From the NCBI GenBank assembly GCA_945900945.1, contig CAMDKL010000036.1:1-42313 (forward strand): 42,313 nt of DNA. Reading direction: 5' to 3'. This document shows positions 1 to 42,313 of this stretch, piece after piece. This DNA comes from Pirellula staleyi DSM 6068 (GTDB lineage: Bacteria; Planctomycetota; Planctomycetia; Pirellulales; Pirellulaceae). The notes under the pieces were generated by a model. That model was not told the DNA's origin. It did not search any database and saw only the letters and a program-made list of their open reading frames with translations. The position numbers and the translations under genes are program-made. Each line of letters begins with the position of its first letter. Within the stretch, counting starts at the first letter, position 1.

Positions 1-375
1 AAAACATCGCGTTCCATGTTGGGTCTGGTTAGTCGCTTTTGTCCAACGGTTCTGCTTTTGTCTGTAGAATCCTGGTCGCCGCCGATTTTCAATTCCGGTT
101 TGTCCTGCCCGTATGAATGCTGGGGAAGATCCTGTGCCAATAAAAAGACAAAGAAAACCAATTGGGATAGGGACTTAATTATGGCTCTCAACCAGTTCCA
201 GGTGAATAGACGAGTGCAATCTGTTTTTTCACGCGGAGGCGCGGAGACGCGGAGAGGATGGCTTGAACTAGCAACTGGAAACATAGTGGCCCGCCGTGGG
301 GAATTGGTTCTCGTCAGCGGACGGAACCGCTGCATGCATTTTGCATCGTGACATAATGTTATATCTTGTTTCAAG
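1..375. other. Window edge, no supported gene
   Basis: I see no convincing gene here. A plus-strand frame is open across most of it, but its predicted protein is low in complexity, resembles nothing I know and runs through the short GC-rich repeat at 231-254. The stretch is probably intergenic or the decayed upstream part of the DUF533 remnant that follows. Confidence 0.5.
231..254. repeat. Three tandem 8-bp GC-rich units
   Basis: Three units in a row: ACGCGGAG, GCGCGGAG, ACGCGGAG. The surrounding DNA is AT-richer. From memory, this type of CGCGGAG-rich track recurs in intergenic DNA of several bacterial phyla, often near GxxExxY genes; that is recollection, not a search. A GxxExxY remnant does occur elsewhere in this window (19391-19531). 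Confidence 0.6.
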
Positions 376-561
376 GTGATTTGTTGTAAATTCGATTGTT
401 TGGAGATCATAGCGTACGCCATTTCGCTGATGGCCATTAAGCTAGATACCAAAGAAGAAGCTGAACACCTTCGCCAATTGGCTCGTGCGCTTCGCATTCC
501 TCCGGACTTGTGCAATCAAATACATCAACCACAAAATGCGCCACTGATGTATCAAGCTTAG
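376..561 (+). pseudogene. DUF533 C-terminal remnant
   Basis: Only about the last 50 residues of a DUF533 (YebE/TerB-like inner-membrane) protein are recognisable. The readable part runs from EIIAYAISLMAIKLDTKEEA to the stop and matches in style the family's closing helices (EIYxASxLAI-D-TxxExxYLxxLAxxLxLPPxLxxxIH). The usual glycine-rich membrane segment and most of the TerB-like helical domain, some 150-200 residues, are missing. The only upstream start is a GTG at 376 without a good ribosome binding site; an internal ATG lies at 430. I read it as a 3' fragment left by a deletion. A small stand-alone helical protein is less likely. Confidence 0.6.
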
Positions 562-602
562 TCGTCGAGTTTCGACCCATTCGACAGACGCTTGGCCCCT
601 TT

Positions 603-2123
603 CTAGTATTGATTAGGTCGGGTCTGAGGGTAGATCAGCCCTTTACGCGCTCGTCCTTGGGTCCACAGGATGAGACCGGCGAGCCGTTGTTTTCCCCGAA
701 AAAAGTAGTCTTCGCCAAGCTTTTTAAGTCGCTCGCGATAAACAACCGCCCGATGGCTCGGCCAGTCCTTATCTAACGGCTGGACCCATTTCTTTTGAAT
801 CAAAAGCTCGGCGAGATGCTCGCCCAGCATTTGATGCCCTTCTATTCGTGGATGGACATGATCGATTAGCCATTGGTTACCGACCAACTTATCCGCTGAA
901 ACCGTCTGAAACATCGCGTCGACATCGAAGCACCAAACTTGTTCCTCGTTGGCTAGTTCGCGTATCGTTTGTTGCATTGAACTGACTGCCCTCAACGGAC
1001 AAACATCTGCGTCTCGTGCATCAATCAGATGTTGACGAGCTCGCTCGATTTGCCCTCGGCCAAGTTCGAATTGGCCAAGCCAGTATAAAGCGGCTGCATG
1101 CTCAGCATCGAGAGCCAGGATACTTTCCAAATCATGGACTGCATTACTTTCGCTGGAATCGGTGCCACCGTCTAAATTTTCGACTTGCTCCTTTTGGGCA
1201 TTCGTGGCGTGAGACCAAACCCATTCAATTTGCTCCTTCGATGCGGCATCCATGCGTTGGCTAAGTTCAACTTTGAAGGGAGGGCAATCGCGGATATTCG
1301 ATGTCGGAACCAGGAGAACCAGAGGCACGCTCGCAGTTTTACAGTTCTCAATCATTGCAGCCATATTCCACCGCATCGATTTTACGACCGATTGGACATC
1401 GAGCTCGTCTCGCTTATATTTTTCGAGCCCCCCTTGATCGTCGAGCAACGCATCGACTTCTTGCTCCAGTTGAGTCGCAGTGGCAGCAACCGTTTTCGCC
1501 GGGAAAAGATCCGCGACACATTGGGATGCGAACTGGACAAGTCGAGAGGAACGAGCGATTCGAATCACGCCTTTTTTAATATTGGATGCCTGTTTCCAGC
1601 CAGAAAGTTCACGGTCTTCGAGAAACTCGTTGTGGCCGCACTCGATAATTACTAGATCGGGTTCATATTGCAGTATCTCGATTAGCATTGGCAGCAATCG
1701 ATAGCTCGCATACGACAGTCCGCCGCAATTGACGATTTCGAATCGCTGAGTCGGTTCAATGAGTTGGAGATTTACCTGCAGCCATGCTGGAAAAGCAGTC
1801 GGATGCTTGTAGGGTTCGCCTTGAGTCGTTGACCCGCCCAAGCAAAAAATCCGTTTCGTGTCGCTTCCCTTTTTTGATTGAAATTGAGTTGATTCAAAGA
1901 GCTTCAATCGATCCGCGGAAGTACGGTAGATATCACCATGCAATTCAAACAGAGGAGAGAGTTGACTGCAATCCAAGAATGGATCAGAAATGTGAGCGGG
2001 TTGGTGCGTCCAAGCAACACGGAGACCTAGCTCCATCGCCGCGAAAGGAAGAAATCCAAACAACGCGAGCGCAATTCGCCCCGGCCAAAACCTAGCTCTG
2101 GATGTCATCATTCGCTTGGCCAA
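603..2123 (-). CDS. SGNH/GDSL-family hydrolase-like exported protein
   Basis: A 506-residue protein with one N-terminal membrane segment (about residues 15-36), so probably anchored and facing outward. The SGNH blocks are readable: block I CLGGSTTQGEP with nucleophile Ser98, block II NCGG near 132-135, block III GHNEF (163-167), and block V DHVHP with Asp421 and His424. A helical insert near 330-375 resembles a single tetratricopeptide-like pair (YWLGQFELGRGQIERARQHL). The family includes esterases and O-acetyl transfer or removal enzymes acting on polysaccharides; the substrate cannot be told here. It stands alone on the minus strand. The start follows a short AT-rich leader, downstream of the terminator at 2244-2292. 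Confidence 0.8.
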   Translation of the reverse strand: MAKRMMTSRARFWPGRIALALFGFLPFAAMELGLRVAWTHQPAHISDPFLDCSQLSPLFELHGDIYRTSADRLKLFESTQFQSKKGSDTKRIFCLGGSTTQGEPYKHPTAFPAWLQVNLQLIEPTQRFEIVNCGGLSYASYRLLPMLIEILQYEPDLVIIECGHNEFLEDRELSGWKQASNIKKGVIRIARSSRLVQFASQCVADLFPAKTVAATATQLEQEVDALLDDQGGLEKYKRDELDVQSVVKSMRWNMAAMIENCKTASVPLVLLVPTSNIRDCPPFKVELSQRMDAASKEQIEWVWSHATNAQKEQVENLDGGTDSSESNAVHDLESILALDAEHAAALYWLGQFELGRGQIERARQHLIDARDADVCPLRAVSSMQQTIRELANEEQVWCFDVDAMFQTVSADKLVGNQWLIDHVHPRIEGHQMLGEHLAELLIQKKWVQPLDKDWPSHRAVVYRERLKKLGEDYFFRGKQRLAGLILWTQGRARKGLIYPQTRPNQY

Positions 2124-2243
2124 AGCAAATCCTTCAATCGAACGATAGGGTACGGACTCTCAACCGTTCATTTGGTACCATAGTCTACTCCCTTCCTGCC
2201 TTGAACGCAAAAACCATACCACGGCATTGGAAGCAAATGCGCG

Positions 2244-2292
2244 AAAAAAAAGAGCCCGCTTTCGATTCCAGTTTTTGGGAGCGAAAGCGGGC
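2244..2292 (-). terminator. Strong intrinsic terminator (minus strand)
   Basis: An 11-bp perfect stem (GCCCGCTTTCG at 2254-2264 pairs with CGAAAGCGGGC at 2282-2292) is followed on the minus strand by eight T residues (A8 at 2244-2251 on the plus strand). On the plus side only four T follow the stem, so it may work weakly in both directions. It closes the short transcription unit that starts near 2487. Confidence 0.85.
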
Positions 2293-2487
2293 CCTTTTGA
2301 CCGTGAAAGATGGGCGAAACCTAGTGCGAATAGGTCTGTCGGTTTTCGTCCGAGAGGTCTCGGTCATTCGACGCCACTAAGATCACGGTACCTCCTTGTT
2401 AAGGGAGCGCCGGTGCTGAACATACTCCGTCAGCACTGCATTAACCGCAGTTCCACCGCGGTTATCGAGTTGATCGTCTCTCGATAC
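2254..2487 (-). ncRNA. Candidate structured RNA with tiny ORF
   Basis: Reading the minus strand from a predicted start at about 2487, there are successive perfect hairpins: TATCGAG/CTCGATA (2480-2486 with 2463-2469), a 7-bp TAACCGC/GCGGTTA stem (2458-2464 with 2442-2448, touching the first), and GTGCTGA/TCAGCAC (2430-2436 with 2413-2419). Then come a strong AAGGAGG at 2391-2397 and a 21-codon ORF. That ORF contains CCGAG/CTCGG (2350-2363) and overlaps ACCTA/TAGGT (2319-2335), and the terminator follows. About 234 nt contain five hairpins plus a terminator, far denser than neighbouring DNA. I recognise no known RNA class: the sequence does not look like tmRNA, SRP RNA, RNase P or 6S. It may be an sRNA, a dual-function RNA or the leader of a small protein. 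Confidence 0.5.
2321..2386 (-). CDS. Tiny 21-residue ORF, function unknown
   Basis: GTG start at 2386, stop TAG at 2321-2323, 21 residues beginning MILVASNDRDLSDEN. It is polar and charged, with no membrane segment or cysteine. Its support is positional: a perfect AAGGAGG lies 4 nt upstream of the GTG. It also sits inside a short unit with its own promoter-like element and terminator. A longer overlapping ATG frame at 2367 would run through the terminator and is unlikely. I do not recognise the peptide. It may be a real small protein, or a translated element inside a regulatory RNA. Confidence 0.4.
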   Translation of the reverse strand: MILVASNDRDLSDENRQTYSH

Positions 2488-2497
2488 AACATTGAAA

Positions 2498-2514
2498 AGC
2501 ACATGCCGTGCCAA
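2498..2514 (-). promoter_or_regulatory. Sigma-54-type promoter candidate
   Basis: On the minus strand TTGGCACGGCATGTGCT matches the sigma-54 pattern TGGCACG-N4-TTGC. The invariant GG (2512-2511) and GC (2500-2499) are exactly 12 apart. Only the T before TGC deviates. Counting 12 nt on puts transcription start at about 2487 (a G), directly before the first hairpin of the structured RNA. No enhancer-binding protein gene is adjacent. Confidence 0.55.
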
Positions 2515-2684
2515 AATGCATTCTGTTTCTAAAATCCTCTGTTAAATCAACGATGCCCAAGCATTTGAAAGACCAACGGGTAGAAATAGAAAGGAAATGG
2601 AAGTCGTTTTGTAATATTTTCAAAATGCAAGCAAACGATTTTACAATTTCACCCTAAGCGTATTAAAATTGTTCGTTATTCCCT

Positions 2685-3227
2685 TCATGGAAGCAAAGAT
2701 CGCTTCAATGCCGCGTCACTAAGCTCTTTTCCAGTCGGAATCGATGGCATGGAAGGTTTGGTCTCCAAGATAGGCTCGGGAGCTTTGGTCTCCTGGCGCG
2801 GTTCGGACGGTTCGAGCACTTGAGGCTTGACCGCGGATTTTACGGTCGCGAAAAGTGAAGCGGTATCGTCGGCTGTTGCAACTTTGAAAAATCCCTCTTC
2901 TGCAATGCCGTGCTGAATGCGTTCCATTATTTTGCGGCAGGCCGCTACTCTCAATGCAAAATGCAAGACAACAAATCGATCAGGTAAATATCTAGCAACA
3001 AGTGAATCGCCAGATAAAGACACGGCCAGGTGCGACGCAAAGCGTTTTATCGCTTGCTCAGTGACCATCGCACCGTGAGTACTGACCATGTCAGCGCACT
3101 TACACAACGTTATCATCGACAAGCAGGAATCGCCTCGATGCATTATCGCAATGGACAGCCACTCACTGAGAACAGACTCGAGGCCGTGACGATTGAGTAA
3201 TTGAGTGAGTCGGTCTTGCCATGGCAA
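2685..3227 (-). CDS. Degenerate GGDEF-like domain protein
   Basis: The first 110 residues follow the GGDEF fold: DRLTQLLNRHGLE corresponds to the usual DxLTGLxNRRxxE opening, a central strand-helix region follows, and RYLPDRFVVL sits where R(Y/F)GGDEFxVL should be. The GGDEF signature is thus LPDRF, so diguanylate cyclase activity is not expected. The C-terminal 60 residues are a Pro/Glu/Lys-rich, probably unfolded tail. The start used is a TTG at 3227 with a weak ribosome binding site. The frame continues upstream through a TAG (3240-3242) into a membrane-helix ORF, and the residues between, VNIPLPWQDRLTQ, read like a normal lead-in to the domain. The pair may therefore be one gene broken by a stop codon. 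Confidence 0.55.
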   Translation of the reverse strand: MPWQDRLTQLLNRHGLESVLSEWLSIAIMHRGDSCLSMITLCKCADMVSTHGAMVTEQAIKRFASHLAVSLSGDSLVARYLPDRFVVLHFALRVAACRKIMERIQHGIAEEGFFKVATADDTASLFATVKSAVKPQVLEPSEPRQETKAPEPILETKPSMPSIPTGKELSDAALKRSLLP

Positions 3228-3239
3228 CGGAATGTTGAC

Positions 3240-3467
3240 CTAAGGCGTTGAGTTGCAAATTTGCTTTTCTTGCCAGTGTTGTAGATACAAGCCGCGGTGG
3301 ACGCAGGATTGCAAATAATAGAATTTGACTGGATCCCAACTCACCGCTTCTCCGCCAATTGCATCTCCCGTTGGCTCGATTTTTTTTTGCCAGGCGAGCG
3401 CCAACAACAGCAAGGCAACTGTCGCTTCAGCAGCAAGGCTTAGGTTTTCTATCGAGAGCAGTTGCAT
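3240..3467 (-). CDS. Small membrane protein, 5' half of a split gene?
   Basis: From the ATG at 3467 this encodes about 75 residues: MQLLSIENLSLAAEATVALLLLALAWQ forms one membrane helix, followed by a soluble stretch with two cysteines. It ends at TAG (3240-3242), only 15 bp upstream of and in the same reading frame as the GGDEF-like ORF. A membrane helix followed by a GGDEF-type domain is a common arrangement, so I infer these are two halves of one original protein. No strong ribosome binding site is visible at this ATG; the frame is open further up to 3527. Whether both halves are still translated cannot be told. Confidence 0.4.
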   Translation of the reverse strand: MQLLSIENLSLAAEATVALLLLALAWQKKIEPTGDAIGGEAVSWDPVKFYYLQSCVHRGLYLQHWQEKQICNSTP

Positions 3468-3527
3468 GGAGGAACCAAAGGTAGTTCTTCGACAATTCAT
3501 GAACACATGATGAAATCCAAACCACAC

Positions 3528-3864
3528 GGGAAAGGGACCTTCCGTCCCTTGCCATGCGTCGTGCCGAGACCTGCCATGCTTTAATTATTGCTAGCTAACG
3601 CCTAGCTTTGCCGGTTGTATAGATTATTGGGAATTGCGTTGGTAGGGGTACTTGACAGTCTACCCAGCACGATCATAAGTTAATCATTCGAGTAGTCTGC
3701 TGATCTGGATTTCCACCTTGAGCACAACGCAAAAGTACAGCAGGATGGCACATGGCGGTTTGAAAAACCGAAATTTTTTTGAGCACAAGTATTCACCAGT
3801 TACTCCTCAAATCTAGGAGAAAACTGGTCGCTGTGAACGAAAGACTAGAAAAAGGAGTGGATCA
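3528..3864. other. Divergent intergenic region with two hairpins
   Basis: No gene seen. The stretch separates a minus-strand gene from the plus-strand BON gene, so both promoters should lie here. A perfect 7-bp hairpin AAGGGAC/GTCCCTT occurs at 3532-3550, close to the minus-strand gene, and a longer two-part hairpin occurs at 3795-3828, close to the BON gene. Confidence 0.6.
3795..3828 (+). promoter_or_regulatory. Two-segment hairpin in BON leader
   Basis: ACCAGTT (3795-3801) pairs with AACTGGT (3822-3828), and inside it CTCCT (3803-3807) pairs with AGGAG (3815-3819), with one unpaired base on one side and two on the other. It ends 36 bp before the ATG at 3865. The internal AGGAG is buried in the stem; the working ribosome binding site lies further downstream. 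It may stabilise or regulate the transcript. Confidence 0.4.
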
Positions 3865-4098
3865 ATGATTGATTCAGGGTTTCAGGATGTTTTGGGACAA
3901 GCGAAAAAGATGCTTACGGAGAGCCCATTCCACGCTCTGAGGATGCTGCAAGTCGAGCAACTCGGGGATCAAGTGCTGCTCAAGGGCCATGTGGAAAGTT
4001 TCTTCTTAAAGCAACTCGCTCAAGAAACGGTTCGATCCGCGACACGAGGCATCGAGATGGTTAATAGCGTCGCGGTTGGTCCGAACGCCTCCGTCTAA
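3865..4098 (+). CDS. BON domain protein
   Basis: A 77-residue protein that is essentially a single BON domain (alpha-beta-beta-alpha-beta): LQVEQLGDQVLLKGHVESFFLKQLAQETVRSATRGIEMVNSVAV shows the typical G-x-V central turn and the closing strand V(N/D)-(S/N)-V-x-V. BON domains are thought to bind phospholipid surfaces or help assemble envelope complexes. There is no signal peptide or membrane helix, so this short form may be cytoplasmic. An AAAAAGGAG ribosome binding site lies just upstream of the ATG. Its stop sits 1 bp from the stop of the convergent folA gene. Confidence 0.8.
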   Translation: MIDSGFQDVLGQAKKMLTESPFHALRMLQVEQLGDQVLLKGHVESFFLKQLAQETVRSATRGIEMVNSVAVGPNASV

Positions 4099-4099
4099 A

Positions 4100-4612
4100 T
4101 TAATTTCCTTTTCGAACGAAATGCTGGAATTCAGAAGGCCACTCGTTAAATGCATCCGAGGGGATAAGCGTACGTTCCATGCAGTCGAATTCCGACTCAT
4201 CCCAATCGACAAAGATTGCATCTCCGACAATATCCGCCAAGATGCGCGTCAAATATAGATTCGTAACTAGCGGCATTGCAACTCGATAGATTTCGGCTCC
4301 ACCGACAATAAAAGCGATCGAATCGTTCGGCACGAATGCTATTGCTTCGTCAAGCGAAGTAGCAATCTGAACGCCATCAAAAATTTTATCTTTCTGCCGA
4401 GTTAAAACAATGGTTTGACGGCCTGGCAGCGGTCTTCCTATCGACTCATATGTTTTCCGCCCCATGACGAGCGTATGCCCCATTGTGAGTCGTTTGAATC
4501 GTTGCAAATCGCTCTGTAGCTTCCAGGGCAAAGTGTTGCCGCGTCCAATCGTGCCATTTCGGGCGACGGCTACGACGGCGCTAAGTTGACGTGTATTCAT
4601 ATTTTTATTCAT
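4100..4612 (-). CDS. folA: Dihydrofolate reductase
   Basis: Reduces dihydrofolate to tetrahydrofolate with NADPH, in the cytoplasm. At 170 residues it has normal family length. The motifs are complete: SAVVAVARNGTIGRGNTLPWKL (N-terminal strand and Met20-type loop), the catalytic acid Asp35 in SDLQRFK, the NADPH-binding MGRKTYESIGRPLPGR and TIVLTR, and the late VGGAEIY turn. Two in-frame ATG codons (4612 and 4600) are possible starts; neither has a good ribosome binding site. It is divergent from the PstS-like gene and convergent with the BON gene. No thymidylate synthase gene is adjacent. Confidence 0.93.
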   Translation of the reverse strand: MNKNMNTRQLSAVVAVARNGTIGRGNTLPWKLQSDLQRFKRLTMGHTLVMGRKTYESIGRPLPGRQTIVLTRQKDKIFDGVQIATSLDEAIAFVPNDSIAFIVGGAEIYRVAMPLVTNLYLTRILADIVGDAIFVDWDESEFDCMERTLIPSDAFNEWPSEFQHFVRKGN

Positions 4613-4749
4613 ATTTTGAGACTATAGGTTTTGTGGCTGATTTGCCAACAGGGCCCGCTCCCATTCAACACGATTTTGGATACATTGTAAAAAAGTGGCC
4701 GGCGGTTGGTCGGCCAAGAGTCTTTAAAATGCCCCAGGAGGTGGAGTCT

Positions 4750-5850
4750 ATGTCAATAAGTTACTGTCGGTTCCGTTCATCCATTGTCGGTGTCATGCTG
4801 CTAGCCATCGCGCCGGCGTCCTGCCTATGGTCGCAAACGCCCGCGACCCCCGCAAGCAATTCTAAACCTAACCCTAGTACCATCCCTAATGCGTCCCAGC
4901 TGGGTCAAGGTACACTCACACAAAACGATCTCCAACATGCTGCCTTGTTGCAATTAATCGATTCGATTGAACCGTATCATATAGAGAAAGAGCTCAAAGG
5001 AACGGCCACTTTGTCAGGTTCGACAACGATGTTGGCGATTGGGAAGTCATGGTCGGAACGTTTCAGAAATTTCCATTCCAACGTTGTATTTAATCGAGGA
5101 GCGGATGGAACCGACGTCGGAATTAAATCTTTAGCCGAAGACCCCACGGTCATTGCGGGTTCAAGCCGTCCGCTAACGGATGCGGATTTGGCATTCTTGA
5201 AAAAAGGAAAATGCAAGGAGCCACTTAGTATCATCGTAGCGCTCGATCCGCTCGCCCTTTATGTTCACAAGGATAATCCTGTCGCAGGCGTCACGCCGGA
5301 ACAATTGGAATCCATTTTTCGTGCAGCGGGCGGCGAGGGAAAACATGCAGCCACCTGGGGCGATCTAGGTGTGACGGGAGAGATGGCTACGAAACCGATT
5401 CGAATCCATTCTCGAAGCGAAGTGAGCGGAACAACTACTTTCATCAAGCAACTCGTTCTTCGCGGCGGTGAGATGGCTAAAGAATCGCAATCGCATCGGA
5501 GTAGCGAAGAAATATGTTCTGCAATCGGCGGAGATTTGGCCGGGGTGGGAATTTGCGGATTCGGCGAAGCGACCGCACAGGTTCGACCGGTCTCTTTGAT
5601 TCTCAATGGTGCACGCGTACCAGCCACTGAACAGAGCTTCCTCTCCGGACAGTATCCGTTTGTGCGGCCATTGTTACTGGTTATAGACAAGTCTCAAATG
5701 GCAACTGACGGAGGACTGAGAGAGGCAATGCTTCGCTACGTATTAAGTCGCGATGGGCAACTTGAGGCCGTTCGAGCTGGTTTTTTTCCTGTCGATCCAG
5801 CATTTATTCGCAAGCAACTCGACATCATTCGTGGCCCTCAGATGCGATAG
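4750..5850 (+). CDS. PstS-like phosphate-type substrate-binding protein
   Basis: An exported solute-binding protein of the PstS/PBP-like-2 type, 366 residues from the ATG at 4750. This start is favoured by AGGAGG about 9 nt upstream and gives a clean signal peptide (SSIVGVMLLAIAPASCLWSQ). Family landmarks are GTATLSGSTTM near the start of the mature fold, DGTDVGIKSL, AGSSRPLTDAD, the hinge region ALDPLALYVHKDNPV, and SRSEVSGTTTFIKQ. No pst permease or ATPase genes follow, so it probably works as an orphan binding protein or sensor. A 6-bp hairpin (TGGCCG/CGGCCA, 4696-4716) lies in the leader. The PDZ protein gene follows after 30 bp and may be co-transcribed. Confidence 0.85.
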   Translation: MSISYCRFRSSIVGVMLLAIAPASCLWSQTPATPASNSKPNPSTIPNASQLGQGTLTQNDLQHAALLQLIDSIEPYHIEKELKGTATLSGSTTMLAIGKSWSERFRNFHSNVVFNRGADGTDVGIKSLAEDPTVIAGSSRPLTDADLAFLKKGKCKEPLSIIVALDPLALYVHKDNPVAGVTPEQLESIFRAAGGEGKHAATWGDLGVTGEMATKPIRIHSRSEVSGTTTFIKQLVLRGGEMAKESQSHRSSEEICSAIGGDLAGVGICGFGEATAQVRPVSLILNGARVPATEQSFLSGQYPFVRPLLLVIDKSQMATDGGLREAMLRYVLSRDGQLEAVRAGFFPVDPAFIRKQLDIIRGPQMR

Positions 5851-5880
5851 AACCCGTCGCTTCCGAAACCCATCTTCTTC

Positions 5881-7152
5881 ATGAAACAAAAAAACACAAA
5901 CATGAAACATCTCAAAATATTCCTTTTTTCGCTCGCAACCTGCTCGCTTTCCTTGCCATGTTTTGGGCAATCCAGTTGGCTTGATTTTTCAAGTGCTATT
6001 CCGAAGGTCTCGGTGCCGGGGGGATCTCCCAATTACAATCCATCCACGCAAGGCTTCCCTTCGAATACAGGGTTTCCATCCACTCCTGGCGGCGTCAATG
6101 CTGGTGGATATGGTGGATCAGGCGGGTATGGGGTCGGTCCGATGATTGCTCCCGCGCTCAAGGACTGGAAACTAGGGGTCTATGTGCAGAATACGGACGC
6201 CGGAGCTATCATCACACAAGTCGCCCAAGGCAGCGCTGGCCAACAGGCTGGTCTACAACCGAATGACATTATCGTTGCGGTTGGTGGATCACGAATTGGC
6301 AGTTTTGATAATCGGATCATTGAGTTGGCCGATGAAATTCGTAAAAACACGGATGCCACGGGACGCGTTTCTCTGCTTGTGTTCAATGCTCGCCAACGAT
6401 CCATCGCTTCGTTAACGGTTTCTATGAATTCGACTTCGAGTACCTTGACTGGGGCAATAGCCATTCGAGATCGATCGCAGTTGCCGTACGGTTCTACGCT
6501 CACGGTTCTACTTCAAAACGTCTCAAAACCATACTATGAAATCGCCGGGGGAAAGTCGGTCACGCGAGCAGACGGTATCGGGCCCTATGGATTCGAAATA
6601 CATTTCGATCCGCGGTATGTAGATCCGAGAGATCAATACCGGTTGTCAGCATCGATCTCTCTTGGAAATCAACTAACGTATGGTCTTCCTCAGCCAATCC
6701 CCGTCGATATTAACCAACTAGGGCAATCGCTGAACCTAACGTTGGAGCAGGCTCTGGGGGGGCAATCCTTTGGCAATCCGAGTCAACCAGGCGCTCCAAC
6801 AGCTGGACAAGGTAATGTAGTCAACGTTGGCTACCCGGGTACCCTTGCTCCCAATGCTTTGAACGATTTGTTTTTTCAGTTGCTTGGCAGAGCCCCCAGT
6901 ACTAGTGAAGTCGTTGCATGGCAGGCTTATTTGCAACAGGGCAACTCGATCAATGATATGAAGGTAAAATTGATGTCGAACTACCAGTTCCGAGCGAGAT
7001 TCCCAAACGACGCCGCTTACGTCCAACAGCTGGTTACCTCTTTGACGAATCGAGCGCCTAGTCAACAAGAGCTGACTTATTGGATGACACGCTTGCAAGC
7101 TACGGGGGCACCCGAAACGGTTATCAATGAGATCCTTGCGAAGAATCGATAG
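5881..7152 (+). CDS. Secreted PDZ, YbaY-like and DUF4214-like protein
   Basis: A signal peptide is clear (KHLKIFLFSLATCSLSLPCFGQ). A Gly/Pro/Ser-rich linker follows (about 40-80), then a PDZ domain (about 95-180, LGVYVQNTDAGAIITQVAQG, AGLQPNDIIVAVGG). Next is a YbaY/YscW-like beta domain (about 185-285, LTGAIAIRDRSQLPYGSTLTV). The C-terminal 100 residues have two DUF4214-like helical repeats (LFFQLLGRAPSTSEVVAWQ and TSLTNRAPSQQELTYWMTR). There is no protease domain, so the PDZ probably binds protein tails in the periplasm. Starts at 5881 and 5902 are both possible; neither has a good ribosome binding site. It lies 30 bp after the PstS-like gene. Confidence 0.75.
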   Translation: MKQKNTNMKHLKIFLFSLATCSLSLPCFGQSSWLDFSSAIPKVSVPGGSPNYNPSTQGFPSNTGFPSTPGGVNAGGYGGSGGYGVGPMIAPALKDWKLGVYVQNTDAGAIITQVAQGSAGQQAGLQPNDIIVAVGGSRIGSFDNRIIELADEIRKNTDATGRVSLLVFNARQRSIASLTVSMNSTSSTLTGAIAIRDRSQLPYGSTLTVLLQNVSKPYYEIAGGKSVTRADGIGPYGFEIHFDPRYVDPRDQYRLSASISLGNQLTYGLPQPIPVDINQLGQSLNLTLEQALGGQSFGNPSQPGAPTAGQGNVVNVGYPGTLAPNALNDLFFQLLGRAPSTSEVVAWQAYLQQGNSINDMKVKLMSNYQFRARFPNDAAYVQQLVTSLTNRAPSQQELTYWMTRLQATGAPETVINEILAKNR

Positions 7153-7218
7153 AGTCCCCACGATCGAAATAATGCATGCGGAATGGGCAATCGGTAGCGA
7201 CTAAGAAGCTATTTCGTA

Positions 7219-7294
7219 TTGCGTTGAATTGTCTGCTAATGATTTGCGCTATCGAATTCGATAACTCCTATATCATTGGTCGAACTCAACGCAA
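7219..7294 (+). promoter_or_regulatory. Nested dyads before tiny ORF
   Basis: A 9-bp inverted repeat (TTGCGTTGA at 7219-7227, TCAACGCAA at 7286-7294) encloses a perfect 14-bp palindrome TATCGAATTCGATA (7250-7263). The right arm ends a few bases before the ribosome binding site of the 26-residue ORF. This could be a structured leader or a pair of operator sites. Confidence 0.4.
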
Positions 7295-7306
7295 CACAAG
7301 GAATTG

Positions 7307-7387
7307 ATGCGTCGGGTTTCGGCACCCCCACCTTTCCAAAATACTTCCAAACAGTTGTTTGGTTTGCCGATGGCCACGGAAGGCTGA
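7307..7387 (+). CDS. Tiny 26-residue ORF, function unknown
   Basis: ATG at 7307, stop TGA at 7385-7387. The peptide begins MRRVSAPPPFQNTSKQLFG and ends in a short neutral tail: basic and proline-rich at the start, without a membrane helix. AAGGA lies about 4 nt upstream of the ATG. The stop codon overlaps the first bases of an intrinsic terminator stem, so a compact small gene or a leader peptide with attenuator is plausible. I do not recognise it. It precedes an exported protein gene at 7458 by 70 bp, and the terminator lies between them. Confidence 0.4.
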   Translation: MRRVSAPPPFQNTSKQLFGLPMATEG

Positions 7388-7417
7388 TTCAGCCACGGCG
7401 CTGAGTCAGTCTTTTTT
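7384..7417 (+). terminator. Intrinsic terminator after tiny ORF
   Basis: CTGATTCAGC (7384-7393) pairs with GCTGAGTCAG (7400-7409), one G-T wobble in ten pairs, with a 6-nt loop, followed by C and six T (7412-7417). It begins at the stop codon of the 26-residue ORF and could act as terminator or as attenuator for the gene starting at 7458. Confidence 0.75.
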
Positions 7418-7457
7418 GCATTGGCGACCGACCGACGAAAACATAAGGTTTCTCTCG

Positions 7458-8630
7458 ATGCGATGCCAAATAATACGTTCCGTTCTTCGCGCCTCCTTTG
7501 TGGCCGGACTTATTGCTTCATGTCAAAATGCAGTGCTTTCCGCTTCTTGGAAAGATTGTCTGCAACCTTTTGCCGGCACTTGCTTTATTCACGATCTTCA
7601 ATGGGAGCAATTCAATTCCAAATCCATACGGAAGTTCGATTCTGAGATAATTCAAACCTCCGATAAAGAAACAGACCTATGTGTCGCCGCCGCCGAACAG
7701 TTTGAGTTTAATTCAAAAGTGGATGCAGCCTTCGACGCCTTGCGTTCGAAATCCAGCCAGTTTTTTCAATCGGGAGCCATGCTGTTTCAGAGTTACTCTC
7801 GATCGCGAAGGATCGTTATTTCTTCCATCGATAGTCTGAGTCTTAGGCTCGTCGACTGGATCAAAGTCGCGAATGCGTTCCCGCCTATGGCTGGCGAAAC
7901 GCAGGGCAATCAGGACTTTGAATGTGGTTGGGATAGCGAAGAATGGAACCGCGTTATCCCTCATTCGGTTTCGCGTATTTCGGCGTACCGAGGCTGTGCT
8001 AACGTTTTTGTTTATTCGCTAGATGCTTCGGAAAACGTTCCCACGGATTCCAATTTCGATCCATCGGTCTTGGATACCGATCATGCTTCGCTGGTCGGCG
8101 TTGAGCTAGCTTGTCCGGAAGATCAATTGATCGATCACGGTTGGAACGGCAGTTTGGTACAGCCCTCGATTTGCTGTCCTCAAGAAGCGGATCCTGAAGC
8201 TATCTGTAGGGAGCACTACACTGTGCAATCGGCGATCTTAGTTCGTCCGCCAACTTTGGAAGCGGAATACGAAGCCCAGGCAGCAGACACTTCATTCGAG
8301 TTTGCCGAACTTATCGCAATCGAAAATATAAATTTAGACATCGTTTCTGAGCCAAACGGAATCCCCTTTTCGTCAAAGGATTTCTTGACAACGCTTCATG
8401 CCTCAACCTATGGTCCCATCATCCAGCCGGCTTCGAATTCGCATCGCTTGGCCGTGGATTACGCTATGAAAGTGATTTCGCAGCCGTCGACTGAGGCTAG
8501 AAGCCAAATGTCGATGCGGGTCGCGGGCCAAATCCGAACGGTAGGGCAGTTCCTAGTCGATTTTGCAAACCAGATTGACAATCGAATCGAACAATTGGAA
8601 ATCGCTCGACGGGATAATGTTCAACGGTAA
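7458..8630 (+). CDS. Exported protein of unknown function
   Basis: 390 residues from the ATG at 7458. This start gives a plausible signal peptide (RSVLRASFVAGLIASCQNAVLSA) and has AAGG about 8 nt upstream; the frame is open to a GTG at 7359, which would run through the terminator and is less likely. The mature part is acidic, with scattered cysteines (for example WKDCLQPFAGTCF, SICCPQEADPEAICREHY) and no domain I recognise. The C-terminal 60 residues look helical (VAGQIRTVGQFLVDFANQIDNRIEQLEIARR). It is likely periplasmic or surface exposed. It is followed by a palindromic repeat and a long gene-poor stretch. Confidence 0.6.
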   Translation: MRCQIIRSVLRASFVAGLIASCQNAVLSASWKDCLQPFAGTCFIHDLQWEQFNSKSIRKFDSEIIQTSDKETDLCVAAAEQFEFNSKVDAAFDALRSKSSQFFQSGAMLFQSYSRSRRIVISSIDSLSLRLVDWIKVANAFPPMAGETQGNQDFECGWDSEEWNRVIPHSVSRISAYRGCANVFVYSLDASENVPTDSNFDPSVLDTDHASLVGVELACPEDQLIDHGWNGSLVQPSICCPQEADPEAICREHYTVQSAILVRPPTLEAEYEAQAADTSFEFAELIAIENINLDIVSEPNGIPFSSKDFLTTLHASTYGPIIQPASNSHRLAVDYAMKVISQPSTEARSQMSMRVAGQIRTVGQFLVDFANQIDNRIEQLEIARRDNVQR

Positions 8631-8637
8631 AAAATTG

Positions 8638-8672
8638 GTAACCGTTCACGGCTTTCGGCCTTGAACGGTTAC
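8638..8672. repeat. Palindrome, GTAACCGTTCA family, copy 1
   Basis: A perfect 11-bp inverted repeat: GTAACCGTTCA (8638-8648) and TGAACGGTTAC (8662-8672), 13-nt loop. It starts 7 bp after the stop codon of the exported protein. A second, degraded copy with the same left arm lies at 19349-19383, so this is an interspersed element and not only a local terminator. Confidence 0.7.
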
Positions 8673-9445
8673 GTCGTAATCATATTCTTACTCGCAATCT
8701 TAATGGAATGACCAGGTTTCGTTTGGAAGTCGGTGGCTCAATGTGTCTTGGTTCACCGGCAAGTGGAATCGTCCACCCCCGCTCAGGTTGTCAACGCGAG
8801 ATCGCGTGTAACCAGGACATCAAGACGGTTGTTCTAGTTGCGTCTCACGCACTGAGGAGAGTTGGAGCAGGCTGGTGAATTTGTATTGCTTCAATGGAGT
8901 CCAGTAGGAAGGAGAAGAAGTTACGCTTTACGAACCACTTCCAAAAACCGGTCGCGATGGGTGAGCATCGAACGATGGAATCCTTTGTCGGTCATCTCGT
9001 CGCGGCGGTGCCAGGCCGAAAACAGCCGCCGCGATCGATCCAGAAGCTGTTCGGCCCAAGCTTTCGTTGCCTGGTCCGGATGTTTTTCGCTCAGGAACCG
9101 GACGTCGCGTATCAAACGGTGCCCAACAGTCCCAATCGCTGGATTTTAATGCTGTCGATTTCATAGACAAATGTCTCATCGACTCGCTTTGTCAGTGCGG
9201 CAACGCGTGTTTTCAGCTCTTCAATCTGTCGGTCTTTACTGTCCATCGCCGGACAGTACCAATTTCGGAAATCGCGATTCCTGCTACATCGATAATAGCG
9301 ATTGCTGCGTTTGTGCTGACTCATCGCAAATTTTTTTGAGATTCCTGACCATCGAATCACTCTTGGTCTTTCCAGTTGAGGTAAATCAAAGTGTTGCATG
9401 TTCGCGAAATGTCCTCAGTTCTACCGTGATTCTGCCGAGCGATCC
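8673..9445. other. Gene-poor stretch with transposase debris
   Basis: No intact gene. The middle holds the IS66-type remnant described separately (8921-9246). The rest (8673-8920 and 9247-9445) shows nothing I can assign; terminal inverted repeats of an insertion sequence were not found. The promoter of the NatA-like gene at 9446 should lie at the right end. Confidence 0.5.
8921..9246 (-). pseudogene. IS66-type transposase remnant
   Basis: Two pieces of an IS66 (TnpC-like) transposase in different frames. The first, from the ATG at 9246, is the coiled-coil start (MDSKDRQIEELKTRVAALTK). The second, about 9115 down to 8921, is the helical stretch after the catalytic core's middle (LIRDVRFLSEKHPDQATKAW, then RLFSAWHRRDEMTDKGF). 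Only about 17 residues separate them where a full-length protein has some 200 or more, including the zinc finger and catalytic acids. A frame change lies at the junction, and the C-terminal end is also missing. It cannot be active. The IS66 call is from remembered family sequences; moderate certainty. Confidence 0.5.
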
Positions 9446-10204
9446 ATGGATTTAGTCCAAGTACGAAACCTCAGCAAGAGCTATCCGGATTCGGTACAAG
9501 GGGAAATTATTGCGTTAGAAAACGTGAGTTTTGTCGCGAAAGCAGGTGAAGTATTTGGATTGCTAGGTCCCAACGGAGCTGGAAAAACAACCGCTCTCCG
9601 CATTCTGGCCACGATCCTCCAGCCAACATCGGGTTCTGTCCGCGTTTTCAATTTTGATGTTACTAAACAAGCTGACTACGTTCGCCATTCTATTGGATTC
9701 GTATCTAACAATACTGCGATTTATGATCGCATGAGTGCGTGGGAACTAGTTGAGTTTTTTGGACGCTTGTATGCGTTGCCCGACGACCACCTATACCCGC
9801 GAATGGAAAAAATATTTCGCACGCTTCAAATGGAAGACTTCAAGGAATGCCCAGGCGCCAAGATGTCAACGGGCATGAAACAAAAGACCTCGATTGCACG
9901 AGCATTGATTCATGATCCACCCGTATTGATATTCGACGAAGCGTCGCTCGGTCTCGACGTCATGGTAGCTAGAGCACTCCAATCTATCGTCATGGAGCTG
10001 CGTGATCAAGGAAAATGCATTATCTACTCGACACATATTATGCGTGAAGTCGAACGACTATGTGATCGTGTGGCAATCATTTACAAAGGCAAAGTGATCG
10101 ATTCAGGAACACTCGAAGACCTTGCTGAACGTCATCATCAGAACGACTTTGAAGAACTGTTCTACCAACTGCTGATGCTTGGCGATAAAGTAGGCTCGGT
10201 ATGA
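9446..10204 (+). CDS. ABC transporter ATPase, NatA-like
   Basis: 252 residues from the ATG at 9446 (MDLVQVRNLSKSYP), preferred over a start 48 bp upstream because the ABC fold begins there. Walker A is GPNGAGKTT, the signature is degenerate (MSTGMKQK in place of LSGGQ), Walker B is VLIFDEASLGLD, and the switch is STHIMREVERLCDR. This is the class of ATPases that drive NatB-type export permeases (sodium or drug export in characterised cases). The stop overlaps the next gene's ATG by 4 bp, so the two are translationally coupled and surely act together. Confidence 0.92.
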   Translation: MDLVQVRNLSKSYPDSVQGEIIALENVSFVAKAGEVFGLLGPNGAGKTTALRILATILQPTSGSVRVFNFDVTKQADYVRHSIGFVSNNTAIYDRMSAWELVEFFGRLYALPDDHLYPRMEKIFRTLQMEDFKECPGAKMSTGMKQKTSIARALIHDPPVLIFDEASLGLDVMVARALQSIVMELRDQGKCIIYSTHIMREVERLCDRVAIIYKGKVIDSGTLEDLAERHHQNDFEELFYQLLMLGDKVGSV

Positions 10205-12438
10205 ATTGGTCACACGTAAAGCTCATTTTCCATCGCGAAGTTCGAGACCAGTTGCGCGATCGAAGAACCATGTTTACCATCTGCATTCTACCGATTCTTC
10301 TCTATCCCTTGATGGGGATGGTGATGATGCAGGTTGCTCAGTTCCATCGTGAACAGCATGTTACGATCGGTGTCGTTGGGTATGAAAACTGGCCTGAAGA
10401 CTTCCCACTGATTACGGAAGTCGAAAACGACACAATCCGCTGGAAGAAGCTCCTGTCAGACGATTCGTTGGTAAGAGCATTCGAAGCGTCTGAATCGAAA
10501 AGAAAGTCTACAGACGTTTTTGAAACGAGGGTTGGTTCGCACCATCAAAGCAACGATCCTAATGCGGCAGAGAAACTCCTGCGGCAATTTGAATCCGACG
10601 CCATAGTCTGGGTGCCGCCGAGTTTTAGAGAATCCATCTCGCGGGATTCCATGGTTATTCTCAGCAATCAACGATGGGAACGCTCCCAATTGGCGGCTAA
10701 GTGTTTGAATGAGCGTATCAGCGAATGGCATGCGCACTGGCTACGAAGCCATTTAAAAGTTTCCGAAATAGGAGCCGCTCTCATGGATCCGCCTCGTGTA
10801 ATGCAGGTCGATGTTTCGAGTGCAGAAATGAAGCGAGCGATCGTCTGGTCCAAGATACTACCATTCGTCATGCTAGTCTGGGCGCTGACGGGAGCTTTTT
10901 ATCCCGCAATTGATTTGTGCGCTGGTGAAAAGGAACGAGGAACGCTCGAGACCCTTTTATGTAGTCCTGCTCGGCGCAGAGAGGTAGTCTGGGGAAAGCT
11001 GCTGACGATAATGTGCTTTAGCATTGGAACTGCGCTCTTGAATTTGGCAAGTATGCATACGACTGCTTCACTAGTCATGTCGCAATTTTCGGGACTAGGC
11101 ACTGGCGACATGGTCGCTGCCATGGGGCCATTGCCGCTTCATTCGATGGGTTGGTTGATACTACTGGTCATTCCCATTTCTGCGATTTTCAGCGCACTCG
11201 CATTGGCAGTTGCATGCTTGGCGCGAAGTACGAAGGAGGGGCAATACTATTTAATGCCGTTGCTCTTGGTCGGCCTACCGTTGGTCATGCTTCCAATGAT
11301 TCCAGGAGTGGTTCTCTCGCCAGGCACGAGTATTGTTCCTATTACGGGCGCTGTTCTGATGTCCCGAGCGTTGATGGATGGCGAGTTCATGCATGCCTTG
11401 CTTCACTTGCCTACTGTGGCAACCGTAACAGTCCTTTGTTGCATGCTCTCCATTCGTTGGGCTGTTCGACAGTTTGAGAGCGAAAATGTCATGTTTCGCG
11501 ATAGCGAACGATCCTCAATGACACAATGGATTCGCAATGTCTGGCGGCAACGCGAGGACACTCCAACCCCAAATGAATCCTTACTTTGCGGCCTTTTGAT
11601 TTTGGTCTGCTTGTTCTTTGGAAGACTCTCATTGGGCGGCATGACTTTGAGCTGGATGTCAATCGTACAGTCAACCATTGTCATTCAGCTTGGGATGATA
11701 CTCGCTCCAGCATTGATCATGGCGACGATCCTCACCCGCTCTATTCGGAAGTCTTTGAGACTGAATCGCCCCGGCGCCAAGGAACTGGTCGCAACCGTTC
11801 TATTGGCAATTAGTTTGCATCCAGCATATACAGGCTTTGCGTCCTTGGTTGGAGCAGAATACAAACTCGGGGAGCAAACGACGAGCATGCTCATGCAGTT
11901 TGATTCCATCATTGCAGCCGCTCCCATTTGGAGTGTACTATTGGTTCTTGCGATGGTGCCCGCCGTTTGCGAAGAACTGGCTTTTCGAGGTTTCTTGTTT
12001 GCCGGCCTACAACACAACAACGGGCATATCCGTGCGATACTCTTAACTTCGTTGCTTTTCGGGTTGTCCCACGGGGTCCTCCAGCAAACGATTACCGCAT
12101 CCGTGATTGGACTGCTTCTAGGTTGGTTGGCGTTTCGAACAGGCGGTGTCGTGTGCACAATCGTATTCCACTGTGTTCACAACTCCATATCGATGCTCCT
12201 CGTATCGTTTTCAAGTTGCGGTAGCGTTGCTCCTCAGTGGCTTACATGGGCGATCGAAAGTAGCAATGGTCAACTTGCCTATACCGGAACATGGTGCACG
12301 CTCAGCGTCGGAGTTGCCATCAGCCTGATCGCCTGGTTCGCATCGCAAAAATCTATCGCAGAATCCTTGCAAGCTTTTGGGCAGCATGCGACGCAGAAAA
12401 GTATTCGCTCCGTTCCAAACTTAAGCCGCGGACACTAG
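10201..12438 (+). CDS. NatB-like ABC permease fused to CPBP protease
   Basis: 745 residues in two halves. Residues 1-420 are an ABC-2/NatB permease: a first membrane helix after the amphipathic start ([21 protein letters not shown]), a large extracytoplasmic loop, then a helix bundle with the characteristic [20 protein letters not shown]. Residues about 460-700 are a CPBP (CAAX-like) intramembrane metalloprotease with EELAFR (Glu591-Glu592), FGLSHG (His624) and the late FHCVHNS motif, so all zinc and catalytic positions are present. This fusion recurs in planctomycetes from what I know. It forms an exporter with the preceding ATPase; the protease may process the exported substrate. That last point is inference. 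Confidence 0.88.
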
Positions 12439-12483
12439 CCGCGTTCCTTTGTATCGCAACGCGAATTCGTATACCCAGGAATT

Positions 12484-13260
12484 CTATCGCTTTAGCAATT
12501 CAAAGATGCCACAACCATAATGACATCCAAAATTGGATTGCACTTCGTTTAAATGGAGCGTTGCATCTTCAAATAGATCTCCTGCATCGTTGACATAAGA
12601 AAAGCTCCGAACGTCGAAGTGTTGGCTGAGCAAATCCAACAGATAACCAACGGAGAAGACTCGATGCGCATTGAACTCGATCCGCTGGGGACCAATGGGA
12701 ACGGAAAAATAGAACGTGCCCCCGCTTTGAAGCATATACGTTATGTTCTCAATCGCCTTCCTGTAGCCAAAGTAATCGATGGAATCTCCGTATCTGCCCA
12801 AACCAAAGTGCTCTACGGCATGCAATGAGGAAATGGAATCGCAGTAGTTCCGCATCGGCTCCTGCAGTTCCATCAGGTCCGCCTTTCGGAACGTGATGTT
12901 CTTGACTTTGCTCTTTTGCTCGCGGATGTCGAGAATTTCTATCTCACGGAAAACTGCAACATGAGCTACGAAACCATCCGTTCGCGAGCCGATATCCACG
13001 TGTTTTTGCGGATTCGATTGAAAAATCTTTCGAGCTATCAGCAGATCTTGATGGAAATAGTGGCCAGACATGGTTCCGGATTCATCATGCCGTTCAAATG
13101 TGATAGGGTTCAGTGGTCCAAAAGGGAACGTTTTGTCAGCTCCCCTCTGTTTCTTTAAGCGGAAGAAATCCTGAACAAAGGATGGCCCGCCTTTGAGGAC
13201 ACGCAGGAGTGTCTTGGGCTTTAGACTGGACAGCAAATTCAAATGGCGTAGGCGCGTCAT
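12484..13260 (-). CDS. DUF268 family protein, methyltransferase-like
   Basis: 258 residues from the ATG at 13260 (MTRLRHLNLLSS); a TTG at 13317 would overlap the upstream remnant. The DUF268 core is clear: SGHYFHQDLLIARKIF, HVDIGSRTDGFVAHVAVF, EILDIREQKSKVKNITFRKA, SSLHAVEHFGLGRYGD and YFSVPIGPQRIEFNAHRVF. The layout (DIGS near a nucleotide-type loop, then DIR, then a late HAVEHFG) is like a Rossmann methyltransferase. Members are found in surface-polysaccharide clusters, and here it follows a TPR/glycosyltransferase remnant on the same strand. The actual reaction is not known. Confidence 0.72.
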   Translation of the reverse strand: MTRLRHLNLLSSLKPKTLLRVLKGGPSFVQDFFRLKKQRGADKTFPFGPLNPITFERHDESGTMSGHYFHQDLLIARKIFQSNPQKHVDIGSRTDGFVAHVAVFREIEILDIREQKSKVKNITFRKADLMELQEPMRNYCDSISSLHAVEHFGLGRYGDSIDYFGYRKAIENITYMLQSGGTFYFSVPIGPQRIEFNAHRVFSVGYLLDLLSQHFDVRSFSYVNDAGDLFEDATLHLNEVQSNFGCHYGCGIFELLKR

Positions 13261-13300
13261 GCTAGGCTGGTTTCCTTGACTTGAAGATTGCGAGAAAAAA

Positions 13301-14078
13301 CTATCTGTCTTTAGCAAAGCGAAAAACGTAATAAGGAATGCTTTTCAGGTTCGTCTTAAAAGCTAACGGTAAACTTAGCAAAGGCGAGTGAAAATCAAAT
13401 TTCAATGATGGGTCATTTTCGTCAACGATCAACACATGCGAACCGAGGCTTTTCATCAATCCACGCAGTGCTTTTTGCGGCGCAAAAAGAGCGTTGGCTC
13501 CCGATTCACTCAAGCGGGAGACATAGCGGCAAAACTGAATGGTATCACCCAATCCTTGCTCATAATGCAGCAGTATCGTTTTACCGTCGAGCGATTCGTT
13601 ACCCAACCAAAGCGGTTGAGTGAAATTGAGCCTACGTTTTTCGGAGTCTCCCTTTTTCCAACGCCACTCATACAAAGGCAATCCTCCTTCAAAATCACCG
13701 CCCAATAGTAACGCATAACCTTTGTTCCAATACGCTTCAGCATCATTCGAATTGATCGTGATAGCACAGTCAAAACTGGCAACGGCAGCGTCCAGTTGCT
13801 TGAGACTCTGCAACGCAATGCCACGATTGGAGTAAAAAGCAGGATTTGTTGGATTTATGGCAATTGCTTTGGCGAGCAAGTCGGCAGCGAGGCCCGTAAT
13901 TTTTTGACTGTGCTGCTATCACTCCGAGCATATGCAGTGAGTCAAATTGCTTAGGGTCGGACTTGAGAATTGCTTCGTAGATTGCCTGTGCTTCTTTCAG
14001 CCGGCCTTGCTGGTGCATCGCACCAGCAAGTTGGAACTGAGCCTTTGCCTCTATGGCCGCTGCGGCGTCTTCGTTCAT
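13301..14078 (-). pseudogene. TPR/glycosyltransferase remnant, frameshifted
   Basis: From the ATG at 14078 the frame encodes TPR helices (AMHQQGRLKEAQAIYEAILKSDP), then breaks near 13891-13905, where one extra base in a GGGCC tract shifts the frame. The second part resumes with AADLLAKAIAINPTNPAFYS (TPR) and runs into the family's linker and glycosyltransferase start (LWLGNESLDGKTILLHYEQG, LGDTIQFCRYVSRLSESGA). It stops at 13301, right after the loop where intact members normally go on for 150 or more residues. So there are two lesions, a frameshift and a 3' truncation. The intact family joins TPRs to a family-9-like glycosyltransferase fold. Confidence 0.65.
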
Positions 14079-14110
14079 GGATGATTCTTTAACAACACTG
14101 TTCTGATACA

Positions 14111-17100
14111 CTATTGGCGAGAGCGACGTCGTCTCTTTCCAATTTCATAAAACAAGTCATCGATCTCGAAATCGGTAGGGACATTGGTTGCCGTGGCTCT
14201 GCTCTGATCTCTCGATAGCGAAAAAGAGACGTCCAACTTCTGGACCTGCTTCCGTTCCGCTTTCGATTGGCGTGCAGAATCTAGTCGACTCTCAGAAAAA
14301 GAGCCAACAAGTAACGCCAAGGTAAGTGATTGCTTTGGTGGACTTGGTGGAAGCGTAATCGCACCACTGCTGGCACCCTCGGCGGCTGAACCAGAGACAG
14401 GAATGATGATGTCGTCGAGCAAGATCCTATTGCCGACACGAGCCGTCACGTAGCCCAAATCCAGAGTAGTGATACGCTCATCTTTGTCGATATCTCGAAC
14501 TTCGTTTGCTGGGACGAGCGTATTTCCGACCATCAGCGCAATCTTTCCTAGATCGATGGTCGTTGTTCTATAGGGCGCCTCGCCATCAACTTCTCCTAAT
14601 GCGTTCCCAACATAGAAAACGGCTGGCAAAGGAAGTCCTGTATTGGCGTTCGATCGAACTATAATTTGCAACCAAGTATTCTGGAGGACGTTGTCGGGCC
14701 ACTCGATCCGCACCCGCCCAGGTGCGGAGGTCGATCCCGCCGTTACGTTGATACTACCTGGAGCAGGAGCCAAGGCCCAAGTGCTAGGATTGACGACGCC
14801 AAACACGTCATTGGGAGCAACTCGAAAGATGAAATCGGATGGGTTAAGCTGGCTTCCAACTAGTCCCGCCAAACTCAACATGATTCCATTAAGCCCTTTG
14901 GTGAAGCCGCTCACGTTGGTAAAGGAGGTTTTTTGAGGTGTCGTACTTGGCGAAAGCAATCGCTTGCTATCGTCAATTGCTGCATTCAAACCGCCAAAAA
15001 ACTCGAAGCCCGAATCGTTGTAAAAGACGCTAGCACCTACCCGATCCGTTATCGCCGCGAGCGTGTACTCGCCGCTGCCTGAGGTCGCCCGAACTCGAAC
15101 CGAATAAGTTCCCGTGATCGGGGCTGTAAATCTTGCCAATGCATTCTTGCCATCCATGGAATTGAGGTCCGTGGCAACGATGGTGGCCCCGTCTGGATGA
15201 ACGACCGTCAGTTCTGGGTTCAATAAATTGGAAAGTGACGAGGTTATAGAATCAAACGGTGTGGTCGTATTGATTTTGACGATCTCACCTGCCAGAAGCG
15301 ATAGGGAGTAGTGATCGTCTTGGTCTCCCAAGACGTTGAGAAAGCCCAATGCTGGCTTGTTGGAGGCAATGCCTCGCAGGGGGTTCGTCGCCAAGTTGTT
15401 TGGCTCCGATTCTAAAGCCAACGCAATTCCGACGCCGAGAACGTATTGTCCTGAGGCAGTCGTGTTTGTGGTTCGTATCGTATAGGTTCCACCTACAGGA
15501 ACAACGAAGCCTAGGATCCCAAGATTAATATTCGTCGCCTTGATTCCTGCCTGCACTGGATCGACGACACCCGAGGCGAGCACCGTTGAGCCGTCCACGC
15601 CAATTAACTGCAATTGCTGATTGCTAAAGTCAACTCCGACTCCAGCCAAAACGATATCAATCGGCTTGCTCGCTTGCCCATTCAGGTTGAGTGAGAACTC
15701 GTCCACATCCGGGCTCACCGGTCGGACAAGGTCCAAGACATCGCCATCGACTAGGCTGGCGGAATTAAAACTAAATTGCAAAGCGGAATTGGACGATTGT
15801 TGAAAGCCAACCGTCGCCGAGGCTCCGCCGTTCCAAGCTGCATTACCGAAAATGACGTCTTTGTAAACGTATCGCGCAAGTACCTGCCCCGACTCGAACA
15901 GTTGCAATTGAAAAGTGGTACTACCGGAATTGTCGAAGTGTGGGCGATTCTCCCATTGGACGATGAGGGTATTGATCCCGCCAACTTGTCTCTGCTGCCA
16001 ATAGACCCCACCCGTTTCATCGTCGATGTCATCCCAAAACGGAACCAGTGCATTTCCAAACGAACCGGTAGGTAACCCAAAATTATCGATGAGCTGTGTT
16101 TGTATCACCCCGCTTATCAGCAAGCCGTTGTTGTTCACAGTGGCTGTGCCTGCTGGAAAAATGGAATTGCCAACGGTTGTCGAGATGACAGCAAAAGTGT
16201 CATCTCCCAACCTCAAGTCGGTGCCTGTTGACGAAATGTCGACGAACAAGTTCGGATTATTTGACTTTGTGAATTGAAGCGTTGGCGATGAAACGGGTGC
16301 CGCCTTTCCTATCACTGCATATCGACCACCACCTAACGCCAATGCGGATGAATCGATAGCCAATTTGTTGTCGCCCGCAGAATCAACCACTTCCGAAATT
16401 GCATTCAGAACAGCACTGAGGTTAAAGCTGCTGGCAAAGTTACTCGTCACTCTCAAGCTGTAAACTCCACTGCTAGCGATGGCCGTAACCGGCAAGACAG
16501 CAGCAGCCCCTGCGTTGGATGCTGCAAAGATTGGGGTAACGCCGACCAGCTCAATTCTCAAAACAGCTGAATTTGCCGGCGTAGCTGTTGCGGAGAATTT
16601 CTGGCCGGCTTCGAGCGAAATCGAAAAAGTCACATTTCCAGAAGCGTTGGCGATTGTACCCGGATTGGTGAAACTCGTACTCACCAAACTGCCGAACGGT
16701 TGCTGACGCACGAATTGCGTGAGTTCATTATCCTCGATATTGACTGTAATACTTGCTACCGGCATCGTAAGCGGGTATCCGGTTGGATCATTCGTCGCTG
16801 AAATCGCGTGCGTGATGGTTCCCGTATGCAATCCTTCGGACACGAAATCGTCAATCGCCCGGACCGTTATCGTTTGGGGAGTCGTATTTGCAAGGGATAG
16901 CGTCACGCTGCTTGAAAAATTGACTCCGTCGCTGCTAATCTGAACCTGTGAATTTGCAGTTGCTGTCACTTGGACTGTCCCGGCAGGTACGGTTGAAAGG
17001 CCGAGAGTGTAGGAGTCCGTCAATCCCGATTCGCTTACATCCGTGCTTCCACCGCTTTGAGTGACTACTACCGAACTCGCTTGTGTTGCCGCTAAGGAAA

Positions 17101-18529
17101 GACGATACATCTGAGCAGCATTCGCGGATCCGGAGACACGTACAAAATAGGTACCTGCGGGAAGCGGGCCACTCACGATATTTTCAGCGCCTTGAAGTCC
17201 ATTCAGATTGGCAGATTGAAGGACAGTTACGCCGTTGGGTGAAATCAGCTGGAGTGTGAGATCGCTTTGCGCGGAAGCGTTAAAGGTAGCCCCGGCAGAA
17301 CAAGACCCATTCGCGTTTTGTGGACCCGAAAGATAGGTTGGACCAAGTGGTGTAAGTGCCATGTCCAGCGAAATTCCGTTAGTAACAGTAAAGCTAAAGA
17401 AATCGAGATCTGAATCGTCGTCAACGCTCAAAAAGTCCATTTCGGCAGGGACTACTTGGTTGTCGTTTGCGTTGGTGCCTCGTTGGACAGTCTGTCCTGA
17501 CGCGATCGGCCCCAGTGGGGTTGCCGTAGCTGCCGCGTTATTGCCGCCATTTTTTTCGAATGAATCGCCATAACCACGTTGGGCGGCCAGAATGTCATCG
17601 AACTGCGGGCCGTCGATACTCAAATTGATAAAGGGTTCCATCAATCGGCCATTAACACCCTCGATAACAGGACAAACGTGGCCGAGACCGATTCCATGCC
17701 CATGTTCGTGCGCAAGCACGTTCCGCAGGGCTCTCGAGTTGTTTGCTGTTCCACCAAAGAAAGTGGAGTCCCCTGTATCGATCACCATGTCGCTATTGTT
17801 CGGGAAAAAATTATAAGCGAGAACGTTCGACTGGCCATCGATAAGGTGTCCACCAATACGAACATCTCCGCGAACTCCGATTACCCCCGGCAAGGAACCA
17901 AATGTTCCGCCATCGTCGTTGGGTTCATAGACATAAGTCAATCCCGACAGTTGGGACCAACGGTTGATATAGCTTTGGAACAGCGGAAACCAAGGTTCAT
18001 CCGTGTAAATCGTATCGTTGGTGGTGACTCCATAGACGGATCCCATGAAGCCAATCAGATTGCTTGGCGACGTCGGCTCACCGTTGAATCCGAAAATCGA
18101 AGTCCCATCGGGTACAAAACCCCATCGAAGTGTCGTAGGGTCACCTTGGGTTAGACCGCTTCCATTGGTAACAGTCGTTGACCACCGGGAGTTGTCAGAG
18201 AATTGGAAGGCAGCAAATGGATCTCCAGGATCCGATTTTCCATACGAGTTACCAATAGTTTCCAAATCCTCCGCAGGCAATAACGCATCCGGATGTCTAG
18301 CCATGGTGGCTGGCTCGGTACCGACATCATAGATAGCCCTGAAATGGAAGTTCGCGGGTTCCTCATTAGGAAATGTTTTTGACATCTCCAACGCCGGGTG
18401 CATTGCATCGTATGCAAGTAGGCTTCGCTCCTCCAATCTTTCGAATGCGCAATTGCGAACTGAAACGCAACACCGAACTCGACGCGCAGTCCGATTGCCT
18501 CGACGATTCAGAACGCTTTTAGTATTCAA
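14111..18529 (-). CDS. Large secreted metalloprotease-like protein
   Basis: 1472 residues. The N-terminus carries the planctomycete export signature (CAFERLEERSLLAYD, about 27-41). Residues 130-330 form a matrixin/metzincin-like domain with the zinc motif HEHGHGIGLGH (274-284) and the Met-turn candidate GRLMEP (Met297). Then come a pre-peptidase C-terminal-type beta domain (about 375-480, DFFSFTV), Calx-beta/Ig-like modules (about 490-600), further beta modules and a second PPC-like region. A dockerin-like calcium loop lies near the end (DIDKDERITTLDLGYVTARV). The last 80 residues are charged and basic. The start appears to be TTG at 18529, since an in-frame stop lies just upstream. Probably cell-surface or released. 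Confidence 0.85.
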   Translation of the reverse strand: MNTKSVLNRRGNRTARRVRCCVSVRNCAFERLEERSLLAYDAMHPALEMSKTFPNEEPANFHFRAIYDVGTEPATMARHPDALLPAEDLETIGNSYGKSDPGDPFAAFQFSDNSRWSTTVTNGSGLTQGDPTTLRWGFVPDGTSIFGFNGEPTSPSNLIGFMGSVYGVTTNDTIYTDEPWFPLFQSYINRWSQLSGLTYVYEPNDDGGTFGSLPGVIGVRGDVRIGGHLIDGQSNVLAYNFFPNNSDMVIDTGDSTFFGGTANNSRALRNVLAHEHGHGIGLGHVCPVIEGVNGRLMEPFINLSIDGPQFDDILAAQRGYGDSFEKNGGNNAAATATPLGPIASGQTVQRGTNANDNQVVPAEMDFLSVDDDSDLDFFSFTVTNGISLDMALTPLGPTYLSGPQNANGSCSAGATFNASAQSDLTLQLISPNGVTVLQSANLNGLQGAENIVSGPLPAGTYFVRVSGSANAAQMYRLSLAATQASSVVVTQSGGSTDVSESGLTDSYTLGLSTVPAGTVQVTATANSQVQISSDGVNFSSSVTLSLANTTPQTITVRAIDDFVSEGLHTGTITHAISATNDPTGYPLTMPVASITVNIEDNELTQFVRQQPFGSLVSTSFTNPGTIANASGNVTFSISLEAGQKFSATATPANSAVLRIELVGVTPIFAASNAGAAAVLPVTAIASSGVYSLRVTSNFASSFNLSAVLNAISEVVDSAGDNKLAIDSSALALGGGRYAVIGKAAPVSSPTLQFTKSNNPNLFVDISSTGTDLRLGDDTFAVISTTVGNSIFPAGTATVNNNGLLISGVIQTQLIDNFGLPTGSFGNALVPFWDDIDDETGGVYWQQRQVGGINTLIVQWENRPHFDNSGSTTFQLQLFESGQVLARYVYKDVIFGNAAWNGGASATVGFQQSSNSALQFSFNSASLVDGDVLDLVRPVSPDVDEFSLNLNGQASKPIDIVLAGVGVDFSNQQLQLIGVDGSTVLASGVVDPVQAGIKATNINLGILGFVVPVGGTYTIRTTNTTASGQYVLGVGIALALESEPNNLATNPLRGIASNKPALGFLNVLGDQDDHYSLSLLAGEIVKINTTTPFDSITSSLSNLLNPELTVVHPDGATIVATDLNSMDGKNALARFTAPITGTYSVRVRATSGSGEYTLAAITDRVGASVFYNDSGFEFFGGLNAAIDDSKRLLSPSTTPQKTSFTNVSGFTKGLNGIMLSLAGLVGSQLNPSDFIFRVAPNDVFGVVNPSTWALAPAPGSINVTAGSTSAPGRVRIEWPDNVLQNTWLQIIVRSNANTGLPLPAVFYVGNALGEVDGEAPYRTTTIDLGKIALMVGNTLVPANEVRDIDKDERITTLDLGYVTARVGNRILLDDIIIPVSGSAAEGASSGAITLPPSPPKQSLTLALLVGSFSESRLDSARQSKAERKQVQKLDVSFSLSRDQSRATATNVPTDFEIDDLFYEIGKRRRRSRQ

Positions 18530-18602
18530 AATAGGTCAAGCCAAGAATACAAGAAACAGGTGAAAAGATGATTCGGTGACGCTATTGGAGCAAAGCATCG
18601 CT

Positions 18603-19217
18603 TTAAACGCAACGCTTTGGCCTACGTTTTCTCAACCAGACGATTCCTAGGCTACCCAGTCCCAACAGCGCGAGGGAGTTAGGCTCCGGTACCGCTGTGA
18701 TACGATAAGAAACAGGGCCGGTAAATGTAGCTCCGTTGGTTCCTCCGGGCAGGAAACCGGTACTACCAACACCTGACGCCGAAAGCGAACTAACTGTCAT
18801 CTGATACGTTCCCTCGGTTGCACCCGTTGTACTAAGTGTCAAGCTCCCGAATTGAACCTTTGTGTTCGCCGCGATCGTACGTCCAACACCCGTCCCGCCC
18901 GCTGAACCGGTGAACGCAGTCGAAAAAGCCTCTCCGGCACGCTGCAAATCCCACGTCTGACTTGGTGCACCAACCAAAAAATCAAAGGTACCGGAGGTGA
19001 ATCTGCCTCCACCGCCATTGGCTGGACCCGCGTTCAATTGGATGGAGTAACCACCGATGGTCTCGGTCGTTGCCGATTCAATGAAAACATTGAATACCGC
19101 GCTGTCGCCTAAAACGATAGCTGTTGTTGCCGGCGTAATGCTGAAGACGATTTCTGCTTTAGCTCGTTCGATAGGCATCGCAATTAGCAAGGCTAGGAAC
19201 ACGAGAATTGTACGCAT
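18603..19217 (-). CDS. PEP-CTERM sorted secreted protein
   Basis: 204 residues from the ATG at 19217 with AGGAAA upstream. Signal peptide RTILVFLALLIAMPIERAKA, then a cohesin-like or beta-sandwich body (VFSITPATTAIVLGDSAVFN, GGYSIQLNAGP), then the PEP-CTERM tail VPEPNSLALLGLGSLGIVWL ending in RKRRPKR. Such tails are recognised by an exosortase that is not in this window. The large protease-like gene lies 73 bp downstream on the same strand, so the two may be co-expressed. The beta-sandwich may interact with the dockerin-like end of that neighbour; this is a guess from domain type only. Confidence 0.82.
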   Translation of the reverse strand: MRTILVFLALLIAMPIERAKAEIVFSITPATTAIVLGDSAVFNVFIESATTETIGGYSIQLNAGPANGGGGRFTSGTFDFLVGAPSQTWDLQRAGEAFSTAFTGSAGGTGVGRTIAANTKVQFGSLTLSTTGATEGTYQMTVSSLSASGVGSTGFLPGGTNGATFTGPVSYRITAVPEPNSLALLGLGSLGIVWLRKRRPKRCV

Positions 19218-19390
19218 GATGTTTCCTGGTTTTTTTAAAAAAAGTTTAGGCAACTGCCGGGGATCAGTATACCCCAAACACCATCAGGGCTGTAAAACTT
19301 CACGAACCGATTCCGACGCCCGCACATCATCGGACGTAATATTCTGTGGTAACCGTTCACGGCCCTCGGACTTGAACAATTAAGTTCGGG
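19218..19390. other. Leader of PEP-CTERM gene with degraded palindrome
   Basis: No gene seen. Besides the promoter expected for the PEP-CTERM gene, it contains the second copy of the GTAACCGTTCA palindrome (19349-19383). Confidence 0.5.
19349..19383. repeat. Palindrome, GTAACCGTTCA family, copy 2
   Basis: The left arm GTAACCGTTCA (19349-19359) and the following CGGC are identical to the copy at 8638; the right arm is degraded (TTGAACAATTA where the first copy has TTGAACGGTTA). It lies immediately downstream of the GxxExxY remnant. Two copies with one degenerate arm point to an interspersed mobile-type element and not chance. Confidence 0.6.
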
Positions 19391-19531
19391 TCAAGAGGAC
19401 GATAGATCATTTGTCAACTGCGTCATCCTGTTCTTGGCAACTCGCGTGATTCCGTCTTGGATGAGGGCTTCTCCAAAATTGATTATCAGGCCTAGCTTAG
19501 ATATTGCATAAGCCGTTTTGGCGTTAGCCAC
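19391..19531 (-). pseudogene. GxxExxY protein C-terminal remnant
   Basis: A 46-codon frame (GTG at 19531, TGA at 19391-19393) reading ISKLGLIINFGEALIQDGITRV in its middle part. GLIINFG followed by xDGIxRV is the closing signature of GxxExxY proteins (about 125 residues when intact). The N-terminal two thirds, including the GxxExxY motif itself, is absent. The function of the family is unknown; it is often found among mobile or repeated intergenic DNA. Confidence 0.55.
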
Positions 19532-19602
19532 GGTTCACGCGACATCCATAAACCGGGGCTATCCCACTCGGCAACATTTGCCTGTAAAACCAAGACAATA
19601 CC

Positions 19603-20188
19603 TTATTTGACGTTCTTCTTTTTTTTCGATCCAGGCTCCTTTGGCACCTCGGCTGTTATCGCGGGGCCATTGTCGGGCGGCATGGATTTGTGCCAATCGA
19701 GCACCGTCTTCGTGAGACGGGCAACAAGTTCAGGTTGCTGATTGGCGAGGTTGGTGGTCTCAGCGAGGTCGGCGGCAAGGTTAAAAAGCTGTGGTTGGGT
19801 GCCGTCGTATTCGCATCGTAGTTTCCAGTCTTGGTTGCGAACAGCAAGGTCGGGCAATCGTTCGGCCGTTTGCATTGTCTTTCGATCCGGCGGGCGTCGC
19901 CAACAGAAAGGAGGTGATCCTCCAACGCTGTGGATGCTGGCCGGTTGCGAGAGCGCAACGCGAAGGCGAACAGATCGGCGAGTTCACATAGAACTGCGAA
20001 AAGCGGATACCTTCAGTAGCTAGTCGGTCCACGTTCGGTGTCTGTGCTTCCGTGTTGCCGAAGCAAGAAAAATCGCCCCAGCCCAAGTCATCGATGTAGA
20101 CCATGATAATGTTCGGACTCTTCGCCCCAACCTGCAACGAACAACACAGAGCACCATGGAACACTACGAAAGTGCATAGCACTCTCAT
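19603..20188 (-). pseudogene. Sulfatase with internal deletion
   Basis: From the ATG at 20188: a signal peptide (RVLCTFVVFHGALCCSLQVGA), then the sulfatase opening PNIIMVYIDDLGWGDFSCFG, TPNVDRLATEGIRFSQFYV and the formylglycine motif CSPSR, up to QRWRITSFL. There, near 19893-19898, the frame changes and the text jumps to the sulfatase C-terminal region: WRRPPDRK, LAVRNQDWKLRCEYDGTQPQ, NLAADLAETTNLANQQPELV. About 250 or more residues of the catalytic domain are lost and the junction is out of frame, so no active enzyme can be made. The gene began as a typical secreted planctomycete sulfatase of the type acting on sulfated polysaccharides. Confidence 0.8.
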
Positions 20189-20397
20189 CGCGGGAATGGT
20201 CGTGAAGAAATTAGAGGCAATTGTCATCCGCCTAATCCTAATCGATTGCCAAGAGCAATAGTTCGCTCTCCGTATTCTAATACCGTCATTTTTTGCTAGC
20301 CCTCGGCGTTGTTTTGGAGGCAGTAATACAAAAATAAAGGTAGTTGTAAGTCTCTATTGACGTGCTGCTTGCCGATCTTCTATGAATTGCCCAAATC

Positions 20398-21498
20398 ATG
20401 AAAGTCGCAATTTTGCTGCCAACTTGGGTGGGTGACGCCTGTATGGCCACCCCTACCCTCCGATCCATACGAAACGGGATGCCCGCGATAGACGAGTTGT
20501 GTGCCGTAGGACGGCATGCTCCCGTCGCTGTTCTCGAAGGAACTCCGTGGATCGATTCCACGATCACCTTCAAGCCTAGGTCACAAGATTTGAAAACGGT
20601 ATCTAGGCGAGGCCTAGTTTCAAAACTGAAGAGCAGACGCTTTGACTTGATCGTTCTTTTGCCTAACTCCTTGTCGGCTGGTTTGATTGGATACTTCTCT
20701 GGCGCAAAACGCCGAATGGGGTATGCAAAAGATGGCCGGACCTGGCTGTTGACCGATCCAATTCCACAGCAGGAAAACGAAGTCGATCATCGCAAAACGT
20801 CCACCATCGATTATTACCTTAACCTGGCGAAGCATTTGGGCTGTTCCATCGACGACCGATCCATGCAGTTGTTCGTTTCTGAAATGGACCGCGAACTAGC
20901 AAGAGCCATGTATTCCAAGTTTCAATTTTCCTGGGAAAGACCTACCGTTGTCTTCAACACGTCGTCGGCAAAGGCAGCGTCACGACATTGGCCAGTCGGG
21001 TATGCGAGTCGAACCGCAAGATTCCTCGCGGATCGGCATGGAATACAAACCATCGTGCATTGTGGACCCTCGGACAGGGACCGAGCCAATGCCATCGCAT
21101 TTGGGGCTTCGCATCCTTTGATCAAGAGTATGGGCCAAATGGAAGACATTCCAATTGGACTTAGCAAAGCCGTCTTTGAGCAAGCAAATGTGGTAGTATC
21201 GACAGACAGTGGCCCTCGACATATCGCAGTTGCTCTCAACAAAAATGTCGTCAGTCTATTCGGGCCGACGGACCCGGAATCCACACGAACATACAATTTA
21301 CCTGAAAAAACCTTGAGGGTGCCGATGGACTGCCAACCTTGTGGCCAATCTAAATGCCCATTGGTTCATAACAACTGCATGCATGGTTTAACTCATCGAG
21401 TCGTGATTCAAGCGATACTTGAATACGTAGAAAACGCTTCCGAGAGCGAAAGTCTTAAGCCAGCTGATGGTATAAACCTTCCTATTCGAGCCGCTTAG
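20398..21498 (+). CDS. Glycosyltransferase family 9, WaaF-like
   Basis: 366 residues, the normal length for ADP-heptose:LPS heptosyltransferase II-type enzymes. Landmarks: MKVAILLPTWVGDACMATPT at the N-terminus, a central FDLIVLLPNSLSAGLIGYFS, then the donor half with VVFNTSSAKAASRHWP, VVVSTDSGPRHIAVALN, VSLFGPTDPE and a Cys-rich stretch CQPCGQSKCPL. It transfers a heptose or similar sugar to lipid A core on the cytoplasmic face. No other core-oligosaccharide genes are adjacent, and no strong ribosome binding site is visible, so the start rests on the conserved N-terminus. A terminator candidate follows at 21634. Confidence 0.88.
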   Translation: MKVAILLPTWVGDACMATPTLRSIRNGMPAIDELCAVGRHAPVAVLEGTPWIDSTITFKPRSQDLKTVSRRGLVSKLKSRRFDLIVLLPNSLSAGLIGYFSGAKRRMGYAKDGRTWLLTDPIPQQENEVDHRKTSTIDYYLNLAKHLGCSIDDRSMQLFVSEMDRELARAMYSKFQFSWERPTVVFNTSSAKAASRHWPVGYASRTARFLADRHGIQTIVHCGPSDRDRANAIAFGASHPLIKSMGQMEDIPIGLSKAVFEQANVVVSTDSGPRHIAVALNKNVVSLFGPTDPESTRTYNLPEKTLRVPMDCQPCGQSKCPLVHNNCMHGLTHRVVIQAILEYVENASESESLKPADGINLPIRAA

Positions 21499-21633
21499 TT
21501 GGTGCTACAATTGGGGACTTACCTACGCTATCGCTGCTTAAACAAGCTGTGAAAAATTAGGTATTGACATATGGATTTGAAAAGACATTTTTGTTCCGTA
21601 CGATTGGCAGTAACATGGCAACGCGGTGAGTTA

Positions 21634-21654
21634 GATCGCCGCGATCCTTTTTTT
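21634..21654 (+). terminator. Possible intrinsic terminator after waaF-like gene
   Basis: GATCG (21634-21638) and CGATC (21642-21646) around a CCG loop, then CC-less spacing of one C and seven T (21648-21654). The outer bases can alternatively pair as CGCGG/CCGCG (21622-21643). The stem is short; a downstream location, 136 bp after the stop of the WaaF-like gene, fits. Confidence 0.4.
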
Positions 21655-21776
21655 CCCCTTCTCCTCCCGAGGAGTAGAAGGGGAGAAAGATCGTTAGCCG
21701 CTCCGCGATTTTGGATTTGCGATTGCTTAGAATCGGAGTTTGGAACAAAAACTGCTGCAATACCAAATTTTTAACA

Positions 21777-21811
21777 GCCCAGGCTAGCGTCCTGCGGCTA
21801 ATCATTAACCC
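21777..21811 (-). repeat. AGCCGCAGGACGCTAGCC-type intergenic repeat
   Basis: On the minus strand it reads GGTTAATGATTAGCCGCAGG, then ACGCTAGCCTGGG. From memory, near-identical text (a short AGCCGCAGG-rich element) is scattered through intergenic DNA of Rhodopirellula and relatives; this is recollection and not a search result. Only one copy occurs in this window. Confidence 0.4.
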
Positions 21812-21862
21812 ACCGAACAAAGCATTTCGCTTTTCAGTCGCGAGAACGAGAGCCAACTTTTT

Positions 21863-22393
21863 ATGCAACGCAATCCTTCGCTGGATCTAACCCAATTCAT
21901 CCGTGCCATCCCCGATTTCCCAAAACCTGGCATCCTGTTTCGTGATATCACTCCTCTTCTCGGAAATACCAATGCGTTTCGGGAGACCATCGCTCGCATG
22001 GCAGATCCATTTCGCGGTCAGCAAATTGACTGCCTTGTCGCAGCCGAGGCGAGGGGATTTATTTTTGCCGCTCCACTCGCGATCGAGCTTGGAGCCGCGT
22101 TTGTTCCTGTTCGCAAACCGGGAAAGCTGCCCCACGACAAGCATTCGTTCAGCTACGAACTCGAATATGGCAGGGACACTTTGGAAATGCATAAAGATGG
22201 CGTCTCGATTGGTCAGCGTGTTTTGGTCGTAGATGACTTGCTGGCAACGGGCGGAACTGTGGAAGCATGTTGTAAGCTGTTGTCCAATATTCAAGTCGAA
22301 ATTGTTGGCTGCTTATTTTGTATTGAGTTGAGTGGCTTGAACGGAAGATCTCGACTTGCTCCGCACCAAGTTGTCAGCTTGCTAACCTACTAG
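21863..22393 (+). CDS. apt: Adenine phosphoribosyltransferase
   Basis: Salvages adenine to AMP using PRPP in the cytoplasm. 176 residues, family-typical. Motifs: the opening [32 protein letters not shown], the base-binding [10 protein letters not shown] (81-90) and the PRPP-binding [13 protein letters not shown] (120-132). The C-terminal end is complete ([18 protein letters not shown]). A site-2 protease gene starts 24 bp downstream on the same strand, so the two may share a transcript. No clear Shine-Dalgarno sequence precedes the ATG. Confidence 0.95.
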
Positions 22394-22416
22394 AACGTGC
22401 ATTTTACCAATAATCC

Positions 22417-23505
22417 ATGCGGGACGAACCCATACCGATGCAATCACATCCCCAGCGAGCGGGCACAGCAGAGGAATCGCTAAGAAATCTGGGCCTCGAG
22501 TTCGACGAAATTGTCTCAGACGCTTCCTGCGATGTGCCTATCGGTCGTGAACCGAGGCCGCGTTGGTTTGTTCCATTGCTACTGCTTTTGGCAACATTGA
22601 TCTCGATGACCTGGGCTGGCATTGCTGCCTGGTCACCCATGGGCCTAATTGAAAACGCTTTTTATAGCGGATCGCTTTTTGAAGTTCGTCGACATGTATT
22701 GGCAAACTGGCTGCCAGGCTTGCTCTTTTCCGTTTCCTTAACCATTATTCTTGGCGCCCATGAATTAGGTCACTATTTTGCGACGCGTATCTATCGGATC
22801 CAATCTAGTTTACCGATTTTTATTCCGTTTCCAATCAGTCCAGCGGGAACATGCGGTGCCGTTATCCTAATGGATGGTATGCGAGCGGACCGGCGCCAAA
22901 TTTTCGATATTGGACTAGCCGGTCCTTTGGCTGGCTTGGTTTTCGCCATTCCAATCGCAGTGATCGGACTCATGGTCGGCCAGCCGCCTCAGACTCGTGG
23001 CACCACGATCCAGTTTGGACAACCCATTGCAATACGAGCCTTAGCGGAAGTCTTGCCGATGCGAACTGCGCCGATCAGCCGTCAAGGCGAGAATAAAGGG
23101 GCCACTGCCTACCAAGGGATAATGCAATCGAATAGCATATCCAACGAAGCGATGAATCCGATGCTGATGGCCGCATGGGTTGGTTTTTTAGTAACGGGAC
23201 TCAATATGGTTCCAATAAGTCAGCTCGATGGAGGCCACGTTATTTTTGGTCTCTTGGGGCGCCGCTCTCGCGCCGTGTCTTGGCTCGCGTATCTCGGATG
23301 TATAGGCTATGTAACTTACACGAGCATCCGGTATGGGCAACCTGAGTACATTCTCATGCTTCTACTGATTCCCCTGATGGGGATTGCCCACCCACCGAGT
23401 CGGGATGACGACGTCGAACTGGGTTTGCCTCGTCAGATCATTGGAGCCCTGTCGCTTGCTATCCCCTTTTTGTGCATCCCAATGCGACCGATTATTATTT
23501 CCTGA
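22417..23505 (+). CDS. Site-2 protease family (M50) membrane metalloprotease
   Basis: 362 residues. A cytoplasmic N-terminal region (about 1-45) is followed by membrane helices. The zinc motif HELGHY is at 115-120 and the second metal-site motif LDGGH at 270-274, which together define an active M50 intramembrane protease. The family cleaves membrane-anchored substrates such as anti-sigma factors. The first ATG (22417) and one at 22438 are both possible. It follows apt by 24 bp. No PDZ domain or partner protease is adjacent, so its substrate is unknown; the ECF sigma factor at 29 kb has a kinase partner and not a classic anti-sigma factor. Confidence 0.88.
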   Translation: MRDEPIPMQSHPQRAGTAEESLRNLGLEFDEIVSDASCDVPIGREPRPRWFVPLLLLLATLISMTWAGIAAWSPMGLIENAFYSGSLFEVRRHVLANWLPGLLFSVSLTIILGAHELGHYFATRIYRIQSSLPIFIPFPISPAGTCGAVILMDGMRADRRQIFDIGLAGPLAGLVFAIPIAVIGLMVGQPPQTRGTTIQFGQPIAIRALAEVLPMRTAPISRQGENKGATAYQGIMQSNSISNEAMNPMLMAAWVGFLVTGLNMVPISQLDGGHVIFGLLGRRSRAVSWLAYLGCIGYVTYTSIRYGQPEYILMLLLIPLMGIAHPPSRDDDVELGLPRQIIGALSLAIPFLCIPMRPIIIS

Positions 23506-23527
23506 AGGTCGTATTTCTTGTCCGATG

Positions 23528-24160
23528 CTAAGGCTGAGCGGCCAAAACCACAGTTCCTGTTGTCAATAACTGAAATCGGATTGCACCAGCGTCATAAGGT
23601 ACACGTTGACGAAGGCATGGAGCTGCTGAACCTGTTCGGTAGTGGCCAGCGGAGGGCTGCTCCTGGAGAGGCGGATGCAAATACGCTTGATAAGGCTGAA
23701 ACGCAACGTCAGAAAAAAATCGGGCGCCCGATAGAAGTGGCTGAAGACAAGGATATCGCTCCTGACCGTGCCGTTCCAACATCGTATCCTCGAAGAAGAG
23801 TGGCTGATGGCAAAAAACAGGCGCTATCCACGTTTTGGTCTCAAGTCGCCAAAAACCATATCGGTCTGGTCCATAAGGTAGATAAATTGCGCTAGGTAGT
23901 CTTCCTACCACAAGATCTTCCGGAACCGAATTTGTTCCGTCTGTTGGAATGGAGGTGTTCGGTACCTTCAATGCTGGCAATACCAGGGGGTCGCGATTTT
24001 TTGTCGCTGTTGGTTCCTGCTCCTGTGCATGCAATGCCGTGCAGGAGAATGCGACGCCTAGCCCGACAAGAGAACAGGACCGAGCGATTATACAACTGGA
24101 CCGATTGAGTGACATTAGCAACCTAGTCGCGTGGGCCATCCTAGCATTCCTGTGTGACAT
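23528..24160 (-). CDS. Secreted planctomycete protein, unknown function
   Basis: 210 residues with a signal peptide (SSCIIARSCSLVGLGVAFSCTALHAQ); ATG at 24160 is used, with an internal ATG 15 codons on as an alternative. The mature part has a motif series I associate with a planctomycete-wide family of hypothetical proteins: WIAPVFCHQPLFFEDTMLER, CLQPLLSGARFFSDVAFQPY, then HPP and GHYRTGSAAPC. Two or more conserved cysteines suggest disulfides in the periplasm. Function unknown. It is convergent with the site-2 protease gene (22 bp between stops). Confidence 0.72.
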   Translation of the reverse strand: MSHRNARMAHATRLLMSLNRSSCIIARSCSLVGLGVAFSCTALHAQEQEPTATKNRDPLVLPALKVPNTSIPTDGTNSVPEDLVVGRLPSAIYLPYGPDRYGFWRLETKTWIAPVFCHQPLFFEDTMLERHGQERYPCLQPLLSGARFFSDVAFQPYQAYLHPPLQEQPSAGHYRTGSAAPCLRQRVPYDAGAIRFQLLTTGTVVLAAQP

Positions 24161-24371
24161 CCTGCCACCTGTTTTGAAAATGTGTATTAAAAGTCGACCT
24201 AGGGGTAGACCGATGGCAATGCAACGGCGGTCGACTTGTTGTGGTTCTCGGCATAACCCGCAAGTTCGCTTAAGGATTGCAACAGGAATTCAGGTTGTAA
24301 GTACTGAAGTCCATCTCAGCGCCGGTCGCAGGCGTCAATCTTTGCCAAATTAGGGCATTTCGGAACAGCCT

Positions 24372-25397
24372 TTAGACGAGTTCGATCATTGCCTTGAGAA
24401 CGCCGGATTCGGGGAGTGTGAACGATTCGAAGTCCTTTAGCACGCCAGCAAAACTCGTTCGGTGTGTGATCCAAGGGTCTGTCTTGATCGTTCCAGATTC
24501 GATCAAGTTTATGATTCTGCTGAAGTCTTTTGGCAAAGCATTGCGAGAGGCCAACAAATTCGCTTCAGGACGATGCATTTGTGGATGTTTGAATGCGATT
24601 TCTTCAACGGTAATCCCAACATAAACCAAATTTCCAGTGGGCGCGATGAACTGTAGGGCACTGGACATAGAATGCCGATTTCCCGTTGCGTCAATGATGA
24701 CCGAATACATATCACCGCTCGTGATCCTCTGCATGGCTTCTTTTTCGCTACCGTCCCCTTTATTGAGAATAATGTTCGAGATTCCATAGTTTGATTCAAC
24801 AAACGCCAAACGAGTAGCATTCATATCCATGACGCTGATCTCGGCGCCGGACAATCGAGTAAACTCGAGCGTCGCTAAACCGATTGGGCCAGCTCCGATA
24901 ATCAACGCATGATCCTTTGGACCGGCTCCGCTTCGATCATTTGCATGGCATCCGATCGCAAGTGTCTCGACCAAAGCCAATTGATCCAACGTGAGCGTCG
25001 CAGAGGCATGCAGTTTGTCAGCTCGAAGTACAAACTGCTCGCACAGTCCGCCATCCATCATGACTCCGATAACCTTTAGATTGGAACAACAATTTCCGGA
25101 ACCACGCCTGCAAGCATAACAGCTTCCACAGTTCATGTAGGGTTCGACACTGCATCGATCTCCGACGTTTACGTTGGTTACGCCCTCGCCGATTGCAAGC
25201 ACTTCGACACCCAACTCGTGTCCAGGAATTCTTGGGAAATCAAAAAACGGAAACTTGCCCAAATAGCAGCTAATATCCGTCCCGCAAACACCCATCCGAT
25301 GTGTCCTGACGAGTGCCATACCTGGTCCTGGTGCACTCGGGAAATCGATTTCAATAAGTCGAAGCGTTTTTGGTTCAGAGAATTGAATTGCGAGCAT
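24372..25397 (-). CDS. Zinc-dependent alcohol dehydrogenase family protein
   Basis: 341 residues from the ATG at 25397 (MLAIQFSEPKTLRL). Catalytic zinc ligands are present: Cys38 in GVCGTD, His60-Glu61 in PGHE. The structural zinc set Cys90, Cys93, Cys96 and Cys104 is intact (NCGSCYACRRGSGNCC). The Rossmann motif is GAGPIG (168-173), with Asp near 195 (SVMDMN) favouring NAD over NADP. This medium-chain family includes sorbitol, threonine and galactonate-type dehydrogenases; the closest type cannot be decided. It lies 99 bp downstream of the Zn-ribbon/GYF gene on the same strand. Confidence 0.88.
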   Translation of the reverse strand: MLAIQFSEPKTLRLIEIDFPSAPGPGMALVRTHRMGVCGTDISCYLGKFPFFDFPRIPGHELGVEVLAIGEGVTNVNVGDRCSVEPYMNCGSCYACRRGSGNCCSNLKVIGVMMDGGLCEQFVLRADKLHASATLTLDQLALVETLAIGCHANDRSGAGPKDHALIIGAGPIGLATLEFTRLSGAEISVMDMNATRLAFVESNYGISNIILNKGDGSEKEAMQRITSGDMYSVIIDATGNRHSMSSALQFIAPTGNLVYVGITVEEIAFKHPQMHRPEANLLASRNALPKDFSRIINLIESGTIKTDPWITHRTSFAGVLKDFESFTLPESGVLKAMIELV

Positions 25398-25495
25398 AGT
25401 TGAAACGAGATGGCAACTGAGGGTAAGTGCATACGAATGTGAACCGAACACATACAACTGCTAATATAGCGATTGGACACCAAAACGACATCGGC

Positions 25496-26284
25496 TCAAA
25501 GAACCGCACTTTTTCCACTACCTGTCGTTCTATCCAAGAAGGCTGCTGGCAACGGTTTTGCAACTTGAAAGAATAGTACAATAATCAAAATGCTGAGCAA
25601 AATCAGGGAGATTGAGGACAGTAAAACAATCAGCGTTAATTGCTGCCGCCGCTTCTGCAAGCGTTTTTTGAGCACAGATCCAGCAGTTAAAGTGGACGAG
25701 CCAGCAAGGCTGATTTCTGAACTATTGTTTGCATCGGATTGAATAGTAATCGTGTTTTTATTTGGACCAAGCGACGGCAATATTGCCATCCTGGGTTTCT
25801 CGTTGACAAACAACTCCGGCAAAAGCTCGCTCGCCAATTGCCAATGCGCTAACCCGTCTCGCCAAAGGAACGAATCCCAAGTTACCCGAGACTCGGCAAT
25901 CCAATTCACGAGCAATTGCGATGGGGCTGGACCGAATTGGCCCCCGCTTGGTGGTCTCACAAACCATTTTGCCTCAAGTGCCAAGGCCAATACCGCAGGC
26001 AGCTCTATCGCCTTACCTGTTTGGTTCAGCGAATCTTTCAATTCCGATTTGTGTGTACCATCAGAAACGGGCTGGGATAATTTTCCTAACTCACTCTTCG
26101 TAAGCGAATTCGATTTGACGGCAGGATTGCCAGATCCATCGTCAAGCGACAATGAATACGATGCGTCCGAAGTTGGTATACGAAAGGAACCTTGGCAGTT
26201 CGGGCATTTGCCTCGCTTACCTGCTTGAAAGTCCTTAACGTGCAGCGCATAACTGCAAAGGTGGCATACGAAGTGTATTCCCAT
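25496..26284 (-). CDS. Zn-ribbon, GYF_2-domain membrane protein
   Basis: 262 residues from the ATG at 26284. An N-terminal zinc ribbon (Cys7, Cys10, Cys27, Cys30: FVCHLCSYAL ... KCPNCQGSF) is followed by a low-complexity linker. Then comes a GYF_2 domain (about 105-160, KWFVRPPSGGQFGP and VTWDSFLWRDGLAHWQLASE), a second linker, and one C-terminal membrane helix (about 222-245) after a basic KKRLQKRRQQ stop-transfer signal. This puts the zinc and GYF domains in the cytoplasm. GYF_2 domains bind proline-rich peptides. The gene starts 27 bp after the stop of the cytochrome gene, as the last tightly spaced member of the sigma/kinase operon. Confidence 0.75.
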   Translation of the reverse strand: MGIHFVCHLCSYALHVKDFQAGKRGKCPNCQGSFRIPTSDASYSLSLDDGSGNPAVKSNSLTKSELGKLSQPVSDGTHKSELKDSLNQTGKAIELPAVLALALEAKWFVRPPSGGQFGPAPSQLLVNWIAESRVTWDSFLWRDGLAHWQLASELLPELFVNEKPRMAILPSLGPNKNTITIQSDANNSSEISLAGSSTLTAGSVLKKRLQKRRQQLTLIVLLSSISLILLSILIIVLFFQVAKPLPAAFLDRTTGSGKSAVL

Positions 26285-26311
26285 ACTATTTCTATCTCCG
26301 ATGCCCAACTG

Positions 26312-27265
26312 CTATCTATAGGTCTCATGGCATTTGCTGCAAGCTTTGTCGATTCGGCCAACGGCGGTTCTTGCAAGTTCCGCGTCATTCGAACGGGCTG
26401 CTCTGGCAACATCCAATGCGGATTGTGTCATGACTACCGCAAACTGTTTATATTCTGCATCGTCGGCATCCGTCATGCCTGTCTGTTGAATGATATTCCC
26501 AAACATCGCGATCAGTTCCGCGTATTTGACAATATCATCTTGGCTGTCTCGAAATTTGTTCGCATTGTTGGTGGAAGGTATTAAGTTTTCACGCAATGCC
26601 CACTCGAGTATTTGCATTGTTGGACCGCGGTCTGCTGTGTCCGACCAGCTTACTTCGTCTGCGGTCCCAGTTAGTTTGGTGCCCTTGAGAAGGTTTTGCA
26701 AATCTTGCTGCCGCAGCTTGGCTTCGTTAAAGACTGGCTGTGTTCCTACTTTGCAGTTTACTGCCATTCGAGCGAAGACTCGCTGAGCATATGCCGCAGA
26801 CGACTGCCATCGAATTTCCTCGGGATAGTGAGCAATCACCGCCATGGCAGAAGCCATAAGCGTGAATTCTCGCCGAGCATCTACTACGCCGCCAGAGAAC
26901 TTGGCGGGTGTGGTAATCATCCCATCCAGTCGCGTTTTGGATTCTTTGATCAGATCCTCGATCGTGCTCGAACTAACAATCTCTTTCCAAATGGCATTCC
27001 CGGTAGCAGAGATGATGGAGCTGCCGGCTGCATTGCTTTCGCTTTCGGTATCCGACTTGGTATTCGATGCCAGTGAGGATTGAACACTAGGCATGTCTCC
27101 CTGTAATTGGCTTAGAGCATCGCTGAAGAAAATGCCTGAAAACTCATTGGGTTGGAAGTTTGGTGGCGCAGCCCGCCGTGGCTTTTTTACCGAACGTTGA
27201 GCAAGCACTGTCGAAACCAGCATTATCGAGCAGAACGCTAAACCAAGAAGTATTCGGAATTTCAT
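26312..27265 (-). CDS. Exported cytochrome c, class-II-like
   Basis: 317 residues from the ATG at 27265, with a signal peptide (RILLGLAFCSIMLVSTVLA). The last nine residues are CSKCHETYR, a CxxCH haem-binding site at the extreme C-terminus as in cytochrome c' and related four-helix proteins. A second helical stretch (about 145-290) fits a helical bundle, and the first 140 residues are a variable, partly disordered extension. The haem is expected to be covalently bound in the periplasm. The gene lies 50 bp after the kinase gene and 27 bp before the Zn-ribbon/GYF gene, so it belongs to the sigma/kinase operon. A redox- or gas-sensing role is a guess. Confidence 0.75.
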   Translation of the reverse strand: MKFRILLGLAFCSIMLVSTVLAQRSVKKPRRAAPPNFQPNEFSGIFFSDALSQLQGDMPSVQSSLASNTKSDTESESNAAGSSIISATGNAIWKEIVSSSTIEDLIKESKTRLDGMITTPAKFSGGVVDARREFTLMASAMAVIAHYPEEIRWQSSAAYAQRVFARMAVNCKVGTQPVFNEAKLRQQDLQNLLKGTKLTGTADEVSWSDTADRGPTMQILEWALRENLIPSTNNANKFRDSQDDIVKYAELIAMFGNIIQQTGMTDADDAEYKQFAVVMTQSALDVARAARSNDAELARTAVGRIDKACSKCHETYR

Positions 27266-27315
27266 AGTTTTCAATAACAAGAGTCGTGGAGCAAATGGAA
27301 TGGGTACGCTCGACT

Positions 27316-29019
27316 TCACTGCCCATATTTTACTCGCCCATGGCTATCGACGCCAACGGGCACGAGGAGGCTTTGTCGGTAATATTTGAGACCTGGAAAA
27401 AAGAAGCAGCCAGCGGTCACGATTCCTAGAATAACGTGGGCGATCTTCGGAAACACAAGCATCAAAGCACTTGAGGCAAAAAGACAAAGCGCTTGTATGT
27501 AAAAGACACCACTCAATATTCCCGCTTTGATCAAAAAGACCATGCCAGTAATAATCGCAACCAGCGGCGTCAAGGTCAGCGGTTGTAATTCCAGCCACCA
27601 TTCAATTGGGAAAAGGGTCCCAATTCCAATGATACTGGCACCCCACACATGCGCAATTTGACGCTCGACGAAGGTAACGGGGCCCATCCGTCGTCTCAAC
27701 GCCCAGAAGACTGCAGCCCACGCTCCTAATCCTCCAATCCATAGCAGCATATACGACAAACGATTTGGAGAATCTCCCTGAATCAATTGCAAGGCTTCGG
27801 TCAGCATACATGCGATGAGCAATACCAACGAATGCCACATCCATAGCAGCCCCCAATTTTCAAGAATCGGTGCGTGATGGGTTTCCCGAAACCATCTCGC
27901 AATCATTTCAACAAATTGCCCGGATCTAGCGGAAATGGGTTCATCGTTCAAAAATGCCCGCAGATCATTTGCAAGGGATTCTGCTGTGGAATACCTAAGA
28001 TCGGCTGGTTTCTGTAAACAGCGAATTACGATCATCTCAAGATCTCGATCCACTTTTGGCTCAAAAACTCTCGGAAGAGGTGGTTCTTGCTCAAGTATCT
28101 TCAAAAGAAGATCCACCGGCGATTGCGCGACATGCGGGGGCCGTCCAGTCAACGCATGATAAAGTACAGTCCCCAGGCTATAAATATCCGAAGCAGGTCC
28201 GATCGGCCCCATCCGACCACTCGCTTGTTCCGGGCTCATGTAGGTCGGTGTTCCAAGGACCACACCAGTGCGAGTCAGTGTTTCCCCGCTATCCGCCTGC
28301 TTTGCTAAACCAAAATCGGTGAGCTTAGCGCTTCCGAGTTCATCAATCAGAATATTCGAAGGCTTGATATCGCGGTGAACGACTCCTGACTCATGAGCGA
28401 AATGGACCGCCCGACCGATTTGCTCAAGATAAATCGCAGCCTGCCTTTGAGTCACACCCTCGTGGAGCATCAAGTCCGATAGGGTCCTGCCCCGAATAAA
28501 CTTCATTGCAAAAAATGGGCGGCCATCAAGCTCACCAACGTCAAAAACAGGAACGATCCCAATGTGCTCCAGTTTTGCGGTTGCTCTTGCTTCCGCAAAG
28601 AATCGCTGCCTTTCCAAAGGAGTAGCCAATCTGTCTCGAAGGATCATCTTGATCGCAACTTCCCGATTCAAACTGATTTGGTTTGCTCGATAAACGATTC
28701 CCATGCCGCCTCGACCCACGACGTCGATCAGCTCGTAATCCCCGAACGTGCAGGGCAGGCTCAATTGCAATTGACCGGAATCCGACTTAATCGCAGACGC
28801 TTCGATCCGTTTGGCCTCAGCCCCTCCGACTGCGTCAGTTACGAGGACTGTCCCCCACAAGAACATAATGTTGGAAGCATGATCTGGATGCTTTTTGCAG
28901 ACTTCATGAATATCTACAAGCTCCCCTCGTTGAATCATGTCCGCAAGGTCACTGACGATTCCTGCAAGCTGCTCCTCGGATTCCGACTCCGGCTCATCGG
29001 AATCTTCGATCGGCCTCAT
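27316..29019 (-). CDS. Membrane Ser/Thr protein kinase
   Basis: 567 residues. After an acidic N-terminal helical region (1-90), the PknB-type kinase domain covers about 95-355 with glycine loop GRGGMGIVYRA (102-112), Lys124, HRD (215-217), DFG (235-237) and the activation segment LGTPTYMSPEQ, so it should be active. The C-terminal 190 residues hold about six membrane helices (from residue 392 on) with no obvious external sensor domain. It overlaps the ECF sigma factor gene by 4 bp (ATGA), the typical planctomycete pairing in which the kinase is thought to control sigma activity. Cytochrome and GYF genes follow. Confidence 0.92.
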   Translation of the reverse strand: MRPIEDSDEPESESEEQLAGIVSDLADMIQRGELVDIHEVCKKHPDHASNIMFLWGTVLVTDAVGGAEAKRIEASAIKSDSGQLQLSLPCTFGDYELIDVVGRGGMGIVYRANQISLNREVAIKMILRDRLATPLERQRFFAEARATAKLEHIGIVPVFDVGELDGRPFFAMKFIRGRTLSDLMLHEGVTQRQAAIYLEQIGRAVHFAHESGVVHRDIKPSNILIDELGSAKLTDFGLAKQADSGETLTRTGVVLGTPTYMSPEQASGRMGPIGPASDIYSLGTVLYHALTGRPPHVAQSPVDLLLKILEQEPPLPRVFEPKVDRDLEMIVIRCLQKPADLRYSTAESLANDLRAFLNDEPISARSGQFVEMIARWFRETHHAPILENWGLLWMWHSLVLLIACMLTEALQLIQGDSPNRLSYMLLWIGGLGAWAAVFWALRRRMGPVTFVERQIAHVWGASIIGIGTLFPIEWWLELQPLTLTPLVAIITGMVFLIKAGILSGVFYIQALCLFASSALMLVFPKIAHVILGIVTAGCFFFPGLKYYRQSLLVPVGVDSHGRVKYGQ

Positions 29020-29672
29020 TCTTCTAAATCCCTTTGGAGGGCTGGCATACCCTCGATGATCTCTCTTAATCGTTTGAGAGCACGCAAGTAGCGCATGCTG
29101 GACGCAGGTTCGGTCAAGCCGAGAGACTGAGCTATCTCCTTATTATCGAGCTGTTCGTAGTGACGCATTAAAATGATTTCTCGGTCATTGTCGCGAAGCA
29201 TCTGCACGGCAGACTCCATTTGTTGGGCCAATTCACGTTGCGTCGCAGCCGCAGCCGGTGTGAGTGCTAAATCGCGAAACTGATTGGCAAGCTCAATGGT
29301 CGACTGGTCGAACGAACCTTTGCCTGGCTGGGGTTGTTCGCGATCGATGCTGCGCTTTGCGGAAACGCGATGTCGCCGATGGGCATCGATAATTCGATCC
29401 TTGGCAATCTGCCGAATCCATAAATGGAACGGAATAACCGGGTTGCTCAAATAATCGGTCAGTCGCCGGTTGGCTTCGATCAGCACGTCTTGGATCACAT
29501 CACTGACATCCATTCTCTGCATCAGGCGCTGATCCAGACGCAATTGAATCATTCGTCTGAGCGAGTTCCTGTGCCGGTCCATGAGCTCTTCGACGGCGAC
29601 CGCTTGACCGTCCCTGACATTATTGAGAAGTTCAGCGGTAACCTCCCCATCGGGCCAAATTGAATTGTTCAT
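29016..29672 (-). CDS. ECF RNA polymerase sigma factor
   Basis: 218 residues. Sigma region 2 spans about 20-95 (AVAVEELMDRHRNSLRRMIQ, MDVSDVIQDVLIEANRRL, IPFHLWIRQIAKDRIIDAHR) and region 4 about 150-205 (LRDNDREIILMRHYEQLDNK, EIAQSLGLTEPASSMRYLRA). The spacing and the long linker are like the planctomycete ECF groups that are paired with protein kinases. It directs RNA polymerase to a dedicated promoter set. Its ATG at 29672 is 35 nt from the -10 candidate at 29707, and three 24-bp repeats lie just beyond. It is the first gene of an operon of four or five genes. Confidence 0.92.
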   Translation of the reverse strand: MNNSIWPDGEVTAELLNNVRDGQAVAVEELMDRHRNSLRRMIQLRLDQRLMQRMDVSDVIQDVLIEANRRLTDYLSNPVIPFHLWIRQIAKDRIIDAHRRHRVSAKRSIDREQPQPGKGSFDQSTIELANQFRDLALTPAAAATQRELAQQMESAVQMLRDNDREIILMRHYEQLDNKEIAQSLGLTEPASSMRYLRALKRLREIIEGMPALQRDLEE

Positions 29673-29706
29673 TGCTTTTCCTACTGGAATTTCGTTTTCT
29701 CGAACA

Positions 29707-29737
29707 ATTATACCTCCTCAGCAAGTGTTGCCGTCAA
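29707..29737 (-). promoter_or_regulatory. Sigma-70-type promoter candidate for ECF operon
   Basis: On the minus strand: -35 TTGACG (29737-29732) and a perfect -10 TATAAT (29712-29707) with a 19-bp spacer, slightly longer than ideal. The -35 lies in the first of the tandem repeats. Transcription would start about 30 nt upstream of the sigma factor ATG. Confidence 0.5.
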
Positions 29738-29791
29738 TCCGGGAGCAAGTGTTGCCGTCAATCCGGGAGCAAGTGTTGCCGTCAATCCGGG
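29721..29791. repeat. Three tandem 24-bp repeats, possible operators
   Basis: Unit GCAAGTGTTGCCGTCAATCC plus GGGA, starting at 29721, 29745 and 29769; the three copies are identical except for the final base of the last. Each unit contains the dyad GCAAGTGTTGC and, on the minus strand, a TTGACG that can serve as a -35. They lie in the divergent region between the ECF sigma factor gene and the DUF4105 gene. The 24-bp period is not a whole number of helical turns, so copies face different sides of the DNA. Confidence 0.8.
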
Positions 29792-29909
29792 TCATTTCGA
29801 CTTGTGCGATCGGCAATCGTAAAACACGAGTACGTCGCAGTGCACTTGACGCGGACGCCCTTTGCTTGCTATACGATTAGTGAAATGGCCTTAACCAATT
29901 GGTGCTTCA

Positions 29910-30848
29910 TTGGAACGGATTAAATCCACGCAACGAACTAAATCTAATGAACAACCTGTGCAGATCCGGCTTTGGCTCGCGGCATGCCTAATCATTCCAA
30001 TCTTACTCCACCTTTTCGGTTGTACGAGGCCGTTTAAAGATTCCAGCTCTATTGGCCTGTTGGCTTCCACTCGCGAGAAAATTTTTTCGAAAAAAGACAA
30101 CGGACACGATAGGTTATGGCGCCCTGATCTTGCGATCCTTGCGTTTGCGGAGTTTCAAGACGAAGATATCACCATCACGCATATGCGCAACTGCCGCTAC
30201 CGTTCGGAAACGGACTACGACGTTCGGCACTACGACATGCATTTCGCTCTTGCAGACGTCAATCAGATCGACTTCCTGATTGTTCCTTTTCAGAACAATT
30301 CACTTTTAGCGCATACGATGTTCAGTTTTGGTCTCCGTGATGGTCGGCATTTCATCATCTCCGTAGAAGCGAGACTAGACTACGGCGAATCCTATTCTCC
30401 GATTCGCGGCATTACCAACAAATTCCAGCTGATGTACCTCATGGGCGACGAGCGAGATCTCATTCCGTTGAGAACCAATGCTCGCAAAGTGGATGTTCAT
30501 CTTTATCCAGGTCGCGCAACGCCGGATCAAGTCCAAAACCTTTTGGTCGATATGCTTGAACGAGCCAATCAACTGCAACGGGTTCCGGAAAATTACGATA
30601 CCATCAATAACAATTGCACGACCAATTTAGTGGACCATATCAATAAATTGCGACCAGGTAGCATTCCGGCCGACTGGCGCGTGCTGTTGCCCGGCCATTC
30701 CGATCGACTCGCGTATGATCTTGGGCTATTGGATGTGGTGGTACCATTCGAAATCGCGAGAGAAAGAGCACGCATCACTTCCGTCGCAAACTTGTATAAA
30801 GACAGCCCCGACTTCTCGGCAAAAATCCGCGAGCACGTCGGCAATTAA
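29910..30848 (+). CDS. DUF4105 family lipoprotein
   Basis: Up to 312 residues. A hydrophobic segment ending in a lipobox-like HLFGC (LAACLIIPILLHLFGC) suggests an outer-membrane lipoprotein or anchored periplasmic protein. The DUF4105 (Lnb N-terminal periplasmic) core is clear: YDVRHYDMHFALADVNQIDF, FSFGLRDGRHFIISVEAR, and the conserved YDTINNNCTTNLVDHIN with its Asn-Cys. The start is uncertain: TTG at 29910 or GTG at 29958 (which gives the more compact signal peptide); neither has a clear ribosome binding site. It is divergent from the ECF sigma factor operon and convergent with the helicase gene. Function unknown; the Cys may be catalytic. Confidence 0.75.
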   Translation: MERIKSTQRTKSNEQPVQIRLWLAACLIIPILLHLFGCTRPFKDSSSIGLLASTREKIFSKKDNGHDRLWRPDLAILAFAEFQDEDITITHMRNCRYRSETDYDVRHYDMHFALADVNQIDFLIVPFQNNSLLAHTMFSFGLRDGRHFIISVEARLDYGESYSPIRGITNKFQLMYLMGDERDLIPLRTNARKVDVHLYPGRATPDQVQNLLVDMLERANQLQRVPENYDTINNNCTTNLVDHINKLRPGSIPADWRVLLPGHSDRLAYDLGLLDVVVPFEIARERARITSVANLYKDSPDFSAKIREHVGN

Positions 30849-30878
30849 AACCTGACTGGGTCAAACACGCTACGGAGG

Positions 30879-33350
30879 CTATTCTTTATACTTCAGCGGT
30901 GATTTGCTCAGTTGGAACGATTTGGCATCGCCCTCCAAAAAGACAACACGTGCCATGCGTCGAAGCCCTCGACCTTCGACCGATGTGATGGTACCCTGCC
31001 CATAACTCGGATGAAAAACCACATCTCCTGCTTCAAATCGATCGACGGGAATCCCCTCTGGAGTCAGGGCGGCGGTCACTTGTGATGCCGTTTTGATCGC
31101 ACCCATAGCTATCTTTCTGTTTAGACTTTCCAGCTTTCTTGCTAACACTCCTAACTCATTGGGCATTAAAGGCTCGGCCGCAACTGCATCATCCTTTCCG
31201 AAGTCAGCCATTAAGACGTCCATTTCAAAGGCGGGGCCAGCAGTCACATTGGAAACGTCCAAGTCGACGTTGGCTTCAATCTTAGGTTGTACACGTTTTG
31301 ACGTCGTACCATTTGTTCGTTTGCGTTGATGCAGAAAACTCTGGGACTTCCAGTCGTCATCGTGCGAGTCGCTAAAATCGTTGTCGCCAAAGTCGTCATC
31401 AGCTGCGAATGGCTCGCTCATGTCGACGATCTCCATCTCCGATCTCGGCAGCTCCATGAGGAACGAGCTTGCACAACTCATTCTCGCGTTGCCGAATCCT
31501 CTCGATTTTGCGATGCTCAATTGCAAACGGTTCCTCGCCCGGGTGATTCCGACAAAGAACAGTCGCCTTTCCTCCTCCATCTGGGCCGCATCGTACATCG
31601 ATCGCTTGTGCGGCAATATCTCTTGTTCTACTGCAATAATAAAAACATTGTCGAATTCGAGCCCTTTAGCCGAATGCAGGGTCATCAGCGTCACTTTGTT
31701 TTCATGATCTGTTATTCCGTCAGCATCGCTAATGAGAGTCACTTGTTCGAGGAAACGCTCGATTGCGTTGCCATCCGTGTCTTGCCGATCCATTTCTGCA
31801 GCATCAGCGATGAGTTCGTTGATGTTTGCCTGGATACTCTCGTCGGGCGTTTCCGTTTTTCGGGCAGAAAGATATTTGACATAATCAGTCTTGGCAACTA
31901 GCTGTTGGATCATGACCGAAAGGGGACCACGAGATAAATGCGCGAGCTCATCGTAGAGAGCTAAAAATTGCCGTGCACCCGACGTCGCCTTTTTGCTCAT
32001 CAATCCATGCTCAACCACCGCGCGCAATGCAACCAGCATCGGGATATCTTTAGACCTGGCCAGTTCCGAAACGGTAGAAAGGGATTTGTCGCCTAGTCCT
32101 CGATTCGGCACATTTACTATCCGTTCAAATGAAATGTCATCGGTGGGGTTATATACCAAACGCAAATAAGCCAACAGGTCTTTGATTTCTTCGCGATGGT
32201 AAAATCGAAAGCCACCGATCAATTGATAGTTGAGTTTGCGTCGGAGCAATGCCGCCTCTAGCAGTCGCGAGTGGGCGTTGGTTCGATAGAGAATCGCAAA
32301 GTCTTTTGGTTTGGCGGTGTTGGCCATGACGGCTGCAACGATTTGGTCTGCAATATTGTCCGCTTCGTCGCGTGCCGAGGCATACGAATAAAGTTTGACT
32401 GGCGTGCCCGTCTCACGCGTCGGAATTAACTGCTTGGCTTTACGTCTTGTGTTGCATGATATCAATGCATCGGCTATCGAAAGAATTTCAGGTGTGCTTC
32501 GGTAATTTTGCTCCAGCCTAACTGTAACCACGTTGGGATAGTCCCGTTCGAAATTAAGAATGTTTGAAATATCTGCCCCGCGCCAGCCATAAATCGATTG
32601 ATCGGGATCGCCAGTTACGTTGAGATTTGGGTACTCGACCGACAAAGACCGAACGATCAAATACTGGGCCAAATTGGTATCTTGATATTCGTCGACCAAA
32701 ATATAACGATGCTTGGAATCAAGCTCGCTCCGCAGGTCCGGGCTCGATCGCAGGATGGAGGCGGTGTGCATCAACAGGTCGTCGAAGTCGACAGCGTTGT
32801 TTTGCAACAAGAATTTTTGGTAAGCGGGATAGACTTTGGCGAGCACTTTGTCGGTACTTGATTGATGCTCGCCTTGCATACTATCGGGCGTAACGACCCT
32901 GTTTTTCAGGCCGCTCACTCCCTTGACAATGTCTCCAATGTTGAGATGGGTGAGTGATACTTCTGCTTGCACGATCGCATGCTGCATGGCTTTTTTTGCA
33001 TCGTCGGCGTCGAAAATGGAAAAATTTTCCGAAATCCCAACCATGCGTCCGTAACGACGTAGGAAACGAGCACAATAGCCATGGAAAGTTCCAAGCCAAA
33101 CCGGTTCGTCGCCGCACAGTTTTTTTAGACGCCCTTTCATTTCCTGCGCTGCTTTGTTTGTAAAGGTCAAAGCAAGGATTGAGTAGGGTGAAATTCCTTG
33201 TTCCAGCAAGTGTGCGATCCGGTGGGTGACAACTCGTGTTTTGCCACTGCCAGGGCCTGCTAACGTTAACAATGGTCCGTCGACGTGCACGACAGCTTTT
33301 CGTTGCGAGTCATTAAGATTGTCTAAAATTGCTGAGTTTTCAAGTGCCAT
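30879..33350 (-). CDS. UvrD/PcrA/Rep-type ATP-dependent DNA helicase
   Basis: 823 residues, superfamily-1A 3'-5' helicase used in repair and replication restart. Motifs: Q-motif-like LNDSQRKAV, Walker A AGPGSGKT (31-38), LTFTNKAAQEM, DEYQDTN (220-226), GDPDQSIYGWRGA, QNYRST, VTLMTLHSAKGLEFDNVFI and VGITRARNRL. The C-terminal end (about 770-823, FEAGDVVFHPSYGQGTITSV) is the PcrA/UvrD tudor-like tail that contacts RNA polymerase, so it is closer to PcrA than to Rep. A charged Asp-rich linker (AADDDFGDNDFSDSHDDD) precedes it. The gene is divergent from the AAA ATPase gene. Confidence 0.92.
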   Translation of the reverse strand: MALENSAILDNLNDSQRKAVVHVDGPLLTLAGPGSGKTRVVTHRIAHLLEQGISPYSILALTFTNKAAQEMKGRLKKLCGDEPVWLGTFHGYCARFLRRYGRMVGISENFSIFDADDAKKAMQHAIVQAEVSLTHLNIGDIVKGVSGLKNRVVTPDSMQGEHQSSTDKVLAKVYPAYQKFLLQNNAVDFDDLLMHTASILRSSPDLRSELDSKHRYILVDEYQDTNLAQYLIVRSLSVEYPNLNVTGDPDQSIYGWRGADISNILNFERDYPNVVTVRLEQNYRSTPEILSIADALISCNTRRKAKQLIPTRETGTPVKLYSYASARDEADNIADQIVAAVMANTAKPKDFAILYRTNAHSRLLEAALLRRKLNYQLIGGFRFYHREEIKDLLAYLRLVYNPTDDISFERIVNVPNRGLGDKSLSTVSELARSKDIPMLVALRAVVEHGLMSKKATSGARQFLALYDELAHLSRGPLSVMIQQLVAKTDYVKYLSARKTETPDESIQANINELIADAAEMDRQDTDGNAIERFLEQVTLISDADGITDHENKVTLMTLHSAKGLEFDNVFIIAVEQEILPHKRSMYDAAQMEEERRLFFVGITRARNRLQLSIAKSRGFGNARMSCASSFLMELPRSEMEIVDMSEPFAADDDFGDNDFSDSHDDDWKSQSFLHQRKRTNGTTSKRVQPKIEANVDLDVSNVTAGPAFEMDVLMADFGKDDAVAAEPLMPNELGVLARKLESLNRKIAMGAIKTASQVTAALTPEGIPVDRFEAGDVVFHPSYGQGTITSVEGRGLRRMARVVFLEGDAKSFQLSKSPLKYKE

Positions 33351-33445
33351 GTTTTTTGCTCCATGCTAGTCGTACGACGGCGTTCGGGCTCTTTTTCAGT
33401 GACGAACTCCCTGCGGTAGTATTGCGTAAAAGTAAGCTACGTCCA

Positions 33446-33480
33446 ATAGCGGGCGCTCGGGTGTATTGCCGGCCCGCTAT
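33446..33480. promoter_or_regulatory. Inverted repeat in divergent promoter region
   Basis: A perfect 9-bp inverted repeat, ATAGCGGGC (33446-33454) and GCCCGCTAT (33472-33480), 17-bp spacer, between the helicase start (33350) and the AAA ATPase start (33533). No T-run follows, so an operator or leader hairpin is more likely than a terminator. Confidence 0.4.
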
Positions 33481-33532
33481 AAAGGGATAACCTGGTGACA
33501 CCCTTTCCGTACCTAGAAATCACTCATTGCTC

Positions 33533-34954
33533 ATGTCAGATCCAAACTTAACACGTCCAACTACCCTCGCAGCATTGCAAGCATCTGGCTGGCATAGTCG
33601 CCCTATAAAAGATGAAATTCGCTCGAATTTCGTGCGAATGCTAGCCGCAGGCGAGACGCTATATCCAGGAATTGTCGGTTTCGAGGATACCGTGATTCCG
33701 GAACTGAACATCGCTCTGATTGCTGGCCATGACCTGCTGTTCCTTGGGGAAAAAGGACAGGCGAAAAGCCGCCTGATGCGAACGCTGGTCCGATTCCTGG
33801 ACGAATTCGTACCCTTTCTAGACATTCCGGATGTTCCCGTTCATGAAGATCCCTACCATCCCATCACCAAGACGGCAAAAGATTTTTTAAAGCATAACAC
33901 TGCGGATCAGGTCCCTATAGGATGGTGGCACCGATCCGAACGTTTCGTCGAACGCCTTGCACCTGGCACCAAGTTTGCCGACGTCATCGGCGAAATTGAT
34001 CCGTCGAAACTGACAGGTGGCGTGAGCATGGGGTCTGAATCTGCGTTGCACTTCGGTTTGATTCCAAGAATGCATCGCGGCATCTTTGCAATGAACGAGT
34101 TGCCCGAACTCGATGAACTCGTTCAAGTTGGATTGTTCAATATTCTAGAGGAACGCGACGTTCAAATACGCGGATATCCCGTTCGATTTGATCTGGACAT
34201 TTTCATTTTGTTTTCAGCAAACCCAGGCACTTACAACCGTAGTGGAAAGGTCATTCCGCAGTTAAAAGATCGAATCGGCTCGCTCATCCAAACGCATTAC
34301 CCCATGGATCGCGACCAAGGAATCCAAATACTCCAACAAGAATGTGGTCTTGATCTCGGTGGCGATTATCCAGTCCAAATCCCATACTTCATGACGGAGA
34401 TCATCGAGGAGATCACCGCGCAAGCCCGAAGGAGCAAGTACGTCGATCAAGCGTCAGGGGTATCAGCTCGATTCTCGTTGTCCAATTTTCGCACGATGAT
34501 CGCTTCATCGCGGCAGCGGGCCGTTCTCTTGGGAGAGCCCTTGGCTGTTCCGAGGATTAGCGATTTAGGCCATCTTTACACTTCATCGTTGGGCAAACTC
34601 GAAGTCGACTTGATGGGAAGCCACCAAATGACGGAACGCAAGATTCTCGACTCGCTCATTTCTTCCGCAATAAAGTCGGTTTTTGAGCAATATGCAACCC
34701 AGCATGGCGTCGGACAAATCGCTGAGATCTTTAATAAAGGGGTTCGCATCGAAGTTGGTGATTTGCTGCCAAGTTCTGCGTATGCTGAGAGACTCAAGCA
34801 CGTGCCGCCGGTATGGGAAACAGCTTTTGAAGTGAACGCAACGGACAACCCAGCAGTAAGAGCATCGTGCGTCGAGTTTGTCTTGGCAGGCTTGTACAGC
34901 TTAGACAAAATTAGCCGTGCCAGCAAACATGGCAAGGTCAGTTACGACATGTAA
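33533..34954 (+). CDS. MoxR/ChlI-like AAA+ ATPase
   Basis: 473 residues from the ATG at 33533 (an upstream TTG would add two residues). Walker A is GEKGQAKS (72-79), the Walker B strand reads [11 protein letters not shown] (183-193) with Asn where Asp is usual in many relatives, and sensor 1 is SANP (228-231). The stretch [11 protein letters not shown] (153-163) is typical of the magnesium-chelatase I-like group. These ATPases usually work with a von Willebrand factor A-domain protein encoded next door to insert metals or remodel complexes; none is present here: the downstream gene is a minus-strand secretin-like protein. So its partner is elsewhere or unknown. Confidence 0.82.
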
Positions 34955-34981
34955 ACCAGTTTGCGCTCAACGAATTTGTCA

Positions 34982-36253
34982 CTAGTATCTACCGCGGGAT
35001 ACGTTTGAATTTGCGCTGTTGGTCGCGGGCACTGCGGCTCCCGAGGGTGCCACCATCGGTTGATTCAGTTGCGTCGATGCGGGGCCGCGATATTCAATTA
35101 GGAACAAGGCGTCAGTTCTCTGGCCTTGTGAGGTTGGCAAAATACGGTTTAGACCAAATAGGCTTGGCGGATTACCGCGGAGCAACGTGTTGCTCACTTG
35201 GCCTGTCGGAGCTGCCACGACTCCGCACGAGAGCAAAAGCATCTGATCGGAGGGCCATTGAAATCGCTCGTGAAGTCGCCATGAGACAACTTGCGGAACG
35301 TCGATTTGAACCGTTTGTGGTTGGCTCATGGGAATCTGCAAATCGATCGACACATTGTTGAGTCGCTCGACTTGGTCAAACTCGCATTTGAGCATCAAGT
35401 CAATGGATCGTCCATCTAAACCCATCAACGGACTCACCTGTATTTTATATCCCTCTTGGATTTCATCTGAGAATGGAGTGTAAGGGGGCCACGCTGAAGT
35501 AGTATTGGGTTTATACTCCTTCAGATAGTTGCGGGATCGCAATTGTTCCAATGCCTGTGACTGACCGTTGACCATGGAGATGTCGACCGCCTGTATTTCC
35601 CGAACATCGGTCCGCGTGCGTAATTGGGCCATGAAGATCGCAGCGTTTTCCTTAGGCATCAACCAAGCTTGGGCGCCAGGAGTTTGAACGGCTGTCGATC
35701 GCATTAGCCCCGTGGATTTGGTTCGCCAGTTTGGGTTACCAACCGTGAAAAGACGAAGCCCGTAGACTTGTGGCTCTGTCAAGCCATTGACGAATTTTTC
35801 GTAGACCTGAGCAACCTTTTTCTGCATTTCGGCGTTGTGATAGACTCGTAGGGTGGATCGGTCAGCATTTAAAATCCCCATCGGTTCGTTGAACCAAACA
35901 TCTGTCCCGGTCTCCCGAATGATCCAGTCGATGATGACCTGTTGAGGACGCTCAACATTTTTTAAATTCTGGGTATAGGGACGAATGTCGTACTCGATCC
36001 ACTGTTGGCCATCGACAGCAGGCAGATCCATTCGGCCTATCGCTTTGGGAGCGTTGTTCTTTGCGTTGTTAGCATTTTGTGCTGCCATGCTTTCAATGGA
36101 TGGAACCGATGGCGGCGCATTCGCGTTTTTCAGCGAGGATTCGGAAGCAATTGGTACGGGGACAGACGATGGGGATTGGGCCAAGAGCGCGCTGCAAAAC
36201 GTCAGCAGGATTAGCACGACGGAAAAGGATGTGCGAAAAGCTTTTGGACTCAT
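34982..36253 (-). CDS. Exported secretin-like protein, unknown function
   Basis: 423 residues with a signal peptide (TSFSVVLILLTFCSALLAQ) and a Ser/Ala/Pro/Asn-rich linker. Residues about 90-160 resemble a secretin N0-type domain (IDWIIRETGTDVWFNEPMG, LRVYHNAEMQKKVAQVYEKF). The second half (about 225-370) has a secretin-like beta pattern: REIQAVDISMVNGQSQ, YKIQVSPLMGLDGRSIDLML, DLQIPMSQPQTVQIDVPQV and MLLLSCGVVA. It is short for a full secretin and has no obvious pore lip. No other type II or III secretion genes are near. It is divergent from the NRPS gene. The assignment rests on pattern resemblance only. Confidence 0.55.
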   Translation of the reverse strand: MSPKAFRTSFSVVLILLTFCSALLAQSPSSVPVPIASESSLKNANAPPSVPSIESMAAQNANNAKNNAPKAIGRMDLPAVDGQQWIEYDIRPYTQNLKNVERPQQVIIDWIIRETGTDVWFNEPMGILNADRSTLRVYHNAEMQKKVAQVYEKFVNGLTEPQVYGLRLFTVGNPNWRTKSTGLMRSTAVQTPGAQAWLMPKENAAIFMAQLRTRTDVREIQAVDISMVNGQSQALEQLRSRNYLKEYKPNTTSAWPPYTPFSDEIQEGYKIQVSPLMGLDGRSIDLMLKCEFDQVERLNNVSIDLQIPMSQPQTVQIDVPQVVSWRLHERFQWPSDQMLLLSCGVVAAPTGQVSNTLLRGNPPSLFGLNRILPTSQGQRTDALFLIEYRGPASTQLNQPMVAPSGAAVPATNSANSNVSRGRY

Positions 36254-36560
36254 GTCTCACTTCATTGCTAATGATGACTCTGACGTTTCTAAAAGTATTT
36301 CTAGTTAGATACGAAATTCGTATCGAAATACCAATCCCAGTTTCGATAGCCAGCAATCCCCCTACAGTCGTTAAAATTTGCCTGGATGCCTAACTTTACC
36401 AAAGCTACTTCACGTTTATTTTGGACAGAGCTCAACTCTCTGGGCTATCTTCTCTTAGTTCAGCCGCCCTCCAACCTGAGCATCGGAAAAATCGGGTTAC
36501 GCAAGCTACCCACCTGGCTAAAAGGATTCCGCATCTTGATATCAAAGCGATATTATCTGC
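36254..36560. promoter_or_regulatory. Divergent promoter region with perfect dyad
   Basis: No gene seen. It contains a perfect odd dyad, GATACGAA-A-TTCGTATC (36308-36324), 55 bp upstream of the secretin-like gene, and a 10-bp palindrome TTGATATCAA (36536-36545), 15 bp upstream of the NRPS ATG. The dyad has the form of a dimeric repressor or activator site that could serve both genes. Confidence 0.5.
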
Positions 36561-39500
36561 ATGTCTCTCTATGAATATCGGCAGATCGACCAATTACCGC
36601 TGTCATTTTCCCAGCAGCGTCTTTGGTTCCTGGAGCAGATGGAAGGAGAACTGACGGCCTACAACATGCCGTCCGTGCTGAGGCTGCGAGGCCCCCTGGC
36701 GGTGGAGGCTCTGCGGCGGGCGATGGAAGAAGTAGTGCAGCGGCACGAACCGCTACACACGAACTTCGCCATGATCGATGAAGAGCCTGTGCAGGTCATC
36801 CGCCCGAGCGAGCGATTTGAATTACCGCTAGAGGATCTCAGTGGCCTTGATTCACAACAGCAAAAAGATCAAGTCGCTCGGCGTTGCGGAGAAGAAGCCG
36901 AGCGACCGTTTGATTTGACCAGCGACCTGATGCTGCGAGCGTCCTTGCTGCGTCTGTCGGAAGACGAGCATGTACTGCTGCTGACCATGCATGAGATCGC
37001 GAGCGATGGCTGGTCGATTCAGGTATTGCTTCGCGAACTGTCGATGTTGTATGAGGCCTTTGAGGCCGGGAAGCCGTCGCCGTTGGCGGAACTGTCCATG
37101 CAGTATGTCGACTTTGCCCATTGGCAGAGAGAGCGCATGCAAGGAGAGTTAGAGAGTGGATTGCTCGGTTATTGGTGTGAACAACTTCGCGGCGCTCCGC
37201 CGACACTCGACTTGCCAACCGACCGGCCTCGACCGGAACGTCAGAGCTATCGGGGAGCGAGTCAGTCGATGACGCTATCCTGTGAGCTGACCGATTCGAT
37301 CAAGCGACTCGGACAACAAGAAGGAACGACGCCGTTTATGACCCTGCTTGCGGCGTTCCAACTGCTGTTGAGTCGTCTTTCGGGACAACAGGATGTGGTC
37401 GTAGGGACACCAATTGCTGGACGAATACGAACAGAATTGGAATCGATGATTGGACTTTTTGTCAACATGCTTGCTTTGCGCACGAACATGTCAGACAACC
37501 TGACGTTTCTCACTCTACTTGCAAGAGTCCGCCGTACAGCGCTAGACGCCTACGATCACCAGGATCTCCCGTTCGAGAAACTGGTCGAAGCATTGCGTCC
37601 GGATCGGAGTGACAGTCGTAGTCCGCTGGTGCAAGTGTTGTTTAACGGAGTCACTATCGAGCCGCCGAAGTGGATCGCTTCCGGCGTTACCGCGGAGCTT
37701 ATTGAGTTTGGGGAACGGCCATCCAAATTCGACCTGACGATCTATGTGAGTGAATGCAATAATCAGTTGCTTCTGCATTTGTCGTACAACGCAGATCTGT
37801 TCAATCCAGATAGAATGGCTTGCATTCTGGACCAATATCGTTTTTTACTCGAACAGGTCGTCACGGCACCGGACAGTACGATTGACTCGTACTCGTTGAT
37901 TACTCTCGCATCGCGTAGACTACTTCCTGATCCACAAATTGCATTGGTGGCCACTAAGCAGATTAATATCAGTGATCAAATCGCGGTAATCACGAAAAAT
38001 GCGCCCGATCAGGTTGCAGTCTGTCAAGGATCTTCGAGATGGACGTATCGGGAACTCGACCAGGCCTCCAGCAGTTTCGCTATCGCGTTATACGCATGTA
38101 AAACTGGAAAAGGTGATGTCGTTGCCGTCTGCGGAGAACCAAGTTTCGGCTTGATTAGCACTATCGTCGGAGTGTTGAAGAGCGAAGCGGTTCTGGTTCT
38201 CATCGACCCGAAGCTACCCATTGCACGTCAGAAGCTATTACTCGATCAGACAGGAAGTCATCTGCTGGCGATCGTCGGTGAAGAGAAGCGTAATAACGAT
38301 TCGCTTGAGGGCGACCGAGTTGTTGTGCGCATTGCTAAGGCGAATGGAGAAGTGTTGACTCGTCGAGGAGTTGACCGCGCAGATGTTGTACCGAGATCAT
38401 CACACGGTTTCACGGACGATGCTGCGTACATGTTTTTTACATCAGGCACAACGGGTAGTCCCAAATGTGTCGTCGGTAGCCACCAAGGTCTGAGTCACTT
38501 TGTCAATTGGCAACGCAATCAATTTGCTATCGGGCCGACGGATCGGGTGGCGCATGTGACAAGACTTTCGTTTGATGTCGTATTGCGGGAAATTTTTCTA
38601 CCACTCACGAGCGGCGCAACATTATGCCTTTCCGAACAATCCGTTGACGACCCGAATGAACTCTGGCCTTGGTTGGAGAGGAACAGCATTACGATCGTTC
38701 ATGGAGTGCCGTCTCGATTGCGAATGTGGCTGAGCAATGTTCCTGCCGCTGTTTCGCTGAACTCTCTTCGATGGCTTTTCATGGCCGGTGAACCGCTTAC
38801 TAAGTCCTTAGTCGACGCATGGAGGTCATCGTTCTCAGGCGAAATCATCAACCTGTACGGACCAACAGAAACGACTTTGGCCAAGTCATGGTATCAAGTT
38901 CCATTGGGAAATGAGCTTGGTGTCGGCATCCAGCCCATTGGATGTTCACTCCCGCAAACGCAATTGCTCATACTCACCGACAAAGGTCGTCGGTGCGGTA
39001 TTGGCGAACTTGGCGAGATCATGATTCGCACGCCGTTCCGCAGTCTTGGCTACCTCAATGCAGACCAAACTCGAGAACGCTTCGTCCCAAATCCATTTCG
39101 GGAGGATCCCACCGATTTATGGTATCGCTCAGGAGACCTGGGCCGCTACCGGCCAGATGGTTTACTGGACATCCGAGGCCGACTGGATGACCAAGTGAAA
39201 ATTGGCGGTGTTCGAGTCGAACCCGAAGAGATCGCTAGCCTTTTGTCAACCCACGTAAGCGTGCGCGGCTGCCACGTCGGAGCCGTGTCGAATGCACAAG
39301 GAGAATCTCAATTGATTGCATGGGTCGTTCCGTCATTAGGACACTCGCTTACACCGAACGAACTTCGACGCCATCTAAAAACTCAGCTGTCTGATTCTAT
39401 GATTCCGTCCAGATTCGTTATGTTGGAAGCTCTGCCTCTGACCTCTAACGGCAAGCTCGACCGTCGGGCTCTACCAGCCCCAAGCGATTCACGGCCGGGA

Positions 39501-42313
39501 CTGGACACAGGCTATGTAGGACCTCGCAACCCCATTGAGCAGCAACTCGCCTCCATCTGGAGTGATGTGCTCGGTATCGAAGAGATCGGTATCCATGACA
39601 ACTTCTTCGCTCTCGGCGGTCACTCCCTGCTGGCCACCCGGGTGAACGTGAGGATTGCCTCGGCGATGCAGGTCATGCTGCCACTGCGGAAACTGTTCGA
39701 AGCTCCCACGATCGCCGAATTATCAATCGCAATTACGAGCCTTCGTAGCGGTGGATTGGAAACGCTGCACACCGCTTTGAAGGGGATTGATCGGGAACAG
39801 CTCGATCGGCTACCGCTGTCATTTGCTCAGCAGCGTCTTTGGTTCCTGGAGCAGACGGAAGGAGAACGGACGGCCTACAACATGCCGTCCGTGCTGAGGC
39901 TGCGAGGCCCCCTGGCGGTGGAGGCTCTGCGGCGGGCGATGGAAGAAGTAGTGCAGCGGCACGAACCGCTACACACGAACTTCGCCATGTTCGATGAAGA
40001 GCCTGTGCAGGTCATTTGGCCGAGTGAGCGATTTGAATTACCTGTTGAAGATCTCAGTTCGTTGGAGTCGGAACCCCAGGCAGCAGAGATCGTCCAACGC
40101 TGTCGGCAGGAAGCCGAGCGACCGTTTGATTTGACCAGCGACCTGATGCTGCGAGCCACCCTGCTGCGTCTGTCGGAGGACGAGCATGTACTATTGCTGA
40201 CCATGCACCATATCGCGAGCGATGGCTGGTCATTGGGCGTCCTATGGCGAGAGTTAGAGCTTCTGTATGAAGCCAATTGCTGCGGAACAGAATTGACCCT
40301 GCCAGACTTGCCGGTGCAGTATGCCGATTATGCAATCTGGCAACGCAGCCAACTCGAAGGCCCACGCCTGAATCAACTGCTACAGTATTGGCGTCAGCAA
40401 CTGGACGGTGTGAGCGTGTTGGAATTGCCAACCGATCACCCGCGTCTCGCTCTGCCAACCTATCGCGGCGCTCAGCACAGTTTCGAACTGCCTGAGGAAT
40501 TGGTCGGCCAATTGAAGTCGTTGAGCCAAACGTCAGGCGTGACGCTGCACATGACACTGCTGGCCGCCTTCCAAACGCTGCTGGCTCGCTACAGCGGCCA
40601 AGAAGACATCGCCGTCGGTGTGCCCGATGCCGGACGCAATCAGGCAGAACTGGAGGAGCTGATCGGGTTCTTCGTCAACACGCTGGTGTTGCGATCCGAC
40701 TTGTCAGGCGACCCAACGTTTCGGGAACTGCTGGGACGTGTTCGACAGGTCTCGCTGGGCGCGTATGACCATCAGGATCTACCGTTCGAAAAGCTGGTCG
40801 AAGAACTGAGGCCCGACCGACATCTCAATCGCAGTCCGCTCGTCCAGGTGCTGTTCCAATTGCTGAGTTTTTCGGACAGGGAGTTGGCGTTAGAGAACTT
40901 GCAGGTATCGCGATTGCCATCGAGCAGCCAGCGGGTGCGGTTTGATCTGGAGATGCACGTGTGGCAGCGGGGGAAGACACTCAGCGGTAGCATTGTCTAC
41001 AGCACCGACCTGTTCGATGGTACCACGATCGGACGCATGGTGGGTCACTTTTTGACATTGCTGGCAGGGATCGTGGCAGACGCGGATCAACGCATCAGCG
41101 AATTGCCATTGCTGACGGAACCGGAACGTCATCAGCTGTTGGTACAGTGGAACGACACTGCGGTTGACTATCCCAGGGACAAATGCGTCCATGAGCTGTT
41201 CGAGGAGCAAGTGGAACGGACCCCGGATGCCGTCGCGGTGGTCTTTGAAGATCAGCAGTTGACTTATCGTGAACTGAATGAGCGGGCCAATCAGCTAGCT
41301 CACTATCTGATTGGTATGGGTGTTGTGACGGAAACGCTAGTGGGCTTGTGCGTGGAACGCTCAGCGGAACTGGTCATCAGCATACTGGGCATTCTCAAAG
41401 CTGGCGGAGCCTACGTACCGTTGGATGCGGATTTCCCACCGCAGCGGCTGGAATTCATGCTCGGCGACTCGGCGATCCAATATCTTCTCACACAACGGCA
41501 ACTACAGAGCCGCCTGCCTATCACCGACAGCACCGTGATCTGCCTAGATAACGACACCCTGAATCTTCAGGACTTCGTCCGTTCGAACCCAGAGGTCAAT
41601 CTCAGTGCCCAAAGCCTCGCCTATGTCATGTACACCTCTGGTTCGACGGGCATCCCTAAAGGCGTCGGGATTCAACATCCGTCCATCGCGCGTCTCGTAT
41701 TTGGGAGCAACTACGCATCCTTTGGACCAGACCGAGTCTTCGTGCAGTTGGCGACGCCATCCTTCGATGCTTCAACCTTTGAGTTATGGGGCGCGTTGTT
41801 GCATGGTGCGAGATTAATTGTTACTCCCGTCGGTGTCCCGGACCTTAAGCAACTGGAAGACCTTCTTAAAAGAAATCTGGCCACTACTTTATGGCTCACA
41901 TCGACATTTCTCAACCAGGTGGTCGAACATTACCCGCAGGCTCTGAGCAGCGTCGAGGAAATTCTAACCGGTGGTGAAGCTTTGTCCGTTCCGCACATTT
42001 GCAAGGCACAGATAACGCTGGGTGCCCATGTGCAATTGATCAATGGCTATGGACCGACGGAGAGTACGACGTTCAGCACGTGTTTTCGGATACCATCAGG
42101 AGTTGCACCGGAACAGGAATCGATACCGATTGGACGTCCGATTGGGAATACACAGGTTTACGTACTGGACGCACGGCGAAATCCAGTGCCGATCGGCGTG
42201 TCGGGTGAACTCTACATTGGCGGGGCTGGTTTGGCACGCGGCTATCTGAACCGTCCAGAACTGACGGCTGAGAAGTTCGTCGCGAATCCATTCTCCGACA
42301 ATTCCGATGCACG
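36561..42313 (+). CDS. Non-ribosomal peptide synthetase, 5' part
   Basis: At least 1917 residues, open at the window end. Order: C1 (about 12-440), A1 (480-960), T1 (GGHSLL, Ser1022), C2 (about 1085-1515), A2 (1550 on, cut). C1 has MHEIASDG (His144-Glu145) where C2 has the catalytic MHHIASDG (His1216-His1217). A1 has TSGTTGSPK (627-635), LYGPTETT, YRSGDLGRY and NGKLDRRAL. A2 has YTSGSTGIPKG (1691-) and NGYGPTEST. By position against GrsA, A2 gives the code DAFWLGGTF, close to the known valine code DAFWIGGTFK; A1 gives DVRHFALLA, which I do not recognise. ATG 36561 is the only ATG start after an in-frame stop at 36537; no good ribosome binding site. G+C richer than neighbours. Confidence 0.9.
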   Translation, partial: MSLYEYRQIDQLPLSFSQQRLWFLEQMEGELTAYNMPSVLRLRGPLAVEALRRAMEEVVQRHEPLHTNFAMIDEEPVQVIRPSERFELPLEDLSGLDSQQQKDQVARRCGEEAERPFDLTSDLMLRASLLRLSEDEHVLLLTMHEIASDGWSIQVLLRELSMLYEAFEAGKPSPLAELSMQYVDFAHWQRERMQGELESGLLGYWCEQLRGAPPTLDLPTDRPRPERQSYRGASQSMTLSCELTDSIKRLGQQEGTTPFMTLLAAFQLLLSRLSGQQDVVVGTPIAGRIRTELESMIGLFVNMLALRTNMSDNLTFLTLLARVRRTALDAYDHQDLPFEKLVEALRPDRSDSRSPLVQVLFNGVTIEPPKWIASGVTAELIEFGERPSKFDLTIYVSECNNQLLLHLSYNADLFNPDRMACILDQYRFLLEQVVTAPDSTIDSYSLITLASRRLLPDPQIALVATKQINISDQIAVITKNAPDQVAVCQGSSRWTYRELDQASSSFAIALYACKTGKGDVVAVCGEPSFGLISTIVGVLKSEAVLVLIDPKLPIARQKLLLDQTGSHLLAIVGEEKRNNDSLEGDRVVVRIAKANGEVLTRRGVDRADVVPRSSHGFTDDAAYMFFTSGTTGSPKCVVGSHQGLSHFVNWQRNQFAIGPTDRVAHVTRLSFDVVLREIFLPLTSGATLCLSEQSVDDPNELWPWLERNSITIVHGVPSRLRMWLSNVPAAVSLNSLRWLFMAGEPLTKSLVDAWRSSFSGEIINLYGPTETTLAKSWYQVPLGNELGVGIQPIGCSLPQTQLLILTDKGRRCGIGELGEIMIRTPFRSLGYLNADQTRERFVPNPFREDPTDLWYRSGDLGRYRPDGLLDIRGRLDDQVKIGGVRVEPEEIASLLSTHVSVRGCHVGAVSNAQGESQLIAWVVPSLGHSLTPNELRRHLKTQLSDSMIPSRFVMLEALPLTSNGKLDRRALPAPSDSRPGLDTGYVGPRNPIEQQLASIWSDVLGIEEIGIHDNFFALGGHSLLATRVNVRIASAMQVMLPLRKLFEAPTIAELSIAITSLRSGGLETLHTALKGIDREQLDRLPLSFAQQRLWFLEQTEGERTAYNMPSVLRLRGPLAVEALRRAMEEVVQRHEPLHTNFAMFDEEPVQVIWPSERFELPVEDLSSLESEPQAAEIVQRCRQEAERPFDLTSDLMLRATLLRLSEDEHVLLLTMHHIASDGWSLGVLWRELELLYEANCCGTELTLPDLPVQYADYAIWQRSQLEGPRLNQLLQYWRQQLDGVSVLELPTDHPRLALPTYRGAQHSFELPEELVGQLKSLSQTSGVTLHMTLLAAFQTLLARYSGQEDIAVGVPDAGRNQAELEELIGFFVNTLVLRSDLSGDPTFRELLGRVRQVSLGAYDHQDLPFEKLVEELRPDRHLNRSPLVQVLFQLLSFSDRELALENLQVSRLPSSSQRVRFDLEMHVWQRGKTLSGSIVYSTDLFDGTTIGRMVGHFLTLLAGIVADADQRISELPLLTEPERHQLLVQWNDTAVDYPRDKCVHELFEEQVERTPDAVAVVFEDQQLTYRELNERANQLAHYLIGMGVVTETLVGLCVERSAELVISILGILKAGGAYVPLDADFPPQRLEFMLGDSAIQYLLTQRQLQSRLPITDSTVICLDNDTLNLQDFVRSNPEVNLSAQSLAYVMYTSGSTGIPKGVGIQHPSIARLVFGSNYASFGPDRVFVQLATPSFDASTFELWGALLHGARLIVTPVGVPDLKQLEDLLKRNLATTLWLTSTFLNQVVEHYPQALSSVEEILTGGEALSVPHICKAQITLGAHVQLINGYGPTESTTFSTCFRIPSGVAPEQESIPIGRPIGNTQVYVLDARRNPVPIGVSGELYIGGAGLARGYLNRPELTAEKFVANPFSDNSDA
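36596..36842 (+). repeat. Intragenic duplicate, C1 domain 5' part
   Basis: 247 bp nearly identical to 39812-40058, offset 3216 bp (1072 codons). The stretch 36653-36773 (121 bp) shows no difference at all; the flanks carry scattered changes, and weaker similarity continues to about 37017. Confidence 0.85.
39812..40058 (+). repeat. Intragenic duplicate, C2 domain 5' part
   Basis: Second copy of the 247-bp segment at 36596-36842, encoding the first strand, helix and beta region of condensation domain 2. Perfect identity covers 39869-39989, including third codon positions. Confidence 0.85.

Follow-up and report, generated by a model that had tools for sequence, protein, structure and literature searches.

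A conserved, structured RNA with a sigma-54-type promoter and an upstream inverted repeat in the order Pirellulales

What does a compact, strongly folded stretch of about 240 nucleotides, placed between a sigma-54-type promoter and a terminator, encode in a planctomycete genome: a small protein, the leader of a neighbouring gene, or an RNA that acts on its own? The question is raised by the minus strand of a 42,313-nucleotide contig of Pirellula staleyi DSM 6068 (the window, by which we mean the whole stretch of DNA analysed), where one unit combines an inverted repeat at 2646-2609 with a promoter of the -24/-12 type at 2513-2499, the stretch of a structured RNA at about 2487-2244, and its intrinsic terminator. 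The observation of this minus-strand unit is confirmed, and it is probably the gene for a small folded RNA and not for a protein. More precisely, we consider it likely that the locus is a free-standing, trans-acting non-coding RNA gene whose expression depends on sigma-54. An earlier examination of the DNA letters (the sequence-only reading) had proposed that a sigma-54-type promoter, a structured RNA and a terminator form one unit, and had offered a small-protein or dual-function gene as an option. The structured unit is indeed conserved, with compensatory changes; the inverted repeat is a feature absent from that reading.

The individual parts then proposed are all found in the DNA. The promoter, TGGCACGGCATGTGC, lies at 2513-2499 on the minus strand with the GG-to-GC spacing claimed for it, and sets the transcription start near 2487 (a reading of the sequence, with coordinates assigned by script). 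The three hairpins that had been described follow at 2485-2464, 2461-2445 and 2436-2413, then come AAGGAGG (2397-2391) and a 21-codon open reading frame beginning with GTG (2386-2321, stop included), and the unit closes with the terminator (2298-2244), a hairpin followed by eight T (2251-2244). With the start deduced from the spacing to the -12 element and the end from the terminator, the predicted transcript covers 2487-2244; it forms one discrete unit, as had been suggested, of a length nearer to 240 than to the 234 nucleotides first given. This stretch folds at -95.9 kcal/mol against -71.6 +/- 5.1 kcal/mol for 200 shuffled versions, none of which reaches so low a value (z = -4.8).

The existence of an RNA family is supported by searches at increasing phylogenetic distance. 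With 2230-2560 as the query, blastn matched 23 of 60 genomes, the window's own being counted: 23 of the 27 in its genus and none of the 33 outside it. A covariance model built from the 23 genus copies (R1) matched 34 of 241 genomes of the family, 11 of them outside the genus, and a second model (R2) matched 16 of 396 genomes of the order and added one. A third model (R3), made from ten non-genus copies, matched 48 of the 241 genomes of the family, spread over 12 of its 68 genera, and 37 of the 396 order genomes, 14 of these in eight other families; such a patchy detected presence reflects either frequent loss or limited sensitivity. One genome (G011) was missed by R3 alone and matched by R1. 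Every row listed by the covariance models held one match per genome, stricter search filters were applied above 40 genomes, and a mirrored self-match (L002) was excluded. A DNA pattern run over 397 genomes of the class gave 22 places: three already known, 11 that were kept, all in the order, and eight that were dropped by eye as chance, the reversed pattern giving eight as well. Checked afterwards, the dropped places (seven genomes, three outside the order) carry a sigma-54 site in one case of eight and the repeat in none. In a sample of 212 genomes of the phylum, which includes few members of the order, the window's own genome was the sole match. The total kept is 74 loci from 13 families of one order, the Pirellulales. 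The model alignment takes in 68 of them, L163, L164, L168, L177, L178 and L179 having missed the threshold of E 0.05, and L165, L167, L169 and L171 match the model only at E 0.001 to 0.05; because these loci score weakly, the families f2, f7, f10 and f19 are represented by weak model scores together with the promoter and the pattern.

The best conserved part of the RNA, 2399-2301, is the very part that had been taken for a Shine-Dalgarno sequence plus a reading frame. It consists of a Shine-Dalgarno-like element containing CANGGA, ACAAGGAGG (2399-2391), and of a core of about 88 nucleotides (2388-2301), for which the alignment, the consensus fold and the pair counts give a three-way junction made of the helices P1 (2388-2383 with 2306-2301), P2 (2375-2373 with 2315-2313), P3 (2372-2369 with 2341-2338) and P4 (2336-2333 with 2321-2318). 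Computation supports this structure. In the 68 aligned copies, 97.1% of the pairs of P1, P2 and the first arm are standard, and changes on both sides occur at 14 of 16 pairs, in 52 such cells against 7.2 +/- 2.2 after shuffling (0 of 500 shuffles as high), the alignment having been fitted to the covariance model and so being biased towards the model's structure. When the pair partners are slid, pairing falls to 30-47%. The pairing is borne out when 11 non-genus copies are aligned with MAFFT, which gives both-side changes at eight pairs (0 of 500 shuffles); the structure scored on this alignment had been written down from those same copies. Compensatory changes in relatives, which had been put forward as the check on the fold, are found over the wider set and hardly at all within the genus, where 1 of 18 pairs is changed on both sides; the wider set was needed because the core is nearly invariant in the genus. 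The bases of the core internal loop are close to invariant, a constancy that points to recognition by a partner.

Downstream of the core, TTTT occurs within 25-80 nucleotides at 53 of the 74 loci, and none is found in that range at the other 21. Two further candidates were discarded: CCC in the terminator loops as a universal seed, seen at only 31 of the 74 loci, and a pairing of AAGGAGGU..GUGAUC with the tail of 16S rRNA, considered by eye, which relatives lose.

Could the same segment nevertheless encode a peptide? AAGGAGG and the GTG frame stand at a plausible spacing in the window, and many genus members share the same first residues, a consequence of the conserved DNA. The homologous GTG is present at 48 of the 49 loci of the family. 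The frame that starts there has 21 codons in nine genus members, only two codons in three species (L019, L020 and L021) and from 10 to over 90 in the others, in other frames, while the pairing is kept and its pairs covary. The absence of a conserved frame is supported by these computations; the 21-codon frame was judged not to be a gene, the small-protein option was rejected on the variation of frame and length, and a small-protein or dual-function gene is highly improbable here. On the opposite strand, a 101-codon open frame runs antisense to the RNA (2227-2532, plus strand); it matches the RNA loci of relatives and could be taken for a gene by annotation.

The promoter is a constant companion of the core. 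Within the 420 nucleotides upstream of it, 74 of 74 loci have a match to a loose sigma-54 pattern, against 8 of 74 in an antisense control and 11 of 74 in a downstream control. This pattern was broadened after the first loci had been inspected, and for that reason we also report the strict pattern TGGCA(C/T)N6(T/G)GC, which occurs at 60 of 74 loci and at 0 (antisense) and 3 (downstream) in the controls. In all 23 genus members the -24/-12 site lies 40 to 153 nucleotides before the core. The blastn matches reach the promoter only at L001, L003 and L004, the other loci having been picked up by their core or their 5' arm, and loci recovered through the core still carry the promoter at the frequencies just given. 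Sigma-54-dependent small RNAs are recognized by a -24/-12 promoter conserved in front of an RNA that codes for no protein. Such a promoter is found here, and the predicted control of the RNA by sigma-54 is well supported at the level of sequence, the nitrogen- or stress-type control offered by the sequence-only reading being one candidate form of it.

Such RNAs are recognized, in addition, by an upstream activator site. The inverted repeat of the window, TTGTAA-N26-TTACAA (2646-2609, minus strand), is a putative site for an enhancer-binding protein. The pattern TTG(T/C)A(A/G)..0-30..(C/T)TACAA occurs in the 320 bp that precede the promoter at 57 of 74 loci, 17 being missed, against 0 of 74 in a downstream control of which three stretches were shorter than 320 bp. 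In the window's own genome, TTGTAA-N0-26-TTACAA-N70-100-TGGCAC occurs at one place only, which is the RNA. The promoter and the repeat in the searched spacing gave matches in 7 of 26 genomes, six at the RNA and the seventh (G006) inside a 350-codon open frame, with two control hits. The half-sites are mostly further apart within the genus; outside it, the usual repeat is a 15-bp palindrome, TTG(T/C)AANNNTTACAA, placed some 100 to 240 bp upstream of the -24 element. This palindrome followed by GGCAC was found in 13 of 22 chosen genomes. In all 13 it stands at the RNA; a single additional place was seen, in G283, and the controls gave no hit. The genomes were chosen mostly for a canonical repeat, and the informative result is the near lack of other places, presence being given by construction. 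The repeat is what the site of a dedicated enhancer-binding protein would look like. At L019, L020, L022 and L023 it takes the form of a long, near-perfect palindrome with the inner sequences TTGCAATG..CATTGCAA.

A folded junction followed by a terminator is also what a cis-acting leader, a riboswitch or the processed end of a neighbour's transcript would offer, and the gene of an uncharacterised, conserved protein of about 140 residues does lie upstream on the same strand at 17 of the 74 loci. This gene adjoins the RNA at 22 of the 74 loci in all (L120, L123-L130, L133, L147, L149, L150, L155-L158, L163-L166 and L179) and at none in the window's genus; at the five loci where it is not upstream it is downstream and convergent, and it is never downstream on the same strand. 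Across 37 representatives the downstream genes vary in kind and strand, and a promoter-like site stands directly 5' of the RNA. A leader or riboswitch was rejected, as no same-strand gene was found to be conserved downstream, and we regard a cis-acting element or a processed end as very unlikely. Because the RNA has this gene beside it at 22 of 74 loci, it is not independent of its neighbours in those lineages, and the protein, for which no Pfam match above threshold was found in three members (best PsbP_2, E 0.16) and no NCBIfam match in two, may share a function with it. Among the neighbouring frames of the window (flanks of about 1.5 kb), 4100-4612 alone is seen again, next to L005 and L006 and no other locus; as these neighbours are not kept, the RNA looks free-standing and trans-acting.

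If the RNA acts in trans, what would it act upon? Its 5' arm changes fast. The first hairpin is given by the fold, in an alignment with seven near relatives whose sequences differ there; the second carries GGUGGAACY over a covarying stem and is present in 16 of 23 genus members, with several types of stem pairs; the third is given by the fold and the alignment. The small RNAs CsrB and RsmY bind CsrA-type dimers at GGA sites and thereby free mRNAs, and the RNA studied here might be such a decoy under the control of sigma-54. Six csrA homologues in the window's genome, the GGA hairpin with its covarying stem and the CANGGA that precedes P1 at 44 of the 49 loci of the family speak for this reading, as does the motif A-N-GGA-(T/G), counted 33 times in the 5' parts of 34 loci against 11 +/- 3 in shuffles; here and in the other GGA counts, the shuffles ignore the kinship among loci. 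Each RNA, however, has only one to two clear sites. In the same 34 loci, total GGA amounts to 115 against 100 +/- 7 in the 5' parts and to 165 against 184 +/- 10, below the shuffles, in whole RNAs, and a CsrA sponge with many sites was discarded on these totals. In hairpin loops, GGA is counted 15 times in the genus against 6.5 +/- 2.3 in shuffled loops, whereas the remaining family loci, with 12 against 9.2, and the loci outside the family, with 3 against 4.6, show no enrichment. Furthermore, CANGGA is present in 22 of 23 genus members and 22 of 26 other family loci and in only 2 of 25 loci of other families; because 23 of these 25 lack it, the function shared by all these RNAs cannot be to bind CsrA. 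A CsrA decoy appears to us rather unlikely.

Of the six CsrA homologues (L025-L030), one lies inside a 315-codon open frame. In the part of the study consulted, CsrA is named among the genes with predicted sigma-54 promoters in Planctomycetia (PMC12316311). No sigma-54 site was found in the 420 nucleotides upstream of five of the window genome's own csrA genes (L028 not among them), and sigma-54 control of these genes was rejected for the five examined.

In other families, the loops suggest an antisense RNA, whose C-rich UUCCCGC loops would form base pairs with G-rich stretches of mRNA close to the start codon. Loops of the UUCCCGC type recur in two different hairpins in other families, and in the 40 loci outside the two best-sampled genera CCCG occurs in at least one hairpin loop at 23, against a mean of 6.6 and a maximum of 14 in 1000 shuffles, six of the 40 having it in two or more loops. 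No such loop is found, however, in the 23 loci of the window's genus (g1) or in the 11 of g38, and the division into g1, g38 and the rest was made after the loops had been inspected. Antisense pairing is a possibility towards which we incline little. Among the other 5' features, an element GACCC(A/G), often UUCGACCCAG, lies within 45 nucleotides of the inferred start at 26 of the 74 loci (L123, L127, L128, L131, L132, L147-L160, L163-L166, L169, L177 and L178); in most of these a hairpin comes next, and its loop is often UUCCCGC. By eye, ten g38 loci (L063-L067, L069-L071, L121 and L122) share, a short way past the start site, a conserved 5' module, GUGGC..ACCGAGGCCCRNNGCGGAGCUAGGU..GCCAC; by pattern this is seen at the RNA only, in four of five g38 genomes. 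The g38 element ACCGAGGCCCGNNGCGGAGCTAGGT was rejected as a separate repeat: it occurs once each, at the RNA only, in four of five g38 genomes and in none of two g1 genomes.

The model we propose, in which the RNA depends on sigma-54 and acts in trans, combines a constant part and an exchangeable one. An enhancer-binding protein bound to the TTGTAA...TTACAA repeat would switch on transcription from the -24/-12 promoter by the sigma-54 form of RNA polymerase; the RNA would then be made only while the activator is on. The RNA would end at its own terminator and work in trans. The conserved core, with P1, the AUCUUAG internal loop and the three-way junction, would be an unchanging platform to which a protein probably binds, and the fast-changing 5' arm and loops would carry exchangeable recognition motifs. 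In the window's genus, the GGA sites (the GGA hairpin and CAAGGA before P1) may titrate a CsrA-type protein, and the UUCCCGC loops of other families would base-pair with G-rich stretches of mRNA; this last step, with CsrA or mRNA as the partner, we hold to be somewhat less likely than not. The repeat, the promoter, the RNA and, in most loci, the terminator are kept together. One could imagine from this a private circuit across the order, in which one dedicated sigma-54 activator would have the RNA gene as its only or almost only promoter, the RNA would form a new class of structured RNA with a junction that docks a protein or a small molecule, and lineage-specific arms would re-target the RNA. 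We hold this extension to be unlikely; if it were true, an enhancer-gated RNA would tune a whole bacterial order.

Where does this RNA stand among known ones? The sequence-only reading had matched it to no RNA class familiar to it, and the searches agree with it at relaxed thresholds: no match of Rfam release 15 (4227 models) overlaps the RNA in window positions 1-8000 at E up to 5, or in nine relatives at E up to 2. Rfam matches away from the RNA, including one in a low-complexity stretch of L024 (E down to 1.6e-4), were judged to be chance. To our knowledge, planctomycete small RNAs have been little studied, and sigma-54 control of trans-acting RNAs is known mainly from proteobacteria. No described sigma-54-dependent small RNA of a planctomycete was found among the literature matches listed. 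The planctomycete terms looked for are absent from the main text of two reports of new bacterial RNA motifs (PMC11109978, PMC8632094). A candidate structured RNA, the Rhodopirellula-1 motif, is listed for Planctomycetes (PMC2864571, in the part consulted); it is described there as probably cis-regulatory and as also present in Proteobacteria, and the window RNA is set apart from it by that description only.

In conclusion, we file the RNA as a new family within the functional kind of sigma-54-dependent small RNAs. With its covariation-supported structure, its promoter, its upstream repeat and its distribution over 13 families, its activator, its partner and its targets are now directly searchable, and if it is a sigma-54-dependent, trans-acting RNA it would be a case in a phylum distant from the proteobacteria. 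CrcZ is a sigma-54-dependent small RNA with a -24/-12 promoter and upstream activator sites. The window RNA, as read here, resembles it, GlmY/GlmZ and Qrr in being a free-standing small RNA gene with such a promoter and a putative activator site upstream. It differs from GlmY/GlmZ, Qrr and CrcZ in having no Rfam match, in belonging to another phylum, in its different upstream repeat and in its conserved three-way-junction core. With CsrB and RsmY it shares, in the window's family, GGA in a hairpin loop, CANGGA and the presence of csrA homologues in the genome; it is distinguished from them by its few sites, by its sigma-54-type promoter and by the absence of the motif from most loci of other families.
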